Assembly: GCA_946186495.1 (NCBI GenBank)
Contig: CAMHNQ010000020.1
Location: 1 to 47,197, forward strand
From: an uncultured Bacteroidales bacterium
GTDB taxonomy: Bacteria; Bacteroidota; Bacteroidia; Bacteroidales; WCHB1-69
Direction: 5' to 3'
Length of the DNA: 47,197 nucleotides
Both the position numbers and the translations under genes were made by a program. Numbering within the stretch: position 1 is the stretch's first letter; every line of letters begins with the position of its first letter. Positions 1-47,197 of the stretch are shown here, in pieces. The notes below the pieces were generated by a model. It had not been told where the DNA came from. It saw only the letters and a program-made list of their open reading frames with translations, and did no database searches.

Positions 1-17
1 AGAATTCCTTGTGAAAA

Positions 18-326
18 ATGACCCTCATCAACAATATACGAATCAAAGACCATTATGTTCACAACCTCCCGGAAAACAGAGAGTTGTTAGCCTATGCGCG
101 TGAAAATCGCAGAACCGGCAACATGGCCGAGATTGCGTTCTGGAAACAAGTGCGCAAGAAAATGTTCCACGGCCTTGATTTTGACAGACAAAAGGTCATC
201 GGCAACTATATCGTTGACTTTTTCGTGAAAAGGCTCGCACTCGTAATAGAGATTGACGGAAACTCACACAACGGGAAGGCTGACTATGACGCACAACGGG
301 ACAAGTATCTGGAGGGACTCGGCCTG
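18..326 (+). pseudogene. DUF559 endonuclease-like protein, 3' end lost
   Basis: The first about 102 codons read as a DUF559 protein, a small PD-(D/E)XK-like nuclease fold related to Vsr-type endonucleases. Visible family features are GNMAEIAFWKQVR (residues 35-46), DFDRQKVIGNYIVDFF (54-69) and LVIEIDGNSH (75-84); D67, E78 and D80 fit the expected acidic positions. Family members are usually about 115-130 aa. After YLEGLGL (about residue 103) the frame stays open to 485 but reads the reverse complement of a transposase, so the tail is not native. ATG at 18 is the first start and matches relatives, although upstream sequence is cut by the window edge. Function is unknown; these genes are often isolated or near mobile elements. 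The loss of the last 15-25 residues probably inactivates it. Confidence 0.75.
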
Positions 327-1058
327 CTTCTCCTGCATCTTGCCCAACTCCCTGGCCACTTTCTCCCGCTCCCTTTTCGCCTGTTTCTCCTCTTTCGTGC
401 TCTCCGGCATCTTGGCGTTCTCCGCGTTGATTTTCTCCACGATGTCCTGCAGGGAGGCCGAGTCAATGGCGACGGGTTCGGATGACTGTCCCTCGCTGTT
501 GTCCTGGGCGATGCCCTCCTCTATCTGCTGCAGCACGCCGAGGATTTTCTTCTCCAGCTTCGCCTTGTTCCGCTCCACCGTCTTGCGCCACACGAACGTG
601 TACTTGTTGGCCACGGACTCCACCTTCGTGCCGTCGATGTACTGCACGTCAAGGCTCAGCACCCCCTCCTCCACCAAATGCTCCACAACCTGGACGAACA
701 GTCCGTTGATCTGGTCTTTCACGTGCCCGCTGCGGAAGCGGTTAATCGTGCTGTACGAAGGGTGCTCGTTGCCTGACAGCCACATGTAGTATATGTCACG
801 GAGCATAGCGCTCTCTATGCGGCGGCACGAGTATGTGTTGTTCATGTACGCGTAGAACACCACCTTCAGCAGCATGCGGGGATGATACGGGGGACAGCCG
901 AACGCCTCGTAAGTCTCTATCAGCGAGTCTATGTTCAGGCCGTCAACTATGCGGCTGACGATGCGCACTGGGTCGTTCTCGGGGATGTTCTCGCCCAAAT
1001 CCGAAGGAAAAAGCACTGTCTGCCCTTGAGGATACGATTTAAATTGTATTTTTGCCAT
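320..1058 (-). pseudogene. IS1182-family transposase, C-terminal half missing
   Basis: About 246 N-terminal residues of an IS1182-type (DDE) transposase remain; full-length relatives are about 450-550 aa. The start is ATG at 1058 (MAKIQFKSYPQGQ), because the 15 residues upstream in the open frame are not typical of the family. The DUF772-like N-terminal domain is clear: NDPVRIVSRIVDGL, YEAFGCPPYHPRMLLKV, ESAMLRDIYYMWL and HPSYSTINRFR. The first catalytic aspartate region is probably VQYIDGTKVES. The rest of the DDE domain is absent because the sequence passes into the DUF559 gene near 320-326. It cannot encode an active transposase. Confidence 0.85.
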
Positions 1059-1101
1059 CTCTTTAGTTATGGTGCAAAGATACAAAAATCTTTGACACGG
1101 C

Positions 1102-1137
1102 AAAGCCCTAACCCGCCAATGTTAGGGCTTTTTTGCA
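1102..1137 (+). terminator. Hairpin with U-run inside the IS end
   Basis: An 11-bp perfect stem (1102-1112 with 1121-1131, loop of 8) is followed by a short T-run on the plus strand. It lies between the IS terminus and the transposase start. Insertion sequences often carry such hairpins to block transcription entering from outside. Confidence 0.6.
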
Positions 1138-1139
1138 AA

Positions 1140-1177
1140 AAAAAGAGGGCGCGCCACTTTTGACACACCCTCTTTTT
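1140..1177. terminator. Inverted repeat after the 6069-aa gene
   Basis: AAAAAGAGGG (1140-1149) pairs with CCCTCTTTTT (1168-1177). It lies 35 bp past the stop codon of the giant minus-strand gene and has T/A runs on both sides, so it could end transcription in either direction. The 18-nt loop is long and the right arm overlaps the IS terminal sequence, so it may be an IS feature that serves as a terminator only by position. Confidence 0.4.
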
Positions 1178-1211
1178 GTTTGGTAAATCGACAGTAGATC
1201 GTCAATCTCAT

Positions 1212-1833
1212 TTACGGGGCGACTTTCCGGATACAGCGCACGCCCTTCAAATCGCCTTTCGGGTTCTGTTGGAAGAGCCCGTCGCTGCAGTAGTACTGGA
1301 GGACGGCGTTGGCGGCGGTGCCGTCGGCGGTGCCGGTTTCGGGCATCCAGAAGTGGGCGCCGGTGAGGAGGTCTTCGAAGCGGTGTGCCGCGCTGTTGAA
1401 GAGGCCGTTGGCGCGGGCGTTGAAGCCGGAGTTGGGCAGCGTGCCGCCGAATTCAGGCAGCCAGTAGCCGTCGCCGGCATCCTTCAGCAGGGTGGTGTTG
1501 TTGACGGTGTCGAAGAGCACGGAGAAGTCTTGGTGGTCGCCCACGGCCCAGCCGTCGGGACAGATGCCTTGCACGTAAGGCCGTCCGTTGTCACCGATAG
1601 AGTCGGCAGGAATGGCAGTGTCGTCGCCCTCGGGGACATTCATCGCGGAGTACCAAGAGTAGAGGTAGCCGAACTTGTCGAGGTTTTCGGGGATCTCCTT
1701 GTAGGCGTGGCGGTTGGCAATCGGGAGGCCTTCCGCGTCGGTCTCGTTGCGAAGGTTCTCGGTCATCCAGCACTGGTAGCCGATACGTTTGGCATCGTAG
1801 AAGTGGCCGTGGTAGGTGACACCCTCGCAAGGA
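1212..1833 (-). other. FISUMP domain, copy A
   Basis: This encodes about 205 residues of the Fibrobacter succinogenes major paralogous domain. It begins at PCEGVTYHGHFYDAKRIGYQ, includes GYQCWMTENLRNE and CPDGWAVGDHQDF, and ends RCIRKVAP. The fold is related to C-type-lectin/formylglycine-enzyme-like modules; its function is unknown. Copy B at 19659-20280 is almost identical over most of its length. Confidence 0.9.
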
Positions 1834-4800
1834 GAGAAGTTCACCACGACCGTCTGGTAGCAGGAATCCATCGCGGTGTGGCAAGTGTCGTAAAGAATCC
1901 ACTTGATGGTGTGCGTGCCAACGGTCAGCGGATTTTGCTCGTCAAGATCGTTGGAGACGGAGGCAACACCTGCGTACAGCAGGTCGTGAGAGGGCGTGCC
2001 GAGCAGCGATTGCGGCACCAGCGTGTCGTAGGTGCCTTCGGCCAGGGTGATGGTGAGCGTCTCCGGACAGGTGAGGCCAGTGCTCTCGGCGGTCACCTTG
2101 AGCAGACCGTCCACCGTTGTGATGTTGTAGCTGGAGGTGACATCCACCCAATCGCCTTTGTGCAGAATCGTCACCGAGGTGATGTGGTTGGCGCTCTCAC
2201 CCACGCAAGCCTGTGCACCGCTGCGGGTGATCATCAGCGTGTCGGAGGGTGCGATGGTGGTGCCGCTGGTCAGGGTGTAGTCGCTCTCCGTCAGCGTCAG
2301 CGGGGCGCCGTCATACACCTTCTCCGCACTGGAGGCGGTGATTTCGAGCGGACGTTTCGTGATGGTGAGCGTCACCTGGAATTTCGGTCTGTAATTGGTC
2401 ATGCTGTTTCCGGCCGAGTACTCATCGCTGGCACCATGGATGATGCTGAAGTTGTGCTGGCTGGCCACTCCCGTCATGTCGGTTGCCATAAAGAAGCCGT
2501 CGTTACAATGGTAAGTGCCTGCCGTGTAACCTTCCGAGATGACGTAACCGCTCTTGAGCGTGTCGCGGTCAGCAAGCGTGGTGATGTCAATGTTCTCGAA
2601 ATCCACCTTCAAGGAGTCGCCGTTGTACATCATGGTGGCATGTTCACTGGGTACTGTGATGGTGACCGGACGTTTGCGTATCACCAAAGTGCCTTTCACA
2701 AGCTCTGTGTAGAACTGGTCGGTCACATCGTGGCCATGCTCGTCCAAGACCGTCGGATTGCCATGAATCGTGTTCGGGTAGGTGCCGGCATCGAAACCCG
2801 ACACGTTGGCGGTGAGCCCCGTTACGGTATAAGGATGTCCATCCTCCGTGGTGAAGGTCAGCGTCACAAAGTCGGAGGCGGAGTGCTTCAGACCGTCATA
2901 GAAGATCGGAAGTCCAGTGGCAACGGGATTGGAGTTGGAGACGACTGTGATTGGATAGAGCAAAGAGTCAGGACGCTCGTCCACATGCAACGTGCCGTAC
3001 GATTTGGTAATTATGTAATTGTCAGCCAAAGTGCCTGGATTCAAAGTGTAGTCGAACACATTGGGGGTAGAGCCCGGCAGCAATTGACTGCCTGTCACCG
3101 TGAAGGTGGCTCCCTCCCCGTTCACGAAGCCGTTGCCTGTCACCTTCACACTGTCGTATCTCAAAGTGTTACCGTTGTAGATCCGTGTGGAGTCCATGGA
3201 GGTCAAGTGCACATCGCGTTTGGTGATGGTCAGCGTGGCCGTGTCAGTCGTCGTGTAGGTGGCGATGGAGGCTTCCACCAGATAGGTCAAACTACCCGCA
3301 TTGGTGATGCTGGGGAGGTCCGTGGTGTAGTCGCTCCAGGTGTCGCCGTTCTTGACCTTGTAGAGGATGGAGGGCTGGGATTCGTTCGATTCAAACGTGA
3401 AGGAGGCTTGCAGTGCCATGCCGTCGTAGGTCTTGGTGGAATCTTTGGCGGTCACGGTCAATGGCGCCGGGTCGATTTTCAGTTTGCCCTTCTTCATTAA
3501 GGTAAGTGTGTAGTTCGAGGTGACATTGGTCTCGCCCGACATCACTTTGAAGTTGCTGCCATAGCTGCCGTTGTTATACGGGGTGGGGGATTCCGTTGTG
3601 CCGTTGGCTGCCAGATAGTCAATCGTTGCGGTTTGGCCGCTCACCACGTTGCTGAACGTGTAGTCGGTGCTGCCGTACTGTAGGCTGCCGTTGTAGTCAA
3701 CCGTTTTGTCGGCTACGCTCACCGTAACCGGACGTTTCAAAATTTCCAAGACACCGTTTAGTGTGGTGACATTGAACTGTGAAGTCACATCGTTTCCTTG
3801 GGCATCGTTCACCACGGCAGTTCCGCTGATGGTGTTCGCCAATTCGCACACATTCGCGCTGCTCGGGTTGCTTGTCGTCAAACCGCTCACCGTGAAGGGG
3901 TTGTTGTTATACGAGAACACAAGCGTCTGGAAACCCGATGCACTCTTCACCGAGCCATCATACACATTGCCGGTGTTGCTCTTGGCCACCACGGTAATCG
4001 AGTATTTGTTGGTGCGGTTCTTGATGGTCAATTTGCCCGTGGTCTGTTCCGTAAGGGTATAGTTCGAAGTGACATCCGTTGTTCCTGCCATCACGATGAA
4101 GTTGTCGGCATAGCTGCTGTTGTTGTATGGGGTCTCCGATGGCATCAGGCCGTTTGCCGCCGTGTAGCCGATCGTCGCGGTCTGGCCTGCCACCACGTTT
4201 TCGAATGTGCAGGTGGTGTTGCCGTTCTGCAGAGCGCCGTTGTATTCGACTGTTTTGTCCGCAACGCTCACGGTCACGGTTCTCGGGGTGATTTCCAGTG
4301 TGCCGGCCGTCCGGGTGATCGTGTAGTTCGCCGTCACGTCCTGCGTGCCGTGCATGATCTTGTAGCCTGGGGCAACCGGGTTGTTGCCCGTCGTAACATC
4401 GGCCACATTCGTCACGCTGCCGTTGGCGTTCGCCACCAGCGAGTCGCCAGGCAGCAAGCTGCCGCTCGTTACCGTGACGGTGGCGTTGGTCAGCGCAGTG
4501 CCGTCGTAGATCTTGCTGTCGCTTGCCGCCGTGATGGTGATGGGTACGTTGGCGGGGGTCATCGTCAGCTGGCCGTTCACCTTTGTGACGCTGTAGTTGC
4601 CGGGTGTTCCGGCTGTGAATTGGTAGCTTGTCAGAGTGTTTGTTGCCGGACTTTGGCTCGGGAAGGTGATGCTGCCCGTCACCACGGCGCTGATGGCGTC
4701 GCTGCCCACCAGACCGTTCACAACATAGCCGTTGTTGCTGTGCGCGGTGCCGTCGTAGGTGAAAGCATCGCTGTTTGCTGTCACCGTCACCGCCTTCGGC

Positions 4801-7800
4801 TTGATGGTCAGCTTGCCGAACTGAGTCGTGAATACGTAGTTTGCTGTCACGTCTTCCGTGCCGTGCATCACCTTGTAACCGGGAGCAATCGGGTTGTTGC
4901 TTGTGGCATTGTCAGCTACGGAGGTCACGCTGCCCGTCGCGGTCGCCACCAGCGAGTCGCCCGTCAATAGGGTACCGCTCGTCACCTTTACCCTGTCGTT
5001 GCTGTGTGCGGCACCGTCGTAGGTCCACTCCTGGCTTGCCGCCGTGATGGTGATAGGCACAGCGGCGTTCACCATTGTCAGTTGACCGGGCTCTAACGAG
5101 ACGGTGTAGTTGCTGGCGGTTCCTGTCGTGAACGAGTAGCTGTCCACCACATTCGGCACCGGACTTTGGCTCGGGAAGGTGATGTTGCTGGTTATCGTCG
5201 CGGTGATGGCATCGCTGCCGACCAGGCCGGAGACAACATACTGGGGCCAGCTCTGTGCGGTGCCCGAATAGACGAAGGTATTGTTCTGAGCCTTTACCGT
5301 CGCCCCCTTCGGGTTAATCGTCAACTTTCCATTCACCGGCGTAATCACATAGTTTTCCGTCACGTCTTGCGTGCCGTGCATAATCTTATAACCTTCATTG
5401 ACGATGTTGTTGCTATCAGCCGTTTCGGATACGTTGGTCACGCTGCCCGAGGCAGATGCTACCAACTGGTCGCCCGATAGAAGCGCTCCGCTTGTCACGG
5501 AGACGGCGCTGTTGCTGTGTGCATTGCCGTCATAGGTCCACGCCTGGCTGGCTGCCGTGATGGTAATCGCCACCTCGGCTTTCGTCATCGTCAGCTGGCC
5601 GTTGGCCGTCGTCACGATGTAGTTGTCAGAAACTCCCGTTATGAACTCGTAGCTTGCCAGCGTGTTCGTCACCGGGCTCTGGGTCGGGAAGGTGATGCTG
5701 CCCGTCACCACCGCGTGGATGGAGTCGCTGCCCACCAGACCGACCACCTTATAGCCGTTGTTGCTGTGTGCCGTGCCGTCGTAGGTAAACTCTTGGCTCT
5801 TTGCGGTCAGGGTCACGGGCTTCGGATGGATGGTCAGGGTACCGGTCGCCGTTGTCACCAAATAGTTGCCCACTTCAGTTTGGGCGCCTGTTGTCACCGT
5901 CATGCCGTCCACCGTTGCAATAACGTTCGGCTGTGTGCCGTAGTTGGTGATAGTGCTGGTGGGGGTCATTGCCACCACGAAGGTGTGCGTGTCTCCCGTC
6001 TCAAGGGCTGTGGCCGTGAAGCCGCCCTCTGTCAATGCTGTGCCGTCGTAGGTCTGGTTAGCGCTGTTGGCGGTGATGGTCACCTCCTTTCGCGTCACCT
6101 CAAGGGTGCCGTTTACGTAGCTGATATTGTAGCTGGAGGTCACATCCACGTCGTTGCTGTTCTTGATCACCGCCACGCTCGGAACGTTGTTGCTCGACCC
6201 TACCACTGTCTGACTGCCCGTCACGGTCACACTCTCGATGTGGTCGTCTGAAGCTAGCGGCGTGTTCGAGTAGGAATTCTTTGTCAGCGGCGAGCTGTTG
6301 TAAACTTTCGTGTCGCTGCCTGCCGTGATGGTCACTGCCTTCCGCGTCACCTCCAAAGTGCCGTTCGCGTAAGCGATGTCGTAGCTGGAGGTTACGTCCA
6401 CGTTGTTGGCATTCTTAATCACCGCCGCGCTTGGAACATTGTGGCTCGAACCCACCACTGTCTGACTGCCGTTCACCGTCACGCTCACAATGGCATCTCC
6501 GTCAGCCAAATCTGTGTTCGTGAAAGAGTTCTTTGTCAGAGCTGTGCCGTCGTAAATTTTCAAGGCGTTGTCTGCCGTGATGGTGATGGCCATTTGGGAA
6601 ATGGTCAAAGTGCCGTCCACCGTTGTTACCATGTAGTTGCCTACAGCGGTCGGATTATTTGTCGTCACCTGTACACCGTCCACCGTCGCAATGACGTTTG
6701 GCTTTGTGCCGTATTGGGTGATCGTACTGGTGGATGTCATTGTCACCGAGAAGGTGTGTGCGTCTCCCGATTCAAGGGCACTGACCGTGAAGCCGCCCTT
6801 CGTGAGGGCCGTGCCGTCATAGGTCTTGTTAGCGTCGAGGGCGGTAATGGTCACCTCCTTCGGGTTCACCTTCAAGGTGCCGTTTACGTAGGTGATGTCG
6901 TAGCTGGAGGTCACATCCTCGCCACTGCCATTTTTAATCACCGCCGCGCTTGGAACGTTTGGGTTTGTGCCCGCCGCTGTCCGGCTGCCGGTCACCGTCA
7001 CGCTCTCAATATAGTCGCCGTTGGCCAAATCCGTGTTCGTATAGGAGTTGTTCGTCAAGGCTGTGCCGTCATAAACTTTTTCGCCGCTGCCTGCCGTGAT
7101 GGTGATGGCCTTCTTTGTGATGGTCAGTGTTCCTGCCTCTGTCGTGATGGCGTAGTTTGCTGTCACATCTTCATTACCGTGCATCACCTTGTAGCCTTGC
7201 GAGACTGGATTATTGCCGGCAGCCGTTTCGGACACATTCCTCACGCTGCCTGATGCAGTAGCTACCAATGTGTTATTCCCTATCAACTCTCCTGCTGTTA
7301 TCGTCACGGTCGCGTTCTGATGTGCGTTACCGTCGTACGTCCAAGTTTGGCTGGCCGCGGTGATGGTGATGGCATTGCTCGCGTTCGACATCGTCAGTTC
7401 GCCGTTCTTTTTCGTCACGTTGTAGTTGCCGGGCGTACCAGTAGTGAACTCGTAGCTTGTCAGCTCGTTTGTCACCGGGCTCTCGCTCGGGAATGTGATG
7501 CTGCCCGTCACCACCGCGTTGATGGCGTCGCTGCCCACCAGACCGTCAACATTATAATGCGGCCAAGTAAAGGTTGTGGTGCCGTCGTAGGCAAACACAT
7601 GGCTCTGTGCTGTCACCGTCACATCCCTCTTGGAGATTGACAATAAACCGTCCACCGTTGTTACCATGTAGTTGCCTACAGCGGTCGGATTGTTTGTCGT
7701 CACCGTCTCGCCATCCACCGTTGCAATAACGTTCGGCTGTGTGCCGTAGTTGGTGATAGTGCTGGAGGAGGTCATCGCCACCAAGAAGGTGTGCGTGTCT

Positions 7801-10800
7801 TCGGGCTCAAGGGGTGTGGCCGTGAAGCCGCCCTCCGTCAATGCCGCACCGTCGAAGGTCTTGTTAGCGTTGAGGGCGGTGATGGTCACTGCCTTCCGTG
7901 TCACCTCCAAGGTGCCATTTACGTAGGTGATGTTGTAGCTGGAGGTCACATTGTCATTGTTGCTATTGAGAATCACTGCATCACTTGGAACGTTTTCGCT
8001 CGTGCCTGCCGCTGTCTGGCTGCCGGTCACGGTCACGCTTTCGATGTGATCCCCCTCGGCAAGATCCGTTTCGGTGTTGGTATAGGTGTTCTTCGTCAGC
8101 GGCAAGCTGTTGTAAACTTTCGAGGCGTTGTCTGCCGTGATGGTGATGGCCTTTTTGGAAATGGTCAGGGTGCCGTTCATCGTTGTCACCAAATAGTTGC
8201 CCACTTCAGTTTGGGCGCCTGTTGTCACCGTCATGCCGTCCACCGTTGCAATAACGTTCGGCTGTGTGCCGTAGTTGGTGATAGTGCTGGTGGGGGTCAT
8301 TGCCACCACGAAGGTGTGCGTGTCTCCCGTCTCAAGGGCTGTGGCCGTGAAGCCGCCCTCTGTCAATGCTGTGCCGTCGTAGGTCTGGTTAGCGCTGTTG
8401 GCGGTGATGGTCACCTCCTTTCGCGTCACCTCAAGGGTGCCGTTTACGTAGCTGATATTGTAGCTGGAGGTCACATCCACGTCGTTGCTGTTCTTGATCA
8501 CCGCCACGCTCGGAACGTTGTTGCTCGACCCTACCACTGTCTGACTGCCCGTCACGGTCACACTCTCGATGTGGTCGTCTGAAGCTAGCGGCGTGTTCGA
8601 GTAGGAATTCTTTGTCAGCGGCGAGCTGTTGTAAACTTTCGTGTCGCTGCCTGCCGTGATGGTCACTGCCTTCCGCGTCACCTCCAAAGTGCCGTTCGCG
8701 TAAGCGATGTCGTAGCTGGAGGTTACGTCCACGTTGTTGGCATTCTTAATCACCGCCGCGCTTGGAACATTGTGGCTCGAACCCACCACTGTCTGACTGC
8801 CCGTCACGGTCACACTCTCGATGTGGTCGCCGGAGGCTAAATCTGTGTTCGTGAAAGAGTTCTTTGTCAGAGCTGTGCCGTCGTAAATTTTCGAGGCGTT
8901 GTCTGCCGTGATGGTGATGGCCTTTTTGGAAATGGTCAAAGAGCCGTCCACCGTTGTTACCATGTAGTTGCCTACAGCGGTCGGATTGTTTGTCGTCACC
9001 TGTACACCGTCCACCGTCGCAATGACGTTTGGCTGCGTGCCGTGTTGGGTAATCGTACTGGTGGATGTCATTGTCACCGAGAAGGTGTGTGCGTCTCCCG
9101 ATTCAAGGGCACTGACCGTGAAGTCGCCTTCCGTCAGTGCTGTGCCGTCATAGGGCTTGTTCGCGCCCTTAGCCGTGAGGGTCACCGCCTTCCGCGTCAC
9201 CTCCAAGGTGCCATTTACGTAGGTGACGTCGTAGCTGGAGGTCACGTCCTCGCCGCTGGCATTCTTAATCACCGCCGCGCTTGGATCATTGTGGCTCGAG
9301 CCGACCAGCGTTTGACTGCCGGTCACCGTCACGTTCTCAATCTGGTCGCCGTTGGCCAAATCTGTGTTCGTGAAAGAGTTCTTTGTCAGGGCCGATCCGT
9401 TGTAAACTTTCGTGTCGCTGCCTGCCGTGATGGTGATGGCCTTCTTCGTGATAGTCAATTTCGCCGTCGTCGTGGCCACGTTCAGATAGTTCGGGTTCAC
9501 ACCCTTCACATAGAGGGTGTACTCACCGGCCTCCGTCTTGGTCAGACTGGACAGGTCGGATACGTAGGTGCCGTTCTGCTCGAAACTATAGCTGTAGGTG
9601 GTGGTGCCGCTAATCGCCGTGCTGCTGGCAGTCTTCGTGTTATGATGCGCTGTCGCGTCATATTCATACTCGTCATTTGCCAAACTGATGGTAAAGTTAT
9701 CACTGGTCTTCGTGATGGTCAGCTTGCCGTTCTCCACCGAGATGTCGTAGTTTGCCGTCACGTTGTTGTTGCCGCTCATGATCGTCACATCGCTCGCCGC
9801 AGTGATCGTGCCGGTGTACTCTCCTGCCTCTGTGCCGCTTGCGCTGAACGTCACATTGTGGGTGTGGCCATCAACAAGACCCTCGTTCTCTCCACTGTTC
9901 ACCGTCAAATTATTGATGGTGATGAGGCTGCCCGTGTAAGTCTTCACTTCGTCCGTCGCGGTGAAGGTCACAGGGCGTTTCGTGATGGTCAACTTTGACG
10001 TTGTCATCGCCACCTTTTCGTAGTTCGGGTTTTCACCCTTCACGTAGATCGTATATTCGCCGACGTCCGTTTTTGTCAGGCTGGACAGGTCGGAAACGTA
10101 GGTGCCGTTTGGCTCGAAACTGTAGCTGTATGTGGTGGTGCCGGTAGTGGCTGTGCTGCTGGCCGTCTTCGTGTTATGCCGCGCTGTCGCGTTGTACACA
10201 TACTCGTCATTTGCCAAGCTGATGGTGAATTCAGCATTGGTCTTCGTGATGGTCAGCTTCCCGTTCACCACCGAGATGTCGTAGCTTGCCGTCACGTCGT
10301 TATCGCCGCTCATGATCGTCACATTGTTTGCCGCAGTGATCGTACCGGTGTACTCTCCTGCCTCTGTGCCGCTTGCGCTGAACGTCGCGTTATGCGTGTG
10401 TCCGTTCACAAGGCCTGCATTTTCTCCGCTGTTCACCGTCAAATTGTTGATGGTGATCTCGCTGCCGGTGTAAGACTTTTCTTCGCTTGTCGCGGTGAAT
10501 GTCACAGGACGCTTCGTGATGGTCAGCGTGGCCGTGTCGGTTACCGTGCAGTTGCAGCTGCCGACGGTGGTTTCCACCAGATAGGTCAGCGAGCCTGCAT
10601 GGGTGATGCTGGGGATGTCGGTCGTGTACTCATCCGGCCAGGATTCATCGGCGTTTTGGACCTTGTACCGAACCGTCGGGGTGGTGCCGGACGGTGTGCA
10701 AACGAAGGTCGCCGGAAGGGCCTCTCCATCGAAGACTTTGGTGGAGTCCTTGGCCTTCACGGACAATTCGCACCATCGGTAGGTCACGCGCACCGTGTCG

Positions 10801-13800
10801 GCATTCTGCTCGCATTTGTTCTGATAGGTGGCCATCCAGGTTCGGGAGTGCTCGATGCCGCTTGTGTCTCTACGGGTCAGGGTTACCTTGGCATCCGGCT
10901 TGCTGTTGTCCTCCACCGTGAAGCTATCCACCGTCATGGTCGGGATCGTCGCCGGGTTGCAGCCGAGGTCTCTGACCTCTGTCCCGTTCTTGGCCGTGAT
11001 TACGGGCTTGGTCACCACGGTCACCGTTGCGCTGTCACGCAACGTCCATCCACAGAATTTCACGGTGGCATAGTATTTTTGGGTGGCAGAAGGGCTGACC
11101 TGTATCGTGTCGGCTAAACGATTGGTGGAAGCGGCAGCGTTATTATCCCAGGAGATACTCAAATCGAAGTCGCGTACGAGACGGATGTGGCCTTGATTAG
11201 AGGAATTTGTTCCACGTTTTGACTGAAGATAACCTTTGGGAATCCACAAACAGCCAAAATCGGCCAACTGTTTCGTACCTGTACTTGACCAATAAAATTC
11301 GTCACCCCAATTTGCATTCGGCAACTTGAGACCATCTACATCTTTAATGACTGGAAAAAGGGCGTACCACTGCCGTAGCTGCATCATGTCGGGAATATAC
11401 CAATAGTTGCTGGTGTCTATGTTCAGGGTTGCTAAAGGAGAATTGTTTACGCGAAGTAGCTTTCCTGTATTCACCATTCCATTGGCATATCCTGGCTGAC
11501 TTTCCCACTCGGTTCTGCCATATCCTGTATATCCATTAGGTGCAACATAAGTATCTGACGTCTGCCATGTAATCCATGTTACTGTATCATTTTTCGCAAC
11601 TGATGGGTATTTGTTCCTATCCATAGCCGGCAATAGCATAACTTTGCCGCTATTCTTCTCATTGTTGGGGTTGTTAAGGTCCTGCAATGCCACAGCCCAA
11701 CCCGAATAAGGATTATCAGGGTTAATATAGCAGACCACGCCTTGGGAACCGTCACGGAAAGTGATGATGTCACCGATATTATGGGGAACAGCTACCTGCG
11801 CAGAGGCGTTGTTTGTACTCAGGTCAAATGAGCAAACCGCACGAACATTTCGCGCTTTATCTACCGAAGTCTTGCTTGTTTTTATGATTTCCCCTTCTTG
11901 ACTTACATGATCTGCGTTTGAGCCATCGAAATCTGTTGAAGTCCAGTATCCTTTCTCAGTGCTATTGTCATTATCGAAAGGTATTTCACTAATAAGAGAA
12001 GAATTGTTGCTATTCAAGTAGGTTGTCAATGATTTCAACGTTTTGTTGATTACCAACCGCTGAGCGAACCACATACTCACTTCACCTGCAGCAGGCAAAT
12101 ACCAACCCTTATTGGATGTTGCGGTTGTCTGTGTCAAGGGATCATAGTGATAACAATTATAGGCTGCCGGTGCATTATTGTTATTCGCAGACGACAAAAT
12201 TTTGATGGTGTTGGTAAAGCCATCCGTGTCGTATGCCGCTTTGTAGATGGAATTGTTTAAAGTATTACCATCGTTAACACTATTGTTGTCGGCCCATACG
12301 CAGGCTTCCGAATAGGCATCCACCAGCGCCAACGCTTTTCCTTTACGATCATCGTTGGGATCCACATAAAAGACTACCCCTATGGGCGTGAGGGCATCTG
12401 CAGTGGCTCGCGCCAAGAAGGTGTCGGGACGGAGCACCAAGGTGTCGTATGGAGCCGCCGTGCCTTTCAAACACAGCACATCGCCCACGGCGGGGCGTAC
12501 TGTCTGCTCCATTTTGACGACAAGATTGGCGGTACCACTTTCACAAATCGCGGTGTCGGGATTATTCGTATGCAACACGGTGACGTGTACTCTCTCCACG
12601 CGACAGGTATTATTCACATGGGAGGAGGTGCTCTCCACCGTGGTGGATTCCGTGTAGGTGGCGCCCTCCCATTCAAAGGAGTTCAACACCAGGCTGTCTC
12701 TATCAACGGTAGTCATACCTTCCGGAACCCGCACCTCTATCTTCGTGCTGGCGCTCTGGTTGCAAGCATCCGTCACCGTGATGGTCACGCTGTCTGTGCT
12801 CGTGATGGAACCGTTTTCATGTGCGCTCGGACAGTAGATGCTTGGATTCAGGTTCCCTTCCGGGGTGCAATTGCCCGAAATGTCCACCAGCGAGCCAAGG
12901 GCTTGTCTGTTGGGTATGTAGTATTTACAGTCACCATCTGATGAGACATCCACGTATTCAACCAATTTATTGATGGTCGGGGGATCGTTTTTCATCAAAA
13001 TAGTGTCTGAAACTGTCTTTTGGCACCCGCTGCTGTCTTCCAAGATCAGCGTGACGGTGTAGATGGTGGTTTCGCAGCGTATCGGCATGGTGACCGTGGG
13101 CTCTGCCTGATACTCCGTTTCATTGAACGAGGCTCCTTGGTTAATGTCCCAATAGTATTTATAAGGAGCCTTGTCTATCGAGGTGATGTTCGCATGCAAG
13201 TGTTGCACATTAGCGTCAGGACAGATGGGAGAGGGCAACTCAAGCGTTACGGCGGGTCTCGGATTTCGTGTCACTATTTGCGTTCCGGTGCTGATACAGC
13301 CGTCAAGGGCGGTTACCGTCACCGAATAGGTTCCCGGCTCGATTACCGTCAGATAGGATTTGGTGTTGGGCAAAATGCCGTTGGAATTCGCCCACGTGTA
13401 TGATTTGGCATTCGGCTCCACGTGAAGAGTGGTGTTCTTGCCTTCACAAAACATGGTGTCGCCGGAGATGGAAACCGTTCCTTCCGTAAAGGGTAAGATC
13501 TCAATAGAGATACTGTCTTTGGTGACACCGCAAGAGGGATCCAGGCTGGAAGCGGTTAAATAATACTTGAAAACACCTGCTTGCGTGGGGGTTCCTGAAA
13601 TGACAGAGCCATTGTTTTCGGAGTGGAGGGTTACCCCGGCGGGCAAGTTACCTGAAGTCTCAAGGTTGTTGGTATAGAGAAGCGTAATGTAAACATTGGA
13701 GATGGAAGCCCCAAAACAGACGGTTTGGTTTTGGTTCGTGATCGTTAGCTCGGCACTGGGCTTCACGGTGACGGAGGTTTCGCCGGTGGCCAGACATCCG

Positions 13801-16800
13801 TTTTCCACCACTGTGGCCGTAAGGGTGTAGGTGCCGTGGGCAGTGGCACTGAATGTGGTGTCGTCTGCGTATGTAAACAATCCGGTGGCAGGTTCCACCG
13901 TCCAAGTGATGGTTGAACCACTGCTTGTGCCTGTTGCGGTGGTGGTGACGGGTGTAGAGCCACCAAGGCAAAAATCAGGCCAAGTGGCCGTCGGGGTCAC
14001 CGTCGGGCGCGCCGGAATGGTCACATCGACACTCTCCGTGGCGGTAAGACCGCACTTGTCGGTGGCCGTCAATGTGATGGTGACCACAGAATCATGGTCA
14101 ATCTGTTGGATATGGTCTCTGGAAGAAGGGGTCTGCGTCACCGTCACCAAAGTCGGGTCACAGTCTGAAAGGGTGTACCCGATCTCCGGTATATGATAAC
14201 GGCAAGTGCCGATAGGAATCGGATTGGGAACAGGGTTTGAAATCGTGATTTCAGGAGCCTGTTTCACCACGTGATAGACATAGCTCCAATACTTTTCCTT
14301 GCCTTCACAGTCTTCATATTCGTACGTGTAGGTAACGGTTCCGTCGCAGGTGAGATCGGCTGGTTCCACAACCGTGTTGTATAATGTGGGAATCAGCGTG
14401 TTGCCGCAACCATCTTGAACAACCGGCATAATGCTCGGCTTAATGGTGTGTGGCCTCACCGTGTCCTTTACGCAATGGATGGTAGAGGCCTGGTTAGCCG
14501 GTATATCCCAATCTGCGATGCGCACCTTGAATTTCTTGACCGCATTCACGTGGCACTCTGTCACATCGGCGTAATAGACCTCCACGGAGAAGTCGCCTCT
14601 GCAGGTGTCGGGCATCGTCAATTGGTGCGTGACCGTCGCACTATGGTCTGTCACGGTGGAAGAAACGGTTTCTCCGTTGAACACCCAGTTTAGTGTATAG
14701 GAATTGTTGTTGTAAATGTTGTCATTCACCGTCGCCGTGACCTCCAAAGGGGTTCCGCCACACAGGGTGTCTGTGGCGGCGGAGATTGTGATTTCAAAGG
14801 GCGGGTAGTTGGCGGTGGAGACATCGATTTTCGTCGGCACATCGCCCAATTGGCAGTTGCCGAGGATGGCGTGGATGTTGTAGGTGACGGAAGAGTCCGC
14901 GCTGTTGGTGATGGTGCACAAGATGTACTCTTGCGGATTGTTTTCGTTTGCCGTGTCGGGGGAGACGACAGCTGCGGCTTTTTTGTCCGGGGCATCCCAC
15001 AAGTATCTCACATCGTCGTTCGAGCTGGGCTTGATCACAAACGGAGAACCGCTGCACACGGTTTCGATAGGATTATCCCACGTGATTTCCACGGGGTTGA
15101 GGAACACGGCGGTGTCTTTGCTCACCACGCATTCGGAGCCGGTGACAACTTCCACGCGGTAGGCTCTGTGGGTGAGGTGGTGGACGGTGATGTGCGTTCC
15201 GGAACTGACCATCTGCCAGACGGTGTCGTTATATTGCATGGTTGTGGTGTCGAGTCCGATCACGCGGTAGGTGTAGTTGGGCATGCTGACGCCGTCGAGC
15301 TGGATATCGATGCTGCCGGGGGTGAGACAGGAGGCACTGTCGGGGGAGACCACCAGATCATGGCTCTCCTCCCTCCATTGGGCGTAAAGGTCTATGATGC
15401 TGTCGCTTTTGGAAGTGAGATTCAGAATCGCCTGCTGATCTGTGAAGGCCACTTCACCGTTGGGAGTTAAAGACCATCCCAAGAATTTGTGACACTGGTA
15501 AACATATCCGATTTTGGAAAGCTCCTGTTCCTCTCCGTATTTGAACACCTGATCGGGCATATCCCCCGTTACGCTGGGATCAGTCGTGTTTTTGTCAAAT
15601 TGGACGGTGTACTTAATCGGTTCCCAAACGGCATAGAAATAGTCGTAGGGGGTCACTTCGTCGGCTCCGACGCCGTAGGCACGGTAGAATTCGAGGCTGT
15701 CGGGGGCAAGGGTGGTGTAGTCTTTGGAGTAGTATTGTCCGTCTTCCGGATTGTACCAGAGACTGTTGACCGTGGTGGTGTCGCCCAGCAGCCTGTCTTC
15801 GAAAGTGGATTCCTGGCCGCTGCCCTCAGGACCATAGCCCTTTTTGTGCCAGCCCTTGTAGATGTAGCCTTCGCGGGTGCCGACCGACTCCGCAGAGGGG
15901 ATCGGCACCATCTTGTTGATGGTCAACGTGTCGGGCAGGTCGTAGCGCACCGTGTCCCCGTCAGGTTTTCCCCAGTTGCGATACCAGACGATAAACGTGT
16001 GGTTGTCCTCAAACGACTCCAACTCTGCACGAAGCCGATAGATATAAACCGCACTGTCTGATCCGATTGGGTTACGTTGGGCGTAAGGCAGATGCAGTGT
16101 GTAAGAGCCACCAGGATAAACTAAGACGAGGTTCCCACTGGCATCCAGACTGTCCACAAAGGCTCCCTCCAAAGAATTCCAGTTTTGGAGCACCCAATAA
16201 GCGAAAATCTTGTTGTGGGCAGCCGAGGTCGCGGCAGGTGCCGCCACCATCTTCGATTTGTCCAAATAGAGATTGGTGTCTTGTTTAGGCATGCTGCTGG
16301 GAATGCACTCGTCGCAAACGTATTGCACCTTCACGCCTTCGGCACCGTCCAATTTGTGCCGCCAACGGGCATACAGATCCAGCTTCTTGGTAATCCAGAA
16401 GCGGTCGCCTCCGTTATTGCCGATAGTATCGCTGTTGAAGGCGGTGCCGTTAACCGGATCATGAATGATTCCCCATCGGTCCATCGAGTCCGTCATATCC
16501 GCATTTTTGATGTAGGGAGTGGAGACGGATTGTTCCGTAAGGGCGGTGACCTCCGAGAAGAAACGATTCTGGTACTCAGGGTCGAGATACCAACCGCTGA
16601 ACTCGTACAGGTCACGCTGGCCCGTGGGCGCGCTGACTTTGCCGCCATAGCTGATACGGAAGTTCATGGTCTGGGCGGCGTTACCCCAGTTCAAACTCGG
16701 ATCCGTGCCCGCCTGCGGGTGCAAGAAAACGCGGTACTGTATCTGCCGCCACCGGGCATACACCACCAGATTGCCCATAGGCATGGTGCCGAAAGTGTAT

Positions 16801-19421
16801 TCTCTTGTGCAAGCTTCGTCCATATACCAACCGTCGAACACAAATCCCACCTCGTTTTGCGGGAGTTTCGGCACGTAGGAGTTGAGACTGTCAATATTCG
16901 CACCATGTGTCACGCCTGTTAAAAGGCGCAAAGGGGTGTTGCTGCTGTTGTTTTGCAACTCGTCTCCGTTGCCGTCCAGATAAACTCCGTCTCTGAACGT
17001 GATGCTGTAGGATTTGCGAAGGTAGTGATAGTTGAGTATGTAATAAGAAGTACCGTTGTGTCCGGTAAAAGTGCTTGCATCATAGGTGTATCCGTCAAAT
17101 GAAGGAGCCTTTTCTTGCAGGAGATTATAGTTGTTCTGTCCGGCTCTCGTGTGAATGGAGTCCGATGGCTCGTCGGGATAAGTTCCGTCGGAATCGGCAA
17201 AATAGATATAAAAAGTCGTATTGCAATAGGTTGGTGCATATCTGGCCAGCAGCAGATTGGCCGTGGAATCGTCCAGACGGCCCAATACTTGTTCATCCAG
17301 AATACGCACCTCCCCTTTCAAGGTGTTTCCGCCAGTGCCGTTGCCCGTCCCGTTCTCTCCGGGAACAAAAGCCTTTGCTGTGGACATCAAAAACCAGCTG
17401 ACATATTTGCTCCCTGAGACGGTGATGTTGTTATGCGTCGGCCATCGGTCTCTGATGTCCTCTCCATAATAGGCGGTTAGCGGGTAGTAGTAGAAGCGAT
17501 AGGAACCCCAGGAATCATAATTGAGGGGTGTGCTGCCGAAAACTTGGGGGATCGCGTTAAGGGTAACAATGTTGCCGGAGTTCCAGTTTCCCAAAAGATA
17601 TTCATTTTGCACGTTTCCCAAACCAGGTGCTTCCGGATGTGTGGAACTGCCTATGCTTGTTCCTGTATAAGCCTCGGTTCCGTTGGCGTTTGTCCGTACC
17701 ACATAGAGTTTCACCTTGTATTTCATGCGGTCGAAATAGATGTTGACCACTGCTTTGCCGTCGGTGGTCACCGCCTGGTCCACGATAGGATTTACCGTGG
17801 AAAGTGTGAAACCTGTATAGGGGTCCGACTCTTGACCGTTGAGAACCCACTTGATGCCGCCCAGCTTTTTCCCGTTCACGGTCACGTAGTCCAAATCGCC
17901 TTCCTTGCCTGTGACGATGGCCTGGCTTGCGATGGAATAGCCCACGTCGCCTTCAAGCGAGAAGGATTCCGCGAAGTCATACCCGTTTCGAGCCACATTC
18001 TGCCGCCATACGATAATCGTGTAATAGGCATTTTCCTTGGCCGCCCATTTGGCGTGGATAATGGTGTCTTGATTGAGGTAGCCTTTGAACTCGAACGGGA
18101 TGTTAAAGTCGGGATCAGTGTACCATCCGTCAAAAGTGTAGCCGAATCGGGTGGGGGGCGCGGGCTGGGCTTCCGACAGCGTGTCGCCCGTAATCCCTTC
18201 AATTTCATTCGATTTGAGGAATTTGGGAGCCGTATAGGTAGCTCCTTTGCCGTTCTCATCAAACACCAACCAATAGCCGTAGGCCAAATCTTCCACAAAA
18301 GTGACATCCCCTTTGATTTTGATGGGCGTACCGTTCGGATACACGTCATTCGGTTGCGCACCCTCCACAATATTCGTATCACCCTTCCATAGTAGCCAGC
18401 CCTGAAAATTCGCATTGACATCGGTCGGAATATACGACTCGTTGACCACATAGTCTTGTGTAGGGCTGTCGTTGGGAAGATACAACACCTCTTCCACTCC
18501 AATGATGACACTGGCGTTTCTCTGGCTGCGGTAATAGATATTGTGGGCTTTCAGCAACACCGCATAGAACATCATCGTGTCGCCCAGATCTCGCTCAATC
18601 TCATGCCCGTTCTTAAGACTGTCATAGACAATCGCACGCACCACATCGATGGTCATACGGTCGGAAGCAGCGGCGGTATAGTTCCTTTTCCGGGACCAAC
18701 CGAAGAAATGAGTTCCTTTTGGCACATCCTTGCCACCTGGCGAATAGATAAGGCGCGTCAGAAATTTGCCGTTGTGGATGGTGTCGGCACGCTTCACCAG
18801 CATGTAAAGGGTGTCATAACAAAGGGAATCCGGGGATTCGTAGTGGTCATTATGCAGGGTTCTGACGAGGGCCACCACCATACGGTTCTTTCCGTTGGGG
18901 GTGCCGATCACATACACGGAGAAGTGTTTGGCGGGGAAGGTCACGGTGTTGTTCACCGAGACCACGGTGGTCACATATTCGCGGCCCTCTTCGGTTTCGT
19001 GGAAAATGTCGAGTTTTCTGCCGTTGCCGAAACCGGGATCGGTGATGGTCACCTGGGCGGGTTGCCCGTAGGCGGGCTGCCACTCCTGGTTGTGCTCGTC
19101 GGTGAGGGTGATGTCGTAGGCGGCAAGCATGGGGTTGCCCTCCTCGTCATCGCGCTCCACGGGGATCACGCGCACGCGCGCGTGCGAAGGCATGCGGCCC
19201 GTCACCGTGAAATCCACGGCGGCCCCGTCTTTGGTGATGCTGCAGCTCTTTTGTTGATGGAGCGGAGGGGTGACGCCGTCTTGCGCCATCACGCGATAAT
19301 TCCCTCCTGCGACAAGCAGGAGAATGGCCCCGAGGGTAATAATGATTCTCTTAGTGGGTGCTTTCAGCCGTTGCAATGGATGCATCGTTTTCTGTCGAAC
19401 TAAAAAACCATTAACGTCCAT
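1212..19421 (-). CDS. Giant secreted adhesin-like protein (6069 aa) with MBG array and FISUMP end
   Basis: Order from the N-terminus: signal peptide, best started at the in-frame Met13 (19385), with a hydrophobic core and a cut near VMA/Q; Listeria-Bacteroides (InlB-B) repeats at about residues 377-460, 800-955 and 1270-1350 (FDGWYTDPDF, FDGWYMDEAC, FSGWYLDPEY); a PKD/HYR-like Cys-containing region at about 1350-2300; two DUF1566/Lcl-like modules at about 2327-2757 (GWYLPAAGEVSMW, YWYIPDMMQLRQW); about 33 MBG-type repeats at about 2884-5770 (signature TYDGTALT); and a FISUMP domain in the last about 200 residues. No type IX sorting domain or LPXTG motif is seen. Such proteins are thought to be surface or matrix components; binding target unknown. 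It lies 237 bp downstream of the second giant gene in the same direction. Start uncertain by 12 codons. Confidence 0.9.
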   Translation of the reverse strand: MDVNGFLVRQKTMHPLQRLKAPTKRIIITLGAILLLVAGGNYRVMAQDGVTPPLHQQKSCSITKDGAAVDFTVTGRMPSHARVRVIPVERDDEEGNPMLAAYDITLTDEHNQEWQPAYGQPAQVTITDPGFGNGRKLDIFHETEEGREYVTTVVSVNNTVTFPAKHFSVYVIGTPNGKNRMVVALVRTLHNDHYESPDSLCYDTLYMLVKRADTIHNGKFLTRLIYSPGGKDVPKGTHFFGWSRKRNYTAAASDRMTIDVVRAIVYDSLKNGHEIERDLGDTMMFYAVLLKAHNIYYRSQRNASVIIGVEEVLYLPNDSPTQDYVVNESYIPTDVNANFQGWLLWKGDTNIVEGAQPNDVYPNGTPIKIKGDVTFVEDLAYGYWLVFDENGKGATYTAPKFLKSNEIEGITGDTLSEAQPAPPTRFGYTFDGWYTDPDFNIPFEFKGYLNQDTIIHAKWAAKENAYYTIIVWRQNVARNGYDFAESFSLEGDVGYSIASQAIVTGKEGDLDYVTVNGKKLGGIKWVLNGQESDPYTGFTLSTVNPIVDQAVTTDGKAVVNIYFDRMKYKVKLYVVRTNANGTEAYTGTSIGSSTHPEAPGLGNVQNEYLLGNWNSGNIVTLNAIPQVFGSTPLNYDSWGSYRFYYYPLTAYYGEDIRDRWPTHNNITVSGSKYVSWFLMSTAKAFVPGENGTGNGTGGNTLKGEVRILDEQVLGRLDDSTANLLLARYAPTYCNTTFYIYFADSDGTYPDEPSDSIHTRAGQNNYNLLQEKAPSFDGYTYDASTFTGHNGTSYYILNYHYLRKSYSITFRDGVYLDGNGDELQNNSSNTPLRLLTGVTHGANIDSLNSYVPKLPQNEVGFVFDGWYMDEACTREYTFGTMPMGNLVVYARWRQIQYRVFLHPQAGTDPSLNWGNAAQTMNFRISYGGKVSAPTGQRDLYEFSGWYLDPEYQNRFFSEVTALTEQSVSTPYIKNADMTDSMDRWGIIHDPVNGTAFNSDTIGNNGGDRFWITKKLDLYARWRHKLDGAEGVKVQYVCDECIPSSMPKQDTNLYLDKSKMVAAPAATSAAHNKIFAYWVLQNWNSLEGAFVDSLDASGNLVLVYPGGSYTLHLPYAQRNPIGSDSAVYIYRLRAELESFEDNHTFIVWYRNWGKPDGDTVRYDLPDTLTINKMVPIPSAESVGTREGYIYKGWHKKGYGPEGSGQESTFEDRLLGDTTTVNSLWYNPEDGQYYSKDYTTLAPDSLEFYRAYGVGADEVTPYDYFYAVWEPIKYTVQFDKNTTDPSVTGDMPDQVFKYGEEQELSKIGYVYQCHKFLGWSLTPNGEVAFTDQQAILNLTSKSDSIIDLYAQWREESHDLVVSPDSASCLTPGSIDIQLDGVSMPNYTYRVIGLDTTTMQYNDTVWQMVSSGTHITVHHLTHRAYRVEVVTGSECVVSKDTAVFLNPVEITWDNPIETVCSGSPFVIKPSSNDDVRYLWDAPDKKAAAVVSPDTANENNPQEYILCTITNSADSSVTYNIHAILGNCQLGDVPTKIDVSTANYPPFEITISAATDTLCGGTPLEVTATVNDNIYNNNSYTLNWVFNGETVSSTVTDHSATVTHQLTMPDTCRGDFSVEVYYADVTECHVNAVKKFKVRIADWDIPANQASTIHCVKDTVRPHTIKPSIMPVVQDGCGNTLIPTLYNTVVEPADLTCDGTVTYTYEYEDCEGKEKYWSYVYHVVKQAPEITISNPVPNPIPIGTCRYHIPEIGYTLSDCDPTLVTVTQTPSSRDHIQQIDHDSVVTITLTATDKCGLTATESVDVTIPARPTVTPTATWPDFCLGGSTPVTTTATGTSSGSTITWTVEPATGLFTYADDTTFSATAHGTYTLTATVVENGCLATGETSVTVKPSAELTITNQNQTVCFGASISNVYITLLYTNNLETSGNLPAGVTLHSENNGSVISGTPTQAGVFKYYLTASSLDPSCGVTKDSISIEILPFTEGTVSISGDTMFCEGKNTTLHVEPNAKSYTWANSNGILPNTKSYLTVIEPGTYSVTVTALDGCISTGTQIVTRNPRPAVTLELPSPICPDANVQHLHANITSIDKAPYKYYWDINQGASFNETEYQAEPTVTMPIRCETTIYTVTLILEDSSGCQKTVSDTILMKNDPPTINKLVEYVDVSSDGDCKYYIPNRQALGSLVDISGNCTPEGNLNPSIYCPSAHENGSITSTDSVTITVTDACNQSASTKIEVRVPEGMTTVDRDSLVLNSFEWEGATYTESTTVESTSSHVNNTCRVERVHVTVLHTNNPDTAICESGTANLVVKMEQTVRPAVGDVLCLKGTAAPYDTLVLRPDTFLARATADALTPIGVVFYVDPNDDRKGKALALVDAYSEACVWADNNSVNDGNTLNNSIYKAAYDTDGFTNTIKILSSANNNNAPAAYNCYHYDPLTQTTATSNKGWYLPAAGEVSMWFAQRLVINKTLKSLTTYLNSNNSSLISEIPFDNDNSTEKGYWTSTDFDGSNADHVSQEGEIIKTSKTSVDKARNVRAVCSFDLSTNNASAQVAVPHNIGDIITFRDGSQGVVCYINPDNPYSGWAVALQDLNNPNNEKNSGKVMLLPAMDRNKYPSVAKNDTVTWITWQTSDTYVAPNGYTGYGRTEWESQPGYANGMVNTGKLLRVNNSPLATLNIDTSNYWYIPDMMQLRQWYALFPVIKDVDGLKLPNANWGDEFYWSSTGTKQLADFGCLWIPKGYLQSKRGTNSSNQGHIRLVRDFDLSISWDNNAAASTNRLADTIQVSPSATQKYYATVKFCGWTLRDSATVTVVTKPVITAKNGTEVRDLGCNPATIPTMTVDSFTVEDNSKPDAKVTLTRRDTSGIEHSRTWMATYQNKCEQNADTVRVTYRWCELSVKAKDSTKVFDGEALPATFVCTPSGTTPTVRYKVQNADESWPDEYTTDIPSITHAGSLTYLVETTVGSCNCTVTDTATLTITKRPVTFTATSEEKSYTGSEITINNLTVNSGENAGLVNGHTHNATFSASGTEAGEYTGTITAANNVTIMSGDNDVTASYDISVVNGKLTITKTNAEFTISLANDEYVYNATARHNTKTASSTATTGTTTYSYSFEPNGTYVSDLSSLTKTDVGEYTIYVKGENPNYEKVAMTTSKLTITKRPVTFTATDEVKTYTGSLITINNLTVNSGENEGLVDGHTHNVTFSASGTEAGEYTGTITAASDVTIMSGNNNVTANYDISVENGKLTITKTSDNFTISLANDEYEYDATAHHNTKTASSTAISGTTTYSYSFEQNGTYVSDLSSLTKTEAGEYTLYVKGVNPNYLNVATTTAKLTITKKAITITAGSDTKVYNGSALTKNSFTNTDLANGDQIENVTVTGSQTLVGSSHNDPSAAVIKNASGEDVTSSYDVTYVNGTLEVTRKAVTLTAKGANKPYDGTALTEGDFTVSALESGDAHTFSVTMTSTSTITQHGTQPNVIATVDGVQVTTNNPTAVGNYMVTTVDGSLTISKKAITITADNASKIYDGTALTKNSFTNTDLASGDHIESVTVTGSQTVVGSSHNVPSAAVIKNANNVDVTSSYDIAYANGTLEVTRKAVTITAGSDTKVYNSSPLTKNSYSNTPLASDDHIESVTVTGSQTVVGSSNNVPSVAVIKNSNDVDVTSSYNISYVNGTLEVTRKEVTITANSANQTYDGTALTEGGFTATALETGDTHTFVVAMTPTSTITNYGTQPNVIATVDGMTVTTGAQTEVGNYLVTTMNGTLTISKKAITITADNASKVYNSLPLTKNTYTNTETDLAEGDHIESVTVTGSQTAAGTSENVPSDAVILNSNNDNVTSSYNITYVNGTLEVTRKAVTITALNANKTFDGAALTEGGFTATPLEPEDTHTFLVAMTSSSTITNYGTQPNVIATVDGETVTTNNPTAVGNYMVTTVDGLLSISKRDVTVTAQSHVFAYDGTTTFTWPHYNVDGLVGSDAINAVVTGSITFPSESPVTNELTSYEFTTGTPGNYNVTKKNGELTMSNASNAITITAASQTWTYDGNAHQNATVTITAGELIGNNTLVATASGSVRNVSETAAGNNPVSQGYKVMHGNEDVTANYAITTEAGTLTITKKAITITAGSGEKVYDGTALTNNSYTNTDLANGDYIESVTVTGSRTAAGTNPNVPSAAVIKNGSGEDVTSSYDITYVNGTLKVNPKEVTITALDANKTYDGTALTKGGFTVSALESGDAHTFSVTMTSTSTITQYGTKPNVIATVDGVQVTTNNPTAVGNYMVTTVDGTLTISQMAITITADNALKIYDGTALTKNSFTNTDLADGDAIVSVTVNGSQTVVGSSHNVPSAAVIKNANNVDVTSSYDIAYANGTLEVTRKAVTITAGSDTKVYNSSPLTKNSYSNTPLASDDHIESVTVTGSQTVVGSSNNVPSVAVIKNSNDVDVTSSYNISYVNGTLEVTRKEVTITANSANQTYDGTALTEGGFTATALETGDTHTFVVAMTPTSTITNYGTQPNVIATVDGMTVTTGAQTEVGNYLVTTATGTLTIHPKPVTLTAKSQEFTYDGTAHSNNGYKVVGLVGSDSIHAVVTGSITFPTQSPVTNTLASYEFITGVSDNYIVTTANGQLTMTKAEVAITITAASQAWTYDGNAHSNSAVSVTSGALLSGDQLVASASGSVTNVSETADSNNIVNEGYKIMHGTQDVTENYVITPVNGKLTINPKGATVKAQNNTFVYSGTAQSWPQYVVSGLVGSDAITATITSNITFPSQSPVPNVVDSYSFTTGTASNYTVSLEPGQLTMVNAAVPITITAASQEWTYDGAAHSNDRVKVTSGTLLTGDSLVATATGSVTSVADNATSNNPIAPGYKVMHGTEDVTANYVFTTQFGKLTIKPKAVTVTANSDAFTYDGTAHSNNGYVVNGLVGSDAISAVVTGSITFPSQSPATNTLTSYQFTAGTPGNYSVTKVNGQLTMTPANVPITITAASDSKIYDGTALTNATVTVTSGSLLPGDSLVANANGSVTNVADVTTGNNPVAPGYKIMHGTQDVTANYTITRTAGTLEITPRTVTVSVADKTVEYNGALQNGNTTCTFENVVAGQTATIGYTAANGLMPSETPYNNSSYADNFIVMAGTTDVTSNYTLTEQTTGKLTIKNRTNKYSITVVAKSNTGNVYDGSVKSASGFQTLVFSYNNNPFTVSGLTTSNPSSANVCELANTISGTAVVNDAQGNDVTSQFNVTTLNGVLEILKRPVTVSVADKTVDYNGSLQYGSTDYTFSNVVSGQTATIDYLAANGTTESPTPYNNGSYGSNFKVMSGETNVTSNYTLTLMKKGKLKIDPAPLTVTAKDSTKTYDGMALQASFTFESNESQPSILYKVKNGDTWSDYTTDLPSITNAGSLTYLVEASIATYTTTDTATLTITKRDVHLTSMDSTRIYNGNTLRYDSVKVTGNGFVNGEGATFTVTGSQLLPGSTPNVFDYTLNPGTLADNYIITKSYGTLHVDERPDSLLYPITVVSNSNPVATGLPIFYDGLKHSASDFVTLTFTTEDGHPYTVTGLTANVSGFDAGTYPNTIHGNPTVLDEHGHDVTDQFYTELVKGTLVIRKRPVTITVPSEHATMMYNGDSLKVDFENIDITTLADRDTLKSGYVISEGYTAGTYHCNDGFFMATDMTGVASQHNFSIIHGASDEYSAGNSMTNYRPKFQVTLTITKRPLEITASSAEKVYDGAPLTLTESDYTLTSGTTIAPSDTLMITRSGAQACVGESANHITSVTILHKGDWVDVTSSYNITTVDGLLKVTAESTGLTCPETLTITLAEGTYDTLVPQSLLGTPSHDLLYAGVASVSNDLDEQNPLTVGTHTIKWILYDTCHTAMDSCYQTVVVNFSPCEGVTYHGHFYDAKRIGYQCWMTENLRNETDAEGLPIANRHAYKEIPENLDKFGYLYSWYSAMNVPEGDDTAIPADSIGDNGRPYVQGICPDGWAVGDHQDFSVLFDTVNNTTLLKDAGDGYWLPEFGGTLPNSGFNARANGLFNSAAHRFEDLLTGAHFWMPETGTADGTAANAVLQYYCSDGLFQQNPKGDLKGVRCIRKVAP
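5851..6470. repeat. 620-bp perfect direct repeat, copy 1
   Basis: Identical to 8182-8801 at every base I compared, with an offset of 2331 bp (777 codons, so the frame is kept). Flanks are still similar but diverged, which suggests a duplication of several MBG units followed by local homogenisation. Confidence 0.9.
8182..8801. repeat. 620-bp perfect direct repeat, copy 2
   Basis: Second copy of the 620-bp block at 5851-6470. Recombination between the two would remove or add 777 residues without a frameshift. The pair is also a place where short-read assembly could collapse or expand the gene. Confidence 0.9.
11150..12440 (-). other. AT-richer island encoding two DUF1566/Lcl-like modules
   Basis: Residues about 2327-2757 of the 6069-aa protein. 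Two modules each have a VGDVLCLKG or IGDIITFRDG opening, a GWYLPAAGE or YWYIPDMMQ core, and a closing ARNVRAVCSFDL or GHIRLVRDFDL. This resembles DUF1566 (Lcl C-terminal) domains, which share the FISUMP-like fold. The DNA is visibly richer in A and T than the GC-rich MBG DNA on one side and the PKD-like DNA on the other, suggesting separate acquisition. Confidence 0.6.
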
Positions 19422-19521
19422 ATATCAAATAATTTTATTCAATTTTAATAAACAACATACAAATTTTTGACTATCAATGCTTTAGTGACAGCCAAAAAAT
19501 GCCCTAAATTATCTCAAACGG

Positions 19522-19529
19522 CAAATATA
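19522..19529 (-). promoter_or_regulatory. Possible -7 box for the 6069-aa gene
   Basis: On the minus strand this reads TATATTTG, matching the Bacteroidota -7 consensus TAnnTTTG, about 100-140 nt upstream of the start. The usual -33 TTTG is not at the normal distance, so the call is weak. The surrounding DNA (19440-19600) is very AT-rich and has no gene. Confidence 0.3.
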
Positions 19530-19603
19530 CATAATTTTTCAAAAAAATATACTTATGTATATTTGTCGTTTTGGTGCTTTTTTTTGACAATTAGGCATAA
19601 AAT

Positions 19604-19633
19604 TGTAGAGACGGTGTGCACACCGTCTCTACA
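19604..19633. repeat. Perfect 30-nt palindrome between the giant genes
   Basis: TGTAGAGACGGTGTG is followed directly by its exact reverse complement. It lies 25 bp after the stop of the 4325-aa gene and could fold into a 3' hairpin of that transcript; the following minus-strand sequence has only a short T-run (ATTTTAT). The GTAG...CTAC ends resemble the 28-nt palindromes at 40070, 42611 and 46252, so it may be a REP-like repeat of a second sequence family. Confidence 0.7.
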
Positions 19634-19658
19634 GGGGGGGATACGAAATGGGCGACGT

Positions 19659-20280
19659 TTACGGCGCTACCTTGCGGATGCACCGCACTCCCTTCAAATC
19701 GCCTTTCGAGTATTGTTGGAAGAGACCGTCATTACAATAATATTGTAGCACCGCGCTGTTCACGGTGCCTGTGCTGGTCGTGCTTTCGGGTATCCAGAAA
19801 TGGGCGCCTGTGAGGAGGTCTTCGAAACGCTGTGACGTGCTGTTGAAGAGGCCGTTGGCGCGGGCGTTGAAGCCGCTGTTGGGCAGCGTGCCGCCGAATC
19901 CGGGCAGCCAGTAGCCGTCGCCGGCATCCTTCAGCAGGGTGGTGTTGTTGACGGTGTCGAAGAGCACGGAGAAGTCTTGGTGGTCGCCCACGGCCCAGCC
20001 GTCGGGACAGATGCCTTGCACGTAAGGCCGTCCGTTGTCACCGATAGAGTCGGCAGGAATGGCAGTGTCGTCGCCCTCGGGGACATTCATCGCGGAGTAC
20101 CAAGAGTAGAGGTAGCCGAACTTGTCGAGGTTTTCGGGGATCTCCTTGTAGGCGTGGCGGTTGGCAATCGGGTGGCCTTCCGCGTCGGTCTCGTTGCAAA
20201 GGTTCTCGGTCATCCAGCATTGGTAGCCGATACGTTTGGCGTCGTAGAAGTGGCCGTGGTAGGTGACACCCTCGCAAGGA
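19659..20280 (-). other. FISUMP domain, copy B
   Basis: C-terminal about 205 residues of the 4325-aa protein. Bases 19903-20280 match 1456-1833 of the other giant gene with only scattered differences (offset 18447). Identity ends sharply at the PCEG start of the domain; beyond it the genes differ. The last about 80 residues differ slightly more (WIPESTTSTGTVNSA against WMPETGTADGTAANA). Confidence 0.9.
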
Positions 20281-23200
20281 GAGTATTCCACCGTCACGGT
20301 CTGTTCGCAAGAGGTCATGACGTTGCCGAGGTCGTCGGCGAGGGTCCAGACGAGGGTGTGCGTGCCTGCCGTGATCGGGTTCAAACTGTTGAGGTTGCTG
20401 CTGATGACGATGTTGTCCACCATCGGATCCAAGGTGGCGCTGTCGGTGAACACCAGCATGGTGTCGGCGTTGCCCTCTTTCAGCACAAGGTGGAGGTCGG
20501 CGGGACATTCAAAGTTTTCGTCGATGTTGTCGATGTTCAGGGTGACATCGAAGTCGGGCGTGTAGTTGCCCAAACCGTGGTTGATGGCGAAGCCGCTCTT
20601 CACGGCGATGCCGTTCTCGATGAAGGCGTTGAAGCTGCCTTCAGTACACGTGTAGGTGCCCACCACGTGGCTCTCGGTGGTGATGGTGCCGGTGATGGTG
20701 TCGGTTTCAGCCAGACCGGTGATGTGCAGCTGGTCGGCGGTCACCACAAACGGATGTCCGTTATAGGCGCGCGCGGTGTCCAGCGACATCGAGAGGGTGG
20801 CCTTGTTGACCGTCAGCGTGCCGAATTCTTTCTTGAGACCCTTGTAATGCTCGGGATTGTCCAGCACGCAGGTGAACTCGTTGGCGATGTCGCCCGCGTT
20901 GGTGAGGGTGCTCTCAGGATTGGGGGTGATGACGAGCTTGTCGTGGAAGTGGACGCTGAAGATCAGTCCGTTGGAGCCTTCGTCGGCAGGAATGGTGTCG
21001 TTGCCGAGGGTGACCACATAGTTGTGGTTGGTGAGCGGGGTGCCGTCGTAGGCTTTAGAGGCGGAACCGGAGATAACCTTCACGGTGTCTTGCATCAAAC
21101 GGACGATGACGGTGGCCTCTGCTTGCTTCGGATAGCACACCGGGAACTGGTCGCTGATGGCAGTAAAGAGGAGCTTGTAGGTACCCGTATCGGCAGGCGT
21201 TCCGGAGACTTGCAGCAGCCCTTGGGATGTCCATTGAAGCTGCAAACCGGCATTCGCAAATGAGGTGGCCACGTTGTTGATGGTGAGGGCGGGGGAGGTT
21301 AGCTCGGAGTATTGGTTAGTGACGGTTACGGGAGTGATGGGATCCTCAAGGACAATCGTCTGGAGCTCGGGCGTGACGGAAATCTCCGGTAGAGGATTGA
21401 TGAAGATCACCTGCGTTTGCACGGAATCGTTGCCGCAAGCGTCGGTCACGGTCCAAGTTCTGATAATCCGGAGTTGTCCATTTGTCAGGAGTTCGGGTTC
21501 GCTGTCGGAATAGTCGATGCTGAGCTGCGCCTCGGAATGGCAGTCTTCGGAGACATTCGACACATTGCCCGTGACTGTCGGGTCGATGTTGTACGAGCCG
21601 TCAGTATTGGGACAGATGGTGGCAGCCGCCGGCACGGTAAAGCTCGGCTTGCGGTGGTTGCCGCCGCTGACACTCATAGTGGGGGCGGTGGCCAACGCGT
21701 TTCCACAGCCGTCCATCACGGTGTAGGTGCGGGTAATGGTCCACTCGCAGTCGTTGCCCGTAGTGTCGTCGTCAAAAGTGACGGTGACGATGCCGGAACA
21801 ATCCTCATACAATGTTTCAATATAAGATTCGTCTTTCAGACCGCTCTTGTCGGCACTCTGGAGACAGTTGTTCTGCCCCGTGATGTTGTCGGGCCAATTG
21901 CCGGTCAACACAGGTGCTGTTTGGTCGCTGCCGCTGACACTCATGGTCGGGGCGGGAGTCAAGGTGTTCTGACAGCCATCCACGACGGTGTAGGTGCGGG
22001 TGATGGTCCAACCGCAGTCGTTGCCCGTGGTGTCGTCGTCAAAGGTGACGGTGACGATGCCGGAACAGTCCTCAAACAGCCCTTGGATATAAGCTTCGTC
22101 TTTCAGAACACTATTGTCGGCATTTGCGAGACAGTTGTTCTGCTCCGTGATGTTGTCGGGCCAACTGCCGGTCAACATAGGTGCGGTCCGGTCGCCGCCG
22201 CTGACACTCATAGTCGGAAGCGCCTCGTCGGCAGTGTGGTAAATATTGCCACAAGCGTCCGTCACCGTGTAGGTCTTCGTGACGGTCCACTCGCAGTGGT
22301 TGCCAGTGGTCGTCAAGCTGCTGTCCACGGTGAAGTTTCCGCATTCGGAGAAGAGGGCTTTGACTTGTGCGTTGGTGTAGAGCAGGTTCTGCAGAGTGTC
22401 GTTAAAACAGCTGTTCACATTTTCAATATCATTGGGCCAAGTGCCGGTCAATGCAGGTGCGGTATGGTCGCCGCCGCTGACGCTCATGCTGGGCAGTGTG
22501 TTATCGAGGGTGTGGTAAATGTTGCCACAAGCATCTTTCACGGTGTAAGTCTTGGTGATGGTCCATAAACAGTTGTTGCCGGAGATGTTCAAGGTGCTAT
22601 CCACGGTGAAGTTTCCGCATTCGGAGAAGAGGGCTTTGACTTGTGTGTTGGTGTAGAGCAGGTTCTGCAGGGTGTCATCAAAGCAGCTGTTCACATTTTC
22701 AATATCATTGGGCCAGGTGCCGGTCAAGGCAGGTGCTGTACTGTCGCCGCCGCTGACGCTCATCGTTTTCGTCGTCGAAGCGCAACCGCCGGTAATCGAG
22801 ATGTCGTAGATGCGGATCCACGTCCATTCGCAATCGCTGGTCGCAGTGGCGTTGTCCTGCTCGGTCACGGTGATTTCACTGGCATTCGTGACGGGGTTGC
22901 AGTTCGCAAAGAGTGTCTGGATCTCGCTGGCGTCTTTCAGACCAATCGTGTCCGCGTTGCCGAAACAGGTGTTCTGATTCGGGAGGTTTGCAGGCCAATT
23001 GGCGGGTTCCACGATATTGCGGCAGAGGATGGTGAACAGTGCCGTGTCGTAGGTAACGGCATAGTTGCCCTGGGCGATGGCACCGGTGGGCGTGATGATG
23101 TATTGACCGACTGTGTCGCCGGTTTCGCGGGAGATGGTGTAGTTCGGGATGAAATCGTCGTTTTCGAGTACGCCCGTGATTGTGACAGTGAGCGGCGGAT

Positions 23201-26200
23201 CGGCCTCGCCATAGACCTTGCTCTTCGCGTCTGCGTTGACAAGGACGGATACCGGGGTGATGGTCAGCGTGCCGGTCGAATCTGTGTCAATATTGGTGAA
23301 ATAGGCGGTCACGTCATTGTTGTTCGCGTCGAAGATATGGAACGAGGTCACCGCATTCACGGCCTTCTCGCCCACGCCAGGAACTACATTCGTCACCGTG
23401 CCGTCGGCGGTGGCAGTCCATGTGAGGCCTTCGGGAACGCCCGTCACGGTGAAGTCGTCGTGCTCATTCTTCGTCAGCGGCAAACCGTCGTAAACCTTGC
23501 TTGCGCTGCCAGGGATAACCTTGATGAGGGTGTCATTTACCGTTACCGTCAGCGTCCCGTCGTGGTAGTCAATCCAATAGCTGGAGGTCTTGTCGATGGT
23601 GGTGTCGTTCGGGGCGGTGATTCTTGCATTGTCGATGTAGTTTGTGCATGAACCCACATTGGTCTGGCTGCCGCTGAAGGACAAGCGTGAAATAACGTCT
23701 TCATGGACGAGGGCAGGTTTGTCATTGGCCGTCGTACAGGTGTAGTTGTTCGAGGTCAGCGGGGTGCCGTCGTACTTCTTGGTGGCGTCGGTGGCGGTGA
23801 TGACGATGGGTCTCCGTTCCACATTGATGCTAAAGGTGCTGTCAACAGAGCTGCAGCCCCATCCCTGGTGGCTGTTGGCCGTAACGAGAAACGTGGCGTT
23901 GACGGCGAATTCAGGATCGCCATACACTCTGTCATATTCATTATTATTCTGGTCTTTTTTATGTTCTACAGAGCATCCGAGCGAGTCCAATCCGATGCCG
24001 GACAAACCCGTTATGGAAAGGTCGGAGTACTGATGATATATCCACACATTCGTGATGGCATCGCCGTAGATGATGCTTTGTTCGCGGTTGGTGATTCGAG
24101 TGATTTTCGGCAAAGGACGAACGTGGATGGAGATCGAATCGTAGGTGGTGTTGCCACAGGAGTCGGTCACGGTCCAGAGTTGCTTGTAGTGTCGCACCCC
24201 ATTGTCAGATTCGCCCTGAGTTATTCTATACCCCCGAGGATGTTGAATGTTAAAGCGGGAAGTATCTATTGAGCTTTGGACACTGAAACTCTCCTGCAGT
24301 TTCGTGCAGTTGTCGTGCAGATTCGTAACCGTTATTTCGTCTGCGACACGGGTGACGGTGTTTTCGTAGTTGCCGTCAGGGTCAACGCACAGGGTCGTGT
24401 CATGGGGGACGATATCGAAGGTAGGCCCTATCGTGTCTTGGATGAACTGCGCATGATAGATGGTCGTCGAGTTGCCGTAGGCATCGGCCACCACGTAGGC
24501 GATGATCACCGTATAGTCGCAGTGTTCGCCGGTTTTCAGCGTTTTCGACGAACTCACCAGGCGGACATCCTCGCCAGAGCAGGCGTCGCTGATACCGAAG
24601 ATAGTCGTCAATTCCTCTATGTCATGGATAGTACGGATGCTGTCGCAGAGGCACTGGGCAGAATCGGCCCATAGGGTGTTGTTTTTAACCTCGGGGTTGC
24701 TAGCCACAGGGGGCGTCTGGTCGCGGCCGGAGACCTCGATGGTATCGTAAATGGTATGGCCGCAGGCATCCGTCACCACATACGAACGGCGGATCGTCCA
24801 TCCGTAGTGGTCGTCGCCGGTGTTGGTGTCCTTGTGGGTGATGGTCATTTGGCTGCAGTCGTAGAAGAGATCCGTGTCTTGGGGGAAAAAATGGTCTATG
24901 TCGAAACTGGCCAAGCAGGCATCCTGATATAATGTGCCGTATTTCCAAAGATCGTTGATAGAGCGCACAGGAGCCGACTGGTCGCCGCCGCTCACGTAAA
25001 TGACTCTGCTTGTCGAATCGCAAAAGTTGGGGTTGGAAATCTTGACGGTATAGGTGCGTACCCACTTCCAATCGCAGTCGTTAGCCAATATCGTCGAATC
25101 CTTTGCGAGCACTTGGAAGGCATCGGGTTGCAACGTGTCGTTGTTGGCCAGTATCAGTTGCTTGATTATCAGTTTTTTGATACTGTCGATAGAAGGCAGC
25201 GCGTTGGTGTTGGATGGGGAATAGCATTCGTTCCAGTTCTCGATGTCGTCGGGCCAATTGGCAGTGTCAATTTTGTTCAAGAGATCGCGGCAGGAGATGG
25301 TGAGATCCCCCGAGTCGATGGTCACCGTATAGTTTTCGTTTAGCTCGGCGGTCAGTATGTCGGGGTGGTTACCCACGGTTTCTATGTTGGAACTCCTGAA
25401 ATAGTGGATTACGAGGCTATCGCTGTTGACAAGTCCTTTGACGGTACCGGAGAAAACGGGGTCTTCATCTCCGTAGGTTTTGCTAGTGTCATTGACGGTG
25501 ATGGTGGCAAGGCGCGGGGTGATGGAGAGAGTGCCGAAAATCGTATCGACATCGTAGTGGCAGCTGTGGTCGATGCCGTTGGAGATGCTGTAGGTGAATT
25601 TGTTCTCGTATGTTCCGGCATTGACGGCGTTACTGTCGAACGTGACGCGCAGGGTGTCGCCGTTGGCGAGGATGGCGAAGCTGTCGGCGAGAAGGGTATC
25701 GGGTTCGAAGCCCTCCTCGGTCACCACATAGCGGTTGCCCGTGAGCGCTGTGCCGTCGTAGGTTTTGCTTGCGTCACAACTCTTGATGGTCAATTCTACC
25801 GTGTTAGATGAGGACAATTGTTGCGGACTTGTTTGTTCACAGGTCGGGAAAAGCGAATCGGTCACGGTCACTGAATAATAGCCGGCTGTTATGTTCGTGA
25901 GGGCAGGTGTGTTGCTGATGGTGTCTCCCGTGAGGGAATTTGTCCACAAGTAGCGGAATCCGTTGCCAGGCCCCCCTGTCACCGATGCAAGCACTGCGCC
26001 GTCAGGGATCGTCTTGCAAGTGCTATTGATAAGTGTTGAGGTGATTGTGACAGGAGTGATGGTAAGGTCCAAGGCCTGTTTATTAGCGCAAGTATCACAG
26101 GTGTAGAATCCAGTTTCGTAATAATACTTATTGTTCTTGTTCCACTTGTAGCTGTTGCCGCATGTGTGCACGGTCTCCACCGTGGCCTCTTTTGCGGCTA

Positions 26201-29200
26201 CCACAATCGGCACCAGGCGTTCGAAGCCATAGCCGGGATGGCTCACTTTCAACGTATCCACACCGCAACCGAGCAGCGTAATGCTGTCTTTGTCGGCCAG
26301 ATGTATAGTGTCCACTGTTTTTGTTGCTGTCCCGTATCGCGACCACTCAACATGGCTGTAAGGAGCATTCCCCGTGACGCCGCAGAAAGGCTGCACGACT
26401 TTGTCCACCGGCATATTGCCCGGGAGCAACAACGGCTTCACCGAAATACGGAAATAGGTGCTGTCTTTTTTAGTCGTTTTGAGAGTGGGATATTCATTGT
26501 CGTGGTACGACCAGTAGTCCGTGCCGAAGACATTTTGGAGGGCGGTGCCCGTCATCTTGAGCGTGTTGTAGCCCGAGGCGTTGTTGTCCTGCACCGTACA
26601 CATTTGGCGGTCGTAAAAGCAATTGTATATTAGGTTTTGTAAATTGAGACTTCCACATACGGCTCCTTTGTTGTTGCCGGTGGCGGACACATGGCCGGCG
26701 TTGTAGCAGTGGTGGAGGTTGTCGCCATCGAGCTGGCCGCAGAGGCCGCCCACAAAGTCTTTGCCATCGACGATGCCGCTGTTGTAGCAATGTTTCACCT
26801 CGGAGGAGGTGTAGCCGGCGATGCCGCCCACGTGGCTGGTGTCGCCCGTGGCTCTGACCATGCCGTAGTTGTAGCAGCGGCTCACGTTGCCGCCATAAAG
26901 ATCATATTTCATTGTGTCATAGCAGTTGTCGTTCTTGCACGATGCGAAGTCGCCCACAATGCCGCTCACGTATTGCTCGCCAACGATGTTGTTGCCGTTG
27001 AAGCAGTCCTGGATTTCCGAATAGCTGGCCATGCCGACCAGACCGCCGACATATTTCTCACCTTCCACCTTCTCGCGATAGGAATAGCAGTTCGAGATGG
27101 TGCCGTTGCAGTAGCCTGCAATAACGCCTACATAGTTGCGGCCGATGACGCTGCATTGAGTGAAATTGACGTTCTTGACGGTACCTTGCATATAGCCGAA
27201 GAATCCCTGGTAGTCAGTTGATTCGTTGTAGATACCGAAATTGATGGTATGGTCTTGACCGTCGAAGGTGCCGCGGAAAGGATGTTCGGGTGTACCGATG
27301 GGAATCCATCCATTATACAAGTTGAGGTCCCAATCCAGCACGATGACTATGCCTTCGTAGCTGTTGCTGCCATTGTTGACATTGTCGCGGATTAGTCTGA
27401 GCTCTTCCAGATTCTGTATTCTTATTATTGTATCGTATGGCAGAATCATCACGCTGGAGCAGCCTTCAAGCATCGTGGTGTCTTCGGCATAGCCGCAGAC
27501 ACCGCCGCCCATGGCGGAGAAGTGTATGGTGTCTGCATAGTTGTGGCAGTCGCTACATCTGTTTCCCGTGGAACTTTTCAAATAGCCTACCAATCCACCC
27601 ACCTGGGCGATGCCTCTCACAAGGCCGTTGTTAGAGCTCTCTTCGAACCAGGCGTCTTTTAGGATAAGGCCGGCCAAACCACCCACTTGGTTGAAACCGC
27701 TGACATCACCGTGGTTTATGCAAAGGAATAAGTTACTCTCCCCCATCAAGGCACCCGCAATGCCGCCCACATAGCTTGAGTCGGCTGCGACAGTGCCACT
27801 GTTGTCGCAATCGAAGAGGCTGGATTCTCCCACCACGGCACCCGCTATGCCGCCGGCATAGTAGCCCGAGTTATATTCGAAGTCTATGAGAGAACGTACC
27901 TCGCCCTGATTTCTGCCTACGCACAGTTGGGCGCCACTCATAAGCCCCACAATGCCGCCCACATAGTCGTTGCCCGTCACCGAAGCGTTGTTTCCACAGG
28001 CATTACAGAGACTCTCGCCTCCTTCGCCGCAGAAGCGACCGCAGATACCGCCCACGGTGTCGGCGACAGCCAAAATGCGGCTGTTTTCCATGGTGGAGCA
28101 TCGGTCGAGTTGGATGATGCGTCCTTGGCAGGAACCCACAATGCCGCCGATATTCATTATCTTTTTGGTGCTATCATTGTCCCCATGAGTGTAGGCGTTG
28201 ATTATGGTCGAATCGCTGTTGCAATCACTAATGACAGAAGGAATATGGGCGTAGCTTTGTTCGTCAGTGTCTTTGTCGGGATCGTAGCCGCTGAGACCGC
28301 AGATGCCGCCGATAAACTTGTGCGGCAGATTCATTTTGAGGGTGATCTGGCTGTTTCTTATGGTGCCAAACTGCAGCTGTCCATGGAAGTTCTTTCCGCA
28401 GATGCCACCCACACTCTGCAGTGCTCCTTGTCCCTGACGAGGATCGTTTATGGAGAGATGCTCGGCTATACAGCGGCTGACAACGCCACGGTCGTTGAGT
28501 GCGCAAACACCACCGATGTTGGAAATGGATGCAAGGCTTGACGAATCCGGGGCTATCTCACTGTTTTTCACCTGGCAGCTGTCGATGGTGCCGCCTTCGT
28601 TCTTGGCGCAAAGCAAGGCATGGTCGTGTCTTTCAAAGGCCTCGCCGTATTTGATGGTCAAGGTGCAGGAGTCGATTTCGCAATGGTAAAGGGTGCCTCC
28701 TTTGTTCACACTGCAGAGGAACGCGCTGCTGTTGCCCAACGTGGTGTCGCTTTGCGCGATGCGCAGGTTCTTCACCGTGCCGCCATCCACTGTGCCGAAC
28801 AAGCCTTGGTGATGGTCGCAGAAATCCGTGGGATGAAAGTTGTCATACCGCTGGAACGTCAGATGTCTGATGGTGTGGCCGCAGCCGTCGAATGTTCCCT
28901 TGAAGGGGTTGCCTTTATAAAGGGCGCAACAGTCGTCGGCGAATCCTCCGACGGGAATCCATCCTCTGACATGCCCCTCTTCCTTAATATCATTGATGTC
29001 GATGTCGGTGATGAGCTTGAAGAAGCGTTCGTTGCCACCGTCGTCAATGGCGACGAAGTCGGTAGAGTCGGCATTGGCAGGAATGGCTGTGTGGAAAGTG
29101 CTGTCGCTGTAGTTGTAGTAGCCACCTTCGTTGATGACCATCCGCATGGTGTCGAACTGCGCGGCGTTTTTGATGACGAGGGCGTGTTTCTCGTCCATGT

Positions 29201-32200
29201 TGAACTTAAGCGTGACGAAACGGTAGGGGACGCTGTCGATGGTGGCGGCAAGTTCGATCACCCCCATGTCGCGATCCGTGGCGGTGACATGGCAACTGTC
29301 AACTGTTACACAGCCTTGGAGCTTTGTCCAGAAGTGATGTTCATCGCAGCCACGGAGGGGAATGCTGTCGTGGGCGGACATCCAGTTTTGGCCGGAACCC
29401 AGCACGACCGGCATGACGGAAACGCGAGATAGTTGGGCCCGTAGAGACGCAGCGTGCTGTGTCTCCACATCAGCGGATATTGCAAGCTGGGGATATAGTC
29501 CCGGGGTGAAGATCCAGTTTGCGGTGTCTCCCAACGAACTTTGAAGGGCAGAGCCCAGCATGCCGGTGGTCTCAAGACCAAGGGATCGTCCGGGAGCATC
29601 TTGTCCATTCTCGCCACCCAGGGGGGACATCTGCTTGTCGTAATAGCAATGTAGGGTATAGGCATTTTCAGTGCCCGCAATGCTGCCGAGATATTTGCCC
29701 CTGCCGGTTACCGTGTTGGTCATGTAGCAGTATCGCGGGGCACCATAGCCGACGATGCCACCGACTGGACTGCGGTCACTGCCATCGACGGTTCCGGCAT
29801 TATAGCAGTACATGATGGTGCTGTCACATCCGTTCTTTCCCACCACGCCGCCGACGAAGTAGTCTATAGCTTGGGGAGCCTCTGCGATGGTGACGCGGCC
29901 GGTGTTGAAGCAGCGCAGGGCACTGGTCATATCGCCGCCGATGCCGCCGATGTAGCCGCATTCGCTGCCGCCGGAGATGTCGCCCGCATTGGCGCAGTCG
30001 ATCACCACGCCGCCGTGACCGATAATGCCGCCGACACTATGGGAGGCGATGTTGGCGCCGCGGCCGACATGGGTGATGATGTCCGCATAGTTGACGCAGT
30101 TGCGGATGGTGTCGCGACAAATGAAGAAGTTGAAGTCTTGACCGCGAGTGGTCAGCGACGCGCCTGCCAGGCCGGCGGTGCCGCTGATGGCGTAGTTGTT
30201 GCTGGATCTGGAGGTCTCGATATGCCCCTTGACAATGCAGTTTTCGATGGTGGCGCCGTTCATCAGGGCGCAGACGGCTCCCGCCACTATGGTGGTGGAA
30301 TCCGCATGAAGGTTGGTGAAGGTCAGGTCGCGCACCTCGCCGCTCAGCATTCCGAAAAGACCGCCGACATTGGCATTCTTGTAGATATAAGGAGTGGCAT
30401 CATCGAGACTGAGATTGTCGATGGTATGGCCGCCGCCGAGGAAATGACCTGCGAAGCGGCTGCCGCTGAAGACCGAGCCGATGGGCACCCAAGGACTCTC
30501 GCTTTGCATGTCGAGGTCGGTGGTCAGCTTGAAGGTGACCCCATCCGCGTAGCGAGGCAGTTCGTAGCTTTTGTAGGGGAAGGCTTTGCCGGTGTTGACA
30601 CCGTCGCGCAGTGTCTTCAGGTCGTCGAGGTTATCGACGGTGAGGGTGTCGTGGGGCATGGCCACGCTGCGAAGCAAGGTGACGGTCTTGATGGTGTCGC
30701 CGTTCAGGGTAGCCGCCACGGTGACGAAATCGCCGCACAAGGGCTGCAATGCCAATGCCGGTTGGATGGCGTTGTTGGAGCACGCTGTGTTGGCAAGCGT
30801 CGGGTCATCGAACAGGCAGTTGCCCTCGGGGGCTATCCACACCACGCCGCTGTCGCAGCCGGTCAGCCTGATGCCGTTTTTCACATGGTGGATGTCGGTG
30901 ACGTTGTCGGCCAGGATGATGGGGGTGCAGGCCACTTTGGCGATGTCGCGGGCCCAATCGCAGGTGTCGGTCCACTTGAGTCGCGGGTAACGGCCCTTCT
31001 CGTAAATCCAGTCTTCGCCGAGCTGTCCAGAAAAGGACTCGCCGATGATTTTCGAGGTGGGGTAGAGGTTGCCGTCCTGTCCATCGACAGACATCTGGGC
31101 GTCGGAGAAACAATCTCCGATGATTATTCTGGCGATGTTGTGCGGGGAGAAAGTGTATTTGGGGTTGCGGTCATAGACGCATGCAGCATTGAGACAGGAA
31201 TCCGCCGTGTCGCGAGCCACGCCCGCCGCGCGGCCGTTTCTCTCCTCGTAGTTGTAGATTTCGCCCACGTTGAAGCAGTGCTCGGCGTTGCTGCCCACGC
31301 CGGCCACCCCCTGGTCGCCCCAGATGTTGAACTTCGGGTGCGGGTGCTTCGTCAATGTGACATTGCCGGTGTTGAAGCAGTAACGCGTCGGGGTCTTGCA
31401 GGGCGCCACCACACCGCCGAGGGAGAAGACATTGAGACTGGAGTCGGCATCGGCGTGTTCGGACGGATTGTCAGAATTCAACACGCACTCGCCGGTGATA
31501 TTGCCGGTGTTGAAACAGTAGTCGATGGCGCATCGTGTGCTGTTGCTGATACCGGCTTCGTCGTTGAAAAAGCCGGCCACGCCGCCAAGGTATCCGCAGT
31601 GGGCGGTGATGTCGCCCCTGTTGTAGCAGTAGGTGATCTCAGACGGATAGTTGGGCAAAAGGCCTCTGCCGACCACACCGGCGAAGCAGAGCTCGTCGTT
31701 TTGGAACTTGGGCCTGTAGGTGGAAGTGATGTCGCCGGTGTTGAAGCAACGGGTCACCACGTAGTGCCGCGCGTTGATGACCGCCACCACGCCGGCCACG
31801 GAGTTCTGGTCGTTTGCGTTCGATTGTTGGTATGTGGAGGTGATATGGCAACGGTTGGAACAGTTGGAAATCGTGATACTGTCAGCTTTGAAATAATCGG
31901 ACAACTGACCTACCCAACCTATCAGGGCACCACAATCTTTGCCGTTGAACACCAAGTCGTTGCCCGTGACGTGACAGTTGTCGATGGTGCCGCCCATCAC
32001 GTAGGTGGCTAATGCCCCGCCGTCGTTAAAAGTGCCGTTGAACACGGGATTTTCGATGGTAAGGTCAGAAATATGGCCTTTGGAGTGGCAAAAGAGTGCC
32101 GGATTGGCGGCCGTAAGCGTCAGATGCTTGATCTTGTGTCCACCGCCTAAGTAAGTGCCTTCGAATCCTTTGTTTTGCATGCCAATAGGAATGTTCCAAT

Positions 32201-32636
32201 TGGCACTGTTCATATCGATGTCGGCGGTTTGCTCGAAGTAGGTGTCCGCGCCGCCCGCCGGAATGTTGCCGTCTATATCGAAGACGAACTTGCCGTCTTC
32301 GAATGCGAAAGGCTGATTATTGTTGATGCATTGTGCAAAAGAGATGAGGGTGCTTATGTCACCGATGGGGTAGGGGTGCTCCCGGGTGCCGTCCGGAGTC
32401 CCGCTCTGAGCCATCAAACCGTTCGTCCACATCAATGTGGATAGGGTGAGTGTCGCCACCAGTGTGGTTGTGATGCCCGGCTTTGATTTTCTCTTCTTGT
32501 GCAGAGGCCCGTTGTAGGGCCAATAGACCTCGTCAGGGTGGTTGCGGCGGTAACGCCATGCCTTGACGATGACATAGACGAGGGCCCCGAAAACAAGGAG
32601 GCCGACAACAATGAGGATGATCAGTTTGGTTGTCAT
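19659..32636 (-). CDS. Giant secreted GLUG/MBG/FISUMP protein (4325 aa)
   Basis: The N-terminus is unusual: a hydrophobic segment at residues 5-26, a basic loop (WRYRRNHPDE, KKRKSK), then a second hydrophobic segment at about 55-75 ending GLMA/Q like a signal-peptide site. Residues about 80-2045 are GLUG-type beta-helix units (for example VGGLAGLILKDAWFEESSNN, VGGIAGALMGESNLFLCINH). Then follow a SprB-like unit (about 2158-2280), MBG-type units (about 2282, 2365, 2935, 3035, 3125, 3860), two clusters of about 85-aa Cys-bearing units ending in SGGDxTAP, and a C-terminal FISUMP domain. It is probably exported and surface-exposed or membrane-tethered; ligand unknown. No type IX sorting domain. 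It is the upstream member of a co-directional pair. Start ATG 32636; a signal-only start further in would lack an obvious ATG. Confidence 0.88.
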   Translation of the reverse strand: MTTKLIILIVVGLLVFGALVYVIVKAWRYRRNHPDEVYWPYNGPLHKKRKSKPGITTTLVATLTLSTLMWTNGLMAQSGTPDGTREHPYPIGDISTLISFAQCINNNQPFAFEDGKFVFDIDGNIPAGGADTYFEQTADIDMNSANWNIPIGMQNKGFEGTYLGGGHKIKHLTLTAANPALFCHSKGHISDLTIENPVFNGTFNDGGALATYVMGGTIDNCHVTGNDLVFNGKDCGALIGWVGQLSDYFKADSITISNCSNRCHITSTYQQSNANDQNSVAGVVAVINARHYVVTRCFNTGDITSTYRPKFQNDELCFAGVVGRGLLPNYPSEITYCYNRGDITAHCGYLGGVAGFFNDEAGISNSTRCAIDYCFNTGNITGECVLNSDNPSEHADADSSLNVFSLGGVVAPCKTPTRYCFNTGNVTLTKHPHPKFNIWGDQGVAGVGSNAEHCFNVGEIYNYEERNGRAAGVARDTADSCLNAACVYDRNPKYTFSPHNIARIIIGDCFSDAQMSVDGQDGNLYPTSKIIGESFSGQLGEDWIYEKGRYPRLKWTDTCDWARDIAKVACTPIILADNVTDIHHVKNGIRLTGCDSGVVWIAPEGNCLFDDPTLANTACSNNAIQPALALQPLCGDFVTVAATLNGDTIKTVTLLRSVAMPHDTLTVDNLDDLKTLRDGVNTGKAFPYKSYELPRYADGVTFKLTTDLDMQSESPWVPIGSVFSGSRFAGHFLGGGHTIDNLSLDDATPYIYKNANVGGLFGMLSGEVRDLTFTNLHADSTTIVAGAVCALMNGATIENCIVKGHIETSRSSNNYAISGTAGLAGASLTTRGQDFNFFICRDTIRNCVNYADIITHVGRGANIASHSVGGIIGHGGVVIDCANAGDISGGSECGYIGGIGGDMTSALRCFNTGRVTIAEAPQAIDYFVGGVVGKNGCDSTIMYCYNAGTVDGSDRSPVGGIVGYGAPRYCYMTNTVTGRGKYLGSIAGTENAYTLHCYYDKQMSPLGGENGQDAPGRSLGLETTGMLGSALQSSLGDTANWIFTPGLYPQLAISADVETQHAASLRAQLSRVSVMPVVLGSGQNWMSAHDSIPLRGCDEHHFWTKLQGCVTVDSCHVTATDRDMGVIELAATIDSVPYRFVTLKFNMDEKHALVIKNAAQFDTMRMVINEGGYYNYSDSTFHTAIPANADSTDFVAIDDGGNERFFKLITDIDINDIKEEGHVRGWIPVGGFADDCCALYKGNPFKGTFDGCGHTIRHLTFQRYDNFHPTDFCDHHQGLFGTVDGGTVKNLRIAQSDTTLGNSSAFLCSVNKGGTLYHCEIDSCTLTIKYGEAFERHDHALLCAKNEGGTIDSCQVKNSEIAPDSSSLASISNIGGVCALNDRGVVSRCIAEHLSINDPRQGQGALQSVGGICGKNFHGQLQFGTIRNSQITLKMNLPHKFIGGICGLSGYDPDKDTDEQSYAHIPSVISDCNSDSTIINAYTHGDNDSTKKIMNIGGIVGSCQGRIIQLDRCSTMENSRILAVADTVGGICGRFCGEGGESLCNACGNNASVTGNDYVGGIVGLMSGAQLCVGRNQGEVRSLIDFEYNSGYYAGGIAGAVVGESSLFDCDNSGTVAADSSYVGGIAGALMGESNLFLCINHGDVSGFNQVGGLAGLILKDAWFEESSNNGLVRGIAQVGGLVGYLKSSTGNRCSDCHNYADTIHFSAMGGGVCGYAEDTTMLEGCSSVMILPYDTIIRIQNLEELRLIRDNVNNGSNSYEGIVIVLDWDLNLYNGWIPIGTPEHPFRGTFDGQDHTINFGIYNESTDYQGFFGYMQGTVKNVNFTQCSVIGRNYVGVIAGYCNGTISNCYSYREKVEGEKYVGGLVGMASYSEIQDCFNGNNIVGEQYVSGIVGDFASCKNDNCYDTMKYDLYGGNVSRCYNYGMVRATGDTSHVGGIAGYTSSEVKHCYNSGIVDGKDFVGGLCGQLDGDNLHHCYNAGHVSATGNNKGAVCGSLNLQNLIYNCFYDRQMCTVQDNNASGYNTLKMTGTALQNVFGTDYWSYHDNEYPTLKTTKKDSTYFRISVKPLLLPGNMPVDKVVQPFCGVTGNAPYSHVEWSRYGTATKTVDTIHLADKDSITLLGCGVDTLKVSHPGYGFERLVPIVVAAKEATVETVHTCGNSYKWNKNNKYYYETGFYTCDTCANKQALDLTITPVTITSTLINSTCKTIPDGAVLASVTGGPGNGFRYLWTNSLTGDTISNTPALTNITAGYYSVTVTDSLFPTCEQTSPQQLSSSNTVELTIKSCDASKTYDGTALTGNRYVVTEEGFEPDTLLADSFAILANGDTLRVTFDSNAVNAGTYENKFTYSISNGIDHSCHYDVDTIFGTLSITPRLATITVNDTSKTYGDEDPVFSGTVKGLVNSDSLVIHYFRSSNIETVGNHPDILTAELNENYTVTIDSGDLTISCRDLLNKIDTANWPDDIENWNECYSPSNTNALPSIDSIKKLIIKQLILANNDTLQPDAFQVLAKDSTILANDCDWKWVRTYTVKISNPNFCDSTSRVIYVSGGDQSAPVRSINDLWKYGTLYQDACLASFDIDHFFPQDTDLFYDCSQMTITHKDTNTGDDHYGWTIRRSYVVTDACGHTIYDTIEVSGRDQTPPVASNPEVKNNTLWADSAQCLCDSIRTIHDIEELTTIFGISDACSGEDVRLVSSSKTLKTGEHCDYTVIIAYVVADAYGNSTTIYHAQFIQDTIGPTFDIVPHDTTLCVDPDGNYENTVTRVADEITVTNLHDNCTKLQESFSVQSSIDTSRFNIQHPRGYRITQGESDNGVRHYKQLWTVTDSCGNTTYDSISIHVRPLPKITRITNREQSIIYGDAITNVWIYHQYSDLSITGLSGIGLDSLGCSVEHKKDQNNNEYDRVYGDPEFAVNATFLVTANSHQGWGCSSVDSTFSINVERRPIVITATDATKKYDGTPLTSNNYTCTTANDKPALVHEDVISRLSFSGSQTNVGSCTNYIDNARITAPNDTTIDKTSSYWIDYHDGTLTVTVNDTLIKVIPGSASKVYDGLPLTKNEHDDFTVTGVPEGLTWTATADGTVTNVVPGVGEKAVNAVTSFHIFDANNNDVTAYFTNIDTDSTGTLTITPVSVLVNADAKSKVYGEADPPLTVTITGVLENDDFIPNYTISRETGDTVGQYIITPTGAIAQGNYAVTYDTALFTILCRNIVEPANWPANLPNQNTCFGNADTIGLKDASEIQTLFANCNPVTNASEITVTEQDNATATSDCEWTWIRIYDISITGGCASTTKTMSVSGGDSTAPALTGTWPNDIENVNSCFDDTLQNLLYTNTQVKALFSECGNFTVDSTLNISGNNCLWTITKTYTVKDACGNIYHTLDNTLPSMSVSGGDHTAPALTGTWPNDIENVNSCFNDTLQNLLYTNAQVKALFSECGNFTVDSSLTTTGNHCEWTVTKTYTVTDACGNIYHTADEALPTMSVSGGDRTAPMLTGSWPDNITEQNNCLANADNSVLKDEAYIQGLFEDCSGIVTVTFDDDTTGNDCGWTITRTYTVVDGCQNTLTPAPTMSVSGSDQTAPVLTGNWPDNITGQNNCLQSADKSGLKDESYIETLYEDCSGIVTVTFDDDTTGNDCEWTITRTYTVMDGCGNALATAPTMSVSGGNHRKPSFTVPAAATICPNTDGSYNIDPTVTGNVSNVSEDCHSEAQLSIDYSDSEPELLTNGQLRIIRTWTVTDACGNDSVQTQVIFINPLPEISVTPELQTIVLEDPITPVTVTNQYSELTSPALTINNVATSFANAGLQLQWTSQGLLQVSGTPADTGTYKLLFTAISDQFPVCYPKQAEATVIVRLMQDTVKVISGSASKAYDGTPLTNHNYVVTLGNDTIPADEGSNGLIFSVHFHDKLVITPNPESTLTNAGDIANEFTCVLDNPEHYKGLKKEFGTLTVNKATLSMSLDTARAYNGHPFVVTADQLHITGLAETDTITGTITTESHVVGTYTCTEGSFNAFIENGIAVKSGFAINHGLGNYTPDFDVTLNIDNIDENFECPADLHLVLKEGNADTMLVFTDSATLDPMVDNIVISSNLNSLNPITAGTHTLVWTLADDLGNVMTSCEQTVTVEYSPCEGVTYHGHFYDAKRIGYQCWMTENLCNETDAEGHPIANRHAYKEIPENLDKFGYLYSWYSAMNVPEGDDTAIPADSIGDNGRPYVQGICPDGWAVGDHQDFSVLFDTVNNTTLLKDAGDGYWLPGFGGTLPNSGFNARANGLFNSTSQRFEDLLTGAHFWIPESTTSTGTVNSAVLQYYCNDGLFQQYSKGDLKGVRCIRKVAP
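21640..23020 (-). repeat. Tandem about 85-aa Cys-containing repeats
   Basis: About five units share TGxWPxxIxxxNxC, a short helix-like segment ending LFxxC, TGNxCxWTITRTYTVxD, xCGN, and MSVSGGDxTAP. Two neighbouring units (around 22215-22480 and 22490-22755) are highly similar in DNA. A more diverged cluster of three lies at about 24170-25260. Each unit has a conserved set of cysteines, which suggests disulfide-stabilised domains outside the cell. They resemble the HYR/PKD-like modules of other Bacteroidota adhesins, but I do not recognise the exact family. Confidence 0.65.
26500..32400 (-). repeat. GLUG-motif beta-helix region
   Basis: Residues about 78-2045 of the 4325-aa protein hold dozens of short units of the form GGIxGx...xxxxCxNxGxV, in four blocks. 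Each block begins with a hinge such as DLDMQSESPWVPIG or DIDINDIKEEGHVRGWIPVG, and all but the last end in YPRLKW or YPQL-like sequence. GLUG motifs occur in secreted bacterial proteins and are expected to stack as a right-handed beta-helix. Confidence 0.75.
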
Positions 32637-32661
32637 AAGGGTGAATACTTTTACGATTGTA

Positions 32662-32689
32662 CAAACGTATTATAGAGGCCACAAAAGTA
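32662..32689 (-). promoter_or_regulatory. Candidate promoter of the 4325-aa gene
   Basis: Two TAnnTTTG boxes occur on the minus strand: TACGTTTG (32662-32669) and TACTTTTG (32682-32689), 26-53 nt upstream of the ATG. Each has a TTTG 12 nt further upstream, which is shorter than the usual spacing. One of them is likely the -7 element; which one is not clear. Confidence 0.4.
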
Positions 32690-32709
32690 GGATTTATTCG
32701 GCAAACGGA

Positions 32710-32786
32710 TTTTCCTTGTCCGGAATTTTCCGCCAGAGGAACGGCTTTTTCCGTTCAGAGGAAAATTTTTCCCATTAGAGGAAAAA
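32710..32786. promoter_or_regulatory. Four TTTTCC...GGAA dyads upstream of the giant gene
   Basis: Dyads start at 32710, 32726, 32747 and 32767. Each has TTTTCC, a 6-7 nt centre (the last three contain AGA before the second half) and GGAA or GGAAAA. Spacing of 16, 21 and 20 bp places the last three about two helical turns apart. They sit 75-150 bp upstream of the 4325-aa start, where activator or repressor sites would be expected. The binding protein is unknown. Confidence 0.45.
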
Positions 32787-32913
32787 GCGCTCTGGATATG
32801 AAAACACCAACGGATTCAAGTTCCGCAGGCTTTTTTCCAATCTGTATATTCGGAAACAACTTGTTGCTGCCAATAACGTATTGTTGACGCAATCACACGG
32901 TTAAGGGTCTCGC

Positions 32914-33021
32914 AATGGTTTCGCAAGGGTTTCGCAAGCATTTCGCAAGGGGTTGGCAAGCAAAAATGCTTGCTTAGGCTTGCGAAGTACTTGCGATATG
33001 CTTGCGATATGCTTGCGAAAG
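32914..33021. repeat. 11-bp-phased TTCGCAAG array with central dyad
   Basis: Four direct copies of an 11-bp unit (TTTCGCAAGG and variants, the last TTGGCAAGC) are followed by a hairpin (GCAAGCA, AAAA, TGCTTGC) and then four units in the opposite orientation (CTTGCGAAGTA, CTTGCGATATG twice, CTTGCGAAAG). The whole array is therefore roughly mirror-symmetric on the double helix with one site per turn. Related units occur at 46982-47055. Confidence 0.75.
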
Positions 33022-33196
33022 GGGGTGTTGGGTGGGTGTTGATTCCGGTTGCCGGTTGTCCGTTTTCGGTATATCAGAAACGGTGTTTTTGTTGATGTTC
33101 ATCTTTTTGTCTTTGTAACTGCTTGATTCACAATGTGTGTGGTGTGTGATGAACTCGTGATACTCATCACCAAACCCTACACGAATCCCACCGTTG

Positions 33197-33256
33197 TATC
33201 TTTGCCGTCGAAATCAGTTGCAAAACGGTTTCGGACGTTCTTTGACATATTGGAAG
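33197..33256 (+). promoter_or_regulatory. rRNA-leader-like promoter and boxA motif without rRNA
   Basis: TATCTTTG (33197-33204) matches the -7 consensus. It is followed by GTTCTTTGACATATTGGAAG (33237-33256), which resembles the boxA/leader segment found ahead of 16S rRNA genes in Bacteroidota. No rRNA follows; the downstream gene is on the opposite strand. It may be a relic or an unannotated transcript start. Confidence 0.35.
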
Positions 33257-33413
33257 TTGGTGAATAATGAATGAGTAGAGTGATTGGTGACGATAGTTTC
33301 GTATGTCCGCTTTCCCAAACCTGCGAAACTGAATATGAAAACACAACGGATTTTACGATAACATCTGCCTTTGTCAAATCCCCACCCAGGATGACACCAT
33401 GTGACTGACACCC

Positions 33414-34616
33414 CTACTGTTCGGTGAGTCTGTACCTTGACGGCGGTTCCTTCCCCTGTGCTTTGAAGGCTTTGGCCATGGAGGCTTGGGAGGAGAAGCC
33501 GCAACGGTCGGAGATGTCGGCCAAAAGTTCGTCGGGATGTTGATGGATGAGGGCGATGGCGTAGCGCACGCGGTGCTGGCTGATCATGTCGTAGAAGGAT
33601 TGGTAGCCGCTGCGACGAATCACTTCGGCGAGGTACTTGGTGTTGGTGCCGAGGTGCTGGATGAGCCTGTCGATGGTGATGTGCGGTTCGGTGAAGATGT
33701 GGTCCTCGGAGAGCAACTTCTCGAGGCGGCGCGCCAGTTCGTCGTGCTTGGCATCGCTCAAAAGATGGATATTTTCGCTGTTTCGCTTCGTCAATTCCGG
33801 AATGACATTATCTTCTTCATTATCATTTTCATTGTTGTTATCATCGTCATCATCATCTTCTTCTTCTAATTCCGACTCTTGAGTCTCCAATTCTGAATGC
33901 AGGATGGAGAATTCCGAATTGACTTTTCGCCAAGGGTTAAGGGTTAAGATACAGAACCAGACGTTGGCGAAGATGAAGAAGATGTCATGGGCAAACTTCA
34001 TCCACGGATCGTCGGCATAGAAGTTGATGGCTAACAATATGATGACGAAAGTGGGCATCCATTTGATGATATTTGCGAAGCGTACGGGGAAGTCGTCGCT
34101 GTCGGCGTACTGTTCCTCGTTGGCACGCTGCACGGCCCTTTCTATTCTCCATAGCATGTGGATATTAAGCCCGAAGTAGAAGGCAAAGAGGATGCTCACA
34201 GCTACTACGACCCAAGTACGCCAGCCCTCGGGGAGGGAGATGAGTTTAACGGCCTGTAAGAACATGGGCAGTAGCACGATCAATGCCGGCAGATAAAGCA
34301 AGGGGTATTGTCGCCTATGTTTCTGCTTTGGGAAGAAATAGATTTCGCTCATGACGATCAACTGGATGGAGAGGAAGAGCAGCGAGAAGGCGTTGACGTA
34401 GAGCAGTGCGTCGGGGTCGCCGATTTGCAGCAGGTAGGGCAGTTCGAAAAGCTGCAGGAGGTAGGTGGTCCCCACGACCCGTTGCGCCGGGAACAGCTCG
34501 TGGAAGTGCTCCCCGTAGGCCTTGGGACGATAGAACCACTTCAGCAGCCATCCGTAGAGATGGGTGACGATGAGGGTCAGGTTGGCGGCGAATAATATAA
34601 GGTGGGTGGATGTCAA
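33414..34616 (-). CDS. Membrane-anchored AraC-family transcriptional regulator
   Basis: The N-terminal about 230 residues hold six or seven hydrophobic segments (around residues 4-22, 46-66, 71-92, 102-122, 133-153, 188-206 and 210-228). A very acidic linker (about 245-270, runs of D, E and N) follows. The C-terminal about 115 residues form an AraC/XylS double helix-turn-helix domain: HITIDRLIQHLGTNTKYLAE, GYQSFYDMISQHRVRYA, and ISDRCGFSSQASMAKAFKAQ followed by GKEPPSRYR. This architecture is common in Bacteroidota and would respond to a signal in or across the inner membrane. The frame opens with TTG at 34616 and has no upstream ATG before a stop, so a TTG start is likely. It lies upstream of and co-directional with the giant genes, which makes them candidate targets by position only. 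Confidence 0.87.
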   Translation of the reverse strand: MTSTHLILFAANLTLIVTHLYGWLLKWFYRPKAYGEHFHELFPAQRVVGTTYLLQLFELPYLLQIGDPDALLYVNAFSLLFLSIQLIVMSEIYFFPKQKHRRQYPLLYLPALIVLLPMFLQAVKLISLPEGWRTWVVVAVSILFAFYFGLNIHMLWRIERAVQRANEEQYADSDDFPVRFANIIKWMPTFVIILLAINFYADDPWMKFAHDIFFIFANVWFCILTLNPWRKVNSEFSILHSELETQESELEEEDDDDDDNNNENDNEEDNVIPELTKRNSENIHLLSDAKHDELARRLEKLLSEDHIFTEPHITIDRLIQHLGTNTKYLAEVIRRSGYQSFYDMISQHRVRYAIALIHQHPDELLADISDRCGFSSQASMAKAFKAQGKEPPSRYRLTEQ

Positions 34617-34688
34617 TTCTGTAAGGGTTAGAGGGGGTGATTTTCACGTCATGAAGGTTCGTTTTTTCCGAGTTTTTTTTGAGGGCGG

Positions 34689-34696
34689 CAAAAATA
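34689..34696 (-). promoter_or_regulatory. Possible -7 box of the AraC gene
   Basis: On the minus strand this reads TATTTTTG (TAnnTTTG), about 73 nt upstream of the TTG start. No clear -33 element is visible. Confidence 0.35.
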
Positions 34697-34727
34697 CAAT
34701 TTTTTGCTGTTGGTTGTCGGCTGTTAA

Positions 34728-34985
34728 CTATTGTCGGTTCTGTTTGACGATCAGTCTCTCCATCGGGTCCCCCGCGATCTCCCCGGTCTCGCACCCCGCC
34801 GACTTCGCCGCCTCGCGCAGCACCTCCTCGAAGTGCGCAGCGACGGAGCCGGTGAAATGCCACGGAAGTCCGTCGCAGCCTGGATAATAGCTTTTCTGTT
34901 TCAAGAAGAAGAGGGCGGATGCCACCGGCGTCGATATGTCTGAAATAGTGAAGCAATCCACCCTCGAGAACGCCGTGAAGCGCAC
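34728..34985 (-). pseudogene. Fragment resembling the C-terminus of a BadF/BadG-type ATPase
   Basis: This 85-aa frame contains LPWHFTGSVAAHFEEVLREA and GEIAGDPMERLI. That matches the last 60 residues of the BadF/BadG/BcrA/BcrD ATPase family as seen in N-acetylglucosamine-kinase-like proteins, where HFVGSVAxxFxxxLxxA and SPMEGL end a protein of about 280-300 aa. The ATP-binding N-terminal domains are missing upstream (34986 onward is non-coding). It is therefore a decayed remnant, not a functional small protein. Assignment rests on motif memory only. Confidence 0.5.
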
Positions 34986-35350
34986 TTCCGGGAAATAGTT
35001 CGATTACAAATTAGTAATTAGTAATTCAAGTTTCGCATGTTAGAAAAAGAGGAAAAATAAGTGCGTGAAGAATGTTCCCGGCCACAGCGGACAGCTGCGG
35101 CCGAAGCACAATTTCCCTTCTTAAACAGAAGGGGAATTCGCCCGCCCGGCACAGTGTGCCGTGGCCGGAAACAGTGTGCGGACGCGAGTCTCGGCATCGG
35201 GAATGACAACACCTTTGCAAGAAAAGGCTTTTTTCTGAGGTACATATCGTTGGAAAACAAACATACGAAACTTGAATCACCAATCACCAATCACTAATCA
35301 CCAATCACAATTCACTAATCACCAATCACCCTACCCCGAAAAATCCCCAC
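34986..35350. other. Gene-free region with several hairpins
   Basis: No gene is supported here. Three inverted repeats are visible: 35079-35103 (CGGCC and CAGC arms around a 5-nt loop), 35110-35138 (12-bp stem with one G-T pair, loop TAAAC), and the palindrome CGGCACAGTGTGCCG (35147-35161). At 35274-35330 there is a run of near-tandem TCACCAA/TCACTAA heptamers. Small repeats of this kind (also TAATTAGTAAT at 35009-35026) are common between Bacteroidota genes. Confidence 0.5.
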
Positions 35351-35354
35351 TTTT

Positions 35355-35390
35355 TTTGATGGTCCCATATCACTTTTTTTTATACCTTTG
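35355..35390 (+). promoter_or_regulatory. Promoter of the hydrogenase operon
   Basis: TTTG (35355-35358) and TACCTTTG (35383-35390) match the Bacteroidota -33 and -7 elements, though the 24-nt spacing is a little long. Transcription would start near 35397, giving a leader of about 70 nt before the first ATG at 35469. Confidence 0.55.
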
Positions 35391-35468
35391 CCGCGCGAAA
35401 ATTATGTGCAAAAATTTGTCCTAATTTACAAGCAAACAATAAAATATCAACTTACCAAATTTTATAGT

Positions 35469-35864
35469 ATGGAAAAAATAAAATCATTGGCAGATCTCAA
35501 GAAAAAGAGAGAAGAGTTGCAGTCCAAGCTTGAGCTGCGCGAGGAAGGCGAAAACGTCGAGAACCTCGTGCAAATCAAGGTGGCCATGGCAACCTGCGGT
35601 ATCGCCTCCGGCGCAAAACAGACCATGGAGGCCATCATTGAGGAATGCAGCAAGCAGAACGTCAAGGCTGTTGTCACTCAAACCGGTTGCATGGGCTACT
35701 GCTATGCCGAACCGACCGTCGAAGTGAAGAAACCCGGTCACGATCCCATCGTCTTCGGACACGTGGACACCAAGAAAGGCCAGGACCTCGTCACCAAGTA
35801 CATCATGAACGACGAGATTCTGGAAGGCGTCATTCCGGTCAATTACGAAAAAATCGACAAATAA
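35469..35864 (+). CDS. Small thioredoxin-like [2Fe-2S] ferredoxin-domain protein of the hydrogenase operon
   Basis: This 131-aa protein has the thioredoxin-like ferredoxin fold (the NuoE/HydB N-terminal type) and a charged helix at residues 1-26. Cysteines are C43 (ATCGIASGAKQ), C60, and C74/C78 (TGCMGYC). Canonical domains have C-x4-C then C-x3-C; here the second cysteine is replaced in CGIASGA, a form also known in small ferredoxins beside NuoF-like subunits. It could carry a [2Fe-2S] cluster through C60 or another ligand, or be structural. The start is ATG 35469; an in-frame TTG at 35388 overlaps the promoter and is rejected. It is the first gene of a four-gene operon, 18 bp ahead of hydB, and is probably an accessory electron carrier or fourth subunit. 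No membrane segment. Confidence 0.8.
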   Translation: MEKIKSLADLKKKREELQSKLELREEGENVENLVQIKVAMATCGIASGAKQTMEAIIEECSKQNVKAVVTQTGCMGYCYAEPTVEVKKPGHDPIVFGHVDTKKGQDLVTKYIMNDEILEGVIPVNYEKIDK

Positions 35865-35869
35865 CCAGT

Positions 35870-35876
35870 AAGGAGG
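35870..35876 (+). promoter_or_regulatory. Strong Shine-Dalgarno site before hydB
   Basis: AAGGAGG lies 6 nt before the ATG at 35883. This is notable because most other starts in the window lack a recognisable site. Confidence 0.7.
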
Positions 35877-35882
35877 TCAGTT

Positions 35883-37676
35883 ATGGCAAATTATAAATAC
35901 CACATTCTGCTCTGCGGCGGTACGGGATGTACGGCCTCAGAAAGCCCCAAAATCAGAGAGAATTTTGTTCAAATCCTGAAAGAAAAGAACCTTTCCGACG
36001 ATGTGCAGGTCGTGACCACCGGTTGCTTCGGCTTCTGTGAAAAAGGCCCCATCGTGAAGATTCTGCCCGATAACACGTTCTACACCCAGGTGAAGCCCGA
36101 AGACGCCCTCGAAATCGTCAACGAGCATATCATCAAGGGTAGAAAAGTGACCCGTCTGCTCTATGAGAACCCTGAGGACAAGGAGCACATCTCCGACTCC
36201 AAGCACATGGGCTTCTACAAGAAACAGATGCGTATCGCCCTTCGTAACTGCGGTTTCATCGATCCCGAGAACATCGACGAGTACATCGCCCGCGACGGTT
36301 ACAAGGCCCTCGCCTCCGTTCTGGAGCAAAACGACCCCGCCGCCACCATCGACCTGATCAAGAAGTCGGGTTTGCGCGGCCGCGGCGGCGCCGGCTTCCC
36401 CACCGGCCTGAAGTGGGAGCTCTGCGCCAAGAACTCCGCCGACCAGAAGTACATCATCTGTAACGCCGACGAGGGTGACCCCGGCGCGTTCATGGATCGT
36501 TCCATCCTGGAAGGCGACCCGCACTCCATCATCGAGGCCATGGCCATCGGCGGCTTCTGTATCGGCGCCACCATCGGTCTGGTTTACATCCGCGCCGAAT
36601 ATCCGCTGGCTATCCACCGCCTGCAAGTCGCCATCGAGCAGGCCCGTGAATACGGCCTCCTCGGCAAGAACATCTTTGGCACGGACTTCGATTTCGACAT
36701 CATCCTCCGCTACGGCGCCGGCGCGTTTGTCTGCGGTGAGGAAACCGCCCTGATCCACTCCATGGAAGGCCAGCGCGGCGAGCCCACCTTCAAACCCCCG
36801 TTCCCGGCCGTTTCCGGTTACATGAAGAAACCCTCCAACGTGAACAACGTCGAGACCTACGCCAACATCCCCGTCATCATCAACAAGGGCTGGGAGTGGT
36901 TCTCCTCCATCGGCACGGAGAAGTCCAAAGGCACGAAAGTGTTCGCATTGGCCGGTCAAATCAACAACGTCGGTTTGATCGAGGTGCCCATGGGCATCAC
37001 CCTTCGCGAAGTCATCTACGAAATCGGCGGTGGCATCAAGGGCGGCAAGAAGTTCAAAGCCGTGCAGACCGGCGGTCCTTCCGGCGGCTGTCTGACCGAG
37101 AAGTTCCTCGACACCCCGATCGACTACGACAACCTCGTGGCAGCCGGCTCCATGATGGGCTCCGGCGGTATGATTGTCATGGACGAGACCTCCTGCATGG
37201 TCTCCGTCGCCAAGTTCTACCTCGACTTCACCGTGGAGGAATCCTGCGGCAAGTGCACCCCGTGCCGTATCGGCAACAAGCGCTTGAGCGAGATCCTCGA
37301 CCGCATCACCAAGGGCAACGGCACCATGGAAGACCTCGCCCTGCTGAAGAACCTCAGCCACGTCATCAAGGACACGGCTCTCTGCGGCCTCGGCCAGACC
37401 TCCCCGAACCCCGTGTTGTCCACCATCGACAACTTCTGGGACGAATACGTGGCCCACGTCACCGAAAAGAAATGCCCTGCCGGCCAGTGCAAGGCCCTCA
37501 AGCAGTATGTCATCGACGCGGAAAAATGTAAAGGTTGTACGGCCTGCGCCCGCAACTGCCCCGTCGGCGCCATCAAGGGCACGGTCAAGATGCCTCACGA
37601 AATCAACCAAGAGCTCTGTATCAAGTGCGGTACGTGTATTGAGAAATGTAAATTCGGTGCAATCAGTATTATTTAG
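35883..37676 (+). CDS. hydB: NuoF-like NADH-binding subunit of the [FeFe]-hydrogenase (HydB)
   Basis: This 597-aa flavoprotein binds FMN and NAD(H) in a cytoplasmic trimeric hydrogenase. The N-terminal thioredoxin-like [2Fe-2S] domain has C11, C16, C48 and C52. The NuoF core shows the NADH/FMN loop GLRGRGGAGFPTG (about residue 162), CNADEGDPGAF (about 192), GAGAFVCGEETAL (about 277), an SLBB domain, and the [4Fe-4S] site ESCGKCTPCRIG (about 451). The C-terminus adds two ferredoxin-type [4Fe-4S] motifs, CKGCTACARNCPVGAI (about 549) and CIKCGTCIEKCKFGAI (about 578). This matches HydB of electron-bifurcating HydABC enzymes, in which NADH and reduced ferredoxin together drive H2 formation, or the reverse. 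Length and all key residues look complete. Bifurcation is inferred from family architecture; biochemical variants without bifurcation exist. Confidence 0.95.
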   Translation: MANYKYHILLCGGTGCTASESPKIRENFVQILKEKNLSDDVQVVTTGCFGFCEKGPIVKILPDNTFYTQVKPEDALEIVNEHIIKGRKVTRLLYENPEDKEHISDSKHMGFYKKQMRIALRNCGFIDPENIDEYIARDGYKALASVLEQNDPAATIDLIKKSGLRGRGGAGFPTGLKWELCAKNSADQKYIICNADEGDPGAFMDRSILEGDPHSIIEAMAIGGFCIGATIGLVYIRAEYPLAIHRLQVAIEQAREYGLLGKNIFGTDFDFDIILRYGAGAFVCGEETALIHSMEGQRGEPTFKPPFPAVSGYMKKPSNVNNVETYANIPVIINKGWEWFSSIGTEKSKGTKVFALAGQINNVGLIEVPMGITLREVIYEIGGGIKGGKKFKAVQTGGPSGGCLTEKFLDTPIDYDNLVAAGSMMGSGGMIVMDETSCMVSVAKFYLDFTVEESCGKCTPCRIGNKRLSEILDRITKGNGTMEDLALLKNLSHVIKDTALCGLGQTSPNPVLSTIDNFWDEYVAHVTEKKCPAGQCKALKQYVIDAEKCKGCTACARNCPVGAIKGTVKMPHEINQELCIKCGTCIEKCKFGAISII

Positions 37677-37691
37677 TGAAAGGTGAACAAT

Positions 37692-39479
37692 ATGGATACA
37701 ATTAAATTAACAATAGACAATAGAGAAGTTGAAGTGCCGAAAGGTACTACGATTCTGAACGCCGCAAAGCAGATGGGTATCTCCATCCCCACCCTTTGCC
37801 ACTTTGAATTCAAGGGCATGGATGTCCACAACAGACCCGGCGGATGCCGTCTCTGCGTCGTGGAGGTCGCCGGCCGCCGCAACCTGGCTCCCGCTTGCGT
37901 CACCGAATGTATGCCCGACATGGTCGTCCGCACCAACTCGATGCGCGTGATCAACGCCCGCCGCACGGTGCTCGAGCTCATGCTCTCCGACCACCCGAAC
38001 GACTGTCTGCAGTGCGCCAAGAGCGGCAAGTGCGAGCTTCAAGCCCTCGCCATCCGCTTCGGCATCCGCAGCAACCCGTTCGTCGGCCCCGACCACGTCC
38101 AATCCAGCTACCAACTGGAGGTTTCCCCCTCCATCATCCGCGACATGAACAAGTGCGTCATGTGCCGTCGCTGTGAGATGATGTGCAACGAGATGCAGAC
38201 CGTGGGTGCCCTTTCCGCCATCGAGCGCGGCTTCCCGGCAGTCGTCTCCACTGCCTTCAACCAGCACCTCGACCACTCCCCGTGCACGTTCTGCGGACAG
38301 TGTGTGGCCGTCTGCCCCGTGGGCGCCCTCACCGAAGTCGATAACACCGCCAAGGTCATCCGCTCCATCGTGGATCCTTCCAAGAAGACGGTCGTCCAAG
38401 TGGCTCCCGCCGTGCGCGTGGCCCTCGGCGAGGAATTCGGCATGAAGCCCGGCTCCATCGTGACCGGCAAGCTCACCGCCGCCCTCAAGGCCCTTGGCTT
38501 CGACTATGTGTTCGACACCGACTGGAGTGCTGACTTGACCATCATGGAAGAGGGTACCGAGCTTCTCGGCCGCCTCAAGAGATTTCTCGGTGGCGACAAG
38601 GATGTCAAGCTGCCTATCCTGACCTCCTGCTGCCCGGCATGGGTGAACTTCTTCGAGCACCAGTTCCCGGAACTGAAGGAACTGCCCTCCACCGCGAAGT
38701 CCCCGCAACAGATGTTCGGCGCCATGGCCAAGACCTATTTTGCCGAGAAGATCAACTGCAAACGCGAAGACATGGTCTGCATCTCTGTGATGCCCTGCCT
38801 CGCCAAGAAGTACGAGTGCGGTCGTGACGAGTTCAAGGTGAACGGCAATCCTGATGTCGATTTCTCCATCACCACCCGCGAGCTGGCCGCCCTCATCAAA
38901 CAGGCCAACATCGACTTCACGAAACTTCCCGAGGAAGAGTTCGACAGCCCGCTCGGCGAATCCACTGGCGCTGCCGTCATCTTCGGCACCACCGGCGGCG
39001 TGATCGAGGCTGCTGTGCGTACCGCCTACGAAGTCTATACCGGAAAACAGTGTCCGAAAATCGACTTCGAGGAACTGCGCGGTCTGGAAGGCATCCGTTC
39101 CGCCACCATCGACTTCGACGGCCTGCCGATCAACATCGGTATCGCACACGGCTTGAAGAATGCCCGCAAGCTGTTAGAGGACATCAAGGCTGGCAAGTGC
39201 AACTTCCACGCCATCGAGATCATGGCCTGCCCTGGCGGCTGTATCGACGGCGGTGGCCAGCCCCTGCACCACGGCAACGGCGACATCATCAAAGCCCGTT
39301 GGGAAGCCATCTACCAAGCAGACAAGAACATGCCGATTCGTAAATCCCACGAGAACCCGTCCATCCAAACCCTCTACAAGGAGTTCCTGGGCGAGCCTTG
39401 CGGCCACAAATCGCATGAACTGCTGCATACCCACTATTTCGACAAACAGACAACAGTTGAGGTTGATTTAAACAAATAA
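37692..39479 (+). CDS. hydA: Catalytic [FeFe]-hydrogenase subunit (HydA)
   Basis: This protein makes or oxidises H2 at the H-cluster. With ATG 37692 (595 aa; an in-frame GTG at 37683 overlaps the likely ribosome site), the N-terminus has a [2Fe-2S] domain (C36, C52, C55, C69), a His-Cys3 [4Fe-4S] site (H101, C105, C108, C114), and two [4Fe-4S] motifs (C155/158/161/165 and C198/201/204/208). H-cluster motifs are canonical: L1 TSCCPAW (C313), L2 MPCLAKKYEC (C369) and L3 ACPGGCIDGGGQP (C513, C517). The small-subunit-like domain follows at the C-terminus (RKSHENPSIQTLYKEFLG). This is the M3-type layout of group A enzymes. It lies 15 bp after hydB. The maturases needed to build the H-cluster (HydE, HydF, HydG) are not in the window and must be encoded elsewhere. 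Confidence 0.96.
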   Translation: MDTIKLTIDNREVEVPKGTTILNAAKQMGISIPTLCHFEFKGMDVHNRPGGCRLCVVEVAGRRNLAPACVTECMPDMVVRTNSMRVINARRTVLELMLSDHPNDCLQCAKSGKCELQALAIRFGIRSNPFVGPDHVQSSYQLEVSPSIIRDMNKCVMCRRCEMMCNEMQTVGALSAIERGFPAVVSTAFNQHLDHSPCTFCGQCVAVCPVGALTEVDNTAKVIRSIVDPSKKTVVQVAPAVRVALGEEFGMKPGSIVTGKLTAALKALGFDYVFDTDWSADLTIMEEGTELLGRLKRFLGGDKDVKLPILTSCCPAWVNFFEHQFPELKELPSTAKSPQQMFGAMAKTYFAEKINCKREDMVCISVMPCLAKKYECGRDEFKVNGNPDVDFSITTRELAALIKQANIDFTKLPEEEFDSPLGESTGAAVIFGTTGGVIEAAVRTAYEVYTGKQCPKIDFEELRGLEGIRSATIDFDGLPINIGIAHGLKNARKLLEDIKAGKCNFHAIEIMACPGGCIDGGGQPLHHGNGDIIKARWEAIYQADKNMPIRKSHENPSIQTLYKEFLGEPCGHKSHELLHTHYFDKQTTVEVDLNK

Positions 39480-39519
39480 TACTGTTGCAGTCATTCATCA
39501 ATAATTAAAAAAGAACATT

Positions 39520-40017
39520 ATGGATAAGATAATTATCAAAATGAAAAAAGAAGTCAGTGACAAGATTATTGAGATCTGCGACAGCTTCAATAATGCTCCT
39601 GGCGAATTGATTAACGTGTTGCATCAAACGCAGGACTTCTTGGGCTACCTCCCCGCCGAGGCCCAGGAGTTGATTGCCGAGAGACTGCACATCCCGACCG
39701 CCAAAGTCTATGGCGTGGTCTCTTTCTACTCCTTCTTCACCATGCAGCCGAAGGGTAAATACCCGGTGTCTGTCTGCATGGGCACGGCCTGCTACGTTCG
39801 CGGTGCCGAGAAGATTCTTGATGCATTCACCAACGAACTCAAAATCCCTGTCGGCGAAACCGACAAGGACGGTCTCTTCTCCCTCACCTCCTTGCGCTGC
39901 GTCGGCGCTTGCGGTCTGGCTCCCGTCGCCTTGGTTGACGGCAAAGTCTATGGCCGACTTGCTCCTGCCAACGTCAAGAACATCGTGAACGAGTACAGAG
40001 AGATGGATAAACAATAA
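39520..40017 (+). CDS. hydC: NuoE-like [2Fe-2S] subunit of the hydrogenase (HydC)
   Basis: This 165-aa protein has the NuoE layout: a helical N-terminal part (PGELINVLHQTQDFLGYLP, VYGVVSFYSFF) and a thioredoxin-like domain with the [2Fe-2S] ligands C86, C91 (CMGTAC) and C127, C131 (CVGAC). It passes electrons between HydB flavin and the iron-sulfur chain. It lies 40 bp after hydA and is the last gene of the operon; in many other species hydC comes first, so the order differs here. The start is ATG 39520; Met8 would also keep the fold. The last 38 codons are copied at 46084-46198. A strong terminator follows at 40041. Confidence 0.93.
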   Translation: MDKIIIKMKKEVSDKIIEICDSFNNAPGELINVLHQTQDFLGYLPAEAQELIAERLHIPTAKVYGVVSFYSFFTMQPKGKYPVSVCMGTACYVRGAEKILDAFTNELKIPVGETDKDGLFSLTSLRCVGACGLAPVALVDGKVYGRLAPANVKNIVNEYREMDKQ

Positions 40018-40040
40018 TTCCTGATCTGTAGGATATGAGA

Positions 40041-40069
40041 AAGGCGTCGCGGTTGCGGCGCCTTTTTTT
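40041..40069 (+). terminator. Terminator of the hydrogenase operon (copy 1 of 3)
   Basis: AAGGCGTCGC pairs with GCGGCGCCTT (loop GGTT, one G-T pair), followed by seven T in all. The same hairpin occurs at 42581-42609 and 46222-46251, each time directly before the 28-nt palindrome and an MNT gene. Confidence 0.88.
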
Positions 40070-40097
40070 GTAGGGGTGAATCATTATTCGCCCCTAC
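40070..40097. repeat. 28-nt REP-like palindrome, copy 1
   Basis: GTAGGGGTGAATCA followed by TTATTCGCCCCTAC. The arms pair except for a wobble and the AT centre. Relatives at 42611-42638, 46252-46279 and, in reverse orientation, 45890-45917. Confidence 0.8.
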
Positions 40098-40118
40098 GGG
40101 TTGTATATATAAAAAATG

Positions 40119-40126
40119 TATCTTTG
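40119..40126 (+). promoter_or_regulatory. -7 box of MNT/HEPN module 1
   Basis: TATCTTTG, 22 nt before the ATG at 40148, in a block (GTTGTATATATAAAAAATG and TTTGCCTTTGCAAAAGAAGAC) shared with modules 2 and 3. A TTG 15 nt upstream, at the edge of the palindrome, may act as the -33 element. The leader would be only about 15 nt. Confidence 0.6.
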
Positions 40127-40147
40127 CCTTTGCAAAAGAAGACAATT

Positions 40148-40462
40148 ATGAATCGCAAGGAAATAGTGGAAAAAGCCAAGCAGGCCATCCGTTCTGTCGA
40201 GCCGGATGCGGAAATCATTTTGTTTGGCAGTGAAGCCCGCGGCGACGCCCGTCCCGACAGTGACATTGACCTGTTGGTGCTGCTGTCCGGCGACAAAAAG
40301 TCTGTTGACCGCGAACTCAAAATCAGCGGCCAGGCAATGCTACTCGAAATAGAAACAGGAGTTAACATCAGTCCTAAGATATATTTGAAAAAAGATTGGG
40401 AAAACAGGCCTTTTGTTACACCATTTTATCTTAATGTTATGAGGGAGGGCATTGCATTATGA
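40148..40462 (+). CDS. MNT-type nucleotidyltransferase, module 1
   Basis: This 104-aa minimal nucleotidyltransferase has the catalytic signature GSEARGDARPDSDIDLL (GS-x10-D-x-D; G27, S28, D39, D41). Such proteins are paired with HEPN proteins and, in studied cases (MntA of Shewanella), block them by attaching AMP groups. The family differs from the mntA genes of modules 2 and 3: after the catalytic motif it has a longer C-terminus (SPKIYLKKDWENRPFVTPFY) that in related proteins contacts the partner. Start is the ATG 22 nt after the -7 box. It overlaps the HEPN gene by 4 bp (ATGA), as expected for translational coupling. Confidence 0.85.
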   Translation: MNRKEIVEKAKQAIRSVEPDAEIILFGSEARGDARPDSDIDLLVLLSGDKKSVDRELKISGQAMLLEIETGVNISPKIYLKKDWENRPFVTPFYLNVMREGIAL

Positions 40463-40865
40463 CACAACAGTGGGACAAAGAGAGTAGAGATGCTCTGATT
40501 GCATATCGCATGAAACGGGCTGACGAAACCATGCAAGAGGCTGATTTAATGATCAAAGAAAGTCTTTATCATGGAGCCATCAACAGATTGTACTATGCCT
40601 GTTACTATGCTACTGTCGCTATTCTGCTAAAGAATGGCATTCAAGCACAAACCCACGCAGGGGTAAAAACCATGTTAGGACTGCATTTTGTTTCCAAAGG
40701 ATTGAAATAGGGAGAATCCTTACTACTCTCTTTGAAAGACGTCAAACTGGCGACTATGATGATTTTGTACTATGCGATCAATCTGAAGTTGTCGAATTGA
40801 GAGAAAAAGCGGTTGCTTATATAGATTGTATGAAATCATTGCTGTCTGATGCAGACGAACAATAA
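40459..40865 (+). pseudogene. HEPN-domain protein, module 1, with frameshift
   Basis: The first 83 codons (to the stop at 40708-40710) encode the front of a PF05168-type HEPN protein: MKRADETMQEADLMI, AINRLYYACYYATVAILL, THAGVKTMLGLHFVSKG. The expected remainder continues in the next frame from 40701: IEIGRILTTLFERRQTGDYD, DFVLCDQSEVVELREKA, ending DADEQ at 40865 (about 135 aa in total). One base is therefore missing near 40692-40700. The truncated form lacks the C-terminal helices and is probably inactive. A sequencing error is possible but the partner gene is intact. The RNase motif R-x4-6-H seen in HepT proteins is not evident in this subfamily. Confidence 0.8.
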
Positions 40866-40907
40866 CATATTAACCCCATATTTTTCACCAAAAACCAAAA
40901 AACACCG

Positions 40908-41046
40908 AAAAGAAAAACTGAAATTATAACATATTGACATAAAGCGTTTTCGCTTTTCTTAGCAAGTGGAAATCTGGTAAATTTCTCAAATTAATGCACA
41001 AGAAAGTCGAAACGCTCACGGTTATATCCGTGGGCTTTCTTGTTTG
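40908..41046 (+). ncRNA. Perfect 139-bp repeat, copy A; possible structured RNA
   Basis: Identical to 43371-43509. Predicted pairings: local hairpin AAAGCG-TTTT-CGCTTT (40941-40956); strong stem ACAAGAAAG (40998-41006) with CTTTCTTGT (41035-41043), enclosing CACGG-TTATAT-CCGTG; and a long-range helix AGCGTTTTCG (40943-40952) with CGAAACGCT (41008-41016), which would form a pseudoknot with the strong stem and compete with the first hairpin. I do not recognise the family. Strand is assumed from the flanking genes. Confidence 0.5.
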
Positions 41047-41200
41047 TAGTGACAGGTCCGTCCAGAGCCTCGGTTGTAAACATGAAGTTCACGGATTTTT
41101 TATGTTTGTGATTTACGAGCGGAACCTTCCTACGGGAAATTACGAAAAACAGTTGCAACAATTACACAAGATTTAATAGAATGCCTGGATGAAAAAAACG

Positions 41201-41208
41201 TACCTTTG
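41201..41208 (+). promoter_or_regulatory. -7 box of the serine hydrolase gene
   Basis: TACCTTTG, 29 nt before the ATG at 41238. No clear -33 TTTG. If this is the promoter, repeat A lies upstream of the transcript and not in its leader. Confidence 0.5.
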
Positions 41209-41237
41209 CAAATTCTTTCAAAACAATAAACGATACT

Positions 41238-42404
41238 ATGAATGCCTTAAACAAAATACTGACACTCGCTATCATCGCATTGGCCATGTCTTCTTGCGCG
41301 ATTGTAAGGGGACTGAAGACTGATGGCAAGAACGGTCCTAATATCTTCAGTTTTGAGCAGCGCGAACTCGACACGATAGCCAACGGCAAGCAAACATTCC
41401 AATTCCCATACGGCAAACGGGCCGACTGGATTGACACACTGCATTTCACTCAGCCTCATTGCGAAAGCAAGCCCTTCGGGGAGGAGATGGCGTCGGCAAG
41501 TACCACGCAGGGATGGCTCATCCTCCATAATGACAGCATCGTTTACGAAAAATATTGTGGTGATTTCTCTGCCGACCGCTTGGCCACTATCTTCTCCGTT
41601 TCCAAGTCCATCACATCGCTAATGTGCGGTATCGCGGTAGATGATGGCTACATCCGCAGCATCGACGACCCCGTTACCAATTATCTGCCGGAGTTGAAGA
41701 AGAAAGACCCGATGTGGCAGAAACTGACCATCCGCCATCTGCTCGACATGAAGAGCGGACTGGATTTCGACGACATATATGAATTCAGCTGGAAAGAGTT
41801 GAAGTACCTTAACGCGATGGCCAAGTTGAATTACGGACACGACATTATGAAGCAGATAGAAGGGCTGAAATTCCGCTGCGAACCTGGCACCCAGCGCCGA
41901 TATGAAAGCATGACTACGGCCATTCTCGGTGTTGTCATCGAGCGGGCTTCAGGCAAGCGTTATGCCGACTATCTTAGCGAGAAAGTTTGGAAACCGCTCG
42001 GCATGGAGCATTCCGCACTCATCAACATCGACAGCCGCGAACACGACGTAGCGCACAGCTTCGGCGGCATAGCAACCACCCTGCCAGACCTCGCCAAAAT
42101 AGGCCGTCTATATCTCCATAATGGTATGTGGGATGGCAAGCGTATTGTGAGCGAGGAATGGATACGTCAAACAATAGAGTTCGATTCCACCAATATCGGC
42201 TATCACTTCAACTGGTATAATATAAATTACGAAGGCTACATACGTCCAGAACATTCCGGCTATTATGCACTGGGCATCTGCAACCAGGTGCTTTACGTCA
42301 ACCCCGACAAGAACCTTGTCATGGTAAGAATTGGGAAGCACAACAACTGCTGCGCCATTATTCCGGTGCTCCTTGAGCAGTTAGCCATCTCATGGAAAGA
42401 ATGA
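41238..42404 (+). CDS. Lipoprotein serine hydrolase, beta-lactamase/DD-peptidase family
   Basis: This 388-aa protein starts with a lipoprotein signal (lipobox LAMSSC, Cys20), so it is probably anchored in a membrane facing the periplasm or cell surface. The PF00144 fold is clear: nucleophile motif S120-V-S-K123, IDDPVTNYLPEL, LTIRHLLDMKSGL, GTQRRYESMTTAILGVVIER, and WKPLGMEHSAL. The second catalytic motif is Y222-E-S224 in place of the usual Y-x-N, and the last motif (HxG or KTG) is not obvious: the region reads SGYYALGICNQVLYVNPDKN where relatives have a His-Gly pair. Family members include esterases, D-aminopeptidases and DD-carboxypeptidases, so the substrate cannot be predicted. It is flanked by MNT/HEPN modules on both sides and appears to be a single-gene transcript. 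Confidence 0.85.
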   Translation: MNALNKILTLAIIALAMSSCAIVRGLKTDGKNGPNIFSFEQRELDTIANGKQTFQFPYGKRADWIDTLHFTQPHCESKPFGEEMASASTTQGWLILHNDSIVYEKYCGDFSADRLATIFSVSKSITSLMCGIAVDDGYIRSIDDPVTNYLPELKKKDPMWQKLTIRHLLDMKSGLDFDDIYEFSWKELKYLNAMAKLNYGHDIMKQIEGLKFRCEPGTQRRYESMTTAILGVVIERASGKRYADYLSEKVWKPLGMEHSALINIDSREHDVAHSFGGIATTLPDLAKIGRLYLHNGMWDGKRIVSEEWIRQTIEFDSTNIGYHFNWYNINYEGYIRPEHSGYYALGICNQVLYVNPDKNLVMVRIGKHNNCCAIIPVLLEQLAISWKE

Positions 42405-42571
42405 CACCCAAGAGTGTGCCTCCACCGGCATCAACCATAGTCCTACACACAGTGCTCCCACTTCAGGAAAATGATTTCTCGCTGGTTGGTGACTTCGGCC
42501 ACCACCGCCATCGCCGTGAGAAACAGAATGATAGACACATTCCGTAGTACTGATGTATTCCACTTTTCCAT
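42405..42571 (-). pseudogene. N-terminal remnant of a small membrane protein
   Basis: From ATG 42571 the minus strand encodes MEKWNTSVLRNVSIILFLTA and then MAVVAEVTNQREIIF. In that frame it then ends quickly, but a one-base shift after REIIF restores PEVGALCVGLW and LMPVEAHSW up to the serine hydrolase stop codon. This resembles the start of a multi-spanning Bacteroidota membrane protein. The rest is missing because the serine hydrolase gene begins there. It indicates that an older gene was cut by the arrival of the hydrolase. Confidence 0.45.
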
Positions 42572-42580
42572 TTTATGGAA

Positions 42581-42609
42581 AAGGCGTCGCGGTTGCGGCG
42601 CCTTTTTTT
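42581..42609 (+). terminator. Terminator hairpin, copy 2
   Basis: Same hairpin as at 40041 (AAGGCGTCGC, GGTT, GCGGCGCCTT and a T-run). It lies 176 bp after the serine hydrolase stop, so here it may end that transcript; its presence is better explained as part of the duplicated module front. Confidence 0.8.
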
Positions 42610-42610
42610 T

Positions 42611-42638
42611 GTAGGTGCGAATCATTATTCACCCCTAC
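42611..42638. repeat. 28-nt REP-like palindrome, copy 2
   Basis: GTAGGTGCGAATCA followed by TTATTCACCCCTAC. It has two mismatched pairs compared with copies 1 and 3, so it is the most diverged of the three intergenic copies. Confidence 0.75.
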
Positions 42639-42659
42639 GGGTTGTATATATAAAAAATG

Positions 42660-42667
42660 TATTTTTG
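42660..42667 (+). promoter_or_regulatory. -7 box of MNT/HEPN module 2
   Basis: TATTTTTG, 21 nt before the ATG at 42689. The position and flanks match modules 1 and 3, which have TATCTTTG. Confidence 0.55.
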
Positions 42668-42688
42668 CCTTTGCAAAAGAAGACGATT

Positions 42689-42988
42689 ATGAGCACAGAA
42701 ATGATTGAGACCATACGCGAGTATTTCAAGACCCAGCCTGTGTTGAAGGCTTGGATCTTTGGCTCGTATGCACGTGGCGAGGAAACGGAGGACAGTGATG
42801 TGGATATTTTAGTAAAATATGATGATACTGACAGTACTGTCGGGTTAATGAAAATCGCGAGTATGTACGTTGCATTGAAAAAAATGCTCAACAGAGAGGT
42901 TGACCTCGTTGAAGAAGGAACTCTTTTACCGTTTGCGGTTGAGAGTGCTGATAATGATAAAATTTTGATTTATGAGAGAGCCAGTTAG
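42689..42988 (+). CDS. mntA: MntA antitoxin nucleotidyltransferase, module 2
   Basis: This 99-aa protein has the catalytic signature GSYARGEETEDSDVDIL (GS-x10-D-x-D; G25, S26, D37, D39), the motif of MntA proteins that AMPylate HepT. The first about 124 bases are the same as mntA of module 3 apart from one base, but after DVDILV the sequences part (KYDDTDSTVGLMKIASMYVA here). The track of the frame extends upstream, but ATG 42689 fits the shared promoter. It overlaps hepT by 17 bp. Complete and probably functional. Confidence 0.88.
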   Translation: MSTEMIETIREYFKTQPVLKAWIFGSYARGEETEDSDVDILVKYDDTDSTVGLMKIASMYVALKKMLNREVDLVEEGTLLPFAVESADNDKILIYERAS

Positions 42989-43319
42989 AGACAAAGAACG
43001 ACTTATTCATATCCTCGAAGCTATTGACCGCATCCAAAATAGGATGCCTGCTTTAGATTTGGACAACTTGTTGCAAGATGCATTGGTGTATTACGGTGTT
43101 GTCAAGAGTATAGAAATCATCGGGGAAGCTGTTTATAAGTTATCCACAAGTTTCAAAGACGCGCACCCGCAAACAGTTTGGGAGAATATAGAAGGTATGC
43201 GTCATGTACTGGTTCACGATTATTATCAGATTCTCCCAGACAGAGTGTTAGATGTTGTAATCAACGACCTCCCTCCTCTCAGAGGCCAAATCGAACAATA
43301 CCTCTCCGAAATGGAGTAA
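42972..43319 (+). CDS. hepT: HepT-like HEPN ribonuclease toxin (DUF86), module 2
   Basis: This 115-aa DUF86 protein carries the complete R-x4-H-x-Y motif, R77-HVLV-H82-D-Y84. In studied HepT toxins the Arg and His cut RNA and the Tyr is the AMPylation target of MntA. Other family features are ILEAIDRIQ, DALVYYGVVKSIEIIGEAVY and HPQTVWENIEGMR. It overlaps mntA by 17 bp, so the pair is likely translationally coupled. It is the only one of the three HEPN genes in the window that is intact. Repeat copy B begins 51 bp after the stop. Confidence 0.9.
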   Translation: MREPVRDKERLIHILEAIDRIQNRMPALDLDNLLQDALVYYGVVKSIEIIGEAVYKLSTSFKDAHPQTVWENIEGMRHVLVHDYYQILPDRVLDVVINDLPPLRGQIEQYLSEME

Positions 43320-43639
43320 CAACAATAAGATTATCAACCCCAATTTTTCACCAACCCCCAAAGAACATCAAAAAGAAAAACTGAAATTATAACATATTGA
43401 CATAAAGCGTTTTCGCTTTTCTTAGCAAGTGGAAATCTGGTAAATTTCTCAAATTAATGCACAAGAAAGTCGAAACGCTCACGGTTATATCCGTGGGCTT
43501 TCTTGTTTGCATTAGGGTTTTACCAGAGCCTCCACTTGAACAAAAAAGTTTCACGGATTTTTTGTGTTTGTGATTGAAGAGCGGAAATGTTTTATAACAG
43601 ATTGAAATCCAATTAGTACAAACATAAAAAAACAAGAGT
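43320..43639. other. Gene-free region with structured 139-bp repeat copy B
   Basis: It holds the 139-bp repeat and its weaker extension to about 43586. No clear -7 box lies in front of the beta-helix gene; the repeat is 131 bp upstream of its ATG, so it may lie in or near that leader. Confidence 0.75.
43371..43509 (+). ncRNA. Perfect 139-bp repeat, copy B; possible structured RNA
   Basis: Identical to 40908-41046 (offset 2463), with the same predicted stems and pseudoknot. The identity is stronger than that of the two neighbouring HEPN genes or the genes downstream, so it was copied recently or is kept uniform. Further on, CCAGAGCC, TTCACGGATTTTTT and GAGCGGAA are also shared with copy A. 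CACGG there could pair with CCGTG in the repeat just before a T-run, which would be attenuator-like. Confidence 0.5.
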
Positions 43640-46021
43640 ATGAAAAAGATTCTAAGTTTTATTGCGATTGCCCTAATGGGCATGACAACCATTTTCGCCC
43701 AAACGCCCAACTATCAAGGAATCATCTACGTAACTCCTACGGGAGCAGGGACACACTCCGGCGACAGCTGGGCTAATGCCACTTCTTCCATTGACACGGC
43801 ACAGACATTAGCACAGGCAAACAATGCCGTGGTTTGGGTGGCAGCAGGTGTTTACTATGGAGACACGACGGCAACTGCCGAAAACGCATTCGTGATGACG
43901 GAAGGAGTGAATGTTTATGGTGGCTTTGCGGGTAATGAACCTGATAGTTTTGATCTAACACTAAGAGATTTTGAAATGAACGAAACGATACTAGACGGAG
44001 ATTCCGCAAGAAGGGTACTATATCAACCCAACAATTTTAATACAGAAACGATTTGGGATGGTTTTACAATACAGCATGGATACTTGACAATAGGGTATGG
44101 AGCTGGCGTTAAGTTAAAGGGACAAGGGTGTCTATCCTATTGTCTAATACAGTACAATACTTTACTTGGTACCTTTTATCAAGGGGGAGGGGTGGACGCC
44201 GAGAATTCGACTGTCAGCAATTGTAAAATCACGAACAATAATAATAATGATGGATATGGGGGAGGGGTGTACGCAAGTTATTCCACAATCTATAATTGCC
44301 AAATAACTTCTAATAGTGCGATGCATAATGGCGGTATAAGAGCATTCTATTCCAATGTAACTAATTGTCACATAATAGGCAATAATACGACCCACGGTAG
44401 CAGTGGAATATTCGCGAGATATTCCATAGTAAACGATTGTCTGATTACGGATAATGCTACAGATGGAAATGGAGGAGGTGTATATGCTAGCAATTCTTCT
44501 ATCAACAATTGTGAAATCACAGGAAATACAGCGAGTCATGGTGGTGGATTGTATGCATCTGAATTTTCCATTGTTAGCAATTGTAATATCATGGACAACA
44601 CATCTGACATACCAGGAGGAGGAGTGTATATAACAGATCATTCATCTATCAACAACTGTCACATCATAGGTAACTCTTCTGGTAATTATGGAGGAGGTGC
44701 CTATGTTTCAAATAGTTCGACTATTATTGATTGCTATATTGTAAATAACACTGGGTATTTCGGTGGAGGCGCCTATGTTTCAGATAGTTCGACTATTATT
44801 GATTGCTACATTGTAAATAACATTGGATATTACAGTGGTGGAGTACGTGCAGACAATTCTATCATAACTGGTTGCGAAATAATTGCTAATAAAAGTGGAG
44901 GTGGGGTTTTTGCGAACGGTTCTACCGTCTCCAATTGTCTAATTGCCAACAATAAAAGCATGAACAGATACAACGCTGGAGGAGTAAACGCAAACAATAC
45001 AAGAATAACCAACAGTACTATTGTTCGCAATAGTTATGGTGCTGTCGATTCCCTTTATTCTGCTGGAGTTAACCTTGACGAGTACTCATTTCTTGCCAAC
45101 TCAATAGTGTGGGGAAATGAAAATAATGGCGAGGTCATAAATCTTATTGGTAATGGTACTTGTTCCTACTCTGCAATCGAAGGAGATTATGTAGGTGACA
45201 GTATCATCACACTGAGTGCGGACAATCTGCCTATGTTTATTCATCCTTCGCTAACATCAGGTGTAAACGATACAACTCTTGATGTTGATTGGCATCTGTC
45301 CGAAAATTCGCCCTGTATCAACTATGGCAATAACTTTTTTGTGGACGACAGCCTTGACTTAGACGGTATGCCACGTATTAAACGTAACACAGTGGATTTG
45401 GGGTGTTACGAATCCGATTATTGTAACGATATTACATTTAGTGATACGACAACTACAGTATGCGAACTATTTAACTGGCACCAATATCAAGGACTCACTG
45501 AAAGTGGAGACTATATAGACACGCTAGTAAATGCGACAGGTTGCGATTCAATAATAACTCTTCACCTCACCGTTAACCCCACTGAAGTGTCCGAGTTCTC
45601 TGTCACCACCCCCGACTCTTGCTACACCTGGAATGGTGTTGATTATTGCGAATCCGGCACCTACACCCAAACCCTCCAAACCTTTCACGGCTGCGATTCC
45701 GTAGTAACCCTTCACCTCACCATCGCCGTTGGCGTCGACGACCACAACCAAGGCGCTGCCATAACGGTTTATCCCAACCCCACCTCTGGCGTTATCCATG
45801 TACAATTAACAATGAATAATGTACAATTGAAAAACGTTGAAATTCAATTGTATGATGCGTTCGGGCGGTTATTACAGACAACGGGCGGCGTAAGGGCAAA
45901 TAATCATTCGCCCCTACAGACGGCACAAATCGACCTCTCCCCATTCGTCCCCGGCATCTATTTCATCAAGGCCGTGGCGGAAAGCAATGTGCTGGCAATA
46001 CGGAAGGTCGTGAAACGGTGA
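43640..46021 (+). CDS. Type IX-secreted right-handed beta-helix protein
   Basis: This 793-aa protein has a signal peptide (cut near IFA/Q, residue 21), an opening IYVTPTGAGTHSGDSWANAT typical of choice-of-anchor Q beta-helix proteins, and about 12 coils of the form GGGVYASxSxINNCxIxxNxA (residues about 165-470). Then follow DLDGMPRIKRNTVDLGCYES, two SprB-like units (CDSIITLHLTVN, CDSVVTLHLTIA) and a type A sorting domain (VYPNPTSGVIHVQL ... PGIYFIKAVAES ... KVVKR). The protein should be exported through the inner membrane, cross the outer membrane by the type IX system, and be attached or released at the surface. Function: adhesin or glycan-binding or -cleaving; no catalytic site is seen. Repeat copy B precedes it. 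A REP-like repeat is embedded in the sorting domain (45890-45917). Confidence 0.9.
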   Translation: MKKILSFIAIALMGMTTIFAQTPNYQGIIYVTPTGAGTHSGDSWANATSSIDTAQTLAQANNAVVWVAAGVYYGDTTATAENAFVMTEGVNVYGGFAGNEPDSFDLTLRDFEMNETILDGDSARRVLYQPNNFNTETIWDGFTIQHGYLTIGYGAGVKLKGQGCLSYCLIQYNTLLGTFYQGGGVDAENSTVSNCKITNNNNNDGYGGGVYASYSTIYNCQITSNSAMHNGGIRAFYSNVTNCHIIGNNTTHGSSGIFARYSIVNDCLITDNATDGNGGGVYASNSSINNCEITGNTASHGGGLYASEFSIVSNCNIMDNTSDIPGGGVYITDHSSINNCHIIGNSSGNYGGGAYVSNSSTIIDCYIVNNTGYFGGGAYVSDSSTIIDCYIVNNIGYYSGGVRADNSIITGCEIIANKSGGGVFANGSTVSNCLIANNKSMNRYNAGGVNANNTRITNSTIVRNSYGAVDSLYSAGVNLDEYSFLANSIVWGNENNGEVINLIGNGTCSYSAIEGDYVGDSIITLSADNLPMFIHPSLTSGVNDTTLDVDWHLSENSPCINYGNNFFVDDSLDLDGMPRIKRNTVDLGCYESDYCNDITFSDTTTTVCELFNWHQYQGLTESGDYIDTLVNATGCDSIITLHLTVNPTEVSEFSVTTPDSCYTWNGVDYCESGTYTQTLQTFHGCDSVVTLHLTIAVGVDDHNQGAAITVYPNPTSGVIHVQLTMNNVQLKNVEIQLYDAFGRLLQTTGGVRANNHSPLQTAQIDLSPFVPGIYFIKAVAESNVLAIRKVVKR
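45799..45829. repeat. TGTACAATT direct repeats within coding sequence
   Basis: TGTACAATTAACAATGAATA is followed by a second TGTACAATTG. Short AT-rich repeats of this type are common between Bacteroidota genes; here they encode VQLTMNNVQLK just after the start of the sorting domain. Confidence 0.5.
45890..45917. repeat. 28-nt REP-like palindrome inside the beta-helix gene
   Basis: GTAAGGGCAAATAA followed by TCATTCGCCCCTAC. It matches the reverse complement of the copy at 40070 at 24 of 28 positions by my count. It encodes VRANNHSPL in the sorting domain, between LLQTTGG and QTAQIDLSPF. Confidence 0.75.
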
Positions 46022-46083
46022 TCTCTGCGTATCACGCGGATCTGCGCGTAATTTAGCATAGAAAGTGCGGGTATGACATGTAG

Positions 46084-46198
46084 CGGCGCTTGCGGTTTGG
46101 CTCCCGTCGCCTTGGTTGACGGCAAAGTCTATGGCCGACTTGCTCCTGCCAACGTCAAGAACATCGTGAACGAGTACAGAGAGATGGATAAACAATAA
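46084..46198 (+). pseudogene. Copy of the last 38 codons of hydC
   Basis: This matches 39903-40017 with one base change seen (GGTCTGG against GGTTTGG). The reading frame is GACGLAPVALVDGKVYGRLA up to EMDKQ and stop. An ATG at 46073 is in frame, but the product (41 aa) has only half of the cluster ligands and is not expected to work. The duplication continues through the terminator, palindrome and promoter to about 46325. Confidence 0.92.
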
Positions 46199-46221
46199 TT
46201 CCTGATCTGTAGGATATGAGA

Positions 46222-46251
46222 AAGGCGTCGCGGTTGCGGCGCCTTTTTTTT
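46222..46251 (+). terminator. Terminator hairpin, copy 3
   Basis: Same hairpin as at 40041, with one more T in the run (eight). It follows the hydC tail copy exactly as the original follows hydC. Confidence 0.85.
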
Positions 46252-46279
46252 GTAGGGGTGAATCATTATTCGCCCCTAC
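46252..46279. repeat. 28-nt REP-like palindrome, copy 3
   Basis: Identical to copy 1 (40070-40097) over the 28 bases; one base differs just after it (CTACGTG against CTACGGG). Confidence 0.8.
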
Positions 46280-46300
46280 GTGTTGTATATATAAAAAATG

Positions 46301-46308
46301 TATCTTTG
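46301..46308 (+). promoter_or_regulatory. -7 box of MNT/HEPN module 3
   Basis: TATCTTTG, 22 nt before the ATG at 46330, in the same block as module 1. Confidence 0.55.
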
Positions 46309-46329
46309 CCTTTGCAAAAGAAGACGATT

Positions 46330-46617
46330 ATGAGCACAGAAATGATTGAGACCATACGCGAGTATTTCAAGACCCAGCCTGTGTTGAAGGCTTGGATCTT
46401 CGGCTCGTATGCACGTGGCGAGGAAACGGAGGACAGTGATGTGGATATTTTGGTGGATTTGGACTATTCCAAGCCTGTCGGGTTGGAATTTGTACAAATG
46501 CAACTAGATCTGCAGTCTCTTTTGCAAAAATCCATCGATCTGGTTTCCTCGCGAGGAATGTCAAAATACATTAAACCATACGTTGATTCAGAAAAACTAT
46601 TACTCTATGAATGCTAA
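46330..46617 (+). CDS. mntA: MntA antitoxin nucleotidyltransferase, module 3
   Basis: This 95-aa protein has the GS-x10-D-x-D signature (G25, S26, D37, D39). Bases 46330-46453 match mntA of module 2 except one, then the protein differs fully (DLDYSKPVGLEFVQMQLDLQ, SIDLVSSRGMSKYIKPYVDS, which is the more usual MntA C-terminus). Start ATG 46330 follows the shared promoter. It overlaps the HEPN gene by 11 bp. Probably functional as an enzyme, although its partner is frameshifted. Confidence 0.87.
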   Translation: MSTEMIETIREYFKTQPVLKAWIFGSYARGEETEDSDVDILVDLDYSKPVGLEFVQMQLDLQSLLQKSIDLVSSRGMSKYIKPYVDSEKLLLYEC

Positions 46618-46947
46618 AATATCCGACCATGTGAGAGTGATGCACATTTTGGATGCCATCAAAGAAATTGAAAACTACATTCAAGGGGCAGACAAAGACT
46701 CTTTTGCAAACAACTCCATGATGTTTAACGCCACGCTGCACCAGTTGGAGATTATTGGGGAGGCGGCTAACGGCCTTAGCGATGAGTTTCTCATGAACCA
46801 TCCCGACACTCCCTGGGCTCGAATTATTGGCTTGAGGAACCTGATTATTCACGAATATTTTGGCGTGACGACCAGACAATTTGGAGCATCGTCACTATCA
46901 ATATCCCACAATTGAAAGCATATTTGTCCGAACTGGACGAACAATAA
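46607..46947 (+). pseudogene. hepT: HepT-like HEPN toxin (DUF86), module 3, with frameshift
   Basis: Starting at ATG 46607, the frame encodes a DUF86 protein with VMHILDAIKEIENYI, MMFNATLHQLEIIGEAAN, HPDTPWARIIGLRNLIIHEY and the active motif R77-NLII-H82-E-Y84. After GV (46865-46867) the frame ends in an unrelated tail at 46915, while the usual C-terminus (DDQTIWSIVTINIPQLKAYL ... ELDEQ) continues one frame over to 46947. One base has been lost or gained at about 46865. The catalytic motif remains but the last 26 residues are altered, so activity is doubtful. Confidence 0.85.
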
Positions 46948-47197
46948 CGATATTAACATGGAACAACTACCGAATAACCAAGAAGTTAGCAAGCAGTTAG
47001 CAAGCAGTTAGCAAGCAGTTAGCAAGCAGTTAGCAAGCACTTGGCAAGTATTTGCCATACATTTGGCATACCTCTGCCAGCGAGTTGAGTCGTCATTTCT
47101 TCGATAGTTCTTCGATGGTTCTTCGATAGTTCTCCGATAAAACATCGAAGAACTGTGATTTGCTGATTTTGGTTGTCACTTTTGAGCCTTACGACTG
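46948..47197. repeat. Two families of 11-bp-phased tandem repeats
   Basis: At about 46982-47055, AGTTAGCAAGC repeats four times and then decays (ACTTGGCAAGT, ATTTGCCATAC). At about 47093-47152, AGTTCTTCGAT-type units (three or four copies) are followed by an inverted copy ATCGAAGAACT. No gene is seen in this stretch. The first family shares the GCAAG core and 11-bp spacing with 32914-33021. Confidence 0.8.

Follow-up and report, generated by a model that had tools for sequence, protein, structure and literature searches.

Transcription attenuators of the trp type carry four leader segments that can pair as 1:2, 2:3 and 3:4, and the purine, lysine and cobalamin riboswitches contain loop–loop contacts. 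Structured RNAs of the Bacteroidota include Bacteroidales-1, Bacteroides-1, Flavo-1 and other motifs (PMC2864571); in the table of that paper, Bacteroides-2 and GUCCY-hairpin stand without an Rfam number. The window analysed here, a stretch of 47 197 nt from an uncultured Bacteroidales bacterium, carries two copies of an RNA that we regard with good confidence as a new family of cis-acting, riboswitch-like transcription attenuators.

A perfect 139 bp repeat lies at 40908–41046 and 43371–43509. The copies are 100% identical over exactly 139 nt and the identity stops sharply, the next base being mismatched on either side; the wider blocks (40858–41046 and 43321–43509) share 93% identity. The initial annotation had described the copies as identical and non-coding, and both points hold, the overlapping ORFs of 56–107 aa being mechanical calls without gene support for any of them. 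The functional unit is longer than the repeat: each copy forms part of a structured RNA measuring about 176 nt (40928–41104 and 43391–43566). Copy 2 (43391–43566, + strand) is an intact structured leader RNA scoring 177.9 bits with model R1; at −60.0 kcal/mol, its minimum free-energy (MFE) structure has the antiterminator fold (S1/P2/P3/P4), and the copy looks functional. Copy 1 (40928–41104, + strand; 154.8 bits), with the terminator fold as its MFE structure (−46.3), is recombinant, and its outer helices do not match: its 5′ part equals copy 2 and its 3′ part, beyond 41046, resembles L010.

As had been annotated, different toxin modules precede the two copies and different proteins follow them. 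Upstream of copy 1 is an MNT/HEPN module (40148–40710, + strand; Pfam NTP_transf_2 and HEPN, the HEPN frame ending early) with a promoter box at 40119–40126, and upstream of copy 2 an MNT/HepT-like module (42689–43319, + strand; NTP_transf_2 and HepT-like) with a box at 42660–42667. Behind copy 1 lies a serine hydrolase of the Pfam Beta-lactamase family (41238–42404, + strand), the N-terminus of which is lipoprotein-like as judged by eye; behind copy 2 lies a beta-helix protein with a T9SS tail (Por_Secre_tail; 43640–46021, + strand). The association with toxin modules is local: it holds for some copies only, among them both of the window, and elsewhere the RNA precedes many other genes.

The anatomy is given here for copy 2 (+ strand), with copy 1 positions in brackets. 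The leader motif TTGACATAA at 43397–43405 (40934–40942) is located directly 5′ of P0; its TGACATA form occurs in 37 of 179 leaders against a mean of 0.9 in shuffles. Segment 1, at 43404–43423 (40941–40960), consists of the P0 hairpin and a U-rich stretch and is able to pair with segment 2. The closing helix S1 (5′ strand 43427–43431, 3′ strand 43533–43538) is followed by the P2 hairpin (43432–43448), which bears a kissing loop (pairing part 43437–43442). The P3 outer 5′ strand and segment 2 span 43453–43484, segment 2 being the P3 5′ arm at 43462–43484. Segment 3, the P3 3′ arm at 43491–43509 (41028–41046), pairs with segment 2 or segment 4, and the loop of the P4 hairpin (43515–43530; loop 43521–43526) pairs with the P2 loop. 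Segment 4, comprising the terminator 3′ arm and U-run, lies at 43548–43563 (41087–41101). It contains CACGGATTTTTT, which the initial annotation had noticed beyond the repeat; it is present at both copies and belongs to the element, of which it forms the 3′ terminator arm. Three competing pairings among the four segments result: 1:2, 2:3 (antiterminator) and 3:4 (terminator). In copy 1 the S1 3′ strand (41072–41077) is mismatched. This copy, a recombinant in which the outer helices no longer match, is probably in the terminator state or a relic.

A strong stem, a competing hairpin and a pseudoknot had been proposed, to be abandoned if homologues lacked compensatory changes. Such changes are abundant, and all three features are borne out. 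In set A1 (36 rows, 35 distinct, from the genus, family and order; L039, L012, L033 and L050, 4 of 40, are omitted), 93.0% of 1659 cells are paired, 25 of 48 pairs show two-sided changes and the covariation score is 0.398, compared with at most 0.083 for slid structures. Set A2 comprises 68 matches in the order's other families and was fitted with the nested structure, which biases it toward those pairs; here 93.7% of 3216 cells are paired, two-sided changes occur in 38 of 48 pairs and the score is 0.579 versus at most 0.065. All six S1 pairs show two-sided changes in A1, and likewise in A2. G–U cells outnumber A–C cells by 222 to 47, which indicates that the + strand acts as RNA.

The P2–P4 kissing loop, which is not part of the covariance model and is left out by the energy models, reaches at least 6 bp in 62 of 65 (A2), 45 of 49 (A3) and 44 of 45 cases (A6, drawn from Alistipes, Bacteroides and Fibrobacter; one of 46, L323:1556, omitted), with means of 6.2–6.5 against 3.6–3.9 after shuffling. 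The terminator U-run is found in 63/65 (A2) and 48/49 (A3), and the arms are closed beside it in the MFE structure of the 3′ half in 63/64 and 47/49, respectively (median z about −4). Conservation of one part of the terminator helix is weak in A1 (70.5% of cells, with two-sided changes in 4 pairs, against 4.1 after shuffling). The segment 1:2 duplex is more stable than with shuffled partners in A2 (−15.5 versus −12.4 ± 0.26 kcal/mol) and A3 (−17.1 versus −15.3 ± 0.26). Taken as an isolated helix, P0 with the P3 bulge exceeds shuffles in A2 and lies within them in A3 (7.08; shuffled mean 6.96, maximum 7.12).

Gene placement was analysed on 219 matches, of which five were dropped as partial or false; the remaining 214 were thinned by shared 8-mers to 182. 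Overlaps of more than 60 nt with an ORF of at least 100 aa occur in 11 of the 182 (4 of 46 in A6). Within the 120 nt upstream, a promoter box (TAnnTTTG) is present in 123 of 178 cases (16.2 ± 3.9 in shuffles); downstream it is found in 12 of 175 (14.3 ± 3.7), which is not above chance. The upstream box is found in only 29 of 49 cases in the genus-level subset and is often absent or oddly positioned in A6. The next ORF of at least 100 aa is on the same strand in 146 cases, on the opposite strand in four and missing in six, with a median spacer of 67 nt (159 with an ORF in range); orientation is weaker in A6 (27 same, 11 opposite, 8 none). In the window, no box occurs within 120 nt upstream of either copy, the nearest non-coding-frame boxes precede the MNT genes, and a box, TACCTTTG, is situated at 41201–41208 between the copy 1 RNA and its hydrolase gene. 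From the 159 downstream proteins, removal of identical starts and extra PLD-helicase family copies left 153, of which 148 were analysed (39 of 42 in A6), trimmed to 400 residues where longer. They contain 118 Pfam families (41 among the 39 in A6); in gut bacteria and their relatives, many of the genes behind the RNA encode surface proteins or serve in defence. No common pathway was found among them using Pfam, NCBIfam and PADLOC (148 proteins, and 39 in A6), so that the one-pathway gene set of a metabolite riboswitch is not seen.

A riboswitch-like leader had been among the initial suggestions, and the covariation, competing pairings and terminator argue for it. As judged from sequence and folding, the antiterminator and terminator are mutually exclusive. 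In most relatives, transcription would start at the promoter close to the RNA; in the window, with its operon-like array, it would probably start at the promoter of the module upstream. Two alternative folds would be open to the nascent leader. In the ON fold, P0, S1, the kissing P2 and P4 and the long P3 (segments 2:3) would form, the terminator would be blocked because segment 3 is occupied, and the downstream gene would be read. In the OFF fold, segments 1:2 and 3:4 would pair, and the long hairpin with its U-run would halt the polymerase before the gene. As P3 lies inside the S1/P2/P4 domain, a factor stabilizing this domain should turn the gene on. We infer termination in the cell, this direction of switching and the existence of a trigger, be it a small molecule, a protein or the translation state; copy 2 would then control the beta-helix gene at 43640–46021.

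Instead of a small molecule, the trigger acting on the same attenuator might be a protein, an sRNA or a ribosome that translates a very short upstream frame, a reading to which we give somewhat less than an even chance. It differs from the preferred explanation in the trigger only. The diversity of the downstream genes and the conserved TGACATA motif speak for it, as do, for the ribosome, ATG two-codon frames in 30 of 179 leaders (15.9 ± 4.0 in shuffles, maximum 26); yet frames of up to four codons show no clear excess (62 versus 51.7 ± 5.9, maximum 65), the motif does not retain its start codon and the kissing-loop junction resembles ligand-binding domains. The leader-frame counts lend weak support to the idea of an upstream reading frame before segment 1. 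It is improbable that the RNA is a separate trans-acting small RNA with its own promoter and terminator, the downstream gene being incidental. The upstream box and terminal intrinsic terminator would suit such an RNA, but a same-strand gene follows at short distance in 146 of 156 cases and lacks its own box above chance, and a free sRNA would need no competing antiterminator.

The RNA is widespread. Within the genus of the window, covariance models match 34 of 36 genomes (its own included); for the order the figure is 93 of 295 and for the phylum 59 of 395. Two groups drawn around a Bacteroides and an Alistipes genome each give 37 of 40, and the RNA is also present in Fibrobacter. Copy number is 3–33 matches per genome in 11 chosen genomes, with 12 (E ≤ 0.001) in that of B. 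finegoldii DSM 17565. With blastn (E ≤ 0.01), 44 of 100 related genomes, its own included, gave matches, some of them short; repeat matches in relatives are far beyond chance. A pattern scan gave 116 named stretches, 80 of which were examined. No blastn match to 40858–41130 was found in PLSDB plasmids or INPHARED phages, and the exact 23 nt core did not occur in viral contigs. One locus (L096) has a tandem pair of copies ahead of one gene. Copies in the genus lie in gene arrays, and the first ∼95 nt alone occur as at least 22 shortened copies before other accessory genes. Together with the recombinant copy 1, these gave the suggested mobile-unit end, or a recombination site with attC-like folding of one DNA strand, the little support that it has. 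The arrays could result from recombination between repeats; as an account of the element itself, a recombination site or mobile-unit end is very unlikely, given the G–U rather than A–C excess, the upstream promoter, the terminal terminator and the phylum-wide conservation. An integron-like cassette site, considered for the short array copies, was dropped as the main reading, with the promoter, terminator and covariation against it. A self-cleaving ribozyme, also suggested initially, is hardly credible: the fold is compact and pseudoknotted, but no Rfam ribozyme matched in the window and loci scanned, and an intrinsic terminator, with a gene behind it, closes the structure.

We tentatively suggest, with rather more doubt than conviction, that these RNAs form one abundant switch class, which reaches about 30 copies per genome in gut bacteria of the Alistipes and Bacteroides type and occurs also in Fibrobacter. 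All copies would answer to one shared signal of the cell and gate accessory genes that can be exchanged, moving together with these genes as a prefabricated control element. The gated genes would then be those for T9SS and other surface proteins, lipoproteins, and restriction and other defence systems. A common RNA of gut Bacteroidota that is clearly designed as a switch and lacks an Rfam match at the loci scanned points to a so far unrecognized input into the regulation of surface and defence genes, and it is testable in cultured Bacteroides and in existing transcript data.

No known family had been recognized initially, and a match to one would have spoken against novelty. Rfam 15 gave no matches in a gathering scan of the window and, in region 40800–41240 at E ≤ 10, seven that were all far below gathering; nothing covered the element at 19 distant loci (E ≤ 0.5) or at nine Fibrobacter, Bacteroides, Alistipes, Prevotella, Tenacibaculum and Cytophagales loci (E ≤ 1). 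Among titles and abstract openings, none names such an RNA; the supplementary lists of PMC8040213 may hold an unnamed entry. The motifs of PMC2864571 that have an Rfam entry gave no match in the scanned loci. The Cis-reg families DUF805 (RF03081) and DUF805b (RF02914) do occur between the RNA and the gene, the former in L089 and L090 and the latter, slightly under the gathering score, in L089 and L102; they are separate elements of 35–68 nt without overlap with the new RNA. Like trp-type attenuators, the new RNA has mutually exclusive 1:2, 2:3 and 3:4 pairings, the final one an intrinsic terminator. It differs in that its 2:3 pairing sits within a four-helix domain with a kissing loop and its genes span no single biosynthetic pathway. 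The diversity of these genes is also unlike most metabolite riboswitches. With the purine, lysine and cobalamin riboswitches it shares a compact junction domain, a loop–loop contact and coupling to a terminator, whereas its own arrangement is a four-way junction with P2–P4 kissing, in which P3 itself is the antiterminator.

The 139-nt repeat is perfect: positions 40908–41046 are identical to 43371–43509, and the first flanking base is mismatched at either end. The conserved block exceeds 139 bp, with its 5′ start in an A-rich leader upstream and its 3′ end formed by the U-run to which the initial annotation had pointed; the RNAs lie at 40928–41104 (copy 1) and 43391–43566 (copy 2). The claim that no known family matches held in a scan of the window at Rfam gathering thresholds, which returned zero matches. 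A permissive Rfam scan of the repeat region gave seven, every one far below gathering, and no description of such an RNA family was found in the literature searched. At blastn level, matches at E ≤ 0.01 occurred in 44 of the 100 genomes searched, the window's own among them; this own genome had eight, including both window copies and some short matches.

An alignment of 36 copies (A1) supports a fold with a P0 hairpin, a closing helix S1, P2, a long three-part P3, P4 and a P2–P4 loop–loop helix. Here 93.0% of 1659 cells are paired, two-sided changes occur in 25 of 48 pairs and the covariation score is 0.398, compared with at most 0.083 with slid partners. The covariance model R1, which lacks the kissing loop, was used to build a second alignment (A2) from 68 matches in other families of the order; this alignment was fitted to the nested pairs but not to the kissing loop. 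In A2, 93.7% of 3216 cells are paired, with two-sided changes in 38 of 48 pairs and a score of 0.579 (at most 0.065 with slid partners). Tested separately, the kissing loop has at least six contiguous pairs in 62 of 65 (A2) and 45 of 49 (match set A3) matches after thinning, far above partner shuffles; the distinct loop pairs number 36 and 29, respectively. At least six pairs also form in 44 of 45 matches to the covariance model R2 in Alistipes, Bacteroides and Fibrobacter genomes (A6). The stem and pseudoknot proposed initially are thus supported, by the covarying helices of A1 and A2 and by the separately tested P2–P4 pairing. The excess of G–U over A–C cells (222 versus 47) argues that the plus strand is the RNA.

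The proposed competing hairpin is also borne out by sequence and folding: segment 3 (the P3 3′ arm) can pair either with segment 2 (the P3 5′ arm; antiterminator) or with segment 4, the tail directly 5′ of the U-run (terminator). In A1 the outer part of the tail helix is paired in 98.6% of cells and its inner continuation in only 70.5%. With the 3′ half folded alone, segments 3:4 closed beside the U-run in 63 of 64 (A2) and 47 of 49 (A3) sequences, with a median z near −4. Segment 1, around P0, is complementary to segment 2, with duplex energies of −15.5 kcal/mol in A2 (−12.4 ± 0.26 with shuffled partners) and −17.1 kcal/mol in A3 (−15.3 ± 0.26). The energy fold of copy 2 is the S1/P2/P3/P4 form (−60.0 kcal/mol), and that of copy 1 is the terminator form with segments 1:2 paired (−46.3 kcal/mol).

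Sequence comparison shows copy 1 to be a recombinant, which shares its 5′ part with copy 2 and beyond 41046 resembles the 3′ part of a relative like locus L010; the good match in S1 and outer P3 is lost. The point at which the 139-nt identity ends is explained by a breakpoint where segment 3 ends. A promoter box, TACCTTTG (41201–41208), lies between copy 1 and its gene.

With R1, the RNA was detected in 41 of 60 relatives (34 of 36 in the window's genus, own included) and, across the order, in 93 of 295 genomes; with R2, it was detected in 59 of 395 genomes of the phylum and in 37 of 40 genomes in each of two groups, drawn as the genera of a B. finegoldii genome and of an Alistipes senegalensis MAG. 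Counts from searches over more than 40 genomes are lower bounds, because filters were strict and few candidates were scored per search. A pattern scan held to one kissing-loop variant gave at least 116 stretches, and the 80 loci listed are recorded as Bacteroidota (73) and Fibrobacter (7). R1 matched 78 of 81 sources (these loci plus one viral contig), with no match at E ≤ 0.001 in L185, L201 and L241. Eleven genomes, picked for having a match, hold 3 to 33 copies each. The viral-collection contig L281, which may be prophage or host DNA, holds a copy (1006–1187) resembling that of Bacteroides finegoldii (L192). Some Alistipes/Bacteroides copies (L324, L327, L328, L331, L333, L337, L338, L339 and L342) are 215–233 nt long and therefore carry an extra insert. 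Several distant copies lie ∼150–400 nt from a contig end (e.g. G074:C597, G137:C6, G231:C120 and G204:C5; genome:contig), as if adjoining an assembly-breaking repeat.

The promoter-box consensus is TAnnTTTG. Among 182 matches thinned by shared 8-mers, 123 of 178 have a box in the 120 nt upstream of the RNA, compared with 16.2 ± 3.9 in shuffles; for the 120 nt downstream the count is 12 of 175 (shuffles, 14.3 ± 3.7). Because neither window copy has a box within 120 nt upstream and boxes precede both MNT genes of the window, these copies probably sit within longer transcripts. The reference section of PMC2864571 includes Bayley et al. (2000). Across the thinned matches, the following ORF of ≥100 residues shares the RNA's strand in 146 cases, lies on the opposite strand in four and is absent in six. 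Of the 182 matches, 11 themselves overlap such an ORF, and 159 have an ORF start within 350 nt (median distance 67 nt). Orientation is less strict in A6, drawn from whole genomes rich in weak copies (same 27, opposite 11, none 8). By a crude signal test, 102 of 159 downstream proteins look exported, compared with 176 of 607 other ORFs of the loci. Pfam assignments for 148 downstream proteins include T9SS tails (19), BspA-type repeats (13), Fib_succ_major (6), ResIII helicases (6) and LytTR (3), and PADLOC found restriction, PLD-helicase and DISARM-like proteins; neither revealed a common pathway. On the minus strand of locus L096, tandem copies (1280–1469 and 1501–1667, the second scoring 45.7 bits) precede one exported-protein gene. 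In the distant leaders L089, L090 and L102, the RNA is followed by Rfam DUF805/DUF805b matches, as it is in L083 past the first gene; two DUF805b matches are slightly under gathering.

Arrays in the genus hold shorter copies (the first ∼95 nt) directly before other accessory genes, most ending inside P0; among the 22 listed, at least one place appears twice and two diverge before P0. Two examples of the genes behind them are named DUF4325 and YhcG_C by Pfam. The short copies resemble this leader with its switch domain missing. The arrays could have been assembled by recombination between leaders of this kind, which would account for both window copies following MNT/HEPN modules. Beside the third MNT module, 46084–46250 duplicates 39903–40069 (99%), the tail of a gene ending at 40017 plus flank, which suggests that recombination inserted or duplicated the two RNA-bearing units between the duplicates. 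A 28-nt palindromic repeat (GTAGGGG...CCCCTAC), resembling a REP sequence, occurs four times (40070–40097, 42611–42638, 45890–45917 and 46252–46279). The HEPN frames of the first (40459–40710) and third (46583–46915) modules look interrupted, and tandem 11-bp repeats (46957–47066) lie 3′ of the latter module. A short gene within an array (L031:3115–3705, minus strand), which by eye resembles a REP-associated tyrosine transposase, had no match in a Pfam search.

The RNA family is, on comparative sequence analysis, real, widespread and laid out as a transcription attenuator. A possible member of the riboswitches, it is predicted to act in the manner of a riboswitch or a trp-type attenuator. Its four segments correspond to those of the classical attenuator, with which it shares a terminator formed from segments 3:4.
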